Below are positions 1-64,000 of a DNA stretch of 64,000 nucleotides, one piece after another. Location of the stretch: the NCBI RefSeq assembly GCF_000568255.1, contig NZ_KK037166.1, positions 320,312-384,311 on the forward strand, given 5' to 3'. This stretch comes from Kutzneria sp. 744 (GTDB lineage: Bacteria; Actinomycetota; Actinomycetes; Mycobacteriales; Pseudonocardiaceae). Position 1 is the first letter of the stretch. Each line of letters starts with the position of its first letter. The notes beneath the pieces are model-generated. The model was given only the letters and a program-made list of their open reading frames with translations, was not told the origin of the DNA and did not search any database. The position numbers were made by a program, and so were the translations under genes.

Positions 1-1284
1 GAGCAGGGGGCCGACCTCGGCCACGAGCTCGGCGAGTTCCGCGCGACGTTGCGCCAGCGGGCGGTCGAATTCGACGTTCTCGGCGAAGATCCGGGCGGCC
101 AGCGAATCGTCCCAGTGCCGGACCAGCGAGTCGGCCTGCGCGCGAAGCGCGACAGTCTCCGGCCACAGGGTGGCGGTGGTCGCGGGGGCCTGGTTGTGGT
201 CGAGCACCCGGCCCAGCGCCTCGACGCACAGCGCGCTCGGGTTGCCTCGGTTGCCGTTGGTCAGGACGACCGTGCCGTGCCCCGATTCGGGGTGCCAGGC
301 CATGCAGAGCCAGAAACCGGGCAGGCCGCCGCTGTGGGAGATGACCGTCCCACGGCGCAGGTCGGTCGTGACCCCGAGGCCGAGGGCGTATCCGGTCGAG
401 CTCAGCCGAGCCTGCCCGATACCGGTCAGGCTCAGCGACGGTGGCATGAACACGCGCACGCGCTGCAGGTCCCGCCGGGACAATCGGCTCAACACGGGGC
501 TGTCGTCGGGTCGCTCCGGTCGGAACGCGGAGCCCAGCCAGGTGATCCACCGGGCGAGGTCACGCACCGTGCTCACCAGTCCGCCGGCGCCGAGGAACGC
601 GTCCGAGGTCTGCGGCGGATAGGCGACCCAGTTCCCCTCCGTGTCCAGCGAATAGCCGACGGCGCGCGGCCGGTCGTCGGGCACGGCCGTGTCGCAGAAC
701 GTAGACGTCAGGCCCAACGGCCGCAGCAGCTCCTCGGTGACGAACTCCGCCAGGGGCCGGCCGACCGCGCGGCTCAGCGCCAGGCCCGCCATCGTGAAAC
801 CGAGGTTGGAGTACTCGAAGACCGCGCCCGGCAGATGGCTGAGCCGCACTCCCTTGGACACCCGGGCCAGGAGGTCCTCGGTGGGGGTGTTGATGAACGG
901 GTCGACCCAGGCGTTGTCCTCGGTGAGGCCGCCACACATGCCCAGGAGCATCTCGATCGTGGGGACGTCCCGCTGGCCATCGGCGAGCACGAATTCCGGG
1001 ACGTGCTTGGTGATCGGATCGTGCAGGGACAGCCTGCCCTGGTCGCGGGCGATCAGCACGGCACAGGCGACGAAGCTCTTCGTCATCGACGCGATCGGGA
1101 AGACCACGTCCGCGTCCGGAACGCGGTCCCGCTCGTCGACCGCGCCGAAGCCGGCCGCGTGCGACAGCCCGTTCCGGTCGGCGACGCCATAGACCAGGGC
1201 CCGCGAGTGCCCGGCCGCCGTATGTTGGCCGAGCAGGGCGTCAAGCTCCTTGTGCAGGGGAACCTGGAGCACTTCGTCGGACAT
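1..1284 (-). CDS. Serine hydrolase of the beta-lactamase/penicillin-binding family, 3' end beyond window
   Basis: A long open minus-strand frame begins at an ATG at 1284 and runs off the left edge, showing 428 residues. The serine beta-lactamase fold signatures are in order: SMTK (SxxK nucleophile motif) at about residues 66-69, YSN at about 158-160 and HSGG at about 317. This matches class C-like esterases and D-aminopeptidases, which hydrolyse esters or peptides rather than necessarily beta-lactams. No signal peptide is visible, so it is probably cytoplasmic. It lies 111 bases downstream of the tetR-type gene on the same strand and may be co-regulated with it. The C-terminus is not in view, so the exact substrate class cannot be told. 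Confidence 0.85.
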   Translation of the reverse strand, partial: MSDEVLQVPLHKELDALLGQHTAAGHSRALVYGVADRNGLSHAAGFGAVDERDRVPDADVVFPIASMTKSFVACAVLIARDQGRLSLHDPITKHVPEFVLADGQRDVPTIEMLLGMCGGLTEDNAWVDPFINTPTEDLLARVSKGVRLSHLPGAVFEYSNLGFTMAGLALSRAVGRPLAEFVTEELLRPLGLTSTFCDTAVPDDRPRAVGYSLDTEGNWVAYPPQTSDAFLGAGGLVSTVRDLARWITWLGSAFRPERPDDSPVLSRLSRRDLQRVRVFMPPSLSLTGIGQARLSSTGYALGLGVTTDLRRGTVISHSGGLPGFWLCMAWHPESGHGTVVLTNGNRGNPSALCVEALGRVLDHNQAPATTATLWPETVALRAQADSLVRHWDDSLAARIFAENVEFDRPLAQRRAELAELVAEVGPLL

Positions 1285-1395
1285 CTGCCAACCAACTCCC
1301 CACCGCGGACTCGCGGCCGTGTCAGGTCACTTCGCCGCCGACGACGTTACCGAAAAAGGCTCGGTTCCGTCCGCCGCTGTTGACGGCGACCCGTC

Positions 1396-2019
1396 TCAGT
1401 CGTCGGCGGGGCGGCCGGACGTGGGTGCGCTGGTCAGGGCCGGGAGCAGGATCTCGTCGACGAGGGCACGGGCCGTGTCGGGCGTGACGGGGCGGCCGGG
1501 CATGAGGAAGCGGAACAGGAGGTAGCCGGGCAGGATGTCCCACAGGTCGGTGTCGATCTTGCTGGGGTGGATCTCGCCGCGGTCGGCCGCCTGACGGAGG
1601 ATGGCCTGGTTGATCGGGCGCTTCTTCTGCAGGAGAAGCTGTTCGACGACGGCGCTCAGGTGGGGATTGCGGCGCACCTCGATGAGGATCGCGGTGAGGG
1701 TGTCGGCCAGGGCGGTGGCCTGGCGGATGAGGAACTCGGCCAGCTGCATGAGGTCGCCGCGCAGGCTGCCCGTGTCGGGCGCGACGACGGTGCGGCTCAG
1801 GCTGTGTGAGACGGCGGCGACGACGAGGTCGGCCTTGGTGGGCCAGCGGCGGTAGACGGTGGCCTTGCTGGCCCGCGCCCGGGCGGCGACATCGTCGATG
1901 GTGAGCCGGTCAAATCCGTTCTGCTGCAACAGGTCCAGCGTCACGGTCAGCAGCTCCACCTCGCGCTCGGTCCAGCGCGGCGCGGCGGAGTCGGGTTCGA
2001 TCGCGGACGGTGACGGCAT
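1396..2019 (-). CDS. TetR/AcrR-family transcriptional regulator
   Basis: This 207-residue protein has the usual TetR length. The N-terminal helix-turn-helix lies around residues 18-65, including the typical stretch TIDDVAARARASKATVYRRW. The C-terminal half is all-alpha and ligand-binding, resembling the TetR_C domain with conserved PRNPHLS/RRNPHLS-like wording. It is divergent from the LLM monooxygenase gene, and a strong palindrome lies in the shared intergenic region, so it probably represses itself and the monooxygenase-hydrolase pair. The ATG start sits only about 26 bases from the palindrome, consistent with promoter occlusion. The ligand is unknown. Confidence 0.93.
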   Translation of the reverse strand: MPSPSAIEPDSAAPRWTEREVELLTVTLDLLQQNGFDRLTIDDVAARARASKATVYRRWPTKADLVVAAVSHSLSRTVVAPDTGSLRGDLMQLAEFLIRQATALADTLTAILIEVRRNPHLSAVVEQLLLQKKRPINQAILRQAADRGEIHPSKIDTDLWDILPGYLLFRFLMPGRPVTPDTARALVDEILLPALTSAPTSGRPADD

Positions 2020-2036
2020 GCGCCGAGATTAACCCC

Positions 2037-2065
2037 TTGACTGGAGTACGGTCCAGTACCGTACC
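2037..2065. promoter_or_regulatory. Palindromic TetR-type operator overlapping a candidate promoter
   Basis: At 2046-2064 the sequence is GTACGGT-N5-ACCGTAC, a perfect 7-base inverted repeat with a 5-base spacer. It overlaps a second inverted repeat, CTGGA-N6-TCCAG, at 2041-2056. A TTGACT hexamer at 2037-2042 could be a -35 box for the rightward genes. Position between a tetR-type gene and its divergent neighbour is the classical autoregulatory layout. Binding is inferred, not shown. Confidence 0.7.
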
Positions 2066-2230
2066 GTCAGAACGGTCCGGCACCGCACGGCTGGGGCGAG
2101 GAGACCGCCATGAGCGATCCGCTGCCGTCGGCGCAGCACGCCGCGGGCATGGAACGGGCCCGCGCGTTCACCGCGATCCCTTCCGGCCACATCTCTTCCC
2201 CGGCACCGACCGATCAGAAGGCAGGACGAC

Positions 2231-3289
2231 GTGATCGAAACCTGGGTCTTCTCCTTTCTCAGCGCGGACAGCCTGTCACCGCAGGAGCCGTCCGAGCCGG
2301 CGCAGCTGCAGGAGACCTTCGACCGCTATCTGGAGCTGTGGACCAGATGCGACCAGCTCGGGTTGGACGGCCTGGCGTTCGCGGAGCACCACTTCAACCC
2401 GATGTGCCTGACCCCGTCACCGCATCTGATGGTGGCGGCGCTCGCCTCCCGCACCAAGAACCTGCGCTTCACGACGCTGGGCAGCGTGCTGCCCCTGCAC
2501 GACGCTCGTCGTTACGTCGAGGAGGTGGGCATGTTGGACTACCTCACCGGCGGCCGGTTCGAGCCCGGGATCGCGCCGGGCGCGGGCGACCGTGAGGCGG
2601 TGGCGGCCGGCATCGCCTCCGAGGAGGTCCGACCGCGCTTCTACAGCGGCGCCGACGTGTTCGCCAAGGCGATCGAGAACCCTGTCGTCACGCAGCACGA
2701 CGCGTTCTACAACCTGGAGCAGGTCCCCTTGGTTCCGGCGATGCGGCCCGAGACCGGGCGTGCGACCTGGGTGACCGTGATGTCGGCGAATTCCGCGGAG
2801 TGGACCGGTCAGCGCGGCTACAAGCTGTGCACCGCCTTCCTTCCGGTCGCGGCCACGGTCCCCCTCGCCGAGGCCTACCGGGCGGCCGCCGATGCCGCCG
2901 GCCATCAGGTGGATCCGACCATGCTCGGCCTGCGGCGACGGGTGTTCGTGGCCGAGGCCGACGCGCGGGCCCAGGAGATCCACGAGTCCAGTGTGGACAA
3001 GTTCGCCGCCGCGGTCGGCATCCGGGGGCTGGAGACCGCGGACAGCGAGATCCGCCGCCGGATGATGCATCCCGACGACTTCGCCGTGGGCTCCCCCGCC
3101 ACCGTGGCCGAGAAGCTGATCGAGCAGTGCCGTGCCGGCGGTTACGGCGCGATCATGGCCTGGACCGACTTCGCCCAGTTCACGCACGACGATCTGGTGC
3201 GCTCGCACGAACTGCTCGGCCGCGAGGTCGCCCCAGTGCTACGCGCGGCCGCGGTGCGTTCGACCGTCGCCGTATCCAAGGAGCAGTGA
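2231..3289 (+). CDS. LLM-class (luciferase-like) flavin-dependent monooxygenase
   Basis: This 352-residue protein starts at a GTG preceded by AGAAGGCAGGACGAC. It resembles bacterial luciferase-like monooxygenases. The stretch GLAFAEHHFNP near residues 46-57 is the usual family signature, followed by the LRFTTLGSVLPLHDARRYVEEVGMLD-type beta-barrel region and GGRFEPGIAPG near residue 110. Members use FMNH2 and O2 to oxidise a small organic substrate. The stop overlaps the start of the next gene (TGATG), so both are translated together. It is probably controlled by the divergent TetR regulator. The substrate cannot be read from the sequence. Confidence 0.9.
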   Translation: MIETWVFSFLSADSLSPQEPSEPAQLQETFDRYLELWTRCDQLGLDGLAFAEHHFNPMCLTPSPHLMVAALASRTKNLRFTTLGSVLPLHDARRYVEEVGMLDYLTGGRFEPGIAPGAGDREAVAAGIASEEVRPRFYSGADVFAKAIENPVVTQHDAFYNLEQVPLVPAMRPETGRATWVTVMSANSAEWTGQRGYKLCTAFLPVAATVPLAEAYRAAADAAGHQVDPTMLGLRRRVFVAEADARAQEIHESSVDKFAAAVGIRGLETADSEIRRRMMHPDDFAVGSPATVAEKLIEQCRAGGYGAIMAWTDFAQFTHDDLVRSHELLGREVAPVLRAAAVRSTVAVSKEQ

Positions 3290-4143
3290 TGACCGCCCCA
3301 CAGCCCGAGACCGTCGTCTACGCGCGTGACCTCGCGCTCGACATCTTCCGGCCCAGCACCGAAAACCGCCACTGCGCCGTCCTGCTCTTTCACGGAGGCG
3401 GCTGGCGGGGCGGGGCCAAGGAGTTCGTGCACGAGCAAGCAGCAGCCCTTGCCGCTCAAGGATTTACCGCCGTCGCCGTGCAGTACCGCTTACTCGGTGT
3501 CGCACCTTGGCCGGCGCAGCTCGACGACGCCGTCGCGGCCTGTGTGTGGGTCCGGGACAACGCCGACACTCTGGACATCGACCCCGCCCGTCTGGTCGTG
3601 CAGGGCCACTCCGCCGGCGCTCAGATGGCCCTGCTGACCGGCGCCCTCGACCCGGACGTGCGGCCGGCGGCGATCGTCGCCTACTACCCCGCCATCGGTT
3701 TCCACCCTTCGGCGATGCCGGAGCTGACCGGCGACCCGGACGCCCCACGCCTTCCCTCGCTGCCCCTGGATCTGGACGAGATCGGCCGGGTGCCGAGCTG
3801 GATGCTGTTCCCGACCGGCGCCACCGCGGCCGAGCTGTCGGCGGCCAGCCCGATCGACCTGCTGCACAAGGACTTCCCGCCGACCATCCTCTTCCACGCC
3901 ACCGCGGACATCCTGTTCGACGTCCGCTCCAGCGTCGCCCTGCACCAGCGCCTCACCGCCCTCGACGTGTCGGCCGAGTTGCACGTCTACGCCGACCGGA
4001 ACCACGGATTCGACCGCGCGCCGTCCATGGCCCGGGCCACCGTCGCGGCGACGACCTCGTTCCTGGAACGCATGGTCACCCACCGCGAGGACAGCGCGGC
4101 CGAGGCCGGCCAGTACGGCTTCCCACCCGTCCCCCAGCCCTGA
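3289..4143 (+). CDS. Alpha/beta hydrolase (esterase/lipase-like), coupled to the monooxygenase
   Basis: This 284-residue frame begins at the ATG overlapping the previous stop codon. It shows the hormone-sensitive-lipase-like oxyanion motif HGGGW near residue 36, the nucleophile elbow GHSAG near residue 106, an acid in the HATADILFDV region and the catalytic histidine in DRNHGFD near the C-terminus. It likely hydrolyses an ester or lactone, perhaps the product of the upstream monooxygenase. It contains a rare TTA leucine codon at 3490-3492, so in actinomycetes translation may depend on the bldA-type tRNA. A convergent terminator follows. Confidence 0.9.
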   Translation: MTAPQPETVVYARDLALDIFRPSTENRHCAVLLFHGGGWRGGAKEFVHEQAAALAAQGFTAVAVQYRLLGVAPWPAQLDDAVAACVWVRDNADTLDIDPARLVVQGHSAGAQMALLTGALDPDVRPAAIVAYYPAIGFHPSAMPELTGDPDAPRLPSLPLDLDEIGRVPSWMLFPTGATAAELSAASPIDLLHKDFPPTILFHATADILFDVRSSVALHQRLTALDVSAELHVYADRNHGFDRAPSMARATVAATTSFLERMVTHREDSAAEAGQYGFPPVPQP

Positions 4144-4152
4144 CCATCACCG

Positions 4153-4196
4153 CCGGCTGCGAGCCGCCAGGAAGTGATCGGCGCGCTCGCAGCCGG
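4153..4196. terminator. Bidirectional hairpin between convergent genes
   Basis: CCGGCTGCGAGC at 4153-4164 pairs perfectly with GCTCGCAGCCGG at 4185-4196. It lies just after the hydrolase stop and just before the halogenase stop on the other strand. There is no U-run, as is common in actinomycete terminators. The 20-base loop is rather long. Confidence 0.65.
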
Positions 4197-4218
4197 GCGA
4201 CAACGAGAACCGCCTGCG

Positions 4219-5625
4219 TCACTGGTCGTCCTCGATGCGCTCCAGGCGGAGCTTCGGGCTGGTGACCAGCCGGAAGTGCGCGGATTCGGCGTCGCGCAAC
4301 GGGTTCTCCAGCACCGACGTGAAGTCGGGCATCGGCGTGCCGTCGGTGCCGCCGACCGCGCGCAGCTGCACCATGAGGGCTTCGTCGCGCAGCCGCTCGG
4401 TGAGCACCCTCGTCGAGGAGTCGGTGGCCTCGCGCAGGTCGGACAGGCCGGCGATGATCTCGGCGAACGACCGCGTGGACAGGCCGCCCACCGCGGCCTG
4501 CCGGATGTCGTCGCCGATCAGACGGTCGGATGTGCGAAAGAAGCCGTCCTTGCCGAGGTACCGCTCGTACATCACGCTGACCAGCGCGAACAGGCGGGTG
4601 TAGGCACGGCGGTAGGCGAACTCGTAGAACAGCAGCCCCTCGTCCTCGGTCACATCGCCCCAGTCGATGGAGATGATGCTCGCGGCGGCCGTGAGACCGC
4701 TGTACAGCGCCAGATGCACGCCGGTGGACAGCAGCGGGTCCAGGAAACACGCGGCGTCGCCGACGATCGCGAAACCCGGGCCGCAGAACCGATCCGCGAT
4801 GTAGGAGTAGTCGGTCTCGACGCGCACCTCACCCACGTGCTCGGCGTCGTACAGCAGGCCCCGCATCGTCGGCGATGCGCGCAGGAGCCGGTGGTAGAGG
4901 TCCTCCGGCTGCTCGCCGGCCGCACGGTCCCGGTTGAACGCATCCTTCGTGGTGACGTAGCCGAGGCTGGTTCGCCCGCCGGACAACGGGATCGCCCAGT
5001 ACCAGCCCTCGTCCGAGGAGACGATGTTGATGCCGCCGCTCGGTGTGTCCGGCAGCGCCGTCACGCCGGTCCAGTAGCTCCACATCGCGATGTTGCGCAG
5101 GTTCTGCAGCGAGCGCCGGTCACGGAAGTGGCGCGAGCTCAGCACTCCGTTGCGGCCGGAAGCGTCCACCAGGAAGTCGAAGTCGTCGACAACGTACTCG
5201 GCGCCGTCCTTCGGCCGGCAGTGCACGGCCCTGGGCCGTTTCCCGTCGAATTCGACGCTGGTCACGGACACGCCGGTACGCACCGAAACCCCGCTGTCCC
5301 TTGCATGTCCGAGCAGCAGGTCGTCGAACACACCGCGGTCCACCTGCCAGGACCGCGCGCCGACCTGCTTGCCCCAGTCGAACACCCAGTTGTCCGAATC
5401 CCACTGGATTACGCCGCCGTGTTTGATGACGAAGCCGTGGGCATCGATCTTCTCGGCCACGCCGACGGCCTCCAGCACCGCACGGCACGACGGCGTCAGC
5501 GACTCCCCGATGTGGTAACGCGGAAACTCGTCCGCCTCGACGAGCTCCACCTCCAGTCCCGCCCGGGCGAGCGCAGTTGCCGTCACACTGCCGGCCGGAC
5601 CGCCGCCGATCACCAACACCTTCAC
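4219..5625 (-). CDS. FAD-dependent halogenase / tryptophan-halogenase-family oxidoreductase
   Basis: Start chosen at the GTG at 5625 because CAGGAGATC lies just upstream and the protein then begins directly with the FAD Rossmann motif VLVIGGGPAGS. It is 468 residues long. The halogenase signature WYWAIP (WxWxIP) is at residues 208-213, with an IKHGG stretch near residue 75 that suits the phenolic/CmlS-like subgroup. The second FAD motif is GDAACFLDPLLSTG. The family chlorinates or brominates aromatic or activated substrates using FADH2, halide and O2. No biosynthetic cluster or flavin reductase is adjacent, so it looks like an orphan tailoring enzyme, possibly controlled by the upstream NB-ARC regulator. 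Confidence 0.85.
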   Translation of the reverse strand: MKVLVIGGGPAGSVTATALARAGLEVELVEADEFPRYHIGESLTPSCRAVLEAVGVAEKIDAHGFVIKHGGVIQWDSDNWVFDWGKQVGARSWQVDRGVFDDLLLGHARDSGVSVRTGVSVTSVEFDGKRPRAVHCRPKDGAEYVVDDFDFLVDASGRNGVLSSRHFRDRRSLQNLRNIAMWSYWTGVTALPDTPSGGINIVSSDEGWYWAIPLSGGRTSLGYVTTKDAFNRDRAAGEQPEDLYHRLLRASPTMRGLLYDAEHVGEVRVETDYSYIADRFCGPGFAIVGDAACFLDPLLSTGVHLALYSGLTAAASIISIDWGDVTEDEGLLFYEFAYRRAYTRLFALVSVMYERYLGKDGFFRTSDRLIGDDIRQAAVGGLSTRSFAEIIAGLSDLREATDSSTRVLTERLRDEALMVQLRAVGGTDGTPMPDFTSVLENPLRDAESAHFRLVTSPKLRLERIEDDQ

Positions 5626-5861
5626 GCGGATCTCCTGATGCCATGGGGAAATCAGTGGATTCGCGATCGAGGCTACGTTCGCGCGGCGCACCCCGGGACA
5701 GCCGCGGCACCCGGCACCGCGTTCCTTGCCCGTTTGGATCCGCACCCGTCTTTTCGGGCTGTCCTCAGCGCATTTCCGCCACGGTCATGTATCCAAACCA
5801 TCCATTGTGGACATTGGGCCACCCGGCGGTCGCTTGTCGGCCATATGATGCATTTCGCCGG

Positions 5862-8186
5862 TCACCGGGTGCGCTGCGGATGCGTGCCGCTCGCCCATAA
5901 ATCCGGGACCGGCGCCGTTCGGGAGGCCGGTGAACGGTGCTGGCCTCGTCGTCTGCTGGCGGCTTCGGGCACCTCGACCTCGTCCGTGTGGAGGTGGCGC
6001 CGAAGCCGCTCGGCCTCCTCGGTCCGGTGCTGGGCCTGGTAGAGCTCGATGGCCTCGCCCCACACGGCGTGCGCGTCGACGAGCCGGTTCAGGGCGTGGT
6101 AGGGATGGCCGAGCGCCTCCAGGGTGCCGGCCAGTTGGTAGACGTCACCGAGGCCACGGAGCAGCGCGACCGACTGCCGGTAGTGCGCAATGGCATCGGC
6201 ATGACGGCCGAGGTGGTGGTCGATGTAGCCGAGGCTGTCCAGGACGATGGCCTCGCTGTCCTCGTCGTGCAGAAGTCGTTGCAGCGTCAGTGCTTGCTGG
6301 CAGTACTCCCACGCCCGGTCGAAGTCACCGAGCTTGGCGGCGTACCAACCGACCGAGTTGAGCGCGGCCGCCTCCCACTGCGGTGTCTGAAGGTCCTGGT
6401 AGATCTCCAAGGCCTGCACGGCATGCCAGTACGCCTGCCGATCCTGCCCGGCCCGTCCCAGCACGTAGGTGAACATCTGATGCACGTAGGCCAGTTCCTC
6501 CGGCTTCCCACGGCCTTCGGCGAGGGTGAGGGCCAGCCGGAGGTGCTCCAACGCGACCTCGGGCTGGCCGTGACGGACCAGCGCGAGTCCCGACAGGCGG
6601 CGCATTTCGATGAGGGCCGAGGTGTCGCCGAGCCGTTCGGCCGCAGCGAGGCCGAGCTCCGTGACGGCGACATCGTCCACGAGATAGCTGTGCCGGTAGT
6701 GGAAACGGTTCACACTCCACGCCAACTGCCACACCACGTCGTCCCAACCAACCGCGACGGCCGAGCGCTGCGCGGCGAGCAGACACGCGTGCTCGGCGCC
6801 GAACCAGGCCATGACGGCGCTGTCGTCCGGCAGTGCCAGGGGAACGACACCATCCGTCAGCGGCGGAAGGCTGATCGAGTGCCGGTGCGGCGACAGCTGT
6901 CGGTCGCCGGCAAACGCGGTGTGCAGGTAGAACTCGGCGAGCCGACGCAGCGCGGCATCACGGTCCTCCATGGACAGACAGTGGTCCGCCTGCTCGATGG
7001 CTAGTTCGCGAACGAGGTCGTGCATCGAGTGCCGGTCGCCCGGCTGCCGGTCGATCAGCGAGGATTCCTCCAACTCACGCAACACCTTCCTCAGTCGAGG
7101 CAGGGGCAGGCCGGTGAGACTGGTCGCGGCGGGCAGGCCGATGTCCGGCCCGGGGGCGATGCCCAGCAGGGCGAACACCTTGCGCTGCTCGGTGGTCAGA
7201 GCGCGCATCGACCAGGACAACACCGACGGCACGCTGGCCGCCGGATCATCGTCGTCCAACGCGTCCAGACCGGACTCACGCAATTCCGCGGCGAACTCCG
7301 CCAGTGGGATCCGCGGCCGGGTCTGAGCACGGCCGGCCACGATGGCCAAGGCCAGGGGGTACCGCCCGCACAATGCGATCAGCTGCGCCACCGCGTCGGG
7401 TTCGGCGGCGACGCGCTGCTCGCCCAGCCGCAGGGCGAGCAGCGCATGGGCGTCGTCCTCGCCCAAGGCACCCAACGACAGGTGGTGCGCGCCGTGCCGG
7501 AGCAGCAGTGCCGTGAGGGTCTTCCTGCTGGTCGCCAGCACGGCACAGGTCGGTGTCCCGGGCAACAGCGGTATGACCTGGTCGGCGGTGGCGGCGTTGT
7601 CGAGGATGATCAGCATTCGCCGGCCGGCGACCAGGCTCCGGTACAGAGCGATCTGGCCGTCCAGGGTGGTCGGCACCCTGCTGGCGTCGACGCCGAGGGC
7701 GTCGAGGAAGCCGCGCACCGCGGTCGCCGCGTCGAGGGGATCGGGGTCGGGAGTGAAGCCCTGGAGATCGACGAACAACTGGCCGTCCGGGAAGCGCTCG
7801 GCCTGAGTGTGGGCCCAGTGCGACGCCAGCCAGGTCTTGCCGATGCCCCCGGCCCCGACCACGACACGGATCTCGCTGTCGCCTGCCCCGTCCAGCTCGG
7901 CGAGTTCGGCGTCACGGCCGGCGAACCCGGGCGAGGGCGGCGGAAGCTGCCGGGGCATCGGGCGCGTGCTCGACGGCGGCGTCTCGGTCGAGCCGAGCCC
8001 GGCCAGCTGCTCCCGCTCGTGCGGCGCCAGCTCCAGCGCGTCCGCCAGCTGCCGCAGCGAGGTGCGTCGAGGATTGCTTCGCGTTCCGGTCTCCAGCCCG
8101 CGGATCGTGCGGATCGAGACACCTGACTTCTCGGCCAGGGCCTCCTGGGTCAGGCCCGCACGCAGACGGAACTGCTTGAGCGTCAC
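5862..8186 (-). CDS. HTH / NB-ARC ATPase / TPR transcriptional regulator (AfsR-like without SARP domain)
   Basis: Start chosen at the GTG at 8186, preceded by GGAGAAGGAGAAC, giving 774 residues. An XRE-type helix-turn-helix opens the protein (FRLRAGLTQEALAEKSGVS). An NB-ARC domain follows with Walker A GAGGIGKTW, Walker B-like RRMLIILDNA and the winged-helix MHDL motif. TPR repeats fill the C-terminal half (TLEALGHPYHALNR, LDSLGYIDHHLGRH and others). This STAND-ATPase architecture is common in actinomycete pathway regulators. It lies on the same strand 236 bases upstream of the halogenase and is a plausible activator of it. A broken relative is at about 26.5-27.8 kb. Confidence 0.9.
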   Translation of the reverse strand: MTLKQFRLRAGLTQEALAEKSGVSIRTIRGLETGTRSNPRRTSLRQLADALELAPHEREQLAGLGSTETPPSSTRPMPRQLPPPSPGFAGRDAELAELDGAGDSEIRVVVGAGGIGKTWLASHWAHTQAERFPDGQLFVDLQGFTPDPDPLDAATAVRGFLDALGVDASRVPTTLDGQIALYRSLVAGRRMLIILDNAATADQVIPLLPGTPTCAVLATSRKTLTALLLRHGAHHLSLGALGEDDAHALLALRLGEQRVAAEPDAVAQLIALCGRYPLALAIVAGRAQTRPRIPLAEFAAELRESGLDALDDDDPAASVPSVLSWSMRALTTEQRKVFALLGIAPGPDIGLPAATSLTGLPLPRLRKVLRELEESSLIDRQPGDRHSMHDLVRELAIEQADHCLSMEDRDAALRRLAEFYLHTAFAGDRQLSPHRHSISLPPLTDGVVPLALPDDSAVMAWFGAEHACLLAAQRSAVAVGWDDVVWQLAWSVNRFHYRHSYLVDDVAVTELGLAAAERLGDTSALIEMRRLSGLALVRHGQPEVALEHLRLALTLAEGRGKPEELAYVHQMFTYVLGRAGQDRQAYWHAVQALEIYQDLQTPQWEAAALNSVGWYAAKLGDFDRAWEYCQQALTLQRLLHDEDSEAIVLDSLGYIDHHLGRHADAIAHYRQSVALLRGLGDVYQLAGTLEALGHPYHALNRLVDAHAVWGEAIELYQAQHRTEEAERLRRHLHTDEVEVPEAASRRRGQHRSPASRTAPVPDLWASGTHPQRTR

Positions 8187-8315
8187 GTTCTCCTTCTCCT
8201 CCACGCCGGCCCCCACCGTCAGTGCATCCGCGTGTGCTGACAGTAGCGCCCAGGCCGGCAACATATGGCCGGTTCGTGGCCCGCCGACCCCATCAGAGCA
8301 ACGAGCGGCTGCGTA

Positions 8316-8780
8316 CTAGCGGTTCAAGCCCCGCGACAGCCGGACCGAGTGCCTCGGCGCTTCCCACCGATCGGGGGCCGGATGGCGGACACCGTCTTCG
8401 TGGAACCAGAGCCGCAGGAAGCTCAGCGCGAGCACGACCCCGGTCCCGGTGACGAGGACCAGCGCCCCCAGCAGCGGCGAGCCGGCGGAGATGTCCCCCA
8501 TCGGGTGGACCATGCCCAGCACGCCGAGCGTGGCCAGCACGCCGCCGAGCGAGGCCAGCGTGAGCCAGCGGCGGCGCAGCGCGGACGTGCGCGCCGTGCC
8601 ATAAACGATCAAGGTCACCTCGTCGCCGCAGAAACCGCAGGTGACGGTCCGCTCGACGGAGCCAGCCCGCTCGGGACGGCGGATCTCGATGGGGTACGCC
8701 ATCAGGCTGCTGGCGGTGACATGCCGCTCAATCGTGTGACACAGCCGCGCGCCGGGGAAGTCGCTGGTCACGGCCATCAT
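8316..8780 (-). CDS. Small zinc-ribbon-like membrane protein, function unknown
   Basis: This 154-residue protein starts at an ATG pair with a strong GGAGGGGAGG leader. An upstream ATG at 8804 would lie almost on the promoter -10 element. The N-terminal third contains CGFC within a putative metal-binding segment. Two hydrophobic segments follow (about residues 78-95 and 107-127), and the tail is basic. I recognise no family. A GAACCG-N16-CGAAT promoter lies just upstream and matches those of the nearby sigma-factor gene and its presumed targets, so it is probably a regulon member. Confidence 0.7.
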   Translation of the reverse strand: MMAVTSDFPGARLCHTIERHVTASSLMAYPIEIRRPERAGSVERTVTCGFCGDEVTLIVYGTARTSALRRRWLTLASLGGVLATLGVLGMVHPMGDISAGSPLLGALVLVTGTGVVLALSFLRLWFHEDGVRHPAPDRWEAPRHSVRLSRGLNR

Positions 8781-8809
8781 CGCCTCCCCTCCGCGCGCCG
8801 TCACAAGGC

Positions 8810-8836
8810 ATTCGTCCGTGGCGCGGAATCCGGTTC
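8810..8836 (-). promoter_or_regulatory. ECF-type promoter GAACCG-N16-CGAAT
   Basis: Read on the minus strand, GAACCG is at 8836-8831 and CGAAT at 8814-8810, exactly 16 bases apart. The same motif and spacing occur before the molybdopterin oxidoreductase, the FAS1 lipoprotein and the sigma factor. It drives the zinc-ribbon membrane protein gene. Confidence 0.65.
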
Positions 8837-8844
8837 ACCGGCAT

Positions 8845-9774
8845 CTATGCGCGGAGCGGACGATCATGACCCGCGCGCCGGCGGCTGATCAGCAGCACCA
8901 CGGCGGCCGCCAGGACGATGCCGAGCATGTTCACCACCAGCTGGACCAGCGAACCCACGCACCGGTCCCACTCGCCCACCACCGCCGCGACCACGGCGTA
9001 TCCGGCCGCGGGCACCGTCGTCACCGACACGAACACCCCGACCAGCGCCGCCGACTTCGCCGAGGTCATGGCCAGCATCCCGGCCGCCCCCGCCAGCAGC
9101 GCCACGATCAGCGAGTAGGGACCGACCTGGTAGACGAACTCGACCTGATGGGCCGCGAGCACGGTGTTGCGGTCGAACAGCCCAGCCAGTCCGGCCAGCA
9201 CCGTGACGCCGGCCGTCACCAGCATCGCCAGCGGGAATCCGACACCGAGCGCGACGCCCGCCCGCCGCAACAGATCCGTGCGCCGCCGCACCAGACCCAC
9301 CGCGATCGCCGCCAGCGGCCCGAACTCCGGCCCCACGATCATCGCCCCGACGATGGTCACCGCCGAGTTCGTGACCACGCCGACCGAGGCCAGCACGCAT
9401 GCCAGCGTCAGGAAGGACTGGAAGGTCACGCTCGGCTTGGACTCCTCGCCGGTCTTGGCCAGCAGCTCCTCCCACACCATGGCGTCCGCGCCGTCGCCCG
9501 GCGCCGCCAGCTCGGCCCGATCCGCCGCGTCCGACAACACGGTGTCGATCGTCTCCAGCGTGATGCCGCCGACATGGTCGAGGTCCAGGGCGCACAACGC
9601 GGCCACCACCTCGTCGACGGCCTCCCTGGCCACCGCCGCATCGACCACGTCACCCGGCGGCGCTATCGCGGCGTCCCGCAGCAACACGATGTGTGTGACG
9701 CCCGGCTGCGCACGCAGCACGTCAAGGGCTATGTCGGTCTGTCCATGAGGGACGATCAACCTGAGGTGCAGCAC
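8845..9774 (-). CDS. DUF389-family integral membrane protein
   Basis: This 309-residue protein starts at the GTG at 9774. A soluble N-terminal domain (LRLIVPHGQTD, VVDAAVAREAVDEVVAAL) is followed by at least five hydrophobic segments. The family's most conserved wording is present: TNSAVTIVGAMIVGPEFGPLAAIA. DUF389 proteins occur widely in actinobacteria and cyanobacteria, and their biochemical role is not established. The gene is divergent from the molybdopterin oxidoreductase with only 63 bases between start codons. No canonical Shine-Dalgarno is obvious, so the start has some uncertainty. Confidence 0.85.
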   Translation of the reverse strand: MLHLRLIVPHGQTDIALDVLRAQPGVTHIVLLRDAAIAPPGDVVDAAVAREAVDEVVAALCALDLDHVGGITLETIDTVLSDAADRAELAAPGDGADAMVWEELLAKTGEESKPSVTFQSFLTLACVLASVGVVTNSAVTIVGAMIVGPEFGPLAAIAVGLVRRRTDLLRRAGVALGVGFPLAMLVTAGVTVLAGLAGLFDRNTVLAAHQVEFVYQVGPYSLIVALLAGAAGMLAMTSAKSAALVGVFVSVTTVPAAGYAVVAAVVGEWDRCVGSLVQLVVNMLGIVLAAAVVLLISRRRAGHDRPLRA

Positions 9775-9803
9775 CCCCGAACCGTACCGGGCGGATCGGC
9801 CGT

Positions 9804-9830
9804 GAACCGATCGGTCGCCCATCGACGAAC
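9804..9830 (+). promoter_or_regulatory. ECF-type promoter GAACCG-N16-CGAAC
   Basis: GAACCG at 9804-9809 and CGAAC at 9826-9830 are followed by GGGGGA and the oxidoreductase ATG at 9838. The identical motif and 16-base spacing recur before three other units of this cluster. The short distance to the ATG means the transcript leader would be very short. Confidence 0.65.
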
Positions 9831-9837
9831 GGGGGAC

Positions 9838-11373
9838 ATGAACCAACGCTCCCCGCTGCTGCCGGTGACGGTCGCGATGGTCGTCGGCGTGCTCGGGGTC
9901 GGCGCCGCGCTGGCGGTCGGAGATCTGGTCGCGGCGTTCGTCGATCCCGACTCCTCCCCCTTCCTCGCGGTCGGCAACACCGCGATCGACCTGACCCCGT
10001 TGCCGCTCAAGGACTTCGCCGTCCGCACCTTCGGCACGTACGACAAGCTCGTGCTGCTGGCCGGCATGGGCGTGTTCCTGCTGGTCGCGGCCACGGCGGC
10101 CGGTGTGCTGTCCCGCCGCCGGCCGCTGCCGGGAACCGTGCTCGCCGTGCTGCTGGGCCTGCTCGGTGTGGTGGCGGTTCTCGTCCGACCGAACCTCACA
10201 CCGGTCGCCGTGGTGGCGCCGGCGGCCAGTCTTGTCGCCGGTGTGGCGGTGTTCCGCGGGCTGCACCGGCTGGCCGGCGGGGCGGACGCCGATGGCCCGT
10301 CGACGTCCGGACGTCGAGCGTTCCTGCTCGGGTCGCTCGGGACGCTCGTCGGCATCGGCCTGGCCGGCGCCGGCGGCCGGTTGCTGGTCGGCCGGGTGGA
10401 CGTGGAGGGCTCCCGGGCCAAGGTCACCCAGATGCTGGACAACCACAAGCAGCCGACGGTGCCGACCGGCGCGGACTTCGCCTCGGACGGCACGCCCACG
10501 TTCCTCACCCCGAACGACAAGTTCTACCGCGTGGACACCGCGCTGTCGGTTCCTCAGCTGCGGGCCGAGGATTGGACGCTGCGGGTGCACGGCCTGGTCG
10601 AGCGCGAGCTGAACCTCACCTTCGCCGACGTCATGGCGATGAACCTGGTGACCCGGACGATCACCATGACCTGTGTGTCCAATGAGGTCGGCGGACCGTA
10701 CGTCTCCACGGCGAACTTCACCGGCGTGCTGCTGCGCGATCTGCTGGCCGTAGCCGGCGTCAAGGCGGGCGCGGACCAGGTCCTGTCGTCCAGTGTGGAC
10801 GGATACAGCGCGGGCAGCCCCGTGTCGTCGGTGCTGGATCCGCGTCGGGACGCGATGCTGGCCGTCGGCATGAACGGCCAGGCTCTGCCGCCCGAGCACG
10901 GTTTTCCGGCACGACTGGTGGTGCCCGGCATCTACGGCTACGCCTCGGCGACCAAGTGGCTCAAGGACATCGAGCTCACCACGTTCGCCGCGAAGAAGCA
11001 GTACTGGGTGCCGCGCGGGTACCGCGAACGTGCACCGGTCAAGACCGAGGCACGCATAGACATGCCGCAGGGCCTGCAATCCCTGCCCGGCGGCAGAGTT
11101 GTGGTGGCCGGGATCGCCTGGGCGCAGACCAAGGGCATCGCCAAGGTCGAGCTACAGATGGACGGCGGGCCGTGGCAGGAGGCAGATCTCGCCGTGACCG
11201 TCAACGCCGAGACCTGGCGGATGTGGCGCAAGGTCTACGACCTGAAACCGGGCACCCACACGGTGATCAGCCGTGCCACGGACACAGGCGGCTACACCCA
11301 GACCCGTGACCGGGTCGGCCCGATCCCCGACGGCGCCACCGGCTGGCACACGATTGTCTTCACCACCAGCTGA
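9838..11373 (+). CDS. Membrane-anchored molybdopterin-dependent oxidoreductase (sulfite-oxidase fold)
   Basis: This 511-residue protein carries three or four N-terminal membrane segments. A short RR-containing stretch (SGRRAFLLGS) precedes another hydrophobic segment, which could act as an export signal for the extracytoplasmic part. The sulfite oxidase-type molybdopterin domain follows, with the molybdenum ligand Cys279 in TMTCVSNEVGG. The C-terminal dimerisation/Ig-like domain (KVELQMDGGPWQEADL, WHTIVF) ends the protein. Such enzymes resemble YedY/MsrP and may repair oxidised sulfur compounds outside the membrane. The gene belongs to the SigK-like regulon by its promoter and by synteny with FAS1, sigma and anti-sigma genes. 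Confidence 0.92.
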   Translation: MNQRSPLLPVTVAMVVGVLGVGAALAVGDLVAAFVDPDSSPFLAVGNTAIDLTPLPLKDFAVRTFGTYDKLVLLAGMGVFLLVAATAAGVLSRRRPLPGTVLAVLLGLLGVVAVLVRPNLTPVAVVAPAASLVAGVAVFRGLHRLAGGADADGPSTSGRRAFLLGSLGTLVGIGLAGAGGRLLVGRVDVEGSRAKVTQMLDNHKQPTVPTGADFASDGTPTFLTPNDKFYRVDTALSVPQLRAEDWTLRVHGLVERELNLTFADVMAMNLVTRTITMTCVSNEVGGPYVSTANFTGVLLRDLLAVAGVKAGADQVLSSSVDGYSAGSPVSSVLDPRRDAMLAVGMNGQALPPEHGFPARLVVPGIYGYASATKWLKDIELTTFAAKKQYWVPRGYRERAPVKTEARIDMPQGLQSLPGGRVVVAGIAWAQTKGIAKVELQMDGGPWQEADLAVTVNAETWRMWRKVYDLKPGTHTVISRATDTGGYTQTRDRVGPIPDGATGWHTIVFTTS

Positions 11374-11408
11374 TCTCACGCCGTGACCGAAGCGTTACCC
11401 ACGGGATC

Positions 11409-11435
11409 GAACCGCGAACGCGGCGAGTTCCGAAC
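11409..11435 (+). promoter_or_regulatory. ECF-type promoter GAACCG-N16-CGAAC
   Basis: GAACCG at 11409-11414 and CGAAC at 11431-11435, with the same 16-base spacing as at the other regulon members. It would give a leader of about 65-70 bases to the FAS1 lipoprotein gene. Confidence 0.65.
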
Positions 11436-11509
11436 ACAGGGCAGACACCAGATGATGCTCCCCGAACGGCCGGGGCATCGACAATCCATCTATTCTGGAG
11501 TGATTCCGC

Positions 11510-12154
11510 ATGCGCACCTTCCCTCGCGTCGCCGCCACCGCCGTCATCGCGGCCGCCGGCATTTCCCTTGCCGCCTGCGGCAACGGCTCGAACTCCACCG
11601 CCTCGGGCGGCAGCACCACCACCTCGGCCATGCCGACCACCACGATGTCCACTTCGGACGGAATCACCAAGACCAGCGACACCTTCGGCCCGGCCTGCGG
11701 CCAGATTCCCGCCGACGGCAAGGGCTCCCTCAACGGCATGGCGTCCGACCCGGTCGCCACCGCCGCCAGCAACAACCCACTGCTGACCAAGCTCGTCGCC
11801 GCCGTCGGCGCCGCCAACCTGGGCGACACGCTGAACTCACAGAAGGCGATCACCGTGTTCGCGCCGTACGACCCGGCCTTCGACGCGCTGGGCGCGGACA
11901 AGTTCGCCGCGCTGGCCAAGGACCCGGCCACCCTCGCGCCGATCCTGCAGTACCACGTGCTGCCCACCCGCATGGACGCCGACGGCCTCATCGCCGCCGG
12001 GTCGGAGAAGACGTTGCAGGGCGCCGACGTGAAGATCACCGGCGACAAGAGCTCCGGCATGATGGTCAACGGCGCGAAGGTGCTGTGCGGCAACATCCCC
12101 ACCGGCAACGCCACCGTCTTCGTCATCGACAAGGTCCTCACCCCGGGCAGCTGA
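11510..12154 (+). CDS. FAS1 (fasciclin) domain lipoprotein, MPT70/MPT83-like
   Basis: This 214-residue protein has a lipoprotein signal with lipobox LAAC (Cys23), then a Ser/Thr-rich linker. One FAS1 domain follows (ITVFAPYDPAFDAL, LQYHVLPTRMDADGL, and a VFVIDKVLTP end). It is expected on the outer face of the membrane. In mycobacteria the related MPT70/MPT83 proteins are controlled by SigK/RskA. Here the gene lies directly upstream of a sigma and an RskA-like anti-sigma gene and has the shared promoter. CTGGAG gives a usable ribosome site before the ATG. A strong terminator follows. Confidence 0.93.
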   Translation: MRTFPRVAATAVIAAAGISLAACGNGSNSTASGGSTTTSAMPTTTMSTSDGITKTSDTFGPACGQIPADGKGSLNGMASDPVATAASNNPLLTKLVAAVGAANLGDTLNSQKAITVFAPYDPAFDALGADKFAALAKDPATLAPILQYHVLPTRMDADGLIAAGSEKTLQGADVKITGDKSSGMMVNGAKVLCGNIPTGNATVFVIDKVLTPGS

Positions 12155-12168
12155 ACATCGCCCCCAGC

Positions 12169-12200
12169 GAAGGCCCCGGCGCACCCACGCCGGGGTCTTC
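12169..12200 (+). terminator. Rho-independent-like hairpin after the FAS1 gene
   Basis: GAAGGCCCCGGCG at 12169-12181 pairs with CGCCGGGGTCTTC at 12188-12200, with one mismatch or wobble and a 6-base loop. It begins 14 bases past the FAS1 stop codon and separates that gene from the sigma-factor promoter. Confidence 0.8.
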
Positions 12201-12243
12201 GCGTTGCCGCACAAGGCAATTCACGAGTGCGTAGGGATCGACC

Positions 12244-12270
12244 GAACCGGATTGCCGGGCAGGACCGAAC
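12244..12270 (+). promoter_or_regulatory. ECF-type promoter GAACCG-N16-CGAAC (autoregulatory)
   Basis: GAACCG at 12244-12249 and CGAAC at 12266-12270 lie just before the sigma-factor ATG at 12290. Because the motif matches the promoters of the neighbouring targets, the sigma factor most likely transcribes its own operon. Confidence 0.65.
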
Positions 12271-12289
12271 ACGTGAGGTGACGATCAGC

Positions 12290-12907
12290 ATGGACGCCGA
12301 GTCGACCACCGGGAGCCGGGCCGCCGACGCGGACCTGGTGACGGCCGTGGCCGCCGGCGACCAGGACGCGTTCGCGGCCCTCTACGACCGGTACTGCCGC
12401 CAGGCCTACTCCCTGGCCCGGCGGGTCTGCGTCGACCCCGAGTACGCCGAGGAAGCCGTGCAGGAGGCGTTTCTCGCCTTCTGGCGGGAGCCGGGCCGGT
12501 TCGACCCGGACCGGGGCGGCTTCGCCGGCTGGCTGCTCACGCTCGTGCACCATCGGTCGGTCGACGTCGTGCGGCGGCAAGCCGTGCACCGCAAACGCAA
12601 CCTGCTCGGCGGCGACGAGATCACCGCCCAGGCCCTGCCGGCCGAGCCCGGCGCGGACGAGAAGGCGATGAGCCGGGTGGTCGGCGGCCTGGTCCGCAAG
12701 GCCCTCGGCCAGCTGTCGGCCGACCAGCGGCAGGTCATCGCCCTGGCCTATCTCGGCGGCTACACCCAGACCGAGGTCTCCTCGATCACCGGGCTGCCGT
12801 TGGGCACGGTCAAGTCACGGACCTTCGCGGGCATGAAACACCTGCGCTCCCTGCTGTCCACCCTGTCCGGCGGTCGGCGTCATGAGAACTGGATGGAGGT
12901 GCAGTGA
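12290..12907 (+). CDS. sigK: SigK-like extracytoplasmic-function sigma factor
   Basis: The 205-residue start at ATG 12290 is preferred because an upstream ATG at 12227 lies before the promoter itself. Region 2 (DAFAALYDRYCRQAYSLARR, then AEEAVQEAFLAFW) and region 4 (LGGYTQTEVSSITGLPLGTVKSR) are clear. Its neighbours (RskA-like anti-sigma, FAS1 lipoprotein, molybdopterin enzyme) match the actinobacterial SigK group. The stop overlaps the anti-sigma ATG by one base, so the two proteins are produced together. The symbol is by family and context, not by strict orthology. Confidence 0.88.
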   Translation: MDAESTTGSRAADADLVTAVAAGDQDAFAALYDRYCRQAYSLARRVCVDPEYAEEAVQEAFLAFWREPGRFDPDRGGFAGWLLTLVHHRSVDVVRRQAVHRKRNLLGGDEITAQALPAEPGADEKAMSRVVGGLVRKALGQLSADQRQVIALAYLGGYTQTEVSSITGLPLGTVKSRTFAGMKHLRSLLSTLSGGRRHENWMEVQ

Positions 12908-13671
12908 TGGACGCGGTCCGCGAACACGGGCGCTGTGCCCACCGGGAGAACGCGGTGGGCTGGGCGCTGTACGCGCTGGGGCTCGACGAGGAACACGCCC
13001 TTCGCGCGCACCTCCAGACCTGCGCGGAATGCCGGGCGACCGTTCGGGAGGCCGAGCAGGTCGCCGCCTTGATGGGCCACGCCGTCCCGCAGCACGAACC
13101 GCCCTCGGCCCTGCGCGCACGCCTGATGGTCGCGATCAACGACACGCCCCGAGCGCCACGGCCTTTGTCGCTCGACCTCGCCCGCCAGAAACGGCAACGG
13201 CGCGGCCGTGGGCTGCTGGCCGCTGCCGCGGCCGTCGTGGTCGTGCTCGGCGGCGTGACCACCGTGCTCGGCGTGCAGGTCAGCCAACTCAACCACCAGC
13301 AGCAGGCCCAGGCCGCCGGCGACGCCATGGTCCAGTCCATCGTCGCCGACCCGACGGCGAAGCGGGCCGTGCTGACCAACTCCGCCGGCAAGCCCACCGC
13401 GATGCTGATCACCAGCGCGTCCGGCTCGGTCGTGGTGCCGCTCGGCCTCACGCCGAACGGCCGCAACCAGCAGTACGTGGCGTGGGGCCTGCACGACGCC
13501 GCCGGTCCCAGCGCCCTGGCCTCGTTCGACGTCCCCGCCGACAGCCTCCGGCCCATCGTCGTCGACGTCCCGGCCTCGGCCCGCGGCCTGGCCCGGTTCG
13601 CGATCTCCTTGGAACCGGGCCGGGTCATGCCCCAGAAGCCGACCGACGTGATTGCCAGCGGCTCGGCCTGA
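12907..13671 (+). CDS. rskA: RskA-like transmembrane anti-sigma factor
   Basis: This 254-residue protein is coupled to the sigma gene. The N-terminal anti-sigma domain has a zinc-finger-like arrangement (CAHRENAVGWALYALG, then HLQTCAECR). One transmembrane helix lies at about residues 102-124. An extracytoplasmic RskA domain follows (NGRNQQYVAWGLHDAAGP, VPADSLRPIVVDVP, FAISLEPG). It should hold the sigma factor at the membrane until regulated proteolysis. Its stop codon lies only a few bases from the broken end of the convergent chitinase gene. Confidence 0.9.
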   Translation: MDAVREHGRCAHRENAVGWALYALGLDEEHALRAHLQTCAECRATVREAEQVAALMGHAVPQHEPPSALRARLMVAINDTPRAPRPLSLDLARQKRQRRGRGLLAAAAAVVVVLGGVTTVLGVQVSQLNHQQQAQAAGDAMVQSIVADPTAKRAVLTNSAGKPTAMLITSASGSVVVPLGLTPNGRNQQYVAWGLHDAAGPSALASFDVPADSLRPIVVDVPASARGLARFAISLEPGRVMPQKPTDVIASGSA

Positions 13672-14414
13672 GCGGGGTCGTCCGCGATCCGGTTGTAGTT
13701 GTCGACCCGGCTCTGGACCTGGGCCGGATTGCGGCCGTCGCACTCGAGACTGCCGTTGATGCTGCGGATGGTCCGCCCGAAGCCGGCGCCGTTGACCATC
13801 GCGTTGTGCCCGGTCATGCTGCCGGGACCGGTCTGCGTCATCCAGTACCAGAGGCCGGTCTTCCACGAGATCGCGGAGTCCTGCTCGACCAGGTGCGGGT
13901 TGCCCAGCAGGTTGATGCCCAGCGCGTCGCCGGCCGCCTGGTAGTTGAAGTTCCAGCTGAGCTGGATCGGGCCGCGGCCGTAGTAGGCGAAGGTGCCGGC
14001 CGGGCAGCCGTAGGACTGGCTGGCGTCGCAGTGGTTGCCGGACTTGTCGATCTCCGTGACGTAGACCAGGTTCCCGGTCTCATGGGCCACGTTGGCCAGG
14101 AACGCCGCGGCTTCCTGCTTCTTCACGGTGTCGCTGCCGGTGGTGGCGAACGCCGGGCAGGCGCTCATCGCCGAGACCAGCCCGCTGTAGGTGTAGAAGC
14201 CGTTCCGGCCGGGGAACAGCGAGTTGAACTGCGACTCGCTGACGACAAAACCACCGCCGCCACCCCCGCCGCTGCCCGGGGCGTTCCACTTCTGGTTGTC
14301 GACGCACTTGCCGGCGATGCCGGTGATCGAGCCCGTGGCCGCTTGCGCCGGCAGGGCTGGCAGGACGACCGTGGCGATGACGGCGGCCGCGCCGGCGAGC
14401 GCCCGCCTGGCCAC
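13672..14414 (-). pseudogene. Secreted GH19 chitinase, 3' end lost
   Basis: The minus-strand reading shows a signal peptide (LAGAAAVIATVVLPALPAQA), a short ITGIAGKCVD/NQKW remnant, a glycine linker and a GH19 catalytic domain. The domain includes FLANVAHETGNL with the catalytic Glu, YYGRGPIQLSWNFNY and NPAQVQSRVDNYNRI. Family members end about 12-16 residues later. Here homology stops at NYNRI, next to the rskA stop, and the frame stays open antisense through rskA to 12810. A deletion joint is the likely cause. Most of the fold is intact, so some activity is possible. The GTG at 14414 is the best start but has a weak ribosome site. Confidence 0.7.
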
Positions 14415-14683
14415 GGCGGTCGTTTCGTCGCGGAGGCCCGCGACCTCACGTCTGACAGCGACGCGTTGTCCCCGAACGACTCCAGCACCACCCGCAGTTG
14501 CTGCCGATGGCAACAACGCACCTGCCCGGAAACGGGCCCGGGCACAACGGGGCCTTAACTGTCCACACTGGACGAACGACGGCAAAGGCGCTGCGCGATC
14601 TGGTGACCGAGCTTCCGAAGGCCGCGGACCTCGACGTTCGTTGGTAGCGAGCCGCCGAGGTCCCGCCGGCCGTGGCAGAGCCG

Positions 14684-16189
14684 TCAGTGGGTGATGAGGT
14701 CGAACTCCTCCCACGGGCCGACCGCCGTGCGGTTGGCGATCAGCGCCGAGGCGCCGGCGTTCTCCGCGGTGACGAGGTGCTGGTTGTTGTACGCGCGCAG
14801 GGTCACGCTGCCGTCGGGGTTGTGCAGCAGGTAGAAGGTCTCCCAGGGCCCGGGGCCGCCACGGTTGGCGATCAGCGGCGCAGAGCCGTTGCTCTCCGCG
14901 GTGACCCAGTTGTTGTCCGAGTGCGCCCGCAGACCGATGGTGCCATCGGTGTCGGTGAACATGTCGAAGGTCTCGGCCGGGCCAACGGTGGTGGCATCCG
15001 CGATCAACGAGGTGGTGTTGTTGGGCGCGTCGACGTATTTGCCGTTGGCGTGGGCCCGGAAACTCACCACGGACGTGCTGCGGTGGAACGTGGTGGTGTT
15101 GTTGGCGTAGCCGGCCGCGACCAGGTCGGCCTGCACCGCGCTCTCGGTGGCGTCGGAGGGGAAGCCGGCCGTGACCGCGCCTTCGAAGAACTCACCCTTG
15201 CCCAAGGTGCTGTTGTCGCCGCCGGTGCCCAGCTCGATGGAGGGCTGCACCTTCATCGGGTTGTAGCCGTTGGGCAGGGCACCCGCGTACGAGGTGGTCA
15301 ACCCGCCGGACTGGCCGTTGCCGTACTTGAGCGTGAAGTTCGTGGTGCCGTTGTTCTTCTCCCAGGCCGAGACGAACATGCCGGTCTCGCTCTGGATGTT
15401 CGTGGGGTTCCGGCCGTTGTCGCTGAAGTACATGCCGTTCTCGAGGTCGCCGCCGACCCAGGGCCCCGGACCGGTGCAGCCGCCGACCCAGCACGCGGAT
15501 CCGTAGTAGATCGCGTTCATGGTGGCGTTGCCGTCGTCGGAGTCGTTGGTCTCGGCCGAACCGAAGTCGAAGCAGCAGGAACCGCTGGTGAGCTGGGACG
15601 AGGTCATCATGTACATGCCCTCGGGCTGCGCGCCGGTGGGCACGTTGCGGGCGGCGTTGTTGCGGTATCCGGTGCCGATGTCGTTGACCAGCACGCCGTA
15701 CGCCGGCTGGCCGCCGATCGTCACGGGCAGCGCCATCGCGTTCGCGCCGATGTCCGCGCCGTTCGGGCCGGGCCCGTTGAGCCCGCCCGAGCAACCCGCG
15801 CAGGACGTGCCCGGGGAGATGGGCATGTGGTTGGCGTTGGCGGTCTGGTCGTAGAGCTGAGTGATGGTGCAGGTCGTGCCGGCGCAGAAGGAGACCTGCG
15901 GCGCGGAGTTCACCACACCGCCGGCCGAGCGCAGTCCGACGTTCACCGTGCCGCCGTCCGAGGCGCGCTTGATCTGGTACAGCGGGCCGCCGTAGGACGC
16001 GAACAGCGCTCGCGTGGTGCTGTAGGCCGCCACGCACGGCGTGCCGCCGGACGCGTAGATGTCGCAAGCCTTTTGCGTCGCCGCAGCAGCGGTCTGAGTG
16101 GTCGTCAGGCCGATTACCGGCAGGGCCAACGCCAGCAGCAGCGCGATCAGCAGCCGCATGCGCCGTCGGAGTGTGGGCAGGGCGTGCAC
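14684..16189 (-). CDS. Secreted GH54 alpha-L-arabinofuranosidase with C-terminal beta-trefoil repeats
   Basis: This 501-residue protein starts at the GTG at 16189 after GGAGGTTTTC. A signal peptide ends around TQTAAAA. The catalytic domain is GH54-like: the vicinal cysteine pair and presumed nucleophile Glu occur in SCCFDFGSAETND, and the acidic general acid is expected further on. The C-terminal about 130 residues form three repeats (VVSFRAHANGKYVDA, IGLRAHSDNNWVTAE, VTLRAYNNQHLVTAE), a fascin/AbfB-like beta-trefoil that probably binds arabinose side chains. It is secreted to attack arabinoxylan or arabinan. It lies downstream of two inverted repeats that may bind a sugar-responsive repressor. 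Confidence 0.88.
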   Translation of the reverse strand: MHALPTLRRRMRLLIALLLALALPVIGLTTTQTAAAATQKACDIYASGGTPCVAAYSTTRALFASYGGPLYQIKRASDGGTVNVGLRSAGGVVNSAPQVSFCAGTTCTITQLYDQTANANHMPISPGTSCAGCSGGLNGPGPNGADIGANAMALPVTIGGQPAYGVLVNDIGTGYRNNAARNVPTGAQPEGMYMMTSSQLTSGSCCFDFGSAETNDSDDGNATMNAIYYGSACWVGGCTGPGPWVGGDLENGMYFSDNGRNPTNIQSETGMFVSAWEKNNGTTNFTLKYGNGQSGGLTTSYAGALPNGYNPMKVQPSIELGTGGDNSTLGKGEFFEGAVTAGFPSDATESAVQADLVAAGYANNTTTFHRSTSVVSFRAHANGKYVDAPNNTTSLIADATTVGPAETFDMFTDTDGTIGLRAHSDNNWVTAESNGSAPLIANRGGPGPWETFYLLHNPDGSVTLRAYNNQHLVTAENAGASALIANRTAVGPWEEFDLITH

Positions 16190-16581
16190 GAAAACCTCCG
16201 TCGTCGTTGTCGGGAGTCATCGGGACAGCGCTTCGCGGCGGTCAGCAGCCGCGCGAGCAGGGTGAGCGCCCTCCCTGTGGTGCAGCGCATGTTCGACCGG
16301 CTTTAGACCTAAGTCAAGAGGATCACCGGCGTTTTGCCCCGACATTGAACGACATACGAAACAAACCCTGCGACGGATTTCCAGGAAACCGACAACACAA
16401 GACGTTGTTTTGCGTAAAACCAGCGCAAAAGCGCCGCATCGACCGGCGGCGCGAACTGCTCAACGTGGTGAACACCGCGGCGCATGAGGCCGGCCACGCC
16501 TTGGCCAGCTGCCTACGTTGGCCGGCCTCGGCGCGGCCGCGCTGCTGTGGCCTTGACTTGCCGAGGATCGCGTCGCCGTCC
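16190..16581. other. Gene-free stretch upstream of the arabinofuranosidase with two inverted repeats
   Basis: No convincing gene is seen. The stretch contains a lower-GC part (about 16300-16430) with TTTCC-A-GGAAA at 16378-16388 and TTTTGCG-N9-CGCAAAA at 16408-16430. Both are perfect inverted repeats and are candidate operators or catabolite-type sites for the arabinofuranosidase gene, whose start is at 16189. Short frames here lack family likeness. Confidence 0.5.
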
Positions 16582-17499
16582 TCACGGGCGAACGCGGATG
16601 ATCGTCTTCCCCCTGACCCGCTCCGTCGGGTTGAAGGCGGCGACGGCATCGTCGAGGCTCGCGACGTTGCCGATGAGTGTTCGCAGTCGACAGTCCCGCA
16701 CCCGCTGCGCGATCTCACCCAGCTGGGCGCGGTCGGCCTCGACGACGAAGTCGATCGCCAGGCCGTCGGCGGGTCGAGTCTCGGGCGGGCCGGCGATGGT
16801 CACCAGGGTTCCTCCGGCTCGGATCAGGCCCACGGACCGCTTCTGAACCTCTCCGCCGAAAACGTCGAACACCAGATCGACGCCGCCGACGTCTTCCAAC
16901 CTGTCGTTCTCGAGGTCGACGAAGTCGTGCGCGCCGAAGCCGAGCGCGGTCTCCCGGTCGGCGGCACGTCCGGTGCCTATGACATGGGCGCCGGCTTCGC
17001 GGGCCAGCTGCGTCACCACCGAACCGACTCCACCGGCCGCGCCGTGCACCAGGACGCTCTGCCCCATCTGAAGGCGGCCGTGCACGAACAATCCCTGCCA
17101 CGCGGTCAGACCCGAGATCGGAAGGCTCGCGCCGACCGTGAAGTCGATGTCGCCGGGCAGCGGCGCGAGATTGCGCGCCTCGACGGCCACGTACTCGGCC
17201 AGGGTGCCGTCACGCGTCCAGTCCGTGAGGCCGAACACCCGCTGCCCCACCGACAGACCCGTTGTGCCATAACCGAGAGCGCTGACCACGCCGGCCAGCT
17301 CGTGCCCGGGAATCGACGGCGTCCGATCACGCTCGAGGCGGTCGGTCCAGGTCGTGTCCCACTCCAGCTCCCCCGGAGTGAACCCCGACGCGTGAACCTC
17401 AACCAGCACATCGTTTCCCGCCGCCGCGGGCTGCGGTCGTTCCGCCAGCGTCATCCCGGCCGTTCCCGCGGCCTGATCCGACACCACAATCGCCTTCAT
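16582..17499 (-). CDS. NADP-dependent MDR-family oxidoreductase (quinone-oxidoreductase-like)
   Basis: This 305-residue zinc-independent medium-chain dehydrogenase/reductase has a GroES-like N-terminal domain (PSIPGHELAGVVSALG) and the cofactor motif HGAAGGVGS in the Rossmann domain. The cysteine and histidine zinc ligands are missing, as in quinone oxidoreductases. It probably reduces quinones or other electrophilic carbonyls. The ATG at 17499 follows GGGAAGGTGCCGG. It lies downstream of the MocR-type regulator gene but has its own composite operator-promoter at 17549-17610, which is shared with two other units. Confidence 0.9.
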   Translation of the reverse strand: MKAIVVSDQAAGTAGMTLAERPQPAAAGNDVLVEVHASGFTPGELEWDTTWTDRLERDRTPSIPGHELAGVVSALGYGTTGLSVGQRVFGLTDWTRDGTLAEYVAVEARNLAPLPGDIDFTVGASLPISGLTAWQGLFVHGRLQMGQSVLVHGAAGGVGSVVTQLAREAGAHVIGTGRAADRETALGFGAHDFVDLENDRLEDVGGVDLVFDVFGGEVQKRSVGLIRAGGTLVTIAGPPETRPADGLAIDFVVEADRAQLGEIAQRVRDCRLRTLIGNVASLDDAVAAFNPTERVRGKTIIRVRP

Positions 17500-17548
17500 C
17501 CGGCACCTTCCCGCATCGCCCCTCGGACCCGGTGGTCCAGTTCCCTGA

Positions 17549-17610
17549 CGCTAACCCGGTTTCCGCCCGGAATCTGGGTCCACTTGGCATCCTGGAACGG
17601 GAACCAATCG
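17549..17610 (-). promoter_or_regulatory. Composite MocR-type operator-promoter, copy A (MDR gene)
   Basis: On the minus strand TGGTTCCCGTT and TGGACCCAGATT form two direct half-sites 24 bases apart, followed after exactly 17 bases by TAGCGT, a candidate -10 element. Copies with identical internal spacing occur at 20058-20118 (minus) and 20120-20181 (plus). Confidence 0.65.
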
Positions 17611-17615
17611 TGGCG

Positions 17616-19028
17616 TCACCGCAGCGCGCGAACCAACGCGTCGAGCGCGCCCGACCAGCCGCTGGGGGAAGGCGCGGCGAATCCGATGGCCACGCCGTCA
17701 CGGTCCGATGTGGACTCGGGGTGTCGGAAGAGGTCGAGGGGCTCGATCACCAGCTGCTCGCGAGCGGCGCGGCGCACGAGTTCGACGCCGGTCCGGCCGA
17801 GCTGTTCGCGCACGATGTGCAGCCCGGCGGACATCCCGGTCACCCGCGCGGTGGGTGAGTGCCGGCCGATCGTCTCGACCAGCTGCTGGCGCCGGCGGCG
17901 GTACTGCGAGCGCATCGCGCGGATGTGCCGGTCGTACGCCCCCGACTCGATGAACTCGGTCATCGCCAACTGGTTGACGAACCCGACGGTCTCCTCGGTT
18001 TCCCCCTTCTGCCCGACGACCGAGCCGAGGACGTGGTCCGGCAGGACGAGCCAGCCGAGGCGCAGTCCCGGCGCCAGCGACTTGCTCGCGGTGCCCATGT
18101 AGACCACGTGGTCGTGATCGAGGCACTGCAACGCGCCCACGGGAGACCGGTCGTAGCGGAACTCGCCGTCGTAGTCGTCCTCGATTATCAGCGTGCCCCG
18201 CCGCCGCGCCCAGTCGACGACCGCCGCCCGCCGGTCGGAATGCAGCGCCACCCCCAGGGGAAAATGGTGCGACGGCGTCAGCAGAACCGCTCCCGGGATC
18301 GGCGCCTGATCGAGCGTCGACAGGTCGGCGCCGTCCGCGTCCACCGGGATCGGGACCGCGTCGAGCCCCGCGTTCACCAACGCCTCGCGCTGGGTCTGCA
18401 GGCCGAACTCCTCGACCGCCACCGTGGTGACCCCGGCCCTCGCCAGCGCCGCGGCCACGAGCCGCAAGCCCTCCGCGGCCCCGCTGCACACCACCACATT
18501 GTCCGCCCGCGCACGCAGTCCCCGGGCGCGGGCCAGATACCGGGCGACGGCCTCACGCAGTTCACTCCGGCCGTGTGGATCGGTGTACCCGAACGCGTCG
18601 AACGGTGCCGTGCTCACCGTCCGCTTCACCGCCCGAATCCATTCGTCGCGCGGGAACGACGACAGATCCGGCTGCCCGGGCCGGAGATTGTGCACCAGCT
18701 GCGGGCGGGCCGCGGGCGGGCGCGGCCGTTCCCGTTCGCCCGCCGGTTCCGCCGAACGCTGCGCCACTTCGGTGCCGGAACCGTGCACCCCGGTGAGCCA
18801 TCCTTCGTTGATCAGCTCCGAGTACACGCGGACCACGGTGTTGCGGCCCAACCCGAGGTCGGTCGCCAGTACCCGGCTCGACGGCAGCCGCGTCCCCGGC
18901 GCCAACCGCCCGCTGCGGATCGCCTCCCGGAAGGCATCCATGAGCCCCGCTCGCACATTGCGGCCGATATGGCCCAGATGCAGGTCGAGGCCGGAGGTCC
19001 GGGTGCCGCCGGCCGCTTGCTCGGTCAT
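17616..19028 (-). CDS. MocR/PdxR-family regulator (GntR HTH fused to aminotransferase-like domain)
   Basis: This 470-residue protein starts at ATG 19028. A winged GntR helix-turn-helix (FREAIRSGRLAPGTRLPSSR, RNTVVRVYSELINEGWL) precedes a class I aminotransferase-like domain. The PLP lysine is about residue 316 in TASKSLAPGLRLGW, and IIEDDYDGEFRYDR is the typical MocR signature. It probably senses PLP or an amino-compound adduct. Only 34 bases separate it from the DoxX-cupin gene upstream, so they likely share a transcript. The repeated half-sites before three nearby genes are its probable binding sites, by inference. Confidence 0.92.
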   Translation of the reverse strand: MTEQAAGGTRTSGLDLHLGHIGRNVRAGLMDAFREAIRSGRLAPGTRLPSSRVLATDLGLGRNTVVRVYSELINEGWLTGVHGSGTEVAQRSAEPAGERERPRPPAARPQLVHNLRPGQPDLSSFPRDEWIRAVKRTVSTAPFDAFGYTDPHGRSELREAVARYLARARGLRARADNVVVCSGAAEGLRLVAAALARAGVTTVAVEEFGLQTQREALVNAGLDAVPIPVDADGADLSTLDQAPIPGAVLLTPSHHFPLGVALHSDRRAAVVDWARRRGTLIIEDDYDGEFRYDRSPVGALQCLDHDHVVYMGTASKSLAPGLRLGWLVLPDHVLGSVVGQKGETEETVGFVNQLAMTEFIESGAYDRHIRAMRSQYRRRRQQLVETIGRHSPTARVTGMSAGLHIVREQLGRTGVELVRRAAREQLVIEPLDLFRHPESTSDRDGVAIGFAAPSPSGWSGALDALVRALR

Positions 19029-19062
19029 GTCGGACAACGATACGGATCGGTCGAATCGCGAC

Positions 19063-20049
19063 TCACGAGTGAGGATCGTTGGCCTGGAGCGGGTCTCCGG
19101 TGGTGGAGACGTAGACGACCAGCAGCTTGGCCCGTTCGGTCGCACTGGGATTCGCGGCGACGACGTGGTGTGCGCCCGGCTGCTCGAACCAGTTCTCGCC
19201 CTGGTGGTACGTGGTCGCGGGTTTTTCGTCGACCTGGCTTCGCACAGCACCTTGCAGCACGTAGGCGTACACGAAAGCCTGACCGTGCCGGTGCGGCGGC
19301 GCCGCCGCGCCCGGCGGGAAGTCCACGATCTGCGACGTGAACGTCTTGCCCTCGGCGTTCGGAAGGGCCTGCTGGAGCAGGACACTCACCTGAGGCGGCG
19401 CCGAGCTGGCCGCGGCTGTCGCCGGCATGCTTCCGTTGGCGGAGCCGCAGGCAGTGACGCCGGCCAGCGCGGCAATGGCCACAACACGACCAACGATCTG
19501 TGACCCGGCCGTTCGCTTCCTGTCGAGAATTCTGTCGACGCTGAGGGCGAACGTGTCCACGGGCGCGAGCGCCAGTAGGAGGGCGGCGGCCGCGGCGGCG
19601 GGGACGGAGTTGCTCAGCGGCGCTTCCCAGCCCAGGAACAGCCCCATCGACAGCGCGAACCAGAGCAGCAGCGCCGTGGCGGCCCAGGCCGACCAGCGCA
19701 CGAGGACGCCGGCCAGCAATGCCAGGCCCAGCAACGATTCCGCGGCGGTCGCGCCCCACGCGGCGGCGCCTTGCAGGCCGTCGGGCAGGTACGGCGAGAG
19801 CTGGTGCGTATAGGCGGTGTACGCGGCGAAATCGCCCCACCCGACCTGCCCGGTGTGCGATGGGCCCCACAAGCCGAACCGATCGGCGAGGGCCGAAAGG
19901 AACCCGGCGGCCAATGCGAGCCGCGCAAACACAGTGGCGACCGACCACACCCGCTCTCGCTGGGCGACGGCCTTCAAGGACAGCTCCCCCGAATGTTTCC
20001 CCTTCGCCCATTGGCCATCGGTGACCCTGGCGTTTTCGACAGGCAACAT
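19063..20049 (-). CDS. DoxX-like membrane domain fused to a cupin domain
   Basis: This 328-residue protein starts at ATG 20049, about 8 bases after the TAGTTT -10 element, so the transcript may be leaderless. Residues from about 25 to 160 form a DoxX-like four-helix membrane domain (FARLALAAGFLSALADRFGLWG). A further hydrophobic segment, VVAIAALAGVTACGS, resembles a lipoprotein signal. A small cupin with metal-binding PPHRHGQAFVYAYVLQGAV and H-x-G-E-x-W wording ends the protein. The join looks like a fusion of a DoxX protein with a secreted cupin lipoprotein. It is probably the first gene of the MocR operon. Reactive-compound detoxification is only a guess. Confidence 0.75.
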   Translation of the reverse strand: MLPVENARVTDGQWAKGKHSGELSLKAVAQRERVWSVATVFARLALAAGFLSALADRFGLWGPSHTGQVGWGDFAAYTAYTHQLSPYLPDGLQGAAAWGATAAESLLGLALLAGVLVRWSAWAATALLLWFALSMGLFLGWEAPLSNSVPAAAAAALLLALAPVDTFALSVDRILDRKRTAGSQIVGRVVAIAALAGVTACGSANGSMPATAAASSAPPQVSVLLQQALPNAEGKTFTSQIVDFPPGAAAPPHRHGQAFVYAYVLQGAVRSQVDEKPATTYHQGENWFEQPGAHHVVAANPSATERAKLLVVYVSTTGDPLQANDPHS

Positions 20050-20057
20050 GGCGCCAA

Positions 20058-20118
20058 AACTAGACCGGTTTCGACTGGGAACCTGGGTCCACTTGCCGTC
20101 CGGCAACGGGGACCAATC
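20058..20118 (-). promoter_or_regulatory. Composite MocR-type operator-promoter, copy B (DoxX-cupin operon)
   Basis: On the minus strand TGGTCCCCGTT, 13 bases, TGGACCCAGGTT, 17 bases, then TAGTTT. Spacing is identical to copies A and C. It sits back to back with copy C between two divergent genes. Confidence 0.65.
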
Positions 20119-20119
20119 C

Positions 20120-20181
20120 GGTGGTTCCCGTTACCGCCGGCCAAGTGGCCCCAGGTTGCGGATCGAAGGCGGGTTAGCGTC
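20120..20181 (+). promoter_or_regulatory. Composite MocR-type operator-promoter, copy C (SDR gene)
   Basis: TGGTTCCCGTT, 13 bases, TGGCCCCAGGTT, 17 bases, then TAGCGT. It would start transcription about 30 bases before the SDR ATG at 20218, which has GGAGTGATCACC as leader. Confidence 0.65.
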
Positions 20182-20217
20182 GACCGACTCGGTTATGACC
20201 ACAGTGGAGTGATCACC

Positions 20218-20769
20218 ATGTCGGCACGTACAGCCCTGATCACCGGCGGCACCAGCGGGTTCGGGAAGGCGACCGCCGAGCTTCTGCACAGTCGCGGCTA
20301 CCGCGTTGCCGTCACCGGACAACGTCCGGAGGGCGTCGCCCGGGCGCGGGCAGAGCTGCCCGAGGATGTCCTGGTCCTACCGGCCGACGCACGATCGCTC
20401 GCGGAGACCGACAAGGTCGTGTCCGAAGTCGGAGCACGATTCGGGAGTCTGACGACGCTGTTTCTCAACGCCGGCGTCAGCCGTCCGATGACGCTGGCCA
20501 CCGCCGACGAAGCCGCCTACGACGAGGTGTTCTCCGTCAACACCAAAGGCCAGTTCTTCACGCTGGCCAAGGCACTGCCGCTACTGACCGAGGGCGCTTC
20601 GGTCATTGTCACCGTCGGCATCGGGGCGACCCGCAGTCTGACCGGAAACAGCGTCACGGCCGGGTCGCACGGCGCGTTTCTGGGCATGATCCCGACACTT
20701 GCCCTCGAATTGGCGCCCCGCCGCATCCGAATCAACGCGATCAGCCCGGGATTCACCGACACACCCATG
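20218..20769 (+). pseudogene. SDR-family oxidoreductase, 5' part, interrupted by IS21
   Basis: The first 184 codons of a classical short-chain dehydrogenase. The cofactor motif is TGGTSGFGKA near residue 9, the NAG motif is LNAGVSR, and a serine-histidine pair (TAGSHGAFLG) appears where YxxxK is expected. The reading frame stops making sense at GFTDTPM, where the IS21 element begins. After removal of the element and one CCATG copy, the frame continues directly into the 3' part at 23362. The gene is therefore inactivated by a recent insertion. It was probably MocR-controlled. The replacement of the usual active-site tyrosine is unusual and may already have reduced activity. Confidence 0.9.
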
Positions 20770-20894
20770 TGTCAACGGACACGAACAGCTCCGGCTGGAC
20801 GGACTTCCGACCGCCGGGTGGACGGACTTCCGACCGCCGGGTGGGCGGACAACAGAACTCCAGGCTGATGGACACCAGTTCTCCGGACGGGCGG

Positions 20895-21668
20895 TCAAGC
20901 CAACGCAACCACCCCCTTACCGGCCAGCGCCTCGGCCAGCCGGTGAGAGTCGCCCTTGGTGGTGACCAGATGAGCGTGATGTAGCAGCCGATCGACTGTC
21001 GCGGTGGCCAACGTCTTGGGCATGATCGAATCGAATCCCGACGGGTGCAGGTTGCTGGTCACCGCGATCGAGCGGCGCTCGTAGGCGGCATCGATGATCC
21101 GGTAGAACGCCTCGGCGGCGTCCTGCCCAGCGGGCAGCATCCCGATGTCGTCGACCACGATCAGATCGCAGCCGCAGATCCGGGAGATCGTCCGGGCCAC
21201 CGACCCGTCGACCTTGGCCTTGCCGATCGCGGCGGTCAGCGTCTCCAGGGTGAACCAGGCCACCCGCATATCCTGCTCGATCGCGGCGTGCCCGAGGGCC
21301 TCGACGAAGTGCGACTTGCTCGTCCCCGATGGCCCGGCCAACGCCAGATTCTCATGCCTGCCAAGCCATTCCAGGGTCATCAGGGACTGCTGGGTGGCCT
21401 CGGCGATCGAGGACTCCTCCGGCCGCCAGGAAGAGAATGTCTTGCCCGTGGGGAAGTTCGCGGCCTTGCGCCGCATCCGCCTGGTCGCGCAGTTGCGGCC
21501 GGTGACCTCCTCAGCCAGCAGGACCCGGACCACCTCGGCGGGATCCCAGCGCTGCGCGCGAGCCGTCGCCAGGATGTCGGGTGCGGCCTTGCGCAGGTAG
21601 GGCAACCGCATGCGGCGCAGGACGCGGTCGAGGTCCTCGGGCAGCTCGGGCGCCTTGGGGCCGCTCAT
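20895..21668 (-). CDS. istB: IS21 helper ATPase IstB
   Basis: This 257-residue AAA+-type protein is made from an ATG overlapping the istA stop by 4 bases. It contains the IstB N-terminal region, a Walker A-like LAGPSGTSKSH and Walker B CDLIVVDDIGML. It should assist target choice and strand transfer by IstA. The Walker A reads GTSKS instead of the usual GTGKS, a single-base change (AGC for GGC) that could weaken ATP binding. Residue VDRLLHHAHLV near the C-terminus is typical of the family. Confidence 0.93.
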   Translation of the reverse strand: MSGPKAPELPEDLDRVLRRMRLPYLRKAAPDILATARAQRWDPAEVVRVLLAEEVTGRNCATRRMRRKAANFPTGKTFSSWRPEESSIAEATQQSLMTLEWLGRHENLALAGPSGTSKSHFVEALGHAAIEQDMRVAWFTLETLTAAIGKAKVDGSVARTISRICGCDLIVVDDIGMLPAGQDAAEAFYRIIDAAYERRSIAVTSNLHPSGFDSIMPKTLATATVDRLLHHAHLVTTKGDSHRLAEALAGKGVVALA

Positions 21669-23164
21669 GATCCGAACCTTTCCCAGCCAGTGGTGCCCGG
21701 TTGGGCGGAGTGGTTCTCGTCGATCACCACGACCTCCCCGATCGCAGCGCCGGCGGTGGCCAGATGATCCAGGATCGAGGCCAGGTCGTCCTCGCCGAAC
21801 CGGCCCGCGAACGCGGCCAGCCCCAACGCCTCGTCCACCTCGCCCGTGCCCAGGACCGCGGCCAACTCGATCGCGCGGGTCATCTTCGCCCTGATCCGCG
21901 TGACCCCGGTCGCGCCGGCCTCCACCAGCCAACGTCGAGCGCCCTCGCCCAGAGCGAGGAAGCCGATCTCCAACTCGGTGCGCGGTCTGATCCTCGGCTC
22001 GCGTGGGAACGCTTGGCCGGGGTGGTGAGGATAGTGGGCCTGACAGATCCTCGGGTTGCCCGGCGTCGACAGCTCGTGGCGGGCGATCTCGACCAGGCCG
22101 TGCTCGACGCGGGCGGTGATCACCAGCTCGTCGCCGGCAACCCGGCACCAGACCTTGCTGCCCTGATGCCCGTCGGGTGTCGAGTAGCGCACCGACCCGA
22201 ACCGGATCGTTTGGTCGATGTCGACCAGGCGCTCCTCGCCCAAGGCGATCGCATGGGGCTCGGCGGGCAGGACATGCAGGTAGGCGTGTTCGGCGGCCAG
22301 CCGGGTGACCGGGGCGGCCGCGGTCTCCCGGTGAGCGCGGCCGTTGACCCGCTCGCACCAGCTGACGCAGGCCTCGACCAGGTCGGTGAACGAGTTGTAG
22401 GCGGGCAGCAGGTTCGCGGCCGTGGGCACCAAGTCGGCCTTGGCGATCTTGACGGTGTGCTCGGCACCGCCCTTGGACTCCGGATCGAACGGCTCGCAGG
22501 TCTCGACCTTGCAGCCGTAGTGCCGACCGGCCGCGACCATCTCAGGATGGCGGATCGGGACCCCGGCGATACGGTCCATCGTCACGGTCTTCGCGTTGTC
22601 GGTGAGCAGATACGTTGGTGCGCCGCCGATCCGACGCAGCACAGTGTCCAAACAGGACACCAGACTGCCCAGGGTCTGGTCCCAGGAGGGCAACACGACC
22701 CGGAACCGCGACCAGGACAGCCAGGCGCAGAACAACTGGGTGCGCCGGCCGCCGACGCGGGGGCCTTCACCCCAGTCAAACTGCAACCACATACCCGGCT
22801 CGGGCACCCAGGGCCGGTACTTGCGCCGGTGACCGGCCTTGAACGCCGTCTTGCTCTCCGCGACCGCGCGGCGGGTGGACCGGTCGGTGCCGGTGAAGCC
22901 CATCGTGACCAGGCGTTGGTGCACCACGTCGGCGCGGATGCGGCCCTGGGAGTCCTCCACCATCTCTTCGATCTTGTCCAGGAACGGGTCGATCAACCGG
23001 GCACGTCGGGACCGCTGGAACGGGTCATGACCACTGTCACGCAACGTGACATATCGGGTGACTGTCTTCTCGTCCACCCCGGCCAGATGCGCTGCGGAGT
23101 GAGCGCACCTCGTTCGGTCGAACGCTTCGAGAATCTCCATGATTTCCCTGTCAGACTTGGTCAA
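21665..23164 (-). CDS. istA: IS21 transposase IstA
   Basis: The start is placed at TTG 23164 because CGGAGGG lies 5 bases upstream and the protein then opens like other IstA proteins (SDREIMEILEAFDRTR). That gives 499 residues. It has an N-terminal helix-turn-helix, an integrase catalytic core with an Asp in WLQFDWGEG, a second Asp in TYLLTDNAKT, and Glu in SKGGAEHTVKIAK. A C-terminal domain of the Mu transposase type follows. The stop overlaps the IstB start (ATGA). The gene looks intact. Confidence 0.92.
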   Translation of the reverse strand: MTKSDREIMEILEAFDRTRCAHSAAHLAGVDEKTVTRYVTLRDSGHDPFQRSRRARLIDPFLDKIEEMVEDSQGRIRADVVHQRLVTMGFTGTDRSTRRAVAESKTAFKAGHRRKYRPWVPEPGMWLQFDWGEGPRVGGRRTQLFCAWLSWSRFRVVLPSWDQTLGSLVSCLDTVLRRIGGAPTYLLTDNAKTVTMDRIAGVPIRHPEMVAAGRHYGCKVETCEPFDPESKGGAEHTVKIAKADLVPTAANLLPAYNSFTDLVEACVSWCERVNGRAHRETAAAPVTRLAAEHAYLHVLPAEPHAIALGEERLVDIDQTIRFGSVRYSTPDGHQGSKVWCRVAGDELVITARVEHGLVEIARHELSTPGNPRICQAHYPHHPGQAFPREPRIRPRTELEIGFLALGEGARRWLVEAGATGVTRIRAKMTRAIELAAVLGTGEVDEALGLAAFAGRFGEDDLASILDHLATAGAAIGEVVVIDENHSAQPGTTGWERFGS

Positions 23165-23361
23165 GGAGTCCCTCCGGGTCGGGGTCTGGGCTTGGGTGCT
23201 TTGGACGGCATCCGAAGCCAACCCCGACCGGAGGGGTTCCGCCTGTTATGGCTGTTCAGGTACTTCTTCCGGAGATTTCGTGTCCGCCAGGCCGGCGGTC
23301 TGGTGTCCGTCTACCCGGACCGATCTGTCCGCCTACCCGGATCTTGCCGTGTCCGCCGGCA

Positions 23362-23562
23362 CCATGACACGGACCTCACTCCGCGCACAATCCGACGACG
23401 TCGCGGCGGTGATGGCGGCCATTGCGGAGAAGAACCCGTTCGGCCGTCTTGGCGTGCCGGAGGACATGGCCCGGACCGTCGCATTCCTGGCTTCCGACGA
23501 CGCCGCGTACATCACTGGGCAGGAGATCATGGTCGCCGGGGGCGGGGGGGCTGGCCATCTGA
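23362..23562 (+). pseudogene. SDR-family oxidoreductase, 3' part after IS21
   Basis: This is the C-terminal quarter of the interrupted SDR (LRAQSDDVAAVMAAIAEKNP, GRLGVPEDMARTVAFLASDD, GQEIMVAGGGG). With the element and one CCATG removed it joins the 5' part in frame. In the present sequence the frame then runs on into the next gene. If the run of seven G at 23544-23550 had six, translation would end GGGGLAI-stop, a typical SDR end. A one-base indel there, or a sequencing error, is therefore likely. Confidence 0.85.
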
Positions 23563-23591
23563 CCGAACTATCGGCGATCGACCGACACGTC

Positions 23592-24737
23592 ATGACACCC
23601 GAATCCCGATTCCGGCTCGTCCCGATGACTCCGCGCGACCCGCACGAGGCCGGACGGGCCGCGTCCACGCTGGAGCTGTTCTTCGACCTCGTCTTCGTCG
23701 TCGCCGTGAGCACCGCCGCCGCGCAGCTGCACCACGGGCTCAGCGAAGGGCACGCGCTCGACGCGATCGCCAATTACGGCTTCGTGTTCTTCGGAATCTG
23801 GTGGGCCTGGATGAACTTCACCTGGTTCGCCACCTCCTTCGACACCGACGACTGGCTGTACCGGGTGCTCACCATCCTGCAGATGGGTGGCGTGCTCGTC
23901 TTCGCCTCGGGCATCGGCCCCGCCTTCGGGGAACACGACTACTCAGTGCTCGTCATCGCCTACGTCGTCATGCGCGGGGCACTCGTCGCACAGTGGCTCC
24001 GCGCGTCCCGGCTGTCAGGGCCCACGCGCCGAGCAACACTCATCTACGCGACCGGCATCGCACTGGTCCAAGTCCTGTGGCTCGCCTCCCTGCTGCTTCC
24101 CTCCGGGGTGTTCACCGTCGCGTTGATCGTGCTCATCGCCGCGGAACTGATCGTGCCGATCGTCGCCGAGCGCACCGGGACCACGCCCTGGCATCCACAC
24201 CACATCACCGAACGCTACGGCCTGTTCACCCTCATCCTCCTCGGTGAGAGCCTGCTCGCGTCCGCCAACGCGATCATCGAGGCCCAGCGGGACGTCGAGT
24301 CGCCCGGCCGGCTCATCGGCATCGCCGCACTCACGCTCATCGCCACGGCGGCCCTGTGGTGGATCTACTTCTGGCCGCCGCACCACCACGCCATCAGGGA
24401 CGTCGCGAGTTCCCTGGCCTACGTGTACGGGCACTTCTTCGTCTTCGCCGCCGCCGGCGCGTTCTCCGCCGGCATCGAGATCGAGACCGACGTCCTCACC
24501 GGGCACACCGCACTGCCTTACGCGTCCTTCGCCTACACAATCCCCCTCGCCGTCTTCGTCCTCGGCATCTGGGCCCTGGCGATCAGGCCCCACGCCGACC
24601 GCGTCGTCAACACCGCGCTGCCTTTGGCCGCGCTCCTCGTCCTCATCGACCCCCTCATCCCGGTCCCCTTCGCCCTCACGGCTGTGATCCTCGCTGGGGC
24701 CGTCGTCGTGCTCGTCTGGCGGCGGGTTCGGGCGTGA
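23592..24737 (+). CDS. LtrA-family (low temperature requirement A) membrane protein
   Basis: This protein of about 381 residues begins at ATG 23592. A second ATG at 23625 (MTPRDPHEAG) is equally possible, and neither has a clear ribosome site. The family hallmark STLELFFDLVFVVAVS opens the first of about ten membrane helices. HHITERYGLFTLILLGES is the second conserved block. LtrA proteins are integral membrane proteins of uncertain function. The gene is open in frame with the SDR remnant upstream and convergent with the ankyrin gene, with only nine bases between stops. Confidence 0.88.
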   Translation: MTPESRFRLVPMTPRDPHEAGRAASTLELFFDLVFVVAVSTAAAQLHHGLSEGHALDAIANYGFVFFGIWWAWMNFTWFATSFDTDDWLYRVLTILQMGGVLVFASGIGPAFGEHDYSVLVIAYVVMRGALVAQWLRASRLSGPTRRATLIYATGIALVQVLWLASLLLPSGVFTVALIVLIAAELIVPIVAERTGTTPWHPHHITERYGLFTLILLGESLLASANAIIEAQRDVESPGRLIGIAALTLIATAALWWIYFWPPHHHAIRDVASSLAYVYGHFFVFAAAGAFSAGIEIETDVLTGHTALPYASFAYTIPLAVFVLGIWALAIRPHADRVVNTALPLAALLVLIDPLIPVPFALTAVILAGAVVVLVWRRVRA

Positions 24738-24746
24738 CCTCTGGGA

Positions 24747-25832
24747 TCAGCGCGTGTGGGCTTCCAGCAGTCTGACCACGGCCGGGCTGCCCGCGGGCCG
24801 GCCGGCGGAGGGGTGGTGGTAACCGGCTGCGCCGAGCGCGGTGGCACCGTGCACCGGCTCCCTGACCGACAGATCCGGCTGTTTGGCGAGCAGGTACTCG
24901 ACGATGTCGGCCCGGCCGTGGCTGGCCGCGTAGATCAGCGCGTACTCCAGCGTCCGGGCCGGGTCGAACACGGCACCACGGTGGTTGACCCGCTCGATCG
25001 GACGCGGGCGGACGGCCTCCGCGTTCGTACCGAAGTAGCCGGCCACCTGCGCCAAGTCGCCAGCCACCGCAGCGAAGACCAGGTTGTCCACCCGCGCGCC
25101 GCAGCCCACCAGCCGCCGCACGCTGTCCGTGTAGCCCCAGCTGATCGCGGTCCACAACGGGGCGCCGTCGGCGTCGGGTCCGTCCGGGGATGCGCCACCG
25201 TTGCAGAGCGCCTCGACCAGATCGGCCTGCACCCCGGCGTCGGCCGGCGGGGCGGACGAGACCAACAGCTCCAACGGAGTGCTCCACCGCCCGCCGTAGG
25301 TTTCACACCGCGCGTTCGGGTCCGCCCCGGCAGCCAACAGCATCCGCGTGACCTCCACGGCGTTGTCGGGCGAATGCTGCCGGTTGTGCTCGATCCCGTT
25401 GGCGGCCACATGATGCAACAGCGTCGCATGGTGCGGGTACGTCGAACGCGTCGCACTCAGCGCCGGCCGCTGCGCCAGCAGTGTCCGCAGCGTGTCGACG
25501 TCGCCGGTCACCACGGCATCGGCCGTCGCCTCGAAACCTCGGTCGACCAGGTCGGCGCCGTGCTCCGTCGCGTCCGCCCAGTCCCGGTATCCGTGCTCGT
25601 GGGCCACCAGCAGCCGAGCGTCCTCGATCGGCAGCGGCGTGGCGAAGATCCGCTCGTCGGTCCCGTCGGCCATGCCGTGCCCACGGAGCAACCGGGCCAC
25701 CACGGCACGACGGCGGCCGTGGGCCTGCCGCACCAACTCGGCCTGATGTTCCAGGGTGTCCCGCACCGTCAGCCGGGTATCGGCCGCCGGCGGCAGGCCG
25801 AGCAGGTCAAGACCGACGCCGACCGCGCTCAC
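24747..25832 (-). CDS. Ankyrin-repeat protein
   Basis: This 361-residue protein starts at ATG 25832. Ankyrin-type repeats are visible across the length, for example VTRMLLAAGADPNAR, ALCNGGASPDGPDADG with LWTAISWGYTDSVRRLVGCGARVD, and ALIYAASHGRADIVEYLLAKQPDLS. There is no signal peptide or membrane segment, so it is cytoplasmic and probably mediates protein contacts. No operon partner is evident. Confidence 0.85.
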   Translation of the reverse strand: MSAVGVGLDLLGLPPAADTRLTVRDTLEHQAELVRQAHGRRRAVVARLLRGHGMADGTDERIFATPLPIEDARLLVAHEHGYRDWADATEHGADLVDRGFEATADAVVTGDVDTLRTLLAQRPALSATRSTYPHHATLLHHVAANGIEHNRQHSPDNAVEVTRMLLAAGADPNARCETYGGRWSTPLELLVSSAPPADAGVQADLVEALCNGGASPDGPDADGAPLWTAISWGYTDSVRRLVGCGARVDNLVFAAVAGDLAQVAGYFGTNAEAVRPRPIERVNHRGAVFDPARTLEYALIYAASHGRADIVEYLLAKQPDLSVREPVHGATALGAAGYHHPSAGRPAGSPAVVRLLEAHTR

Positions 25833-26356
25833 AACGGCCGATTCTATGCCGCACCTCGCTCAACCGATGCGGCCAGGCCCTGGGCTCGGCACTGGCCGGC
25901 GGGCCCGCCGTTCGGATATCAACAGAAACCAGCAACTGGTGGCGATCAACCACACCGTCACAGCACACAACGTGAGACGTCATCACCTATACCCACCAGT
26001 GAGGCAGTCCCCACTTCCCAGTCCCGACTTCTCAACTCCCCGACCCCGCACCCCTCACGAACCAACGCCCCCGCACCCCTCCCGGTGCCGCGGTGCTGAT
26101 GGCCTGGCCACCAACCCAACCCTCCGACGCCAACCACCCCAACCGCCGCTGCCGCGCCGGTCTCACCCCGCTCCCGAACCCCTGAAGCACCCCGCCCGCA
26201 CCCGCCTCCCATATCCCACCCACCCACCCTCCCTACCAACCGCCCAACCCCTGCACCACCCGTCCTGACCTGCGCAAACCCCAACACCTACCCCCGATTT
26301 GGAATCCCCTGAGACGATCATGTACTCTCTGTCCTGTCAGCAACGCTGACAACCCA
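25833..26356. other. Gene-free stretch with extreme C-over-G strand bias
   Basis: No gene is supported. From about 26000 to 26290 the plus strand is dominated by C and A with few G (runs such as ACCCCGCACCCC and CCACCCACCC). Antisense frames here are glycine/valine-rich and spurious. From about 26290 it becomes AT-richer (GATTTGGAATCCCC, TGTACTCTCTG), which may hold the tRNA promoter. Confidence 0.5.
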
Positions 26357-26439
26357 GTCCGGGTGGCGGAATGGCAGACGCGCTAGCTTGAGGTGCTAGT
26401 GCCCGCAAGGGCGTGGGGGTTCAAGTCCCCCCTCGGACA
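26357..26439 (+). tRNA. tRNA-Leu (anticodon GAG)
   Basis: The acceptor stem GTCCGGG pairs with CTCGGAC (one G-U). The D-arm, a long type II variable arm (TGCCCGCAAGGGCG) and the T-arm GGGGG-TTCAAGT-CCCCC are present. The anticodon loop TTGAGGT has GAG at 26390-26392, which reads CUC/CUU leucine codons. CCA is not encoded. The 3' part is partly duplicated immediately downstream. Confidence 0.95.
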
Positions 26440-26467
26440 CGTGGGGGTTCAAGTCCCTGGGGACACC
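26412..26467 (+). repeat. Direct repeat of the tRNA-Leu 3' end (possible integration scar)
   Basis: CGTGGGGGTTCAAGTCCC at 26412-26429, within the tRNA variable/T-arm, recurs exactly at 26440-26457, directly after the tRNA. The second copy continues GGGGACACCA, resembling a tRNA 3' end with CCA. Duplicated tRNA 3' ends are the usual trace of site-specific integration of genomic islands. The mobile cargo lies just to the right. Confidence 0.7.
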
Positions 26468-26507
26468 AACCCCGGTGAGGACCCGACAGTCGGGCACACT
26501 GACGGTC

Positions 26508-27756
26508 ATGGCGGGTGACTCGGAGACTCACAACCTGGTCAGCGGGACCGTGCTAGGAACCTCCTGCAGGCTGGGCGGATCGACACAGTCACTGTCAACC
26601 ACGCTGGCCGTGTGCCGGTGATACCGAGGCAGCTCCCGGCCGCTTCCAGTCTGTTCACCGGCCGGAAGAACGAGCTGGATCGGCTCACAGCAGCACTCGA
26701 TGCCCAGTCCGAGCACGGCTCCACAGTGGTGATCTCCGCGGTCGGCGGCGCCGGCGGACTCGGCAAGACGTGGTTGGCGTTGCACTGGGCCCACCACCAC
26801 GAGGACCGGTTCCCAGACGGTCAGCTCTTCGTCGACCTGAGAGGTTTCGATCCCAGCGACAATCCGATGCCATCCTACGAGGCGGTGCGCGGCTTTCTGG
26901 ACGCTCTGGGTGTCGCTGCCGACGACGTACCCGCGGAGCTCGCCGCGCAGCTCGGGCTCTACCGCAGCCTCGTAGCGAAACGACGGATGCTCATCGTGCT
27001 TGACAATGCGCGGGACAGTGCGCAGGTAGCACCCTTGCTGCCAGGAGACTCCTCATGCACAGTCCTGGTGACCAGCCGGGACCGCATGTCGGAACTGGTG
27101 ACCCGGCACAGCGCCAACCCCGTGACCTTGGAAGCGCTCGACGAACGCCAGTCGCGGGTACTGCTGTCCCGCCGACTGGGGGCAGAGCGACTCGCGGCCG
27201 AGCCCGCAGCGGTGACGGAGTTGGTGCATTGGTGTGCGGGACTGCCCTTGGCGTTGAGCATCGTGGCCAGCCGCGCCATGCTCGCCCCACAGATTCCGCT
27301 GGCGGATCTAGCTGCGGAGTTGCGTGACACCTCATCCCGGTTGAGCGCGCTGGACGAGGGCGAGCCGGCCGCCAATCTGAAGGCTGTGTTGTCGTGGTCG
27401 TACCGGGCACTGCCCGCGGGACAGGCCAGGGTGTTCACGATGCTGGGCCTTGCTCCGGGGGCCGACATCAGTTTGTCTGCTGCCGCTAACTTGGTCGGCT
27501 TGCCAGAACATGAGACGGTGTCAGTCCTGCGGGCGCTAGAGCGCGTGTCGCTCGTGCAGCAGCACTCCTCCAAGCGCTACAGCATGCACGACCTCGTGCG
27601 CCTATACGCGAAAACGCAAGCGGACGCCGCCGAAGGCGAACGGGGCATGCGGCGACTGGTGGTCTTCGCCTGTCACACCGCGCACGCTGCCGACCGGCTC
27701 ATCGCGCCAAACCATGCTCCTATCGATCTCGACGAGGGGTCTGCTGCACGAGTAGG
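26508..27756 (+). pseudogene. NB-ARC/STAND regulator, frameshifted near the start and cut by an IS3 element
   Basis: From ATG 26508 the frame reads MAGDSETHNLVSGTVLG, the usual opening of AfsR-like NB-ARC proteins. It then needs a one-base shift near 26560 to continue as the NB-ARC domain. That domain includes Walker A GAGGLGKTW, RRMLIVLDNARDSAQVAPLL, and the MHDLVRLYA winged-helix motif. Homology ends at about 27756, where an IS3 element starts, so the TPR half is missing. It is about half identical by eye to the intact regulator at 5862-8186. It marks the left edge of an IS-mediated deletion. Confidence 0.85.
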
Positions 27757-27768
27757 TGACAGTGGTAG

Positions 27769-28629
27769 TCACGCAGCCTGGCTGGCTGACGTGGTCATGA
27801 TTGCTTCGTATTCGATGGGGGTCAACCGGCTGAGGGCGGCTTGGCGTCTGCGGCGGTGGTAAGTGCGTTCGATCCAGGCCACGATCGCGGTCCGCAGTTC
27901 GGTGCGGGTGGACCAGGTGCGCCGGTTGAGAACGTTGTTCTGTAGCAACGCGAAGAAGCTTTCCATCGCGGCGTTGTCGCCCGCGGCGCCGACCCGGCCC
28001 ATCGAGCCAGTCAGGCCGTGACGCGCGAGCGCGCGGACGAACTTTCTTGATCGAAATTGCGATCCGCGGTCGGTGTGCACCACGCAACCGGCGACGCCGT
28101 CACGCCTGGCGACGGCGTTGGTCAGCGCGGTGACGGCGAGGCGAGACTTCATCCGGGAGTCGATGGAGTAGCCCACGATCCGGTTGGAGCAGACGTCCTT
28201 GACCGCGCACAGATACAGCTTTCCTTCGGCGGTGCGGTGTTCGGTGATGTCGGCCAGCCACAGCCGGTTCGGCGCGGTGGCGGTGAACTCGCGGCGGACC
28301 AGGTCGTCGTGGACCGGCGGGCCGGCCTTCTTGCCGTTGCGGCCGCGTTTCTTGCCGAATGCGCTCCACCAGCCCATGGCCGAACAGATCCGCCACGCGG
28401 TCCGATCCGCCATCGACAGGCCGGCGTCGCGGGCCTCATCGGCGAGGAACCGGTAGCCGAACTCCGGATCGTCGCGGTGCGCGTCGAACAACGCGTCCGC
28501 CCGGTATGCCCCGGCCAGTTCGGCGTCGGTGACCGGGCGGGCACGCCATCGGTAGTACGGCTGTCGAGCGATGTTCAGGACCCGGCACGTCACCGCGACC
28601 GGGACACCGTCCGCGGCCAGCTCGCTCAC
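27769..28629 (-). CDS. IS3-family transposase OrfB (DDE integrase core)
   Basis: This 286-residue protein has the DDE residues in NRLWLADITEH, GCVVHTDRGSQFRS and DNAAMESFFALLQNN. The C-terminus (WIERTYHRRRRQAAL) is typical of IS3 members. Its GTG start overlaps the orfA stop (GTGA), so it may be made by coupling or by programmed frameshifting into a fusion. Confidence 0.9.
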   Translation of the reverse strand: MSELAADGVPVAVTCRVLNIARQPYYRWRARPVTDAELAGAYRADALFDAHRDDPEFGYRFLADEARDAGLSMADRTAWRICSAMGWWSAFGKKRGRNGKKAGPPVHDDLVRREFTATAPNRLWLADITEHRTAEGKLYLCAVKDVCSNRIVGYSIDSRMKSRLAVTALTNAVARRDGVAGCVVHTDRGSQFRSRKFVRALARHGLTGSMGRVGAAGDNAAMESFFALLQNNVLNRRTWSTRTELRTAIVAWIERTYHRRRRQAALSRLTPIEYEAIMTTSASQAA

Positions 28630-28934
28630 GAGCGGGTAAAGCCTTTTCCCGGCAGGTTCGCCTGCGACAGATACGCCGTCGCCCGGCGCAGGACCTCGTT
28701 CTCCTGCTCGAGCAGTTTGATCCGCTTACGGGCCTCGTGCAGCTCGGCCGAGTCACTCTTGCTCACACCGGGGTTGACGCCCTCGTTGGCGTCGGCCTGG
28801 CGCAGCCACTTGAACAGTGTCATCGGGTGGACCCCGAAGTCCTTCGCGATCTGCTCGACGGTCACACCGGGCTCACGGTCCCGAGCGACCCGCACGACAT
28901 CGTCGCGGAACTCCTGAGGGTAGGGCTTGGGCAC
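28626..28934 (-). CDS. IS3-family transposase OrfA (helix-turn-helix)
   Basis: This 102-residue protein starts at GTG 28934 with GGGAGGATGTCGCT upstream. It has the IS3/IS911-type HTH (YPQEFRDDVVRVARDREPG, VEQIAKDFGVHPMTLFKWL) and a leucine-zipper region (IKLLEQENEVLRRATAYLSQ). It binds the element ends and partners OrfB. Confidence 0.88.
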   Translation of the reverse strand: MPKPYPQEFRDDVVRVARDREPGVTVEQIAKDFGVHPMTLFKWLRQADANEGVNPGVSKSDSAELHEARKRIKLLEQENEVLRRATAYLSQANLPGKGFTRS

Positions 28935-28984
28935 AGCGACATCCTCCCAGCTCGCCGTCACGGCAAGCCAACTCAGATGTCACC

Positions 28985-29437
28985 AATCCGTGCAGCAGAC
29001 CCAGGTGATGTCCGCGACCCACAGCTCGTTCGCCCGCGTCGCCGTGAAGTCACGTTCCACCAGGTCAGTCGGCCTTCCTGTCTCCGGCGCCGGCCGCGTC
29101 GTGCGAGGAGACGTGTCACGGAGCAGGCCGCGTAACCCGGCCTCGCGCATGAGCCGCTCGACCGTGCACCGGGCCACCTGCACACCCTGCCGGTTCAGCT
29201 GCGCCCAGACTTTCCTGGCCCCGTAGACGCTGTAGTTCGCCTCCCACACCCGTGTGATCTTCTCGGTCAGCTCCCGGTCGGACGCCGCACGCGCGGACTC
29301 GGGGCGGGTCTTGGCGGCATAGTAGGTCGACGGTGCGATCTGGGCAGGCGTGCCCTCGAGCACCCGCAGGACCGGCTGGACACCGTGCTCCTTCCGTTGG
29401 GAGTCAACGAACTCGACCTTCATCGCGATGGACGGTC
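28985..29437 (-). pseudogene. IS3 OrfB, N-terminal fragment
   Basis: From MKVEFVDSQRKEHGVQPVLR at 29423 the frame encodes the first about 145 residues of OrfB (IAPSTYYAAKTRP, SVYGARKVWAQLNRQG, VARCTVERLMREAG, NELWVADIT). It then diverges at the junction with the other IS3. The catalytic core is mostly lost, so it is inactive. Confidence 0.88.
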
Positions 29438-29438
29438 C

Positions 29439-31647
29439 GTGAAGTCGGCCCGGGGCGCGGTATCGGCCGATGTGGCCGATCCGTTTCCCCGAGCCGCTTC
29501 CCGCACCCGGCGTGCCCCTTTCAAGGCACCGGGCGCTCCACAAGCCCCGCTGTGCTTGTCGTCTGTCCGTCAGGCAGTGGCCGTCCAGGGAGACGGGATG
29601 ACTGATCCCCGATATCGGTAACGAGTAGTGCTCACCTTCTCGGGGTCGAACAGCTCCCGATCCTGCCCCGTGGGCCACCATCCACCACCGCAGTAGTGGC
29701 GGCGCAGCTCGGTCCACCTGGACCGGCGGTGTTTCCGGCGGATCCATCGCCATACCGTCGCGAACACATAATGGCTCAGGTAAGCGAAGGTCACCGACGA
29801 CACCCCGGGCCGGAAGTAGGCGCACCAGCCCCGCAACGCAGAGTTGAGCCTGCGTATCAGGTCGTCGATGGGCTGGTTCACCTCGACCTCGCGGCCGATC
29901 GTCTTCACCTTGGCCATGACCGCCTTGAGGGCTTTCTTGGACGGATAGGAGTAGACGTAGTGCTCGCGCGTGCCCTTCTTGCGATGACGCTGGATGCGCC
30001 ACCCGAGAAAGTCCAGGCCCTCATCGATGTGGGTGATCAGCGTCTTCTCCTGCGACAGGCGCAAACCCATCGTGGACAAGACCTCCGCGATGTCCTCCCG
30101 CAAGGCTTCCGCGTCTGCCCTGGCGCCCTTGATCACCAGGCACCAGTCGTCGGCATAACGCACCAGCTTGAAGTTCGGCAGGCCATGCCGCAGACGCTTG
30201 GCCTTCTCCGCCCTGCCCGTGGCCGGTCCACCCGGCAGCCGGGCTATATGCTCGTCCAGCACGGACAAGGCGATGTTGCTGAGCAACGGCGAGAGGATCG
30301 ACCCTTGCGGGGTGCCGGCGGTGGTCGACCTCAGCAGGCGATCCTCGCCGAGAATGCCCGACTTGAGGAACGCCTTCACCAGGGCAAGGACACGCTTGTC
30401 TCCGACTCGCGCCCGCACTCTGTCCATTAAGGACACATGCGAGATCTCGTCGAAACAGGCCTTGATGTCGCCTTCCACGATCCACTCATAGCATCGTGGT
30501 TTCGAGGTCAGGTAACGAATCTCAGCCACCGCGTCATGAGCCCGGCGCATCGGGCGGAACCCGTAGGAGCACGGGAGAAAATCCGCCTCGAAGATCGGCT
30601 CCAGCACCAGCTTCACCGATGCCTGGACCACCCGGTCGGTGATGGTAGCGATCCCCAACCGGCGCAGCTTCCCGCCCGCCTTGGGAATCATCCGCTCCCG
30701 CACCGGCAACGGCCGGAAACTACGATCCCGCAACGCAGACCGCAACCCGGCCAGATACTCCGACACCCCGACCCGCGCCACAATCGACGCGGCGGTGCGC
30801 CCGTCCACCCCGGCGGTCTTGGCACCCTTGTTGCCCCGCACCCGATCCCACGCCACCAACAGAAACGCGGGATCGGCCACCAAATTGAACAGGTCGTCGA
30901 ACTGCCGACGGGCATCCTCACGCGCCCACCGGTGCAGCTTGGTTTGGATCTCCAGTACCCGGCGCTCGGCCTTGAGCACGGCCCAGTCCAGATCGTCGGT
31001 GTTCACCAACGACATCCCTCCTGGCATTCCACTCTCCATCACTGCTGACTTGCTGGCTGTCTTCGCCCTGTGTCCGGCTTTCCCGGACCCCTCGGCGGGT
31101 CGTGACGCCCGCGACTACTACACAGCCGCCGCCCCACCCGGTCAGCCACCAGCCGGTAACGGACCTGCCCGCGACTGTCCTGGATGGACAGTCATCAGGC
31201 GACTGTCGGGTGGTTCCCACGTTCACCGCGTGATCGATCGATCAGGGAGGCGCCCAGCTGTACTCCGGCAGCATCGCCACGGCTACGCCGCAGGCTTTCA
31301 CCGTGGCCTCCTCGTCGGCGGAACTACCCGGCTTCGGAGTTGACATCCCGATCACGAGTCCTGGGATGTCACGCACTGCACACCGGCCCATATCCACCAG
31401 GTTGGAGCCGGCTTCGCTGTTACGGAGCGTCGAGCACTGGTTCACTCTCGTTGCACCTTCTGACCTCGCTCGACAGGCCCGCACCGTCTGGCAGTCCCAG
31501 CGCGACCTGCCTTTGTCGGGGCCGCTTGCCACCCTCTCCGGCGTTCCCCGGATCGGGCTGCCCCCGTGCTTCGATCAGGCCGCTGCGACGGCCTGACGGG
31601 AGCGGTCTCTCACCGCTCCTCGATCAACGCAGCGCCTCGTGGCGCAC
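29439..31647 (-). mobile_element. Complete group II intron inserted in an IS3 orfA
   Basis: On the minus strand the intron begins GTGCG at 31647 (group II GUGYG) and ends in AC at 29439 (AY). A domain V-like hairpin lies at about 29497-29538, with an AGC start, GGTGCC pairing with GGCAC and a central GAAA. The reverse-transcriptase gene sits in the presumed domain IV. Removing 31647-29439 joins GAGCT to GGACCG and restores the orfA ending FFAAELDRPSR-stop, which fixes the borders. Length is 2209 bases. Confidence 0.9.
29570..31006 (-). CDS. ltrA: Group II intron reverse transcriptase/maturase
   Basis: The start is put at GTG 31006, nine bases after AGGAGGG, giving the usual opening VNTDDLDWAVLKAERRVLE and 478 residues. 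Reverse-transcriptase blocks are present: GVDG, YRP-like SYGFRPMRRAHDA, GDIKACFDEI, GTPQGSILSPLLSNIAL and the catalytic YADD at 30158-30147. The maturase X domain follows, and a short C-terminal region contains RYRYRGS-type wording. It promotes splicing and retrohoming. The frame is intact, so the intron may be active. Confidence 0.92.
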   Translation of the reverse strand: MNTDDLDWAVLKAERRVLEIQTKLHRWAREDARRQFDDLFNLVADPAFLLVAWDRVRGNKGAKTAGVDGRTAASIVARVGVSEYLAGLRSALRDRSFRPLPVRERMIPKAGGKLRRLGIATITDRVVQASVKLVLEPIFEADFLPCSYGFRPMRRAHDAVAEIRYLTSKPRCYEWIVEGDIKACFDEISHVSLMDRVRARVGDKRVLALVKAFLKSGILGEDRLLRSTTAGTPQGSILSPLLSNIALSVLDEHIARLPGGPATGRAEKAKRLRHGLPNFKLVRYADDWCLVIKGARADAEALREDIAEVLSTMGLRLSQEKTLITHIDEGLDFLGWRIQRHRKKGTREHYVYSYPSKKALKAVMAKVKTIGREVEVNQPIDDLIRRLNSALRGWCAYFRPGVSSVTFAYLSHYVFATVWRWIRRKHRRSRWTELRRHYCGGGWWPTGQDRELFDPEKVSTTRYRYRGSVIPSPWTATA

Positions 31648-31946
31648 AGCTCCGCCGCGAAGAAAGACGCCGCTGACTTCAGGATCTGGTTCGCCCGACG
31701 CAGCTCACGCACTTCACGTTCCAACTCGGCGATCCTGGCCGCCTCCGTCGAGGCCGTCCCCGGCCGTGTCCTCTCGTCGGTCTCGGCCTGTTTCACCCAC
31801 GTCCGCAACGCCTCCGGGTGCACACCGAGCTGGTCGGCGATCCGTTTGATCGCCCCAGCCGCCGACGCGGGGTCTCGCCTGGCCTCGACTACCAGACGCG
31901 TGGCCCGCTACCGCAACTCGTCGGGGTACTTCCGTGGTGCCGCCAT
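31648..31946 (-). pseudogene. IS3 OrfA, 5' exon of the intron, with an in-frame stop
   Basis: From ATG 31946 the protein reads MAAPRKYPDELR, then TAG at 31910-31908, then RATRLVVEARRDPASAAG and the rest of an OrfA including HPEALRTWVKQAE. The expected codon is GAG (Glu), so one base change has created a nonsense mutation. The exon ends ...FFAAEL at the intron border. Confidence 0.85.
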
Positions 31947-31963
31947 GACTGTGAATCCTCCGG

Positions 31964-33016
31964 GTGTTCGATGTCTCCATCAAACCCGGGGCGGGACAAC
32001 CCGACCTGATTCAGCTGATTGCCGCGGTAGAGCTGCTACGCGAACATTGGTGCGAACCGCCGAGACCGTCCCAAATGGACCTGTCCACGCTGGTACAGCA
32101 ACTGCTCTCGCTCATCGCCCAGCACGGCGGCGCCAGGCCCGAAGAGGCGTATCGGGTGTTGTGCGGCCGCGGTGGTCCGTTCACCGCGGTACGCCCCCAA
32201 CAGTTCGCCGCCCTGCTACGCGAACTCGCGGAACGAGACGTGGTCGTACAGTCCGCCGACCGAACCCTGCTCACTGGCGCGAAAGGCGACCGCGAGGTCA
32301 ACCACTACACCTTCTACGCGGCGTTTCCGACCGCTGAGGAGTATCGGTTGGTCCATGGCGACACCACGCTCGGCACGATGCCCGTCGAGAACCCGATCCA
32401 CGAGGACCAGCTGGTGGTGTTCGCCGCACGGCGGTGGCGAGTGCTGGCAGTGCATGAAGAGGACAAACTCATCCAGCTAACCCCTGCCTCGGGCGGCAAG
32501 CCTGTGATCGTAGGGCCGTCATCAGGGCGGGTGCACGCCGTGGTCCGAACACGGATGCGGGCGATCCTGGCGGGTGACGAACACTTCCCATACCTGGACA
32601 GCACAGCGCAGCAGGCCCTCGAACAGGCACGCCGCGCATACGCGCAGCTCCGGCTCGACGAGGAATGCTTCGTCCGGGACGGCCAAGATGTGCTCGCCTT
32701 GCCGTGGACCGGCGACCTCGAACTGGGCACGCTCGCGCAACTCCTGGTTGGACAAGGTCTGGATGTCGCCGCACAGAATCTGGCCCTTGTTGTCGTCAAG
32801 GCCACTGTCGAAGACGTGAGGGTCGCCGTCCGATCGATCGCCGAGGCACCACCGCCCACCGAGGTTGACCTCGCTCGGGAGGTCCTGAACAAAGTCACCG
32901 CCAAATACGACCGTTGGCTGGGCGCCGACCTGCTCGCCGCCCAGTACGCCACCACGCACCTGGACTGTCCTGCCGCCGTAGAAGTGGCACGATCTCTCAT
33001 CGGCCTCGTCGCATAG
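31964..33016 (+). pseudogene. C-terminal part of a large DEAD/DEAH (Lhr-like) helicase
   Basis: Real homology appears to begin near 32000 (DLIQLIAAVELLREHWCEPP). The first dozen codons come from the IS end. The rest matches the C-terminal region of Lhr-type ATP-dependent helicases: DLSTLVQQLLSLIAQHGG, GDREVNHYTFYAAFPTAEEY, FAARRWRVLAV, VRTRMRAIL. All helicase motor motifs are missing, so this about 340-residue remnant cannot unwind DNA. The N-terminal part was presumably lost in the deletion that also removed the 3' half of the NB-ARC gene. Confidence 0.75.
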
Positions 33017-33377
33017 GGCCGAGCGGGACTGGGCGGGACTGGCGGGCCCCCGTGGACTGATCTACCTGATGTTGCCCCTGTCGCTGGACCGCCGTCGTAA
33101 GAAGCGAGGGCTTGACTGGACCCTCGCGCTCCGTACGGAGCACACACGGCAGGTGTCCGGCCGTTAGAGCGATCCGAGCATGTGAAGACCGATTTTTACG
33201 TCTAGTCCGTGAGGCAGGGCCTGTTCACAACGAGTCGTTCACCGAACACGTTGTATCACCGCGGGGATGATCCGCCTAAATTACTTAAACCATATGGAGT
33301 ATTTTTCGTCGTACTGGCAGGTAACAAACGAATAAGGAGTGATAGAAAGTTCATGACACCGCGGAGGACGATACAGC
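33017..33377. other. Gene-free, AT-rich control region before the sigma-like gene
   Basis: No gene is supported. The part at 33270-33350 is strikingly AT-rich for this genome (AAATTACTTAAACCATATGG, GTATTTTTCG, AACAAACGAATAAGGAG). It probably contains the promoter of the sigma-like/DUF6907/defence block. Confidence 0.5.
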
Positions 33378-34118
33378 ATGCCCTACAACGACCACCCGTC
33401 GAGCTTGGACATTGTCGAGCAGCGGTTCGTCGAGTTGACAAGGCCACCGATTGCTTTGAGTTTGGACTGTGCGACACTCGGTTGCGGCCTGCCGGAGCGC
33501 CTCATATGCCTTGACGAGTTGCGCGTTCTGCTACTCAAGGTACGTACTGCGTGGGTCACCAAAGACGCGGTCTGGAAGGAACTGGCGCGTCGCGCCCACA
33601 CGGAACCGGATCCGTGGGTGATGGCTGCGGCTGGGATGCTCCTGCCGGGACTGAAGCGTATCGCCGGCAGGTTGAGCCGCCAGTACCCCGGCGACAATCA
33701 AGATCTCGACTCGGAGATCCTCGGCGGGTTCTTCGAAGCGTTGGATCTCGTCGAGGCTGATCATCCGAAGGTTTATTCGCAGTTGTACATGGGCGCCTTC
33801 CGGCGTGGACATGAAGCGTGCTGTCGCGAGCGCCGGCTTGCGGCAAAGCGAGCTGAGCTGGACGAAGGACGCGTTGACACCTACCGCGCCCGCCAGGAAG
33901 GTCATCCCGACCTGCTGTTGGCGAATGCCGTCCTGGACAAGGCGTTGACCGCCGAACAGGCGGGACTCTTGTCTGACGTACACCTGGGCGGCATGAACTG
34001 CACGTGCGCAGCCGCGGCGCTGGGAGTGACTCCGCGCCGATGCCGCGCCCAGCTGGCGCAAGCGCAGCGCAAGTTGGTCGGATTTCTCGCCGAACGCGTG
34101 CCGGACATCGCGTCCTAA
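33378..34118 (+). CDS. Sigma-70-like regulatory protein of an integrative element
   Basis: This 246-residue protein starts at ATG 33378 after GGAGGACGATACAGC. The middle part (RQYPGDNQDLDSEILGGFFEAL, YMGAFRRGHEACCRER) resembles sigma region 2. The C-terminal part (AALGVTPRRCRAQLAQAQRKL) resembles a region 4 helix-turn-helix. Such sigma-like proteins are often carried by actinomycete integrative elements. Only a general role as a DNA-binding regulator of the following genes is inferred. Similarity is by pattern and not strong. Confidence 0.6.
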   Translation: MPYNDHPSSLDIVEQRFVELTRPPIALSLDCATLGCGLPERLICLDELRVLLLKVRTAWVTKDAVWKELARRAHTEPDPWVMAAAGMLLPGLKRIAGRLSRQYPGDNQDLDSEILGGFFEALDLVEADHPKVYSQLYMGAFRRGHEACCRERRLAAKRAELDEGRVDTYRARQEGHPDLLLANAVLDKALTAEQAGLLSDVHLGGMNCTCAAAALGVTPRRCRAQLAQAQRKLVGFLAERVPDIAS

Positions 34119-34194
34119 AGACGATGCGGCTCGGACGGTGTACCGGGTCCCGACGCACTCGATTGTGACAACTTCTCACCACGGAGTCCTTGCT

Positions 34195-34758
34195 ATGACA
34201 AACACCATTGCCGACGTCTCCCGCCTCACGCCCGATCAGCGCGCTGGCCACGCCTGCGTGTCGTGCCATCGCAGTCCCGTCGTGGCCAAATCCGTCGGCA
34301 AACTCGACGGCATCCACTTGATCGCCTGTGATGACCGACGCCGGAACCTGTGCGCCCGAGAGGTCTACTGGCTCGAAACACCCTGTCCCCGCTGGTGCTC
34401 AGGAGACCATCACGACGACGACATGACCGACGATCGAACCCACTTCTCCGACTGGCAGGGCGTCGTACTTCTAACGTTGGAGGATGGTGTGCGAATGACG
34501 TCTTCCGGAGAACACGATCGGCTGTGTCAGGCTGAATACGTTTCCGTGAGCTTGGAGCAAGGAGCTCGTGAAGTGTCGCCGCAGATCTGGTGCGGTAAGG
34601 GCGGAAGCTCCACGGGTTGGCACCTGACCGTCGAGGAGGCACGGGAATTCGCCACGGTCTTGAACGAGGCAGCGAGTCTCGCAGATGCTGCCACGCCGTG
34701 CGTTACATCCCAGGAGGCGCCAGCTGTGCCCACCGTGGCGGCAACACAGGCAGCGTGA
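34195..34758 (+). CDS. DUF6907-like protein of unknown function
   Basis: The start is ATG 34195, chosen over an upstream frame because CGGAGTCC precedes it. The protein has 187 residues. It contains a Cys/His-rich first half (CVSCHRSP, CPRWCSGDHHDDD) and a conserved-looking C-terminal block (WCGKGGSSTGWHLTVEEAREFATVLNEA). This resembles the DUF6907 proteins common in actinomycete accessory and integrative regions. The CxxC/H spacing suggests metal binding. A 278-base gene-free gap, which may contain a promoter, separates it from the defence operon. Confidence 0.65.
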   Translation: MTNTIADVSRLTPDQRAGHACVSCHRSPVVAKSVGKLDGIHLIACDDRRRNLCAREVYWLETPCPRWCSGDHHDDDMTDDRTHFSDWQGVVLLTLEDGVRMTSSGEHDRLCQAEYVSVSLEQGAREVSPQIWCGKGGSSTGWHLTVEEAREFATVLNEAASLADAATPCVTSQEAPAVPTVAATQAA

Positions 34759-35036
34759 CGACCGCGATGACGTCGCCGTGTCGCCGCGTGTAGTAGACGT
34801 CGACCGCGGTTGGTGGCAGTGGTGTTGTGCCGATCATCGACATGGATCCGGAGCGAACCGCACGCGCGATAGCACGGCACCCGACGACACGGCATTTCTC
34901 CAATAGTCATCTGGCGCACGCACGCGAATCAGCCGCCCATTGGACCAAACGGGTGCAGCCTGGCTCGAAGCCGCACAAAACGCTCCGAGGCCGACCTTAC
35001 AGTGGAGGCGTCGGCACACCGAGGAGGTTACATCGG

Positions 35037-36602
35037 GTGAGCGAGCCATGGCCTGTCGGGCGGGCTGTCTTCGACGCCTCGTTCAGCGACCGAGTACGAG
35101 TGCTCCTGCGCACCCGACCAGTGGCCGACGCGGCGGACAACGCCACCCGCCAGGCCTGGAGCGACCAGGGCTACGACGTGGTGGCGCTCTCCCTGACAGC
35201 CATCGACACGGTGATCGCCAGACAGGGTTTCGACCACGAAGTCACCTATGACGAGGCCATCACCGGGCTGGCGAGCTTGGCCGCCAACACCAATCCCACC
35301 CGGCCTCACGACGAACACAGGGCGGTCGCGGGGTACGTCGTGGACGCGCTACTCAACCGCAGGGAACGCGAGGCCCCATTCAGCTACTCGGTCTCCGCCT
35401 TCACCCGTGAGCAGGACGGCTCTGTCCGACACAGGCGCACCGCGGTCGAGTTCCGGCTACTCACCGAGCACGAGGACCACGGCCGAGGTGTCAATGTGCT
35501 GCGGGCATCGACCGACGCTATCAACGCCCTCGTGGGCGGATTGGAGTTCGACGTCGAAGACGAGCAGTCCGCCATCGAGCTCATGCTCACCCGGCAACTC
35601 CAACGTGGAGCTTTCGGACAGGCCGAAAAGGCGGCTGAACGGTCACGGTTGCTTTCCGTGCGCTACGCGGACGAACTGCGGACAATCCTGGCGGACACCA
35701 GCCGTGACATTCGGACAGTGTTCAACCAATGGGCCGAGCAAGTGCCGGCACAACTCGACCGCAACCGCGTCCACCTGGAGGAACGGCTCGCCGGGGAGTC
35801 ACGGCTACTCGATCACGTTCGAGGCGCGCTGGACGCGCCGGACGTCGAGCCAGACGTTGCGGCGGCCGCGGCACGCATCGCCGGTTTGCTGGAGGAGTGC
35901 CGGCAGCGACACACCGAGCTGCACGGGAGGCTGGTCACCGCCCGAACGACCTTCCTGGACGAGCAGACCCGGCAGTCGTTCCGACCTGTCGGCGGGCTCC
36001 GCAACCCCGACATCAACGACGGTGTGTTCCTTCCGTTGCTCACGATGCCCACGAAGGGGGCCATCGAACCCGCGGAGACGTTCAGCATCCTGTTGGCGGG
36101 TACCCAGCCGCCGAAGATCGTCCGGTTCGCCGATCTGGTGGACGACCTGCTGGCACCACGTCGGGAAGCCGCGCCGGAGGAACCGCTCGAGCCCGACGAG
36201 GAACTCGGCGACCCCGATCCGCCAGCCGTGCCGCCTGAGGTTCTGGCGGCGGCCGCAGCCGTGGTTGACGGTGTCGAACTGCCCGCGAGACTGTCCGATC
36301 TACTGCTGGCCGCCCGCGAAGCGAGTCTGCCGGCCGGCGTCGACCGCCGGCATGTTGAACGGTTGGTCGTCCTTGCGGTGCTGTGGAACTACGCACCTGA
36401 GACGACGCAGGACGTGTCCACGGCGGTGGATGCGGCGGCATACGTCCTGGGTCCGACGGCAGCGGTCGACGCGGACGGCGTTCGGATCACCATGCCCGGC
36501 TGGTCCGGCGATGACCTGATCGTCGCCCAGGACGAGGACGCACTGGCCCGCTGGGCCGAACGGCATTCCGCCGCCACGCCGCGAGATCGGGAGGCATCGT
36601 GA
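35037..36602 (+). CDS. jetA: Wadjet-like operon gene 1: probable kleisin subunit (JetA-like)
   Basis: Start at GTG 35037, after GGAGG, gives 521 residues. The protein is acidic and helical, with a predicted coiled region at about residues 195-300 (QAEKAAERSRLL, HLEERLAGESRLLDH) and a C-terminal winged-helix-like part. This length and layout fit JetA/MukF-like kleisins, but no specific family motif is certain. The assignment rests on being first of four overlapping genes followed by a kite-like, an SMC-like and a TOPRIM-like protein. Its stop overlaps the next GTG (GTGA). Confidence 0.7.
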   Translation: MSEPWPVGRAVFDASFSDRVRVLLRTRPVADAADNATRQAWSDQGYDVVALSLTAIDTVIARQGFDHEVTYDEAITGLASLAANTNPTRPHDEHRAVAGYVVDALLNRREREAPFSYSVSAFTREQDGSVRHRRTAVEFRLLTEHEDHGRGVNVLRASTDAINALVGGLEFDVEDEQSAIELMLTRQLQRGAFGQAEKAAERSRLLSVRYADELRTILADTSRDIRTVFNQWAEQVPAQLDRNRVHLEERLAGESRLLDHVRGALDAPDVEPDVAAAAARIAGLLEECRQRHTELHGRLVTARTTFLDEQTRQSFRPVGGLRNPDINDGVFLPLLTMPTKGAIEPAETFSILLAGTQPPKIVRFADLVDDLLAPRREAAPEEPLEPDEELGDPDPPAVPPEVLAAAAAVVDGVELPARLSDLLLAAREASLPAGVDRRHVERLVVLAVLWNYAPETTQDVSTAVDAAAYVLGPTAAVDADGVRITMPGWSGDDLIVAQDEDALARWAERHSAATPRDREAS

Positions 36603-37315
36603 CGCTGAGCCAACGCGACCTCGCCGAGGTGGGTGTGCTCATCGCCTGTGCGCTGCGGCCGAAGATGCGGCCTGGTGCGGATTCCGACTACCGGCGTCTG
36701 CTCGGTCGGTACCGCGCCGACTTCGAGTTCCGCAACGCGGTTGACAGTGTCCTTGACGGACTCGACGCGCGCGTCCTCTCCGATTCCGATCTCGGTCTGG
36801 TGCTGGGTGTGCGCCGCGAGTCGGTCTTCGCATTTCGGTTGTCGGACCTGCCTAACGTCACCGGTGTGACAGATCGTCTCCTGGTCGGGCTCGTCAGCGT
36901 CGCGATCACGGCGTACGCCTACCCGACACCCGCCGACTTCGACGACGACCGGGTTCGTTGGGTGTCCGTCGAGGAGGTCGAACGCTTCATCCGCGACGCG
37001 TGCGAACGGCTCAAGCGCACACCGACCGACGAGGAGTCGCTGGACGAGGCATGGCGCTGCTACGACCGATTGTCTCCCGGCTACAAGGCAGACCGGGGAA
37101 AGGGCAAGGGGCGTCGATCGCCAGCGTCGTCGACCTACTGGGTGGCGAGCGTACTGGGCTGGATGGTGGATCAGGGGCTCGCCCGACCGGCGCCCGCTCG
37201 CGGCCCGGAGGCGTACCAACTGCTGGAGCGGTTCCGTATACAAGCCGGGGAACTCGCCGGGAACGCCACCTATGACGTGCTGGCAGCGATCCGACAGGAT
37301 GAGGTGACGTCGTGA
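36599..37315 (+). CDS. jetB: Wadjet-like operon gene 2: probable kite subunit (JetB-like)
   Basis: This 238-residue protein has the size of JetB/MukE-type subunits. Two winged-helix-like segments are plausible (LSQRDLAEVGVLIACAL; VSVEEVERFIRDACERLKRTPT, then YWVASVLGWMVDQGLA). It overlaps both neighbours by four bases (GTGA at each junction), which implies strictly coupled synthesis with the kleisin and the SMC-like ATPase. Function is inferred from position. Confidence 0.7.
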   Translation: MTLSQRDLAEVGVLIACALRPKMRPGADSDYRRLLGRYRADFEFRNAVDSVLDGLDARVLSDSDLGLVLGVRRESVFAFRLSDLPNVTGVTDRLLVGLVSVAITAYAYPTPADFDDDRVRWVSVEEVERFIRDACERLKRTPTDEESLDEAWRCYDRLSPGYKADRGKGKGRRSPASSTYWVASVLGWMVDQGLARPAPARGPEAYQLLERFRIQAGELAGNATYDVLAAIRQDEVTS

Positions 37316-40300
37316 CGTACCAACTGTCCCGACTGCGGTTGGCGAGCGTGGGAGATCGCGCAGCCCGGTTCACCGACGTGACCCTGGATATGTCCTCGTC
37401 CGGCGTGGACGGCCCGGGCGATCCGGTCGACTCCATACTCTGGTTGCGCAACGGCGGCGGCAAATCGAGCCTACTGTCGTTGTTCTTCGCCTTGCTGCTG
37501 CCGCTGCGCAAGGACTTCATGGGCAAGACCGTGAAGCGCTACCTGGAGGACTACGTCGCGTCGGGCGACACCAGTCACACGATCGCCGAATGGGTCGCAC
37601 GGTCCGATAACAGCTTGCTGCCCTCGGCCGCACCGCGACTGATCACCGGCGCGGTCTACGAATGGGTGGACCGCCGCCGGCCACTCGACCCAGACCGGGA
37701 CCGCGACAAGCTCAAGGGGTGGTACTACACGTTCTTCGCGGTGTCCGGGGAACTTGATCTCGACCGGCTGCCAGTACACGACACCGGCCGGCTCAGGCCG
37801 ATGACCGAGTTCGTCCGCCTGTTGCGTGAGATCGCTGCGACCAGACCGCAGCAGTTCTCGTTCGCGGTGACCGACCAACGCAACCTATGGATGGACACGC
37901 TCACCGCGCGCGGCCTCGATCCCGCGCTGTTCAGCTATCAGAAGGAGATGAACCATTCCGAGGGCGGTGTGGCCGAGCTGTTCAACTTCCCGTCCACCGA
38001 CAGGTTCGTCGACTTCCTGATCGACCTGACCGTGGACAGCGCGCAGCCGGACCTCGTCGCGACCAACCTGCGCAAGATCATCGACATCCTGGCTCGCAAG
38101 CCGGACCTGCTCGCTGACCGCGACTTCTGTGTGGAGGTGACGGGCCGGCTGGACTTGCTCGCCGAACGTCACGAGGTCGCCAAGAACGCCGAGACCGAGG
38201 CGAACGCCGCCAGGCAGGCCGCTGCCCGGCTTGCCGGTGCGTTCGCCGTCGCGGCACGCGAACGCGGAACCGACGCGGAGTGGTTCACGAACGAGGAAGG
38301 TCGGCTCCGCGAGGAAGCGCTCAGGTTGGACCGTGAACGTAAAGGTGTCAACGACGTCGCGAACGAGTTGCACAGGGTCGCGGCCACGCACCGTCTTGCC
38401 ACCGCAGTCGCGACCCATGAGCAGGCAGCGTCTGATCATGTCGAAGCCCGGGACGAGGAACTGGCTTGGCAGGCGGTCGTTCCGCTGGCCGAGCAGATGG
38501 AGGCCGAGCACGACGCGGAGTCCGTACGCAAGCAGATGGCGGAGGAGCAACGACAGACGGCACCACTGCGCGTAGAACGCGACCGCGCGGCCACCGCACT
38601 GAAGGCCCGTTATACCGCGCTCGCCGAGGAGGAAGCCGCCGCTGAGGAAACGGAGACCTCCCTCGCCGACACCGCGGAGACGAAGGCGGCTGAGGAGGAC
38701 AGCCGGGCCCTGGCTAACCGGGACCTCGCGACTCAGGAGGAGACCCGTGCCAAGGGCCTCAGGGGCAAGTTGATCGAGATCAGCGACGCGATCGCCGACT
38801 CAGTGCGGCAGGGCGACCTGCCGGGTCCGGACGCCGTACCGGATGTCATTCTCGCCGAGGCACGGACGTCCAAACGCGAGAAGAAGGACGATCTCGACAC
38901 CGTTCGACGCCGCCGCGCCAAGCGGCCGGCAACGCGCAAGTCGTTGTCGAGCCGACGACAAGCCCTTGCCCGTGAGCGTGCCACCAAGGTGACAGAACGG
39001 GATCACCTCGCCGCCGAACGCCGAAAGTTGGCTGAGCGCGTCGATGAGCTCGCGACGCACCCCAGACTGGCCGAACTCGTCCAACTCGACGACGGTGGCC
39101 GGCTGGACCTGTGGCGGGAAGCAGCCGATCTCCGTGCGGCGCTGACGCATGCGATCGCACTGGCCGAGTCGACCATTGTGGACACTCGTGTCGACGCGGC
39201 AGACGATGACCGTGCCTTGGAGGGGCTGCGCGGCGACGCCTTCCTGCCCACCACACGTGATGCCCAGCGCGCGGCCGAAGCGATCCACGCTGCCACCGGC
39301 AAGGCAGCGCGACCTGGCTGGGAGCTGCTGCGCGACCTGGTGCCCGAACCCGACCGCGCCAGGGTGCTGGAGAACCCGGTCGTCGCGGAGCTCGCGGCCG
39401 GAGTCGTCGTCGCGGACGTCGCCGCCAACGATGTCCGCGACGCAGTACGGTCGCGGGACTGGCGGTCGGTGGCTCACGTGACCGTGTGCACCGCCAGCCA
39501 GCTGCAACACGCGCTGACCGGCGCGCGGCCGGAGTGGCTGGTGGTACCGAACGATCCGGCGCTGTTCGATCCGGGCGCGGCAGAGAACGCGCGCGCCGAA
39601 CGTGAACTCCGCCGCGAAGTCCAGGATCGTCGGATGGCCGAGTTGCGTGACCAGGCGGCAGCGGATCGTGTCCTGCTCGACAGGGTGGACACGGTGCTGC
39701 ACGACTGCCCGGAAGGCCACCTGCGCGCACTCGAGGCCAATATCGAGGAGTACCGGCAGGCGATCGAGGACATCGACGGCACCGACCGGAACCTGCTCGA
39801 CCAGAGTGACGAACTCGAGCGCCAGGACGCAGAGGACGCGGACACCGAAACCGCTCTTGGTGACGAACTCGCCTCGCTCGAAGGAAAGATTCAACGGCTG
39901 GCCCTGCTCCGGGACAAAGTCGCCGACTTGCCCGGGATCAGCCAGGCTGTCGAGCAACTGGACCGTGACGCACGAACTCACAGGAGGATCGAGGCAGAAG
40001 CGACCGAACGAGCGAATGAGCATCGCCACGAAGAACGAGGCGCCCGCGACGGTGCTCGCCGACACCACTCCAACAAGGAACGGTACGAGCAGGCCGATCG
40101 CAAGATCTCATTGCTCGAACCCGATCACAAGGCCGACGTCGATGATGCCGGCGATCCGTTGTCGTTGCTGGAGAGGCAATTCGATGGCGCGGACGAACGC
40201 TGGCGCACAGTAGCGTCACAGTCCGTCCTGGCCGAACGGCTACGGAGCGCTCTCGCCCGAGCCGGACAAGCCGCGGACGCCCTGGCCAGGTTCACGCAGT

Positions 40301-41739
40301 CGGCTCGGCTGCGCTCCGCCGCTCTGCTCAAGACCGGTGACGGCCAGGATCCGGCACGTCGAGCAACGGCACGAGAGCGCGCCCGAAACCGCGCGGACGA
40401 GCTCCAGGTGGCGTTGACCCGCGCCGAGACGGAGGTCAAGACGGCCGAGAACGAGCTCAGCGCGCGAACACCGCGGGACAGGGCACGGCACACGCAGCTC
40501 GATGCCGAGCCGGCCACCGAAGAGCAGGCCCGTGCACAGGCCGAGGAGCACTCCGCCCGGGCGGCGGAGATGAGTGGCAAGGTGACCAGCTTCAACCGGG
40601 AAGCCGACGAGGCAGGCACAGCGGCACGCGAGGCGGACACCGCCGCCCAGGTGTTCGCACAACGTGCTCACCGCCTCGCCGATGCCGCCGTCCCGGTCAC
40701 GGCACCGCAGGACGTCCCGGCGTACGACGGCGACAGCGCGCGGGCCGAATCCGACACCGAGCACCTTCTCGAGCGGCTCACCGGCGCCAACACCGTAGCC
40801 TCGTCGACCGGACAGGACCGGGACGAAGCCGTCCAGCAGGTGCGTAAACTGGCGTCGGACAACCGGTTCGCCGCGATCCCCGCCGCGATCAGGGACCGGT
40901 TCACCGGTGACGACTCCGCCGTGCTCGCCGCCCGCGCAGCCGGCCGGGCCGAGGAGATGCGCGTGCGCCGGCGGACGATCGAGGACCAGCTCGGAGACAT
41001 CGACCGTGATCAAGGGCTGGTGGTGGTCGAGATCGCCGCCCTCGTCCAGAGTGTGCTCGCGAACCTGGACTCCGCGCACCGGCACTCGAAGCTGCCCGGC
41101 ACGCTCGGCGGCTGGGGCAACGAGCACTTCCTCCGGATCCGTTTCACCCGTCCTACTGGTGACGAGGACCTGCGGGCCCGGATCAACGCCGTGGTGGACC
41201 GGATCGTGGCGGAGAAGTCGAAGCCGGAGGGTCTCGCGCTGCTCAAACGGTGCGTGCACGAAGCAGTCGCGCCGCGCGGCTTCACCGTCAAGGTTCTCAA
41301 GCCGAACAGCGATCTCGCGGTTGAACCCGTCGATGTGACCCGGCTCGGCAAGTTCTCCGGCGGTGAGAAGCTCACCGTGTGTGTCGCGCTGTACTGCACC
41401 CTCGCCCGGCTGCGCGCGATCAACCGCGGCCAAGGCAGATCCGCGCTGGGCGGCACCCTGGTGTTGGACAACCCATTGGGCACGGCCAGCCACGTGGCAC
41501 TGCTGCGGCTGCAACGCGACGTCGCAGCCGCACACGGAGTGCAGCTCCTCTACACGACCGGCGTCGAGGACCTCGGCGCCGTCGGCCAGTTCCCCAACGT
41601 GCTGCGGATGCGCAACGCCCCTGGTGCGCTGCGCACCAGGCGCTATGTGGTCGTGGAGGAGCGTTTCGGTACGACCGTCGACGGCATCACCAGTGTCCGA
41701 GTCGCACGCGACGAAGCAGTGGAGGAACCGTCGTCATGA
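37312..41739 (+). CDS. jetC: Wadjet-like operon gene 3: SMC/Rad50-like ATPase (JetC-like)
   Basis: This 1475-residue protein has a split ABC ATPase head with long coiled coils between. Walker A is LRNGGGKSS at residues 45-53 (Lys51), the ABC signature is FSGGEK at 1348-1353, and Walker B is TLVLDNPLG near 1382-1390. Two features differ from usual SMC heads. The first Walker A glycine is a leucine, and the residue after the Walker B aspartate is Asn1387, not the catalytic Glu. The head insert FMGKTVKRYLEDYVASGDTS is distinctive. It should form the DNA-loop-extruding motor. It overlaps genes 2 and 4 by four bases. Confidence 0.88.
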   Translation: MTYQLSRLRLASVGDRAARFTDVTLDMSSSGVDGPGDPVDSILWLRNGGGKSSLLSLFFALLLPLRKDFMGKTVKRYLEDYVASGDTSHTIAEWVARSDNSLLPSAAPRLITGAVYEWVDRRRPLDPDRDRDKLKGWYYTFFAVSGELDLDRLPVHDTGRLRPMTEFVRLLREIAATRPQQFSFAVTDQRNLWMDTLTARGLDPALFSYQKEMNHSEGGVAELFNFPSTDRFVDFLIDLTVDSAQPDLVATNLRKIIDILARKPDLLADRDFCVEVTGRLDLLAERHEVAKNAETEANAARQAAARLAGAFAVAARERGTDAEWFTNEEGRLREEALRLDRERKGVNDVANELHRVAATHRLATAVATHEQAASDHVEARDEELAWQAVVPLAEQMEAEHDAESVRKQMAEEQRQTAPLRVERDRAATALKARYTALAEEEAAAEETETSLADTAETKAAEEDSRALANRDLATQEETRAKGLRGKLIEISDAIADSVRQGDLPGPDAVPDVILAEARTSKREKKDDLDTVRRRRAKRPATRKSLSSRRQALARERATKVTERDHLAAERRKLAERVDELATHPRLAELVQLDDGGRLDLWREAADLRAALTHAIALAESTIVDTRVDAADDDRALEGLRGDAFLPTTRDAQRAAEAIHAATGKAARPGWELLRDLVPEPDRARVLENPVVAELAAGVVVADVAANDVRDAVRSRDWRSVAHVTVCTASQLQHALTGARPEWLVVPNDPALFDPGAAENARAERELRREVQDRRMAELRDQAAADRVLLDRVDTVLHDCPEGHLRALEANIEEYRQAIEDIDGTDRNLLDQSDELERQDAEDADTETALGDELASLEGKIQRLALLRDKVADLPGISQAVEQLDRDARTHRRIEAEATERANEHRHEERGARDGARRHHSNKERYEQADRKISLLEPDHKADVDDAGDPLSLLERQFDGADERWRTVASQSVLAERLRSALARAGQAADALARFTQSARLRSAALLKTGDGQDPARRATARERARNRADELQVALTRAETEVKTAENELSARTPRDRARHTQLDAEPATEEQARAQAEEHSARAAEMSGKVTSFNREADEAGTAAREADTAAQVFAQRAHRLADAAVPVTAPQDVPAYDGDSARAESDTEHLLERLTGANTVASSTGQDRDEAVQQVRKLASDNRFAAIPAAIRDRFTGDDSAVLAARAAGRAEEMRVRRRTIEDQLGDIDRDQGLVVVEIAALVQSVLANLDSAHRHSKLPGTLGGWGNEHFLRIRFTRPTGDEDLRARINAVVDRIVAEKSKPEGLALLKRCVHEAVAPRGFTVKVLKPNSDLAVEPVDVTRLGKFSGGEKLTVCVALYCTLARLRAINRGQGRSALGGTLVLDNPLGTASHVALLRLQRDVAAAHGVQLLYTTGVEDLGAVGQFPNVLRMRNAPGALRTRRYVVVEERFGTTVDGITSVRVARDEAVEEPSS

Positions 41740-42791
41740 CGTTGAGTTCACTGGCGCGATACCTGGCCGCACACGTCGCAGACGCGCCCAGGCAGAAGAT
41801 CGAGGTTGGGGCGCTGTACGCCGCGGCCGTCGAGTTCGATCGCAGCCTGGCGACGGCACCGGCGGCACGCGGCGAGATCCGCCATGCGCTGGATGAGCTC
41901 GTCGCCGCCGGCCTGGTGATGTTTCCGCGCTCGCTTCGGGACTTCGACACCCGGGACGAGCCTCACCTGCCCAGGTGGGTACGGCGGCCGGCTCGCGAAC
42001 GTGTCGTACGGGAGAAGGCGCCCGTTCGGGTCTGGCCGGCGGCACTCGAAGCCGCAGGCCGAATCGCGCACCGCGACGAGGAACTGGCGCTGCTGGACAC
42101 GGTTACCGCTTTCCTTCGTGACAGCGGTGCGACGCGGCCGAACGTGCCGATGCGAGAGCGGTCCCTGGAACTGTTCGGCGACGAGAAGAGACTCGATCGG
42201 CTCCTGAGCACCCGCCTATTCACATCGGGGGCACTGACCCTGAACCTCCTGCGCTGCCACACCGTGCCCATCCCCTTTGTCTCACAATGGGTTCCGGGCA
42301 TCGACGACCCAAAGGGCACAGCGCTGCTCATCGCCGAAAACCATCACACCTACACGTCTCTGCTGGAAGTCACACGGCACCGCGCGGCCAGCGGCGGCCC
42401 GGGACGGCATGTGGGGTACGGGACCGGTGGCCAGTTTCCCTCAGCGGTGCTGTCCGTGCCGCTGCTGTCCCCCATGCCCGAACGAATCGCATACTTCGGC
42501 GACGTGGACCTAAAAGGACTACAGATTCCCTTGGCGGCACACGCTGCTGGCTCCCTGGCTGGGCTTCCAGGAGTAGTTCCGGCGGTACCGTTGTATGGCC
42601 TCCTCTTCGAGATGGGCCTTGCGCGACCCGCCAAGCAGGTTCCCACCGCTGTCGCCACGGAAGCTGCGGCGTGGCTGGGGTCGTTCGCCGCGCAGGCACG
42701 GGACGCTCTGGTCAACGGCGTCAGATTCCCACAAGAGGCAGTCGGATACGAGCTGTTGATGGACCGTGGCGAGCGGCTCGATCAAGTCTGA
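41736..42791 (+). CDS. jetD: Wadjet-like operon gene 4: TOPRIM-domain nuclease subunit (JetD-like)
   Basis: This 351-residue protein resembles the DUF3322/DUF2220 (Wadjet JetD) family. The N-terminal half is winged-helix-like, and a RSLELFGDEKRLDRLL stretch is characteristic. The C-terminal TOPRIM domain shows Glu201 in LIAEN and the DxD pair Asp256/Asp258 in AYFGDVDLKGLQIP. In described Wadjet systems this subunit cleaves small circular DNA after loop extrusion. The start overlaps the stop of gene 3 (ATGA). An IS3 element is inserted 34 bases past the stop. Confidence 0.88.
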   Translation: MTLSSLARYLAAHVADAPRQKIEVGALYAAAVEFDRSLATAPAARGEIRHALDELVAAGLVMFPRSLRDFDTRDEPHLPRWVRRPARERVVREKAPVRVWPAALEAAGRIAHRDEELALLDTVTAFLRDSGATRPNVPMRERSLELFGDEKRLDRLLSTRLFTSGALTLNLLRCHTVPIPFVSQWVPGIDDPKGTALLIAENHHTYTSLLEVTRHRAASGGPGRHVGYGTGGQFPSAVLSVPLLSPMPERIAYFGDVDLKGLQIPLAAHAAGSLAGLPGVVPAVPLYGLLFEMGLARPAKQVPTAVATEAAAWLGSFAAQARDALVNGVRFPQEAVGYELLMDRGERLDQV

Positions 42792-42852
42792 CGATGTCCG
42801 GGAAAACAGCGTCCGCATTAGGGGGGCTTACCCCCGGATGTTGGACACGGGG

Positions 42853-43752
42853 TTATGCGACTTCGGGCAGCGTAGCCGATGTCGCGCCAAGACTGTTCTC
42901 GTAGGCGATCGGGGACCGTTGCCCGAGGTAGGAATGACGGCGTCGGGTGTTGTAGCGATGCAGCCAGCCGAACGCCGCCAGCCGTGCTTCCTTTGCGGTG
43001 GACCAGCTTCCAATGCCCTGCAGGGTCTCGCGTTTGAACGCGGCGTTCAGGCTCTCCGCGGCGGCGTTGTCCGCGGAACTGCCGACCGCGCCCATGGACT
43101 GGATCACCCCAGCCGCGTGGCAGGCTTGGGCGAACGCCCGGGAGACGTATTGGGCCCCGTGGTCGGTATGGAAGATCGCCCCGGCCAGGCTGCCCCGCGT
43201 GCGCTGGGCTGCTGCGAGTGCGTCGATGACCAGCTCGGTGCGCATGTGATCAGCGATGGCCCAGCCGACCAGCCGGCGCGAGCACAGGTCCATCACCGTT
43301 GCCAGATAACAGAACGTGCCGTCGGCGATCGGCAGGTAGGTGATGTCACCGACGTAGCGGATGTTCGGCGCCTGCGCGGTGAAGTCGCGCTGGATCAGGT
43401 CTGGCGCCGTGCCCGCGGCCGGATCGCTGACGGTGGTGCGGTGCCGGCGGCGCAGCCGCACCCCGGCCAGGCCGATCCCGCGCATCTCCCGCGCGACCCG
43501 CTTGTGGTTGACCACCTGCCCAGCCTCACGCAGCTCGGCGGTAATCCGCGGAACGCCGTAGGTGCCGTCGGATTCCCGGTGAACCACGCGGATCCGGGCC
43601 GCCAGCCGATCGTCGGCAGCACTGCGGGCGGCGCGGTCGGCCGCGGTGGCCTTCCAGTGGTAGAAGCTGGACCGGGCGATCCCGATGACCTGGCACAACC
43701 GCTTCACGCCGTAGCGGCGGTGATGGTCGGCGACGAACTGGAAGCGGTTCAC
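42853..43752 (-). CDS. IS3-family transposase OrfB (DDE integrase core)
   Basis: This 299-residue protein opens with the HTH_21-like segment (YGVKRLCQVIGIARSSFYHW). It carries the catalytic residues in IRYVGDITYLP, GAIFHTDHGAQY and DNAAAESLNAAFKRE. Its ATG overlaps the orfA stop (ATGA). Confidence 0.92.
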   Translation of the reverse strand: MNRFQFVADHHRRYGVKRLCQVIGIARSSFYHWKATAADRAARSAADDRLAARIRVVHRESDGTYGVPRITAELREAGQVVNHKRVAREMRGIGLAGVRLRRRHRTTVSDPAAGTAPDLIQRDFTAQAPNIRYVGDITYLPIADGTFCYLATVMDLCSRRLVGWAIADHMRTELVIDALAAAQRTRGSLAGAIFHTDHGAQYVSRAFAQACHAAGVIQSMGAVGSSADNAAAESLNAAFKRETLQGIGSWSTAKEARLAAFGWLHRYNTRRRHSYLGQRSPIAYENSLGATSATLPEVA

Positions 43753-44060
43753 CAGCGCGTCTCCCCGGCGAAATACTTGGCCGCCTTGCGCAGGATCTCG
43801 CGTTCCTCCTCCAACTCTCGGACTCGCTTGCGCAGCTCGGCGTTCTCGCTTTCCAGCGTGCCCGAGGCCGGCGCGGCAACCGGGGTTGCGCCGGTCGTGG
43901 GGTGGGAATCGGCGCGTCGTGCGTCGTCGATCCGGATCCAGGACCGCAGCGTCTCGGCGTTGACCCCAAGATGCCTGGCCACCGCGGCGACCGTCGTGCC
44001 CGGACGGGACCGGTACAGCGCGACCGCCTCAGCCTTGAACTCCGGCGGGTAGTGCTTCAT
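43749..44060 (-). CDS. IS3-family transposase OrfA (helix-turn-helix)
   Basis: This is about 103 residues from ATG 44060 (a second ATG lies at 44066). The HTH is YPPEFKAEAVALYRSRPG with VAAVARHLGVNAETLRSWI. A coiled region, ENAELRKRVRELEEEREIL, follows. It works with OrfB, probably also as an OrfAB fusion by frameshifting. Confidence 0.9.
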   Translation of the reverse strand: MKHYPPEFKAEAVALYRSRPGTTVAAVARHLGVNAETLRSWIRIDDARRADSHPTTGATPVAAPASGTLESENAELRKRVRELEEEREILRKAAKYFAGETRW

Positions 44061-44216
44061 GACCATTTATGCAGGACTCCAGTCCACCCGGACCATCACG
44101 ATCCGAGTGTGTCAGGTGTCCAACATCCGGGGTCAAGTCCCGTGGATGTGTTGCCGGGTACGGGTTCCAGGTCACAGCGTCCGTTGTCGGTGGGCGTGTC
44201 GGTGCTGGAGACATGA

Positions 44217-44273
44217 CGAAGCCCTTGGTAGGACAGCAATCGACCAAGATCCACGTCCGACCCAAGGGCTTCG
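44217..44273 (+). repeat. Inverted repeat immediately before a transposase start
   Basis: CGAAGCCCTTGG at 44217-44228 and CCAAGGGCTTCG at 44262-44273 are a perfect 12-base inverted repeat ending one base before the ATG at 44275. In RNA it would form a stem that covers the translation start, as known for several insertion sequences that block expression from read-through transcripts. Confidence 0.65.
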
Positions 44274-44274
44274 T

Positions 44275-45053
44275 ATGCTGTTCTACCGTGCGGCGCTGCC
44301 GTTGTCACGTCAGACCCTGACCGTCGTGTCCAGGCTGATCCGTACCCACCGCCGGCGGATCGGCTCGGTGTGGCGGGCGCTCAACCCGGGACAACAGGCC
44401 CTGCTGGTGCTGGTGTGCCTGCGCAAGGCGAGCCGTTCGCCGAGGTCGGCGCCGGGTTCGAGGTGTCCACCGCCACCTGCTGGCGCTACGTCAACGAGAC
44501 CGTCGGATTGCTGACCGCGCGGGCGCCGAAGCTGCGGGCGGCACTCCGGAAAGCCCAGCGCGAGGGGATGGCCTACGTGATCATCGACGGCACCCTGATC
44601 CCGATCGACCGGATCGCCGCCGACCGCCCGTACTACTCCGGCAAACACAAGCTCCATGGAATAAACGTCCAGGTGATCGCCTCCCCAGACGGCACGATCC
44701 TGTGGGTGTCCGGCCAACTGCCCGGCAGCACGCACGACACCGCCGCCGCCCGGATCTGGCAGATCCTCGCCGCCCTACGCGACACCGGGCTCATCGCGTT
44801 GGGCGACAAGGGCTACCACGGCTACGACCAGACCGGACACCACGTGATCACCCCGTACAAGGGCCGCAACAAGCCCGAGTCCCAGAAGGAGGCCAACCGC
44901 GCCCACGCCCGGCTGCGCGGCCCCGGCGAACGCGCCAACGCACAACTCAAGACCTGGCGCATCCTGCGCAAGCTCCGGTGCTGTCCCCGCCGCGCCGGCC
45001 GTCCGGCCAAGGCCATCCACGTGCTACAGAACTACGAAGTCACCGCAGGATGA
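44275..45053 (+). pseudogene. IS5-like (DDE_Tnp_4 type) transposase with a frameshift
   Basis: The N-terminal part (LFYRAALPLSRQTLTVVSRL, GQQALLVLVCLRK) and the C-terminal part (GEPFAEVGAGFEVSTATCWRY, YVIIDGTLIPIDR, GDKGYHGYD, PYKGRNKPESQKEANRAHA, ERANAQLKTWRIL) are in different frames. They meet at about 44428, where one G seems missing between CGCAA and GGCGAG. Catalytic Asp, Asp and Glu positions are retained. Some related IS use programmed frameshifting, so a functional fusion cannot be excluded. No inverted end was found on the left side. Confidence 0.82.
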
Positions 45054-45085
45054 AAAACGTTCAGTGTGCTCTCCAAGATGAATCG

Positions 45086-45997
45086 TCAATCGTTGAAGTA
45101 GTGGCCTTCCTTGATGTCCGCGATCAGCGCGGGACGCGTCGGCCGCCATCCCAGGCGTTCCTGCGTCAGTGCGCTCGACGTCGGGCTGTCGATCGACACC
45201 AGGGGGCCGAGAAAACCGAAGTGGTTGCCTGCGTCCTCGGCCGCGAGGCTGACAACCGGCACCTTCAGCTGACGGCCGATGGCCTCAGCGATGTCCCGCA
45301 ACCTCACCCCCTCATCGTCGACTGCGTGCAGGCGCGAGCCGGCTGGGGCGGCCTCCACAGCCAGCCGGTACAGGTGCGCCGCGTCCAGCCGGTGCACCGC
45401 AGGCCACCGGTTCGATCCGTCGCCAACATAGGCGGACACGCCCTTCGCGCGGGCGATGCCGATGAGAGTCGGTGTGAAACCCTTCAGGTCTCCCTCGCCG
45501 TGCACCAGCGGCGCGAGCCGTAGCGCAGCTGCGCGCACGCTGCGCTCTCCCATCGCGATCACGGCGTGCTCGGTCGGAACTCGCAGGGCCCAGGCCCCCA
45601 GCCTTTCTACATCGGGGGCATCCGCTTCCGTGCCCAGGCGCCCGAACGTCAGGCCCAAGGTTCCCGAGGTCACCACGAAGGGTTTGTCGGAGCCTTCAAG
45701 CGCTGCCCCGATCGCCTCGACGGCGCTCAGTTCGACCCGGGCTCGAGCGGCCGGATCCGTGGTCTCAGTAATGTGCTGGTTGGCCGCGTAAATGACCCCG
45801 TCCGCTGCGGTGGCGCCGGCACGCAAGCTGTCGAGGTCTTCCAGTTCGCCGCGGCGAACATCTGCGCCGACCGCCGACAACGCTGCGGCGGCCGAGTCCG
45901 AGCGGGCGAGGCCGATGACCTGATGGCCTGCTCCGAGGAGCTCGCGGACAACCGCGGATCCGATGTACCCGGTGGCACCGGTGACAAAAATGCGCAC
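45086..45997 (-). CDS. NAD(P)-dependent epimerase/dehydratase-like protein (extended SDR)
   Basis: This 303-residue protein has the cofactor motif VTGATGYIGSAVVREL at the N-terminus and the acidic LARSD turn. VTSGTLGL replaces the usual catalytic region, and NRWPAVHRLDAAHLYRLAVE is typical of the group. These proteins are often annotated as NAD-dependent epimerases. The substrate is unknown. It is divergent from a LysR regulator across a region with a good LysR box, so it is probably its target. Confidence 0.9.
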   Translation of the reverse strand: MRIFVTGATGYIGSAVVRELLGAGHQVIGLARSDSAAAALSAVGADVRRGELEDLDSLRAGATAADGVIYAANQHITETTDPAARARVELSAVEAIGAALEGSDKPFVVTSGTLGLTFGRLGTEADAPDVERLGAWALRVPTEHAVIAMGERSVRAAALRLAPLVHGEGDLKGFTPTLIGIARAKGVSAYVGDGSNRWPAVHRLDAAHLYRLAVEAAPAGSRLHAVDDEGVRLRDIAEAIGRQLKVPVVSLAAEDAGNHFGFLGPLVSIDSPTSSALTQERLGWRPTRPALIADIKEGHYFND

Positions 45998-46109
45998 GAT
46001 GACAATCCTCTGTGGCTTCGAGTCAGCCCGGTCTCTGGAGAGGGGTGGGCCTGTGCCTCAACGCTAAGAACCACGGGCGCCCCGCGTCCAAGTCCTGTCC
46101 CGCACCACG

Positions 46110-46128
46110 TGATGCGAAATAGGTATCA
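46110..46128. promoter_or_regulatory. LysR-type box TGAT-N11-ATCA
   Basis: TGAT at 46110-46113 and ATCA at 46125-46128 with 11 bases between match the T-N11-A consensus for LysR regulators. The site lies 17 bases upstream of the lysR-type start and 113 bases from the divergent epimerase start. Confidence 0.6.
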
Positions 46129-46144
46129 GGAGTATCCTGGCGGC

Positions 46145-47074
46145 GTGCCCGACCAGCCCGCCTCCTCGGCGGACCTCGAACTGCGCTTGGTGCGGTACTT
46201 CACGGTCGTCGCCGAGCACCGCAACTTCCACCGCGCGGCCAGCGCCCTGCACCTCGCCCAGCCGTCGCTGAGCCGGCAGATTCAGCGTCTCGAAGAACGA
46301 ATGGGCGTCCGCCTGCTCGATCGCACGAGACAGGGCAGCCACCTCACCGAGGCGGGCCGGATCTTCCTGCCTCAGGCGCAAGCACTCCTGCACTCCGCCC
46401 GGCAAGCCGTGGCGACGACCCGTGCCGCCGTTGGCCCCGACGAATTCACCATCGGGTACACGGGCGGCCTCATCGTGACCACCGCGGCGCGCGAACTGCG
46501 CAACCGGCGTCCCGACGCCGAGGTGCGCACCCTGCATCTGGACTTTAGCCAGGTAAAAGCGGCCCTCATGGACTACCGGGTCGACGTGGTCCTCGCCCGA
46601 GAGCCGTTCCCGACCGACCAGCTGCGCGTGACGGCCCTCTACGAGGAGCCCCGGGTGCTCGTGGTGCCCACCTTCCATCGCCTCGCCGGCCGCACGTCTG
46701 TCACCATTGACGACTTTGCGGACGAAGCCCTGGTCCGGTACACCGACGCGGCGTATGACGCATTCTGGCGTCTCGACCCACGCCCGAACGGACGCCCGAC
46801 ACCCGAAGGCCCGCTCGCCATGTCCGCGGCAGACAAACTCGAACTCATCGCCAGCGGCCAGGCCCTCGCCCTCGCACCGGCCGGCGGCGAGCACACCCCC
46901 CTTCGACACGACCTCACAACCATTCCCGTTGAAGGAATCGCACCGTGCCGAGTCGTGCTCGCAACCAGGGCCGAAGACCGTGGACCGCTCGTACAGGACT
47001 TCCTCGACGTTGCTGTGAACCAGCTCACCAGGAGGGGCGCGACGCGCTCCCCAAACCTCGGGAAAATGTACTGA
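46145..47074 (+). CDS. LysR-family transcriptional regulator
   Basis: The start is GTG 46145, giving 309 residues. The N-terminal winged HTH is standard (LVRYFTVVAEHRNFHRAASA, LAQPSLSRQIQRLEERMGVRL). The periplasmic-binding-like effector domain follows (DEFTIGYTGGLIV). It probably controls the divergent epimerase-like gene. The inducer is unknown. Confidence 0.93.
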   Translation: MPDQPASSADLELRLVRYFTVVAEHRNFHRAASALHLAQPSLSRQIQRLEERMGVRLLDRTRQGSHLTEAGRIFLPQAQALLHSARQAVATTRAAVGPDEFTIGYTGGLIVTTAARELRNRRPDAEVRTLHLDFSQVKAALMDYRVDVVLAREPFPTDQLRVTALYEEPRVLVVPTFHRLAGRTSVTIDDFADEALVRYTDAAYDAFWRLDPRPNGRPTPEGPLAMSAADKLELIASGQALALAPAGGEHTPLRHDLTTIPVEGIAPCRVVLATRAEDRGPLVQDFLDVAVNQLTRRGATRSPNLGKMY

Positions 47075-47801
47075 CAGAGACCGACAACGGCTTGCAAGAT
47101 CAACGGTTGGCGCACTTAACCCGACCGCCGGCCGACACCACCTTCACCCGCCGGCTCGTTGACCACCTGGCTGACCCATCGCCGCTCCGACATCACTTGC
47201 ACGTCTTCCCCCGGTTTCCGGGTGATGGCTTCGGTTTGCATGCAGATTGGCGCGTACGTCAACGTGATGAGCTCGACGAAACTGCTGCTGCCCTTAGGAA
47301 AGCTCTGCCTGGGACGATGTTGAGGTGGCGGCATAGCCGAGTTGGCTGTTAAGCGGGGCCGCAGCGCCTACACGATTCACGCGAACAGGCGTGCCACGCG
47401 TCCCACCAGCCCCGGATTTGAGAGATTCCCGACCACACAACGTCGCATCGTCCGTACTCCCCAGCAACGATCTTGATCGGGACTGCTGTCTCAAACTCGC
47501 TTCACAAATGAAGCTGCCAGCGGAGGTCGGGATCCCGTACTACATCGCGAGATGCGGATCTTCAAGCCCTGGCCGAGGACCTGGGCTGGATGTTCACCCA
47601 TCCGGAGCCTTGGACGTCGTTTGCGCTGCTGGCGCGGGCGTTGCTGGCCGGCGTGGCCGGAGAAGAACTCCTGAGGGTGACCTGATGTGATGACCACTCG
47701 CGGTCAACGGCACTTATTGGCCATGACACATTCTCCTGCTCAACCAAGGGATACATGCACACTATGCGGACTCGCCTCCACCCTGCCTGCGGGAGGTACT
47801 C
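47075..47801. other. Gene-poor stretch with one possible gene remnant
   Basis: No complete gene is supported over 727 bases. At 47552-47683 a plus-strand frame reads ADLQALAEDLGWMFTHPEPW and ends GVAGEELLRVT-stop. It looks protein-like but has no start and no recognised family, so it may be the end of a decayed gene. GGGAGGTACTC at the right end is the ribosome site for the next gene. Confidence 0.4.
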
Positions 47802-50000
47802 ATGCACGCGTTCTTGCCTTTGGTGACCGCACCACTTGTCGTCGCTATGTTGACCGCGCCGCCAGGCATGGTGGCCACCGCGCCCACCGCGCTGGGAGCG
47901 GATGCCGGTTCGGTGTCGGTGACCCTGGTGACCGGCGACCGGATTGTGGAGTCGGCCGGTGGCGGTCCGGTCGCCACGATTCCCTCCGAGGACGACGGCG
48001 GACCGATGCTGTCGTTCACCGGTCCCACCGGTGACCGCTACGTGGTGCCCTCCGTGGCGGCACCGTATGCGGGGCGCCAGTTGGACCTGTCGTTGTTCGA
48101 CGTGTCGGCGCTGGCTCGCGCGCGGACCCGGGACGGGATTCCGCTGGAGCTGTCGTTCGCCGCCGGAGCCCCGCCGGTGGCGCCGCCGGGAGTCACGCTT
48201 ACCGCCGCATCGGGCGGCACGGCGCGTGGATACCTCAACGTCGCGTCGGCGTCGCGGTTCGCCGCGATGCTGCGCGAGCGGATCGGCGCCGACATCGCCG
48301 CCGGTCGGGAGCCAGGCACTGGCCCGCTGCCCGGCGGGTTGGCACGGATGACACTGGCCGCGCCGACCGACTCAAGCTCCGCCACGCCGGCGTATCCCAT
48401 GCGTGTCGTCCAGCTGACCACGGTCGGCCTGACCGGCCAGCTGACGAACAGCTTTCTCACACTGTTCAATGTGGACTCCATCCGTCGCGTGCCTGGGGTG
48501 GCGCTGTTCACTCACGGCGAGATCCAGCGGCTGGCGGTGCCGGCAGGACATTATGTCGCGCTCAGCTTCTTCTGCGATTTCGACCAGCGCGGCAGGGTCG
48601 TGGCGGGACGATGGGTCACGCCGAGTTTCACCGTCTCGGACTCCGACGCCGTCACCGCGCTGGGGATCGATGAGCGCAGCGCGTCGTCTCGGATCTCGGT
48701 GGCCACGCCCCAGCAGGCCGCCGAAGACGGTATGACCGTCACGTTCATCCCACAGGACAAGGCCAGGCAAACCGGTTTGGTGGTCACCGCAGGCGGTGCT
48801 GGCTCGCACGGTGCCGACTTCTATGTGACGCCCACATCCGCTGCCCCGGTGGGGAATCTGCGTTTCCTCGTCTCGTGGAGCGGCCAGTCCGCGACTTCGC
48901 GCTATGACGTGGCTTTCGGTTCGAACGACGTGCCGACCGTGAACGCCTACGTCGTGCACCCCAACGAACTGGCCGTGGTGCGACAGCGTTTCTTCGCCGA
49001 CCCCGCCGACACGCCCAGGGCAGCGTTCCTCAAGGCTCCCCTGGACCCGGCGACCGGTCGGATAGGGGGACTGGTGTACGGCAACCTGGGCGGCGTCCCG
49101 GCACCCGGCGAGGTGACCGAGTACGTGGGCGCCGCCAACGGGGGGCAGTGGCTGCAGATGACGCAGATGCCCGGCAACGTGCTGTACACGGCGGACGCGC
49201 GCACCTTCACCGCCGGACACCGGTACTCGATCGACTGGGGCCACGGTCCGCAGGCCGCCGAGTTCGGGCAACACACTGGACCGCACCAGTGGTTGGACAG
49301 TATCCAGTACCCGTACTGCCTAGCGTGCAGCGCTGGCGGCACGCTCTCCCTGTTCTTCGCCGACGACGCGGCCGACAGCGATCCAACCCATCAGGGAACT
49401 CTCCTGGATGCCACCACGCGGATCACGCTTTACCGTGACGGCACTCAGGTGGTCGACGGCCAGAACGCCATCGGCGCCGTGGTGACAAGTGTGCCAGGCG
49501 CCTATCGCGCGGTGTTCGATGTCGACCGCGGCACGCAGTCCCCGGTCAGCCAGTCCACCCACACGCACACCGACCTGGCCTTCCGCGACCTGCCGGGCAG
49601 CGCGCTGCCCGCCGGCAACACCTGCTACGGACAATCGGCGTCCACTGCGTGCCACATCCTGCCGGTGCTCACGCTGAACTACTGGCTGGCTACCGACCAG
49701 ACCGGCAGCAGCACCGCGCCCCGGCAGTTGATGCGGCTCACCGTCGCCCATCTGAGCTATGACGGCGCCGGCTCACACGACCCGGTCACCTCGGTGACGG
49801 TGTCCGTGTCCTTCGACGGCGCCACCTGGCAGCCCGCGATGGTGCACGGCGACAACGGGCAGTACCTCGTGGCCTGGCCCAATCCCGCGTCGGCGCGGGG
49901 CACCAGCCCGGCGTTGCGAGTAACCGCCGCCGACGCCGCCGGCGGATCGATCACCCAGACCATCACCAACGCCTACACCATCGCCGCGCCCGGCCACTGA
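47802..50000 (+). CDS. Large secreted protein of unknown function
   Basis: This 732-residue protein starts at ATG 47802 with GGGAGGTACTC upstream. A signal peptide is followed by SVSVTLVTGDRIV, a segment seen at the N-terminus of actinomycete secreted subtilases, but no catalytic Asp/His/Ser triad is visible. The remainder is beta-rich. Clustered cysteines (YPYCLACSAGG, GNTCYGQSASTACHILP) probably form disulfides, and an Ig-like C-terminal part includes TSVTVSVSFDGATWQPA. It lies 14 bases before the S53 peptidase, suggesting an exported pair, perhaps inhibitor, chaperone or substrate-binding partner; this is a guess. Confidence 0.75.
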   Translation: MHAFLPLVTAPLVVAMLTAPPGMVATAPTALGADAGSVSVTLVTGDRIVESAGGGPVATIPSEDDGGPMLSFTGPTGDRYVVPSVAAPYAGRQLDLSLFDVSALARARTRDGIPLELSFAAGAPPVAPPGVTLTAASGGTARGYLNVASASRFAAMLRERIGADIAAGREPGTGPLPGGLARMTLAAPTDSSSATPAYPMRVVQLTTVGLTGQLTNSFLTLFNVDSIRRVPGVALFTHGEIQRLAVPAGHYVALSFFCDFDQRGRVVAGRWVTPSFTVSDSDAVTALGIDERSASSRISVATPQQAAEDGMTVTFIPQDKARQTGLVVTAGGAGSHGADFYVTPTSAAPVGNLRFLVSWSGQSATSRYDVAFGSNDVPTVNAYVVHPNELAVVRQRFFADPADTPRAAFLKAPLDPATGRIGGLVYGNLGGVPAPGEVTEYVGAANGGQWLQMTQMPGNVLYTADARTFTAGHRYSIDWGHGPQAAEFGQHTGPHQWLDSIQYPYCLACSAGGTLSLFFADDAADSDPTHQGTLLDATTRITLYRDGTQVVDGQNAIGAVVTSVPGAYRAVFDVDRGTQSPVSQSTHTHTDLAFRDLPGSALPAGNTCYGQSASTACHILPVLTLNYWLATDQTGSSTAPRQLMRLTVAHLSYDGAGSHDPVTSVTVSVSFDGATWQPAMVHGDNGQYLVAWPNPASARGTSPALRVTAADAAGGSITQTITNAYTIAAPGH

Positions 50001-50014
50001 TCACAGGAGTTGCG

Positions 50015-51223
50015 ATGAGACTCGTCGTCATGCTCGCCACGATCACGGCTGCGGCGCTGACCGTCCAAGCGCCGGTCGCCATCGGCTTTCCGCGCACCGC
50101 GGCCGTCCGCGACGCCTGCGGCGCGGCACGGCCTGGATACGCCAGGTGTTTCGCCAAAATCCGTACTGACGTCCACAGTGGCCACATGACTGCAGCCGCG
50201 TTACCGGCCGGCTACGGTCCGGCGGATCTGCGCTCGGCGTACAACCTGCCCATCACCGGCGGCGGCGCACAGACTGTAGCCGTCGTAGACGCCTACGACG
50301 ATCCCAACGCCGAATCCGATCTGGCCACCTACCGGACCACCTACGGCCTGCCGGCCTGCACCACCGCCAACGGCTGCTTCCACAAGGTCAACGGCAGCGG
50401 CGCCGCCAGTCCGCTCCCTCCGGCCGATGAGGGGTGGGGCCTGGAGATTTCCCTCGATCTGGACATGGTGTCTGCCGCCTGCCCGGACTGCCGCGTCCTG
50501 TTGGTCGAGGGCGCCAGCGCGGCCATCGCGGACCTGGCCACCGCCGAGGCCACCGCCGCAAGCTTGGGCGCCAACGAGATCTCCAACAGCTACGGCATCC
50601 AGGAGGACCCCGCGATGCTCCCGTTTCAGGACGCCTACCGCCATCCGGGCGTGGCGATTGTCGCCGCCGCAGGCGATTCCGGCTACGGCATCCCGGAATT
50701 CCCCGCAGTGCTGGCAAGTGTGATTGCGGTCGGCGGCACTCGCCTGACCCGCGTGCCCACCGCTGCACGCCGCTGGGCCGAAACCGCCTGGGGCGGCTCG
50801 AGCACCACCGGCGGTACGGGCAGCGGCTGCTCGGCGTGGATCGCCAAGCCCACCTGGCAGCACGACCCGAACTGTTCGGGGCGGATGACCGCTGACGTCG
50901 CCGCCGACGCCGATCCTGACACAGGACCCGCCGTCTACGACAGCTACGGGTCAGACGGAGGTCCCGGCTGGACGATAGTTGGTGGCACCAGTGCCTCCTC
51001 TCCGTTCATCGCGGGTGTGATCGCGCTCGCCGGCAATCCCACCGCGTTTCCCGACGCCAGCTACCTGTATGCCCACACCGATGCACTCAACGACATCACC
51101 AGCGGCACCAACGTCACCAGCCCGTCCGGCATGGACTGCGGCGGTGACTACCAATGCAACTCCCTGTCCGGCTACGACGGTCCCACCGGAGAGGGCACCC
51201 CCAACGGCCCGGCCTCCTTCTGA
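50015..51223 (+). CDS. Secreted S53-family (sedolisin/kumamolisin-like) serine peptidase
   Basis: This 402-residue protein has a signal peptide. The catalytic Glu144 and Asp148 occur in GWGLEISLDLDM, and the Ser326 nucleophile in VGGTSASSPF. The oxyanion Asp is likely in TADVAADADP, and a calcium-binding end is plausible. S53 enzymes are acid-active endopeptidases. The long N-terminal propeptide of classical sedolisins is missing; only about 65 residues precede AGYGPADLRSAYNLP. It is probably co-transcribed with the preceding secreted protein and followed by a very strong terminator. Confidence 0.9.
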   Translation: MRLVVMLATITAAALTVQAPVAIGFPRTAAVRDACGAARPGYARCFAKIRTDVHSGHMTAAALPAGYGPADLRSAYNLPITGGGAQTVAVVDAYDDPNAESDLATYRTTYGLPACTTANGCFHKVNGSGAASPLPPADEGWGLEISLDLDMVSAACPDCRVLLVEGASAAIADLATAEATAASLGANEISNSYGIQEDPAMLPFQDAYRHPGVAIVAAAGDSGYGIPEFPAVLASVIAVGGTRLTRVPTAARRWAETAWGGSSTTGGTGSGCSAWIAKPTWQHDPNCSGRMTADVAADADPDTGPAVYDSYGSDGGPGWTIVGGTSASSPFIAGVIALAGNPTAFPDASYLYAHTDALNDITSGTNVTSPSGMDCGGDYQCNSLSGYDGPTGEGTPNGPASF

Positions 51224-51233
51224 CCGGGCCGTC

Positions 51234-51269
51234 GCGGGTTGCCCCACCCTCTCGGGTGGGGCAACCCGC
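51234..51269 (+). terminator. Strong hairpin after the S53 peptidase gene
   Basis: GCGGGTTGCCCCACCC at 51234-51249 pairs perfectly with GGGTGGGGCAACCCGC at 51254-51269 around a TCTC loop. The stem is 16 base pairs and starts 11 bases past the stop codon. Confidence 0.9.
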
Positions 51270-51454
51270 CGCTTGCTTGGGGAGCATCAATGACAAGTCA
51301 GGTCAGGCATCACCACCAGGAGCCTGCGCGCCTTATGTCGCCCGACTGCTCGGCGAGCCCTACGCCAGCAGCCAGATGACCCAACACCTGAAACCTGACT
51401 CACACGTTCAGAATCCGCTCCCAAGGCTCTGGGGGCTCGATTGCTGGCGCGTTA

Positions 51455-51844
51455 CTAAAGAGCCGCTTTGAAGTAGAAAACCGGCTCGGTGAATGCAGCG
51501 ACCGCGGAGCGGGGCGGCAGGTCGACGACCGGAGTGCCCTCGCACGGGGCCTGTCCCTCGCCCGGCTCCGCGTACAGCCGGATGCTCTGGCGGGTGCGGT
51601 TGATCGCGGATCGTGCGCCATCCGGCAGAGTTTCGATTGCCACGGGCGTACACCGGAACGGCACTGGAGCGAGCACCCGCTGCGGGACCCCCAGGAAATT
51701 GGGTTCCGGGGACAGGAGGAGGGCGGTGCCCACAGCCGGACCGGCTTGAGGCGTGGCGGTCGGGGTGGCAGCACTCGCGGGTCCGCCTGCCAGTAGGCAG
51801 GCAGCCAGCACCGTGGTCGCGCCCACGATCATGCGCTTAATCAT
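51455..51844 (-). CDS. Small secreted protein of unknown function
   Basis: This 129-residue protein has a clear signal peptide (MIVGATTVLAACLLAGGPASA). A proline/threonine linker follows, then a compact mature part with two cysteines (VPFRCTPVAIETLP, APCEGTPVVDLP), which could form one disulfide. The LAAC at the signal end could also be a lipobox. No family is recognised. Confidence 0.65.
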   Translation of the reverse strand: MIKRMIVGATTVLAACLLAGGPASAATPTATPQAGPAVGTALLLSPEPNFLGVPQRVLAPVPFRCTPVAIETLPDGARSAINRTRQSIRLYAEPGEGQAPCEGTPVVDLPPRSAVAAFTEPVFYFKAAL

Positions 51845-52777
51845 GAATTCATCCCTTCGACTAACGGAAATAGTTGGCGTTTTTCATCCAAGCCCCCCGC
51901 GTGTGGTGGAGTCTTGGTAGTAGCGACGGCGGAACCATCGAGGTGCCTGGTCCGCGGCTTCGCGACAACCACCTCCTCAGACAGCCTTGGCATGGCCGAT
52001 GATCTATGCATGCGCCGTTTCTTTCGCCGCTACTGCCAGAACCCCGAAACGGCGCTTGCGGCCCACACGTAGCCGTACGCGGTCGCGCGGCTCATGCCGA
52101 AATCCTTGGCCGGCTATGATGATTCGCGAGCGACTTGCATCCAGTCTGCTCCCGTGTGGGCCGGCGAGAAAAGGGGCCAGCGAATTGGCCCACCGTAGAC
52201 GAACTGCGCGGCCAGCTTCAACCGGCGTAGTGCTCCAACCCTAGATCGTGATCTTGTCTTGTAGGGTCTCGCTGTCGACGACATGTCGATCTTTGCTGAC
52301 CTGGGCGTTCTGGTCGTCTCACGACCGTATCGCCCATGATCAGTCTCAATATCTGTGGCATTTCCTCGCCTGACACCGGCCAGGTCAGCGGTCGTACAGC
52401 TCATCGCCGGTGCCGCGCAGCTTGTCGAGGTTGTTAAGTTGCCGTTGGACGCGCATGGCGTCGGTTACTTCCGCCGAGCGGCGACGCGCCGAACGCAGCG
52501 CGGGCTTGGACTGAGCCCCTGCTGTCCGCGGGGGCTGGGTGCTATGCCAGGTCGTTCCAGGTCCATGGGGCTGTGGGTGTCCCGTTCCGCTCCCGTCCGA
52601 ACCGGAACTGACTGCTGTGATCATCGATGTCCCTGCGTCAGGGTGAGCAGCAGATAGTCCGGAATTTGCTTGCGTAGCACGCCCATAGTCGTTGCTGACA
52701 AAAGAAAAGGCTGAGCCACGATGTGGAGCACCGAGACGTCGAAGTCGGCGTACAGCTGTCGGCGATGCGTGAAAACT
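51845..52777. other. Decayed stretch with a transposase HTH remnant
   Basis: No complete gene is supported over about 930 bases. On the minus strand at about 52110-52040 the translation KDFGMSRATAYGYVWAASAV matches the helix-turn-helix of IS5-type transposases, flanked by stop codons and frameshifts. A minus-strand tail ending VQRQLNNLDKLRGTGDELYD near 52400 is unassigned. The rest looks like IS debris. Confidence 0.5.
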
Positions 52778-54677
52778 GGTTCTGGCACGCTTTCCGGATG
52801 CTGTTGGTGATCTTGGATAGTTGGCCCCTGGCATCACCGCTCGTATGAGCGATTAGCTGGTCAGCGTGGGGGCGGCCTCGCGGATGAGGTGCTGGTCGTG
52901 GCGATGGGGCACAGCTCGGGCAGAACGATCCCGGCCGAGACGGCGCGGGTCGCGCGTGCAGCGAACCCCCGAGGGACGCCGGCGATGTGGATCCGGGACC
53001 AGTTGGACGGCTTGTTCGTCGACGAGGACTTCGCCGACTGGTACCCGGCCGGGGTTGTCGCCGGCCCAGCTGGCGTTGGTGTCGGTGCTGCAGTTCGCCG
53101 AGAACCTGACTGATCGGCAGGCCGCGCAGGCGGTGGCGTGCCGTATCGACTGGAAATACTGCTTGGGGCTGGAGTTGGACGCACCGGGCTTTGACCACTC
53201 GGTGCTGTGCGAGTTCCGCGATCGGATGGCCGAGGACGACCGTGCCGACCGACTGCTGGCAGTGATGGTCGATCGGTTGGTGGCCGCCGGCTTGGTCAAA
53301 AGCCGGGGGCGGCAGCGCACGGACTCCACGCACGTGCTGGCCGCGGTGCGCACGTTGTCGCGGCTGGAGTTGGTGGGTGAAACGCTGCGGGCAGCACTGG
53401 AGGAACTGGCGGCCACTGCTCCTGACTGGCTGGCCGGCGTCGTGACCGCGGACTGGGTCAAGCGCTACGGTCGACCGGTCCGCTACGATCGGCTACCTCG
53501 CGGCGCCGACGCCCAACGGGACTACGCCCTGACCGTCGGGACCGACGGAATGACGGTGCTGCAGGCCCTGGCTCGCCCGGATACCCCGCAGCGGCTGCGC
53601 CGGGGTAAACAGGTGGATGTCTTGCGGCGGGTCTGGATTCAGCAGTACTGGTACGACAGTGCCAGCCAGCTGCGGTGGCGGGGCCCCAAACAAACCAAGG
53701 ACCGCAACAGTCGGCGAGGCATGCCGCGCAGATCAGCCTCCGCGCCGGCGGCCGATGGGAATCCGGATCCGGCTTCGGCTCGAGTGCCGTGGTCGGGGCT
53801 GGAGATCGTGTCCCTGCATGATCCCGAGGCGCGGTTCAGTCACAAGCCGGGCAAGGCGAGATGGATCGGGTACAAGGACCACCAGACCGAGACGTGCGAT
53901 GAGGACATGCCACGGGTGATCGTGCATGTGCTGACCACCCCGGCTCCCGAGCAGGACATCGCAGCCCTCGACCGTGTCCACACCGCGTTGGCCACCCAAC
54001 ATCTCCTCCCCGCCGAACACCTGGTCGACACCGGATACGTGACCCCGCAGGCTATCCACCACGCCGCGACCGTCCACAGTGTCACCATCGTCGGGCCGGT
54101 TCGGGAAGACCCTCGAGCTGACGAGCATCCCGGCTTCAGCAAGGATGCGTTCACCATCGACTGGCAGGCCCGGACGGTCACCTGTCCGCAAGGAGTCACC
54201 AGCCCACCATGGAAACCTACCATCGCCGACCAGAACCCCGGCCTATCGGTCCTGTTTAGACGGTCAGACTGCCGGGATTGCGCCGTGCGCAAGCAATGCA
54301 CTGGCAACGTCGATGGCAAAGGCCGGCATCTCCTCCTACTACCTCAACCGCTGCAGGAGATTCAGTCTCGTGCCCGAGTGGAGCAGAAAACCCCTGAGTG
54401 GAAGGAGAGGTACGCGATGCGGGCCGGGTGTGAGGCGACGGTCTCCGAGACCGTCCACGCCCACGGGCTACGACACTGCCGCTACCACGGACTGGCCAAG
54501 ACCCACGTGCAGCACGTCCTGACCGCCGCCGGAACCAACATCATCCGCCTGAGCCAACAATCAGCGACCGATCGGAACCCACGGCCGCCGAGTCCCTTCT
54601 ACCGGTTCAGTCAGACCTTGCTCACCGAGCTGGCCGCTTGAAGATCACCAACAGCATCCGGAAAGTGGGCCAGAACC
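52778..54677 (+). mobile_element. IS1182-family insertion sequence (transposase frameshifted)
   Basis: Inverted ends of about 37 bases are visible: the left starts GGTTCTGGCACGCTTTCC at 52778 and the right, read inward, GGTTCTGGCCCACTTTCC from 54677. Both continue GGATGCTGTTGGTGATCTT. They enclose one rightward transposase gene. The element adjoins an RHS-type gene fragment on the right. Confidence 0.88.
52904..54641 (+). pseudogene. IS1182-family transposase, frameshifted
   Basis: The first part (RDQLDGLFVDEDFADWYPAG) is in one frame and the rest in another, meeting near 53050 (GLSPAQLALVSVLQFAENL). Family features are present: CRIDWKYCLGLELDAPGFDHS, RTDSTHVLAAVR, the catalytic Glu region and SDCRDCAVRKQCTG with clustered cysteines, then HCRYHGLAKTHVQHVL. 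A deletion at the joint, or an unusual frameshift, makes a single protein unlikely. Confidence 0.85.
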
Positions 54678-55062
54678 ACAATCCCGAATGCCTGGCCCCA
54701 ACCGCGCTGGCGTCCACCAACAACGCCAAGACGCTCACGGTGTCCGCGGATGTCAGACTGCCTGCCTCCAGGACACCGATGATGCTCGCCGCCACGGGGT
54801 CGAGCACCGGCAACGGCAGCGGCGACTTCACTGCGACATCGCTGAAGCCATCCGGGTCCTGGGCAGCGGGCGGCTCCTCGGACGCGTTCACCTGGAACTA
54901 CACGATGAACACTCCGCCGGTGCCCGGCGGTCTGCATCCCACCCTCGAGCTGAACTACGACTCGCAGTCGGTGGACGGCCTGACCTCGGCCACAAACAAC
55001 CAGGCGTCCTGGGTCGGCGACGGCTGGTCCTACGAGCCGGGGTTCATCGAGCGGGGACTTGA
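54678..55062 (+). pseudogene. Fragment of an RHS/YD-repeat-type (polymorphic toxin-like) protein
   Basis: About 120 residues match the N-terminal part of large actinomycete RHS proteins: TLTVSADVRLPASR, TLELNYDSQSVDGLTSATNN, QASWVGDGWSYEPGFIERG. The open frame is cut on the left by IS1182 and on the right by IS4, and no toxin or repeat part survives here. It shows that the region once carried an RHS-type system. Confidence 0.8.
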
Positions 55063-56874
55063 CCCAAGGCCGGGAAGTTAACGATCTTTGTGTCCTGGCA
55101 AGGGGTTGGGCGCCCATGTCGTTGCGGTGTAGAGACCGGGGCCGATCTTGTGGATGAGCCCGCTGTCCGCCCATCGGGAGAGCTGTCTGTACATGGTGTC
55201 CATGGTGATGTCGCCGAAGTGGGCCGCGATGTCACGGGGTCGCCACAGGCGAGTGGAATCTTGTTGTAGCAGAGCCAAAATCCGGTGCCTACGACGCTGT
55301 GCAGGGGCAGTGTTTCGGTCGTCTCGGGACTCGGTGGGCAGCGCGGGCAGCGGTTGCGGGGGTTCGACGATGACGATGTCGAGGCCGGTGACAGCGCGGC
55401 TGGTGTCCGGGCGGCCGTCGTCGAGGCGTTCGCTGTAGCGCGAGATCGGCGATGTGACCTTGCGGGTGCTCACGCGAAGGCGTCGTGGTGGAAGCAGACC
55501 GGCCAGCACGCGGTGGCCGATGACACCCACGTGGTCCGTCCCCGCGGTGGGCGCCGTGATGCCCCTGGCTCCAATGACCAGATCACGGGCGGTGTGCAGG
55601 GCAATGGTGAAGCCGCAGCGGTCCGGGTCGATGCCGGGCTGCGACTCGGCGGCCCGCACCATCACGGCCCGCAACGCTTGGTAGAGGGTCAGCAGGGCCC
55701 ACATCTCCTGCTCGACGCCGGCGGGGTCGCCCGAGCGGAGCACCCGGCCTTGCCCGAGGGTGTGCCGCAGCGCGTAGTACGCCGACTCGTGCTCCCAACG
55801 CTGGTGGTAGAGGGCGACCAGGGCCTGGGCGGGGTAGCGGCGGGCATCGGTCAACGTCGTGACCAGCCGGTAGGAGCCGGTGAACACGGTGCCGCCCGTG
55901 CAGGTCACGGTGATCCGCGCCTCCACGACCCTGACGGGGACAGCGCCGATGACCGACAGGTAGGACCCGTCGCTCAGACGGGTCAGGACCGGGGTGCGAC
56001 GGTTGGCGCGCAGGCGGCCCAGGAGTTGAGCGCCGGTGTCGGCCACGGCGGCGAGGAAGGCGTTGGCGTCGAAGCCCTTGTCCCACAAGACCAGCATGTC
56101 CGGGCCCAGGTGGTGCAGCAGTTGGCGGGCGTAGGCGGTCTCCCCTTCACGGGTCGGGCCGAATACCGCGGCGATCACGGCTCGGGTGCCGGTTTCGACG
56201 AGGGTCATGAGTTCCACCATCGGGTAGCCGCCTCGGCTACCGGGCCCGAACCGGTCGACGTTGCGCACGCTGTCGGGGATCTTGATGGAACTGCAGCCGT
56301 CGAAGGAGACCGTGCGCAACGGCCCGAATCGCACGCCGCGTGTCGTCGGCTGGGCGAGTAGCCCTGCGACCGCCTCGAATAGGCGTCGCATCGGTGCGGC
56401 GGTGAGCCGGCGGCGCAGGTCCCGCAAGGCTTTCGCGGTGGGCTGGGCCACCTCCAGTCCTGCCAGGCCCGCGGTCAGCTTCTGCCACACCAGCCGATAA
56501 CCGACCTCCGGGAACAGACACATCGCGAGCATGAAGTAGACCCCGACCCGGGAGGGCAGGTCCCGCAGTCGGCGCTGCCCTCTGCGTGTCTCTTCCAGCA
56601 CGGCGTCCACGAGATCGAACGGAACGACCTGGGTCAGCTCGCCCAGGTGGCCGGGAGCGAAGCGTCCCTCTGCCACCGTGAACTCGCGGGAGACGGTCGT
56701 CAGACCAGGCGGCAGGGCACAACGACGTGTGGGCAACAGAGCTCCGTGGAAGCAGTGGATCTTGACGGACTACCTGCTCCAACGTGGCTGCGTTACCCGC
56801 GTTCCCGTGCCGAAGAGGAACCGTACTAAAACCCTTTGCCACCAGCACGAATGCGTTAACTACCCGGCCTTGGG
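55063..56874 (-). mobile_element. IS4-family insertion sequence
   Basis: CAAGGCCGGGAAGTTAAC at 55065-55082 and, inverted, CAAGGCCGGGTAGTTAAC at 56872-56855 form 18-base ends with one mismatch. They enclose a single intact leftward transposase gene. Exact outer limits could differ by a few bases. Confidence 0.88.
55078..56736 (-). CDS. IS4-family transposase
   Basis: This is up to 552 residues; the true start may be slightly downstream, near TTVSREFTVAEGRFAPGHLG. The IS4 N-terminal domain (AQPTAKALRDLRRRLTAAPM) precedes the DDE core. The core includes SFDGCSSIKIPDS, VLWDKGFDANAFL and the YREK-like YHQRWEHESAYYALRH with the catalytic Glu. A winged C-terminal segment (DTMYRQLSRWADSGLIHKIG) is extra. 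The frame is intact. Confidence 0.9.
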   Translation of the reverse strand: MPTRRCALPPGLTTVSREFTVAEGRFAPGHLGELTQVVPFDLVDAVLEETRRGQRRLRDLPSRVGVYFMLAMCLFPEVGYRLVWQKLTAGLAGLEVAQPTAKALRDLRRRLTAAPMRRLFEAVAGLLAQPTTRGVRFGPLRTVSFDGCSSIKIPDSVRNVDRFGPGSRGGYPMVELMTLVETGTRAVIAAVFGPTREGETAYARQLLHHLGPDMLVLWDKGFDANAFLAAVADTGAQLLGRLRANRRTPVLTRLSDGSYLSVIGAVPVRVVEARITVTCTGGTVFTGSYRLVTTLTDARRYPAQALVALYHQRWEHESAYYALRHTLGQGRVLRSGDPAGVEQEMWALLTLYQALRAVMVRAAESQPGIDPDRCGFTIALHTARDLVIGARGITAPTAGTDHVGVIGHRVLAGLLPPRRLRVSTRKVTSPISRYSERLDDGRPDTSRAVTGLDIVIVEPPQPLPALPTESRDDRNTAPAQRRRHRILALLQQDSTRLWRPRDIAAHFGDITMDTMYRQLSRWADSGLIHKIGPGLYTATTWAPNPLPGHKDR

Positions 56875-56882
56875 GGAACCTC

Positions 56883-56914
56883 ACATAACCCCGTGTCCGA
56901 CATCCGGGGTAAGC
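56883..56914. repeat. Solitary copy of the IS3 terminal repeat seen at 42826
   Basis: Read on the minus strand, GGCTTACCCCGGATGTCGGA followed by CACGGGGTTATG matches the end of the IS3 at 42825-42857 with only about two differences. Its element must have extended leftward and was lost where IS4 now sits. Confidence 0.65.
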
Positions 56915-56939
56915 CCCGGCCTCATGCTCAGCAGGCGGT

Positions 56940-57177
56940 AGGTGCCCGATCCGACTGTGCAGCCGCCGGTTGTTGTACCAGTCGATGTACTCCAGGGTGG
57001 CGTATTCGACCTGATCACGGGTACGCCACGGGCCACGCCTGGTGATCAGCTCCGTCTTGTACAGCCCGATCATGGACTCGGCCAGGGCGTTGTCGTAGGC
57101 ATCCCCGACCGAGCCGATCGAGGCGTCGATGTCCGTGGCGATCAGGTGGTCGGTGAAGCTGATCGACGTGTACTGGG
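56940..57177 (-). pseudogene. IS3 OrfB, C-terminal fragment (split by IS30)
   Basis: The minus strand encodes QYTSISFTDHLIATDIDAS, DNALAESMIGLYKTELI with the catalytic Glu, and YIDWYNNRRLHSRIG. It is the direct continuation of the fragment at 58625-59015, with the IS30 element between them. Confidence 0.85.
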
Positions 57178-58624
57178 TGGATTCAACTGGTCGTCGCAAC
57201 ACCTCGACGTCAGGGGTTTGTGATGGCCGGATTGAAGCAGAAACTGGCGCGTGAGTACCGCGGTCAGATGCCGTCGCCTGGGCGTCCAACGGTGGCATGG
57301 CGCGAGGATCGAGTCAGGTTTTGGGCTGCGATCGCGCGAGGCGAGAAGACCGAGGACGCGGCTACGAAGGCCGGCGTGTCGGGACCGGTCGCGTTCAGAT
57401 GGTTCCGTCACGCTGGCGGCGTGAATCCAGCTCTTCCTCCGACGGTGTCGGGCCGGTACTTGTCCTTCGCTGAACGAGAGGACATCGCGATCTTGCGTGC
57501 GCAAGGCGTTGGCGTTCGTGAGATTGCTCGACAACTCGGGCGTGATGCTTCGACGATCTCGCGCGAGTTGCGGCGCAACGCATCGACCCGAACCTACAAC
57601 CTCGACTACAAGGCCTCGACCGCGCAATGGCATGCCGAGCGTCGTGCTCGCCGGCCAAAAGCCTCGAAGCTAGCCGACAATGAACCGTTGCGCGGGTACG
57701 TGCAGGAGCGGCTCTGCGGCCAGGTTCGCCGGCTGGACGGGACATCTGTGGTGGGGCCGGGGACAGCGCCTTGGAAGGGGCGGAACAAGCCACGGCGTCA
57801 GGACCGGCGATGGGTCAACGCGTGGAGCCCAGAGCAGATCTCCCAGCGGCTGAAGGAAGATTTCCCGTACGACGAGTCCATGCGTATCTCGCACGAGGCG
57901 GTCTACCGGGCGCTCTACGTTCCCGGCCGCGGCGCGCTCGAACGTGAGCTGGTTGCCTGTCTGCGCACCGGCCGGGCACTGCGCGTTCCTCGTTCCCGTG
58001 CCCGTCGACGGGCAAGCGGTCACGTGACAACCGATCTCATGATCAGCGAGAGGCCGGTCGAGGTGGAGGACCGCACGGTTGCCGGGAACTGGGAGGGAGA
58101 TCTGATCATCGGCTTGAACAGCTCCGCGATCGGCACTCTGGTCGAGCGGACCACCAGGTTTACGCTGCTGCTACATCTTCCTCGTATGCAGGGGTATGGC
58201 CACGGTCCGCGCGCGCACAACGGCCCGGCGTTGGCCGGCCGCGGCGCCGAAGCTGTCCGGAACGCGATCGCCGCAACGATCACAGCGCTGCCCGAGCAAC
58301 TGCGCCGGACACTGACATGGGACCGAGGCAAGGAATTGGCCCAGCATGCCCAGTTGACGATCGACACCGGCCTGCGGATCTTCTTCGCTGATCCGCACAG
58401 TCCGTGGCAACGGGGCACCAACGAGAACACGAATGGCTTGCTGCGACAGTATTTTCCGAAGGGCACTGACCTGGCCCGCTGGGGTCGCGACGAGCTCGAT
58501 GCCGTTGCCGCCGTGCTCAACAACCGTCCACGTAAGACACTGGGCTGGAAGACACCGGCCGAAGCGCTGAACGAACTGCTACTCTCCCAATGAGCCGGTG
58601 TTGCGACGACCGGTTGAGTCTGAG
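57178..58624 (+). mobile_element. IS30-family insertion sequence inside an IS3 transposase gene
   Basis: The inverted ends contain TCAACTGGTCGTCGCAACAC near 57183 and, on the other strand, TCAACCGGTCGTCGCAACAC near 58618. CTGGG at 57173-57177 is repeated at 58625-58629 as an apparent target duplication. The single transposase gene is intact. Confidence 0.85.
57223..58593 (+). CDS. IS30-family transposase
   Basis: This is about 456 residues; the start at ATG 57223 follows GGGGTTTGTG. The IS30 helix-turn-helix is FAEREDIAILRAQGVGVREIARQLGRDASTISRELRRN. The DDE core includes VAGNWEGDLIIGL, TLTWDRGKELAQHAQ and PWQRGTNENTNGLLRQYFPKG. An additional N-terminal segment of about 70 residues precedes the usual start. 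Confidence 0.92.
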   Translation: MAGLKQKLAREYRGQMPSPGRPTVAWREDRVRFWAAIARGEKTEDAATKAGVSGPVAFRWFRHAGGVNPALPPTVSGRYLSFAEREDIAILRAQGVGVREIARQLGRDASTISRELRRNASTRTYNLDYKASTAQWHAERRARRPKASKLADNEPLRGYVQERLCGQVRRLDGTSVVGPGTAPWKGRNKPRRQDRRWVNAWSPEQISQRLKEDFPYDESMRISHEAVYRALYVPGRGALERELVACLRTGRALRVPRSRARRRASGHVTTDLMISERPVEVEDRTVAGNWEGDLIIGLNSSAIGTLVERTTRFTLLLHLPRMQGYGHGPRAHNGPALAGRGAEAVRNAIAATITALPEQLRRTLTWDRGKELAQHAQLTIDTGLRIFFADPHSPWQRGTNENTNGLLRQYFPKGTDLARWGRDELDAVAAVLNNRPRKTLGWKTPAEALNELLLSQ

Positions 58625-59015
58625 CTGGGCGCCGGCGTCAGAGTGGTGCACCAGGCCCGGCCCCACGGGATGGCCGGCGTGATCACGGGCCCACAGCGCC
58701 ATCTGGAGCGCATCCAGCACCAGATCTGTGCGCATGCTGGTGTCGGCCTTCCAGCCCACGATCCGGTGGGAGAACACGTCGATCACGAACGCCAAGTAGA
58801 CCGTGCCCGAGTGGGTCGGGACATACGTGAAGTCGGCCACCCACAAGGCATTCGGACGCTTCGCGGTGAACCGGCGGTTGACCAGGTCGCCCGCCCGCCC
58901 GCACGCCATCGGGACCGCGATGGTGGTGCGGCGGGCCTTGCCGCGTGTCACACCGGCGACGCCCAACCGGCGCATCAATCGCTCGACCGTGCACCGGGCT
59001 ACCGTGATTCCCTTA
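58625..59015 (-). pseudogene. IS3 OrfB, middle fragment (other side of IS30)
   Basis: It encodes VARCTVERLMRRLGVAGVTR, NALWVADFTYVPTHSGTVYL and GPGLVHHSDAGAQ. It joins the fragment at 56940-57177 once the IS30 element and one CTGGG are removed. The N-terminal part before VARCTVER is missing, so the IS3 was already damaged or was joined to other debris on the right. Confidence 0.85.
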
Positions 59016-59075
59016 CGGCGCGACAGCCCAAACCGTGGCATGAAGTCCAGCGAGCCGGCTCCACGAAACTCAGGG

Positions 59076-59580
59076 CACATCAGAGCCTCCACCAAATCCG
59101 GGGCGGTTCACACCGACATGACCTGGCGGCAGTTCCTGCGCACGCAAGCGTCGACGATGCTGGCGTGCGACTTTTTCCACGTCGACTGCGCGCTCACCCT
59201 GAAGCGGATCTACGTGTTCTTCGTGCTGGAGGTCGGCAGCCGCTACGTCCACATCCTCGGCACGACGACGAATCCGGACGGTGGGTGGACTACGCAGCAG
59301 ATCCGCACTCTCGTGATGGATCTCGGTGACCAAGTCGGCGAGTTCAGGTTTCTTGTCCGCGACCGGGCTGGCCAGTTCGCGGCCTCGTTCGACGCCGTTC
59401 TGGCTGACGTGGGCATCACGGCGGTGAGGATCCCGCCGCGTTGCCCACGGGCGCACTGTACGCCGAACGGTTCGTGCTCACCGCCAGATCTGAGCTCACC
59501 GACCGCATGCTGATCCTGAGCCAGCGGCACCTCAACGCCGTGCTCGCCGAGGATGTCCGGCACTACAACGGTCGCACCGG
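59076..59580 (+). pseudogene. Integrase-core transposase fragment, frameshifted
   Basis: The plus strand encodes TWRQFLRTQASTMLACDFFH, KRIYVFFVLEVGSRYVHILG and RFLVRDRAGQFAASFDAVL. After a shift near 59450 it continues ERFVLTARSELTDRMLI and VRHYNGR. This is the DDE integrase type often annotated in actinobacteria. The N-terminal helix-turn-helix and C-terminal end are absent. Confidence 0.8.
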
Positions 59581-59688
59581 TCCCGCGGGCTCCGCCCACC
59601 GCGGGCGACCCTGTGGGGTTCCAGAAGTCGGCCCACGCACGTCCACGGTCACGCCGACGCACCCGCGGCATCCACGTGGGGCACCGCC

Positions 59689-61365
59689 TCAGTCGTGGAG
59701 TGACTCCTCGGTGACCATCGGGCGGTCGGCCGCGCCGCGCAGCAGGACGGCGACCAACACAGCCGAGAGCAGGGCGGCGGCGGCGCAGACCAGGTAGCCC
59801 GCGGAATAGGCGTGGTCCAGCGCCTGGAACGCGACGTCCTTGAGTGGGTTGAACGGCATCGTGCCGCCGGTTGGCGAGGGCACCGTCGCCGGGACGGCAT
59901 TCGCCCCCAGCGGTCCCGAGTTCACCGCGCCGACGGCGGCCTCGACGCTGGCCCGCTGGCTCTCCGGCACGTGGGAGGGTGCGGCGTTGAAGGCCGCCAG
60001 CGCGGAGCGCAGCGCGTCGCTGCCGGCCAGCTTGTCTTGGATCTCGGCCGCGGCCCGGCTCAGCGCGATCGCGCCGACGACGGCCGGGCCGAGCGTGAAC
60101 CCGAAGTCCCGCAACTGACTCGTCGTGCCGGACGCCATGCCGGCGAGATGGTTCGGCACGGTGTTCACGGCGACGGCCGTCACGCCGGACAGCGCGAAGG
60201 CGAAGCCGATGCCGATCAGGGCCAGCGGGGCGACGATCGGTAGCACAGACAGCGTCGTCGCCGACTGCGTTGCGATCCACCCGTCGCCGATCGCGATCAG
60301 CAAGAAGCCGCCGCCCAACGCCCAGCGCGGGTTGTAGTGGTGGATCGCCCGTTCGACCAGCGGGGTCAACAGCAGCGCGAACCCGTTCAGCAACACGAAC
60401 GCCACCGCGGTCTGCATCGGCGTGAACTCCTGGATCGCCGACAGGCGGATGCTGGTGGCATAGGCGGTGCCCAGGAACGCGAACATGCCGACCACCGTCA
60501 CCAGCGAGTTCACCGCGAACGCCCGGCTGGCGAACAGATCCAGCCGCAGCAGCGGGGCCTCCGCGCGCCGTTCCGCGACGATGAACAGCGCGAAGAACAC
60601 CACCGCCAGCAGGAATCCGCCGATCACCCAGCCGTTCGACCAGCCGCTGGTGGACCCCTGGATCACGGCGAACAGCAGCGCGAACAGCGAGACCGCGATG
60701 GTGACCTGGCCCGGCCAGTCCAGCGACCGCCCCTCGGGCGCCGAGGAGTTCCGGGCGGCGAACCCCACCGCCGCGCTGACCAGCGCCAGCAGGCCGACCA
60801 GGACGAACGCCCAGCGCCAGGTGGCGGTCGGGTCCCCACCCCAGCCGATCTTGGTCACCAGCCCGCCCAGGACCGGTGACACGAAGCCGCCGCTGGACAG
60901 CGCGGCGGCCCAGATGGCGATGCCGCGAGCGCGGGTGGCGGCGGTGTGCGTCCCGGCGGCGACCATCGCCAGCGTGGTCGGGAACAAGACGGCGGCGCCG
61001 GTGCCCGCGACTGCCTGCCCGATCCACAGCACCGCCACCCGGGCATCGGTGCTCACGCCGGCGCCCGGCGTGAGCACGCTGATGAGCTCGCCCAACGCGA
61101 GCAGGACGCTGCCGCCGATCAGCAGCCGCTTGCGGCCGAACAGGTCCCCGAGCACACCGAAGGTCAGCTCCAGCAGCGTCACCGGGACCAGGAACGCGTC
61201 GGAGATCCAGGTCAGTTGGGCGGACGTGGTGCCGAGGTCCTGTTGGAACTGGCCGTTGAGCACGGCCGGAATGGCGAGCGCGACCTGGGCCACGCAGACC
61301 GCCAGCGCGGTGGCGACCTGGGTGCCGCGGGTCATCGACGGGGTACGCACGGCTGTCCTGCTCAT
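59689..61365 (-). CDS. MFS drug-efflux transporter (DHA2 type, about 14 TM)
   Basis: The start at ATG 61365 has GGAGGTCTC upstream, giving 558 residues. The signature GVLGDLFGRKRLLIGGS between helices 2 and 3 and the many hydrophobic segments place it in the DHA2 proton antiporter group (EmrB/QacA-like). A long loop before the last helix (about residues 455-510) carries polar and proline-rich sequence. The divergent MarR gene 135 bases away is the likely repressor, so this is probably an inducible efflux system. Confidence 0.92.
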   Translation of the reverse strand: MSRTAVRTPSMTRGTQVATALAVCVAQVALAIPAVLNGQFQQDLGTTSAQLTWISDAFLVPVTLLELTFGVLGDLFGRKRLLIGGSVLLALGELISVLTPGAGVSTDARVAVLWIGQAVAGTGAAVLFPTTLAMVAAGTHTAATRARGIAIWAAALSSGGFVSPVLGGLVTKIGWGGDPTATWRWAFVLVGLLALVSAAVGFAARNSSAPEGRSLDWPGQVTIAVSLFALLFAVIQGSTSGWSNGWVIGGFLLAVVFFALFIVAERRAEAPLLRLDLFASRAFAVNSLVTVVGMFAFLGTAYATSIRLSAIQEFTPMQTAVAFVLLNGFALLLTPLVERAIHHYNPRWALGGGFLLIAIGDGWIATQSATTLSVLPIVAPLALIGIGFAFALSGVTAVAVNTVPNHLAGMASGTTSQLRDFGFTLGPAVVGAIALSRAAAEIQDKLAGSDALRSALAAFNAAPSHVPESQRASVEAAVGAVNSGPLGANAVPATVPSPTGGTMPFNPLKDVAFQALDHAYSAGYLVCAAAALLSAVLVAVLLRGAADRPMVTEESLHD

Positions 61366-61500
61366 GAGACCTCCACAGTGAGGCGAGCGACGCGGAGGTG
61401 AACGTACAGGCTTCCTGTGCTTTTGGCGTCGGATCGACATGGATCCGCAACCAACCGGCGCGATTGGCCCAGTCCGCCATCCATCGGTCACCATGGTCGA

Positions 61501-61986
61501 ATGGCACCACCCGTCCCGGCCCGACAGCCCGACGACGATCGGAAATCCGCGCCGCCCAGCCTGCTATACCTGACCAAGCAGCTCGAACTGGCCGTCCGGG
61601 CGCACCTGGACGAACTGCTGCGCCCGGCCGCGATCACCGTCCTGCAGTACACCGCGCTGACCGTGCTGGAGCGTCGGTCGAACCTCACCACGGCCGAGCT
61701 GGCCCGCAACTCGTTCGTCACCGACCAGGCCATGGCCGACATGGTCACCGGCCTCGACGACCGCGGCCTGATCGCGCGCGACACGGATCCACGGGACCGG
61801 CGACGACGGGTGATCCGACTGACCCAGAAGGGCGAGCGGCTGCTGGACCGCTTCCGCGGACCGGTCGCCGCACTCGAGGCGCAGATGATCTACCGGCTCA
61901 CCGGGGAGCAGGCCGACCAGCTGCGCCATCACCTGATCGCCTGTCATGCCAGCCTCACCGATACGCCGCCGCGTCGCGCCCGGTGA
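61501..61986 (+). CDS. MarR-family transcriptional regulator
   Basis: This is 161 residues from ATG 61501; an in-frame start at 61417 would add 28 unlikely residues. The winged helix-turn-helix reads LTTAELARNSFVTDQAMADMVTGLDDRGLIARDTDPRDRRRRVIRLT, with the classical DPRDRR wing. It is divergent from the MFS exporter, the common layout for MarR control of efflux. No clear ribosome site is seen. Confidence 0.92.
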   Translation: MAPPVPARQPDDDRKSAPPSLLYLTKQLELAVRAHLDELLRPAAITVLQYTALTVLERRSNLTTAELARNSFVTDQAMADMVTGLDDRGLIARDTDPRDRRRRVIRLTQKGERLLDRFRGPVAALEAQMIYRLTGEQADQLRHHLIACHASLTDTPPRRAR

Positions 61987-62088
61987 GTCGCTAAAGAACA
62001 GGAACCCTGTACAAAAACCGCCACCGGTGCCAAGCTCCTAGCCGAGTCCGTGCCACGGATCCGTGTCACTCGACCGGGAGGCACCAGC

Positions 62089-63426
62089 ATGAGCAAGTGG
62101 CGTGTCCGGGTGTTCGCGCTGACGGTCGCCGCCGTTGTGGCCGCGGCGGTTCCGGCCGCGGCCGGAACCCCGCCCCAGCACCATACGGCCCAGCACTACA
62201 CGGGCCAGCTCTCCGACGGCGCGAGCTGGACAGCGGACGTGCCCGGCTCGTGGAACGGCACGATCATCCTGTACAGCCACGGCTACGGCCCGCTCACCCC
62301 GCAGGACGCCCCCGACCAGGCCACCGCGAATGCCCTGTTGGACAACGGCTACGCCCTGGTCGGGTCGTCATACTCGGGTCCGTCCTGGTGGGCGCTGGCC
62401 GCCGCGGTGCGCGACCAGTTCGGCGCACTCGACGCCATCGAACGGCAGACCGGCGCGCCGAGCCGCACCATCGCGTGGGGCACCTCCATGGGTGGACTGG
62501 TCAGCGCGCTGGAAACCGAGCGGGATCGCGTCGACGGCACACTGACCACCTGCGGCCTGGTCGCCGGTGCGCTCAACCTCAACCAGTACCAGCTCAACGG
62601 CGAATACGCGCTCGCGCATCTGCTCGCCCCCGAGCAGTCGATACCCTTGGTCCGCTACCCGAACCAGGACGCCGCGGGCGCCGCGGCCACCCTGCTGACC
62701 AGCGTCGTCGGCACCGCCCAGGCGAATGCCGCCGGCCGGGCCCGGATCGCGCTCGGCGCGGCCCTGATGAACGAGCCCACCTGGTCCTCCGGCCCCACTC
62801 CCCCAGCCGCCACCGACTACCCGGCCCAGGAAGCCCAGCAGGAGCAGGAACTCACGTCGTTCGTGCTCAACTTCATCATGACCGGCCGGTATCAGATCGA
62901 ACTCGCCGCCGGCGGCAACAGCGCCCACACCGTCGGCGTCGACTACCGAGCACTGCTCAACTCCAGCAGCCAGGCTGGGGAAGTCCTTGCCCTGTACCGA
63001 CAGGCCGGGCTCGACCTCAACGCCGACCTCGCCCGTCTCACCCGCGACGCGAACATCACGCCCGACCCGTACGCCGTGGCGACGCTCGCCCACACCTCCA
63101 TGCCGACCGGCCGGCTGCACGCCCCCGAACTCGACATCCACACGATCGCCGACCAACTCGTGCCCGTCGGCCAGGAGAACTGGTACGGCAGGCTGGTTCA
63201 GACGCCGAACCTCTTCCGGCAGGCATACGTCGACACCACCGGGCACTGTGCCTTCCAGCCGTCCGAGACCATCGCCGCGCTACACGCCCTTGAGCACCGG
63301 ATCGCCACCGGTCGTTGGGACGTCGACCCGTCCCGGCTCAACGCCGCCGCCGCGGCGCTCGGCCAGCCGGGACGCTACTTCCGATTCACCCCGCCCGTCC
63401 TGACCGGCGGTCTGGGCCGGGGCTGA
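62089..63426 (+). CDS. Secreted alpha/beta hydrolase
   Basis: The start at ATG 62089 follows GGGAGGCACCAGC, giving 445 residues. A signal peptide ends near VPAAAGTP. The fold is alpha/beta hydrolase: oxyanion region IILYSHGYGP, nucleophile elbow WGTSMGGLVSA, acid in HTIADQLVPVG and the catalytic His in TGHCAFQPSE. The substrate is not evident; related secreted hydrolases act on esters or peptides. Confidence 0.85.
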   Translation: MSKWRVRVFALTVAAVVAAAVPAAAGTPPQHHTAQHYTGQLSDGASWTADVPGSWNGTIILYSHGYGPLTPQDAPDQATANALLDNGYALVGSSYSGPSWWALAAAVRDQFGALDAIERQTGAPSRTIAWGTSMGGLVSALETERDRVDGTLTTCGLVAGALNLNQYQLNGEYALAHLLAPEQSIPLVRYPNQDAAGAAATLLTSVVGTAQANAAGRARIALGAALMNEPTWSSGPTPPAATDYPAQEAQQEQELTSFVLNFIMTGRYQIELAAGGNSAHTVGVDYRALLNSSSQAGEVLALYRQAGLDLNADLARLTRDANITPDPYAVATLAHTSMPTGRLHAPELDIHTIADQLVPVGQENWYGRLVQTPNLFRQAYVDTTGHCAFQPSETIAALHALEHRIATGRWDVDPSRLNAAAAALGQPGRYFRFTPPVLTGGLGRG

Positions 63427-63773
63427 CGGAGGGCCCGATCAACGAGTGCGAACGAGAGGCGTGAAACAACTGGTCAGGGCCGGTGGCCGACTTCGGAACC
63501 CCACCGGGACGAACCAGATTCATCGGATGACTGTTGACCGCAACCGTTTACACGCGTAGAAAGTCACTACCGCGCGCCACCGCCACGCCGCGCCCGTTCC
63601 CCACGGGCGCGGCTCGTTCCTCGTGAGGACGTGCGCAAGGTGATCGGACGGTTCGGTTCGGCGCTGGTGACCACGATCGGCCTGGTGTTGGCACCGCTGT
63701 GCCATGACCCCGCCGCTGTGCAAACCCCCCGCGCGTACACCCGCCACATGGCAACCCCTGACGGGAGTTCTCG
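63427..63773. other. Gene-free stretch with a hairpin
   Basis: No gene is supported. CCGCGCCCGT at 63588-63597 pairs perfectly with ACGGGCGCGG at 63603-63612 (5-base loop) and may terminate transcription, although it lies about 160 bases past the hydrolase stop. GGGAG at the right end is the ribosome site for the next gene. Confidence 0.5.
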
Positions 63774-64000
63774 ATGAAGCCACTGCATGGTGGCGTGTTC
63801 CTGGCCGTCCTGCTCACGGTGAGCACGGCAAGCCTGGTGCACGCCGACACGGCGACGACGGTGTACGTGTCGCCGACCGGTTCCGACGCCAACCCCGGCA
63901 CCAGCGCGTCGGCGCCGCTCAGGACCGTGGGCCGGGCCCAGCAGGTCGTGCGCGGGCTGACCGCCGGCCAGACATCGGATGTCACCGTGAGCCTCGCGGA
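63774..64000 (+). CDS. Secreted beta-helix/pectate-lyase-like protein, N-terminal part only
   Basis: From ATG 63774 (GGGAGTTCTCG upstream) the frame runs off the right edge after about 75 residues. A signal peptide (VFLAVLLTVSTASLVHA) is followed by TVYVSPTGSDANPGTSASAPLRTVGRAQQVV, the usual opening of secreted right-handed beta-helix polysaccharide-active proteins (DUF1565/pectate lyase-like). The catalytic class cannot be told from this part. Confidence 0.8.
   Translation, partial: MKPLHGGVFLAVLLTVSTASLVHADTATTVYVSPTGSDANPGTSASAPLRTVGRAQQVVRGLTAGQTSDVTVSLA

Follow-up and report, generated by a model that had tools for sequence, protein, structure and literature searches.

The four genes at positions 35037-42791 of the window (the whole 64,000-nucleotide stretch of Kutzneria sp. 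744 DNA that was analysed) raise the question of whether an operon with a Wadjet-like gene set and an odd ATPase head is, as had been proposed from the sequence alone, a Wadjet subtype not yet described or a related anti-plasmid system, or belongs to a type already named. We are confident that it is Wadjet type III, with the operon complete and probably functional. It is an ordinary, real member of that type, and a new subtype is unnecessary. Wadjet type III was reportedly named by Doron et al. in 2018, and is said there to restrict plasmids.

Assignment of the operon to Wadjet type III

35037-36602, + strand: jetA (type III), probable kleisin, 521 aa, GTG start; PADLOC PDLC00567 JetA3
36599-37315, + strand: jetB (type III), probable KITE, 238 aa; weak JetB3 match, placed between A and C
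37312-41739, + strand: jetC (type III), SMC-like ATPase, 1475 aa; PADLOC PDLC00579 JetC3, full length
41736-42791, + strand: jetD (type III), TOPRIM nuclease, 351 aa; PADLOC PDLC00594 JetD3

The gene coordinates and the three 4-base overlaps that join jetA-jetB-jetC-jetD (GTGA, GTGA, and ATGA) are as the sequence-only reading had given them, and all four reading frames are open. The start of jetA was placed at 35037, and not at that of a longer frame from 34827, because GAGGAGG at 35021-35027 ends nine bases 5' of the former and JetA3 profile position 4 falls at residue 7.

When compared with the PADLOC profiles, JetA matched JetA3 with 545.6 bits (residues 7-519 on profile positions 4-502 of 504), JetC matched JetC3 along its entire length (2137.9 bits, E = 0, residues 1-1475 on 1-1453 of 1453), and JetD matched JetD3 with 343.8 bits. 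Every Jet match was to type III: no type I or type II Jet profile matched any of the four proteins at E<=1, JetC1 and JetC2 against JetC included. JetB gave only a weak match to JetB3 (12 bits, E 0.026); a JetB3 profile (PDLC00577) recognised four of 12 aligned JetB proteins at E<=0.01 (best 2.4e-7), the window protein falling outside those four, and the JetB call is therefore mostly positional. Its place between A and C is maintained across relatives. Pfam and NCBIfam gave nothing useful on JetA, JetB, or JetC, and Pfam JetD_C scored 20.4 bits on JetD, slightly under the cut-off of 22. No relative of JetC or JetD was found in the PDB by phmmer at E<=0.1, hhalign gave no alignment of JetB with type I JetB (probability 0.2%), and the AlphaFold models (two sequences each) had mean pLDDT values of 40 for JetB and 34 for JetD, confirming no fold.

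What stands of the sequence-only reading is a Wadjet-like operon for kleisin, KITE, SMC, and TOPRIM proteins, with an ATPase head unlike that of type I JetC; an undescribed subtype is unsupported, as the profiles place JetA, JetC, and JetD in type III. The operon shares with that type its gene set, gene order, full-length JetC3 match, JetA3 and JetD3 matches, D-N Walker B, and JetD active site, and the divergent JetB is the sole difference found.

The A-B-C-D order recurs in a congener (L044, protein identity 75-87%) and in Amycolatopsis coloradensis (L043, 67-82%), window JetA being 85% and 78% identical to its respective counterparts. Two close relatives with the same four ordered genes, together with the JetC3 match at E = 0, argue that the operon did not come together by chance. 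The same four genes occur in Polaromonas and Rhodococcus plasmid loci, where the fourth is annotated as a JetD-domain protein; in an E. coli record (L079), B, C, and D were recognised and JetA was not. The related-locus search of genomes gave one relative, and the viral contigs searched for related loci gave no confirmed one.

The putative active site of JetD that had been read from the sequence (E201, D256, and D258) is present and is invariant in 12/12 aligned JetD proteins. Three of four further JetD proteins have all three acids, and the fourth (G182) has both aspartates without the glutamate. Type I JetD aligns over the TOPRIM part (hhalign E=4e-8, 64 columns), with VENEVSY and GDID at matching places. 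More generally, the operon shares the same four roles with Wadjet type I, MksBEFG, and EptABCD, and the JetD TOPRIM residues align among them. The condensins MukBEF and MksBEF, which have no nuclease, consist of the kleisin, KITE, and SMC trio found in relatives without JetD, whereas the window operon has JetD.

The type I mechanism is expected to carry over to type III by homology. In a 2023 review (PMC10586767), type I JetABC is described as a dimer-of-dimers SMC complex and JetD as the nuclease, cleavage requiring ATP and a working JetC; the same review notes that Wadjet research has mostly concerned type I, with types II and III still to be characterised. We infer that JetB is the KITE subunit, and that JetA, JetB, and JetC would assemble into an SMC motor that loads on DNA and, by analogy with type I, travels along it using ATP. 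On recognising a small circular DNA, the motor would activate the TOPRIM nuclease JetD, which would cut the circle and so cause plasmids to be lost.

The surroundings of the operon contain the following features, strand being given where noted.

26357-26440: tRNA-Leu gene
26612-27862: protein with an NB-ARC domain, next to tRNA-Leu
27769-28629: transposase gene near the SngC remnant
28626-28961 and 31575-31823: two short frames, transposase-like pieces by eye
29570-31042: group II intron maturase near the SngC remnant
42853-43752, - strand: transposase gene with rve and HTH_21 domains, directly after jetD
43749-44066: small frame overlapping the rve/HTH_21 gene, IS3-like by eye
44370-45053: DDE_Tnp_4 transposase

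The SngC remnant (31964-33016) is a broken neighbouring defence gene: it retains the C-terminal half of this PADLOC defence family (profile positions 389-718 of 720), and the N-terminal half is missing. We considered whether the downstream transposase gene (42853) had caused jetD to decay and rejected this; the final residues of JetD match those of the Amycolatopsis and congener proteins, and jetD is therefore complete.

A chromosome-organising SMC complex that merely happens to have retained a nuclease gene, and that plays no part in defence, is suggested by the occurrence of JetABC with no JetD found in other actinomycetes, many of these loci lying at conserved chromosomal places. However, JetC3 is present in only 3/7 sampled genomes of the window's genus, the JetD active site is intact, and the operon is flanked by transposase genes and adjoins the broken SngC gene; for this particular operon, we therefore judge such a role to be very unlikely and retain the type III defence operon as our reading.

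The JetC ATPase head

The motifs reported for JetC are all present: Walker A as LRNGGGKSS with K51, the signature SGGEK from S1349, and Walker B as LVLDNPLG with D1386-N1387. The sequence-only reading was correct that a leucine at the first Walker A glycine and Asn1387 are unlike type I, but both proved to be traits of the type III family, and they do not set this protein apart. Our widest JetC alignment has 46 rows, i.e., the 39 rows of the tree described below plus seven others, which come from five additional loci and are in some cases only pieces. Position 1386 is Asp and position 1387 is Asn in 44/44 rows with letters (two rows are gapped); these are not 44 independent cases, as many rows belong to two low-divergence groups, and overall the rows span Actinomycetota, Microvirga (alpha), Polaromonas (beta), and the E. 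coli record (gamma). Leu45 replaces the first Walker A glycine in 40/41 type III rows, N47, G48, G50, and K51 are present in all 41, and the signature residues S1349 and G1351 occur in 44/44 rows with letters. The stretch FMGKT...LEDYV, previously taken for an unusual insert, is no insertion: it is reached by 34/38 JetC rows, the window's included (four end earlier), and aligns there with homologous stretches such as RVLEKFV...DVAHVVLEW in other type III JetC.

When compared by hhalign, types III and I could be aligned over the C-terminal part of the SMC head with a probability of 45% for the whole stretch, and the motif columns are in register, type III DNPLG lying opposite type I DEAFG. The glutamate that follows the Walker B aspartate is thus absent from window JetC, where Asn1387 stands opposite the type I Glu. 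Window JetC has D-N and not D-E, lacks the first Walker A glycine, and, at 1475 aa, exceeds the 1129-aa type I protein encoded in the same genome by ~350 residues. Lamassu LmuB is likewise an SMC-like ATPase of an immune system, and its Walker B glutamate is naturally replaced by Gln (PMC10586767); however, LmuB is smaller, carries another residue, and has other partners, and no LmuB match was found in the window operon at E<=1.

This comparison with type I and the lack of a sequence relative of JetC in the PDB at E<=0.1 are what could still be said for a Wadjet subtype yet to be described, or for another kind of anti-plasmid system, marked by its head. Given a full-length JetC3 match, three of four proteins placed in type III by profile, and head oddities that are family-wide, including N1387 in every row with letters, we consider that explanation highly improbable. 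A decayed, inactive copy whose motor catalysis was lost through Asn1387 is equally improbable, since, although an E-to-Q change at the equivalent place impairs MksB and the closest named relative has an in-frame stop in jetC, Asn occurs in every type III row examined, the four frames are open, and a dN/dS of 0.22 relative to the G001 gene indicates purifying selection on jetC.

The in-frame stop just mentioned splits jetC of Amycolatopsis coloradensis DSM 44225, the nearest named relative (L043:7986-12413), and reflects either an inactive copy or a sequence error. The MksB change is E1042Q of C. glutamicum, which impairs the ATPase (PMC10123090); that system is a type I Wadjet (PMC12287153).

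The ordinary type III operon of the window has a consequence for the whole type, in that the head oddities shift from marking a possible new subtype to posing a biochemical question about all type III Wadjet. As the Walker B Glu is Asn in all JetC examined, ATP hydrolysis by type III would have to be slow or to proceed via another group. Three acids outside the usual motifs are invariant in type III, E93 (41/41), E217 (41/41), and D1420 (44/44), and E217, E93, or D1420 would be our guess at a substitute base. If true, an active SMC family without the catalytic glutamate would be an exception to the usual view of ATP hydrolysis by SMC heads. The literature consulted, which consisted of excerpts from largely open-access papers, contained no mention of Asn in type III JetC or of nuclease-free type III JetABC.

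Type III JetABC without JetD

The linkage of the four genes holds only in part: A-B-C-D are linked in many relatives, and in many others A-B-C is present but D was not detected. In a set of 36 genomes chosen for strong JetC3 (the weak partial matches G028, G035, G091, G216, and G229 were dropped), JetD3 was matched anywhere in 12 and nowhere in 24. An actinomycete genus (g76) has JetC3 in 80/81 genomes, or 78/78 of the good ones, and JetD3 above 100 bits in 5/81, plus two weak matches. For the window's family, the corresponding figures are 48/150 genomes with JetC3 (PDLC00588) and 25/150 with JetD3, of which 14 exceed 100 bits and 11 score <=31 bits; strong JetD3 was found in 13 of the 48 JetC3 genomes. 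These JetD3 counts could miss a very divergent JetD, as the candidates scored per genome were limited to <=26 for g76, <=14 for the window's family, and <=59 for the 36-genome set. The JetC3 profiles each matched one of 14 control genomes, PDLC00579 in H. volcanii and PDLC00588 in M. jannaschii. At least four genomes (G288, G518, G506, and G445) contain both a JetC that has a JetD beside it and another that does not, adjacency being taken from coordinates.

Loci with jetABC and no jetD found occur in genus g76 (L055, L057, L061, and L093-L097) and in family f1 (L048-L052, L082-L087, and L089-L091), many of them in each case at conserved chromosomal places. Judged by the look of their sequences, the common neighbours are whiA/yvcK/rapZ and gap/pgk in f1; those in g76 are a kinase that resembles NahK and a regulator that resembles GntR. 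The complete set of neighbours was read at L046, L048, L049, L055, L057, and L060; a single probed neighbour was found at G059, G046, G054, G340, and G256, and none at G010, G045, and G098. The f1 locus of G024, at the same chromosomal place as the f1 loci without JetD, has a JetD with its three acids.

A JetC tree of 39 rows, of which 15 have JetD and 24 do not, was constructed by a quick method that flagged long branches; L060, for which there is only an N-terminal jetC piece, lies outside it. The tree requires at least five changes of JetD state, and gain and loss are indistinguishable in it. In the JetD-less groups, purifying selection acts on JetC (dN/dS 0.08-0.28 over seven pairs), and those JetD-less rows that reach the motifs have Walker A, signature, and D-N intact. 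It looks as if the nuclease was lost (or gained) repeatedly and the trio settled into a chromosomal role resembling that of MukBEF, and the ratio of 80/81 JetC3 to 5/81 strong JetD3 suggests a non-defence role in g76. The JetD-less loci may have a very divergent JetD, or another nuclease that is unlinked. The PADLOC authors themselves warn of the general likeness between Wadjet and Muk, and in their scheme an operon is called Wadjet when all four genes are present (PMC9252829).

Taken together, we would suggest, tentatively and with more doubt than conviction, that type III is an SMC family that dispenses with the Walker B Glu and uses another ATP route (E217/E93/D1420), and that one or more branches shed JetD and became near-universal and chromosomally fixed in a large actinomycete genus and in much of the window's family. 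If this is true, a nuclease-free Wadjet trio in nearly all genomes of a genus would be a second chromosomal SMC complex, and it would bear on whether defence and chromosome SMCs interconvert, a matter that the 2023 review (PMC10586767) called unresolved. By itself, the window operon is one more ordinary type III Wadjet operon.

Other SMC loci in the same genome and elsewhere

The window's genome also contains a complete Wadjet type I operon (L071, G000:C1:2809000-2825000), with PADLOC scores of 706 (JetA1), 313 (JetB1), 1532 (JetC1), and 453 bits (JetD1); its JetC has the canonical D-E in IDEAFG and the usual Walker A GDIGSGKS. A third SMC-like locus lies near 10.79 Mb of G000:C1 (L072:1676-11485). 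Alongside small genes, it encodes an SMC-like ATPase of 1021 aa with DE, a protein of 480 aa of which part is JetD1-like (43.6 bits), and a helicase-like protein of 980 aa. Its proteins gave no strong match to one system in PADLOC, and the SMC is rare, with a partial match in one other of 149 sampled genomes, its own included.

The type III jetC piece of the E. coli record (L079:2930-6900) matches 90/5426 complete E. coli genomes, all chromosomally, and 61 of the 90 matches cover >=80% of the query. Among the 10 matches listed, the annotation is mainly hypothetical protein, and two have an IS3 transposase inside. In a Streptomyces plasmid (L101:8072-10053), a four-gene locus with a type III jetC is followed by an annotated 3'-5' exonuclease gene, again with a 4-base overlap.
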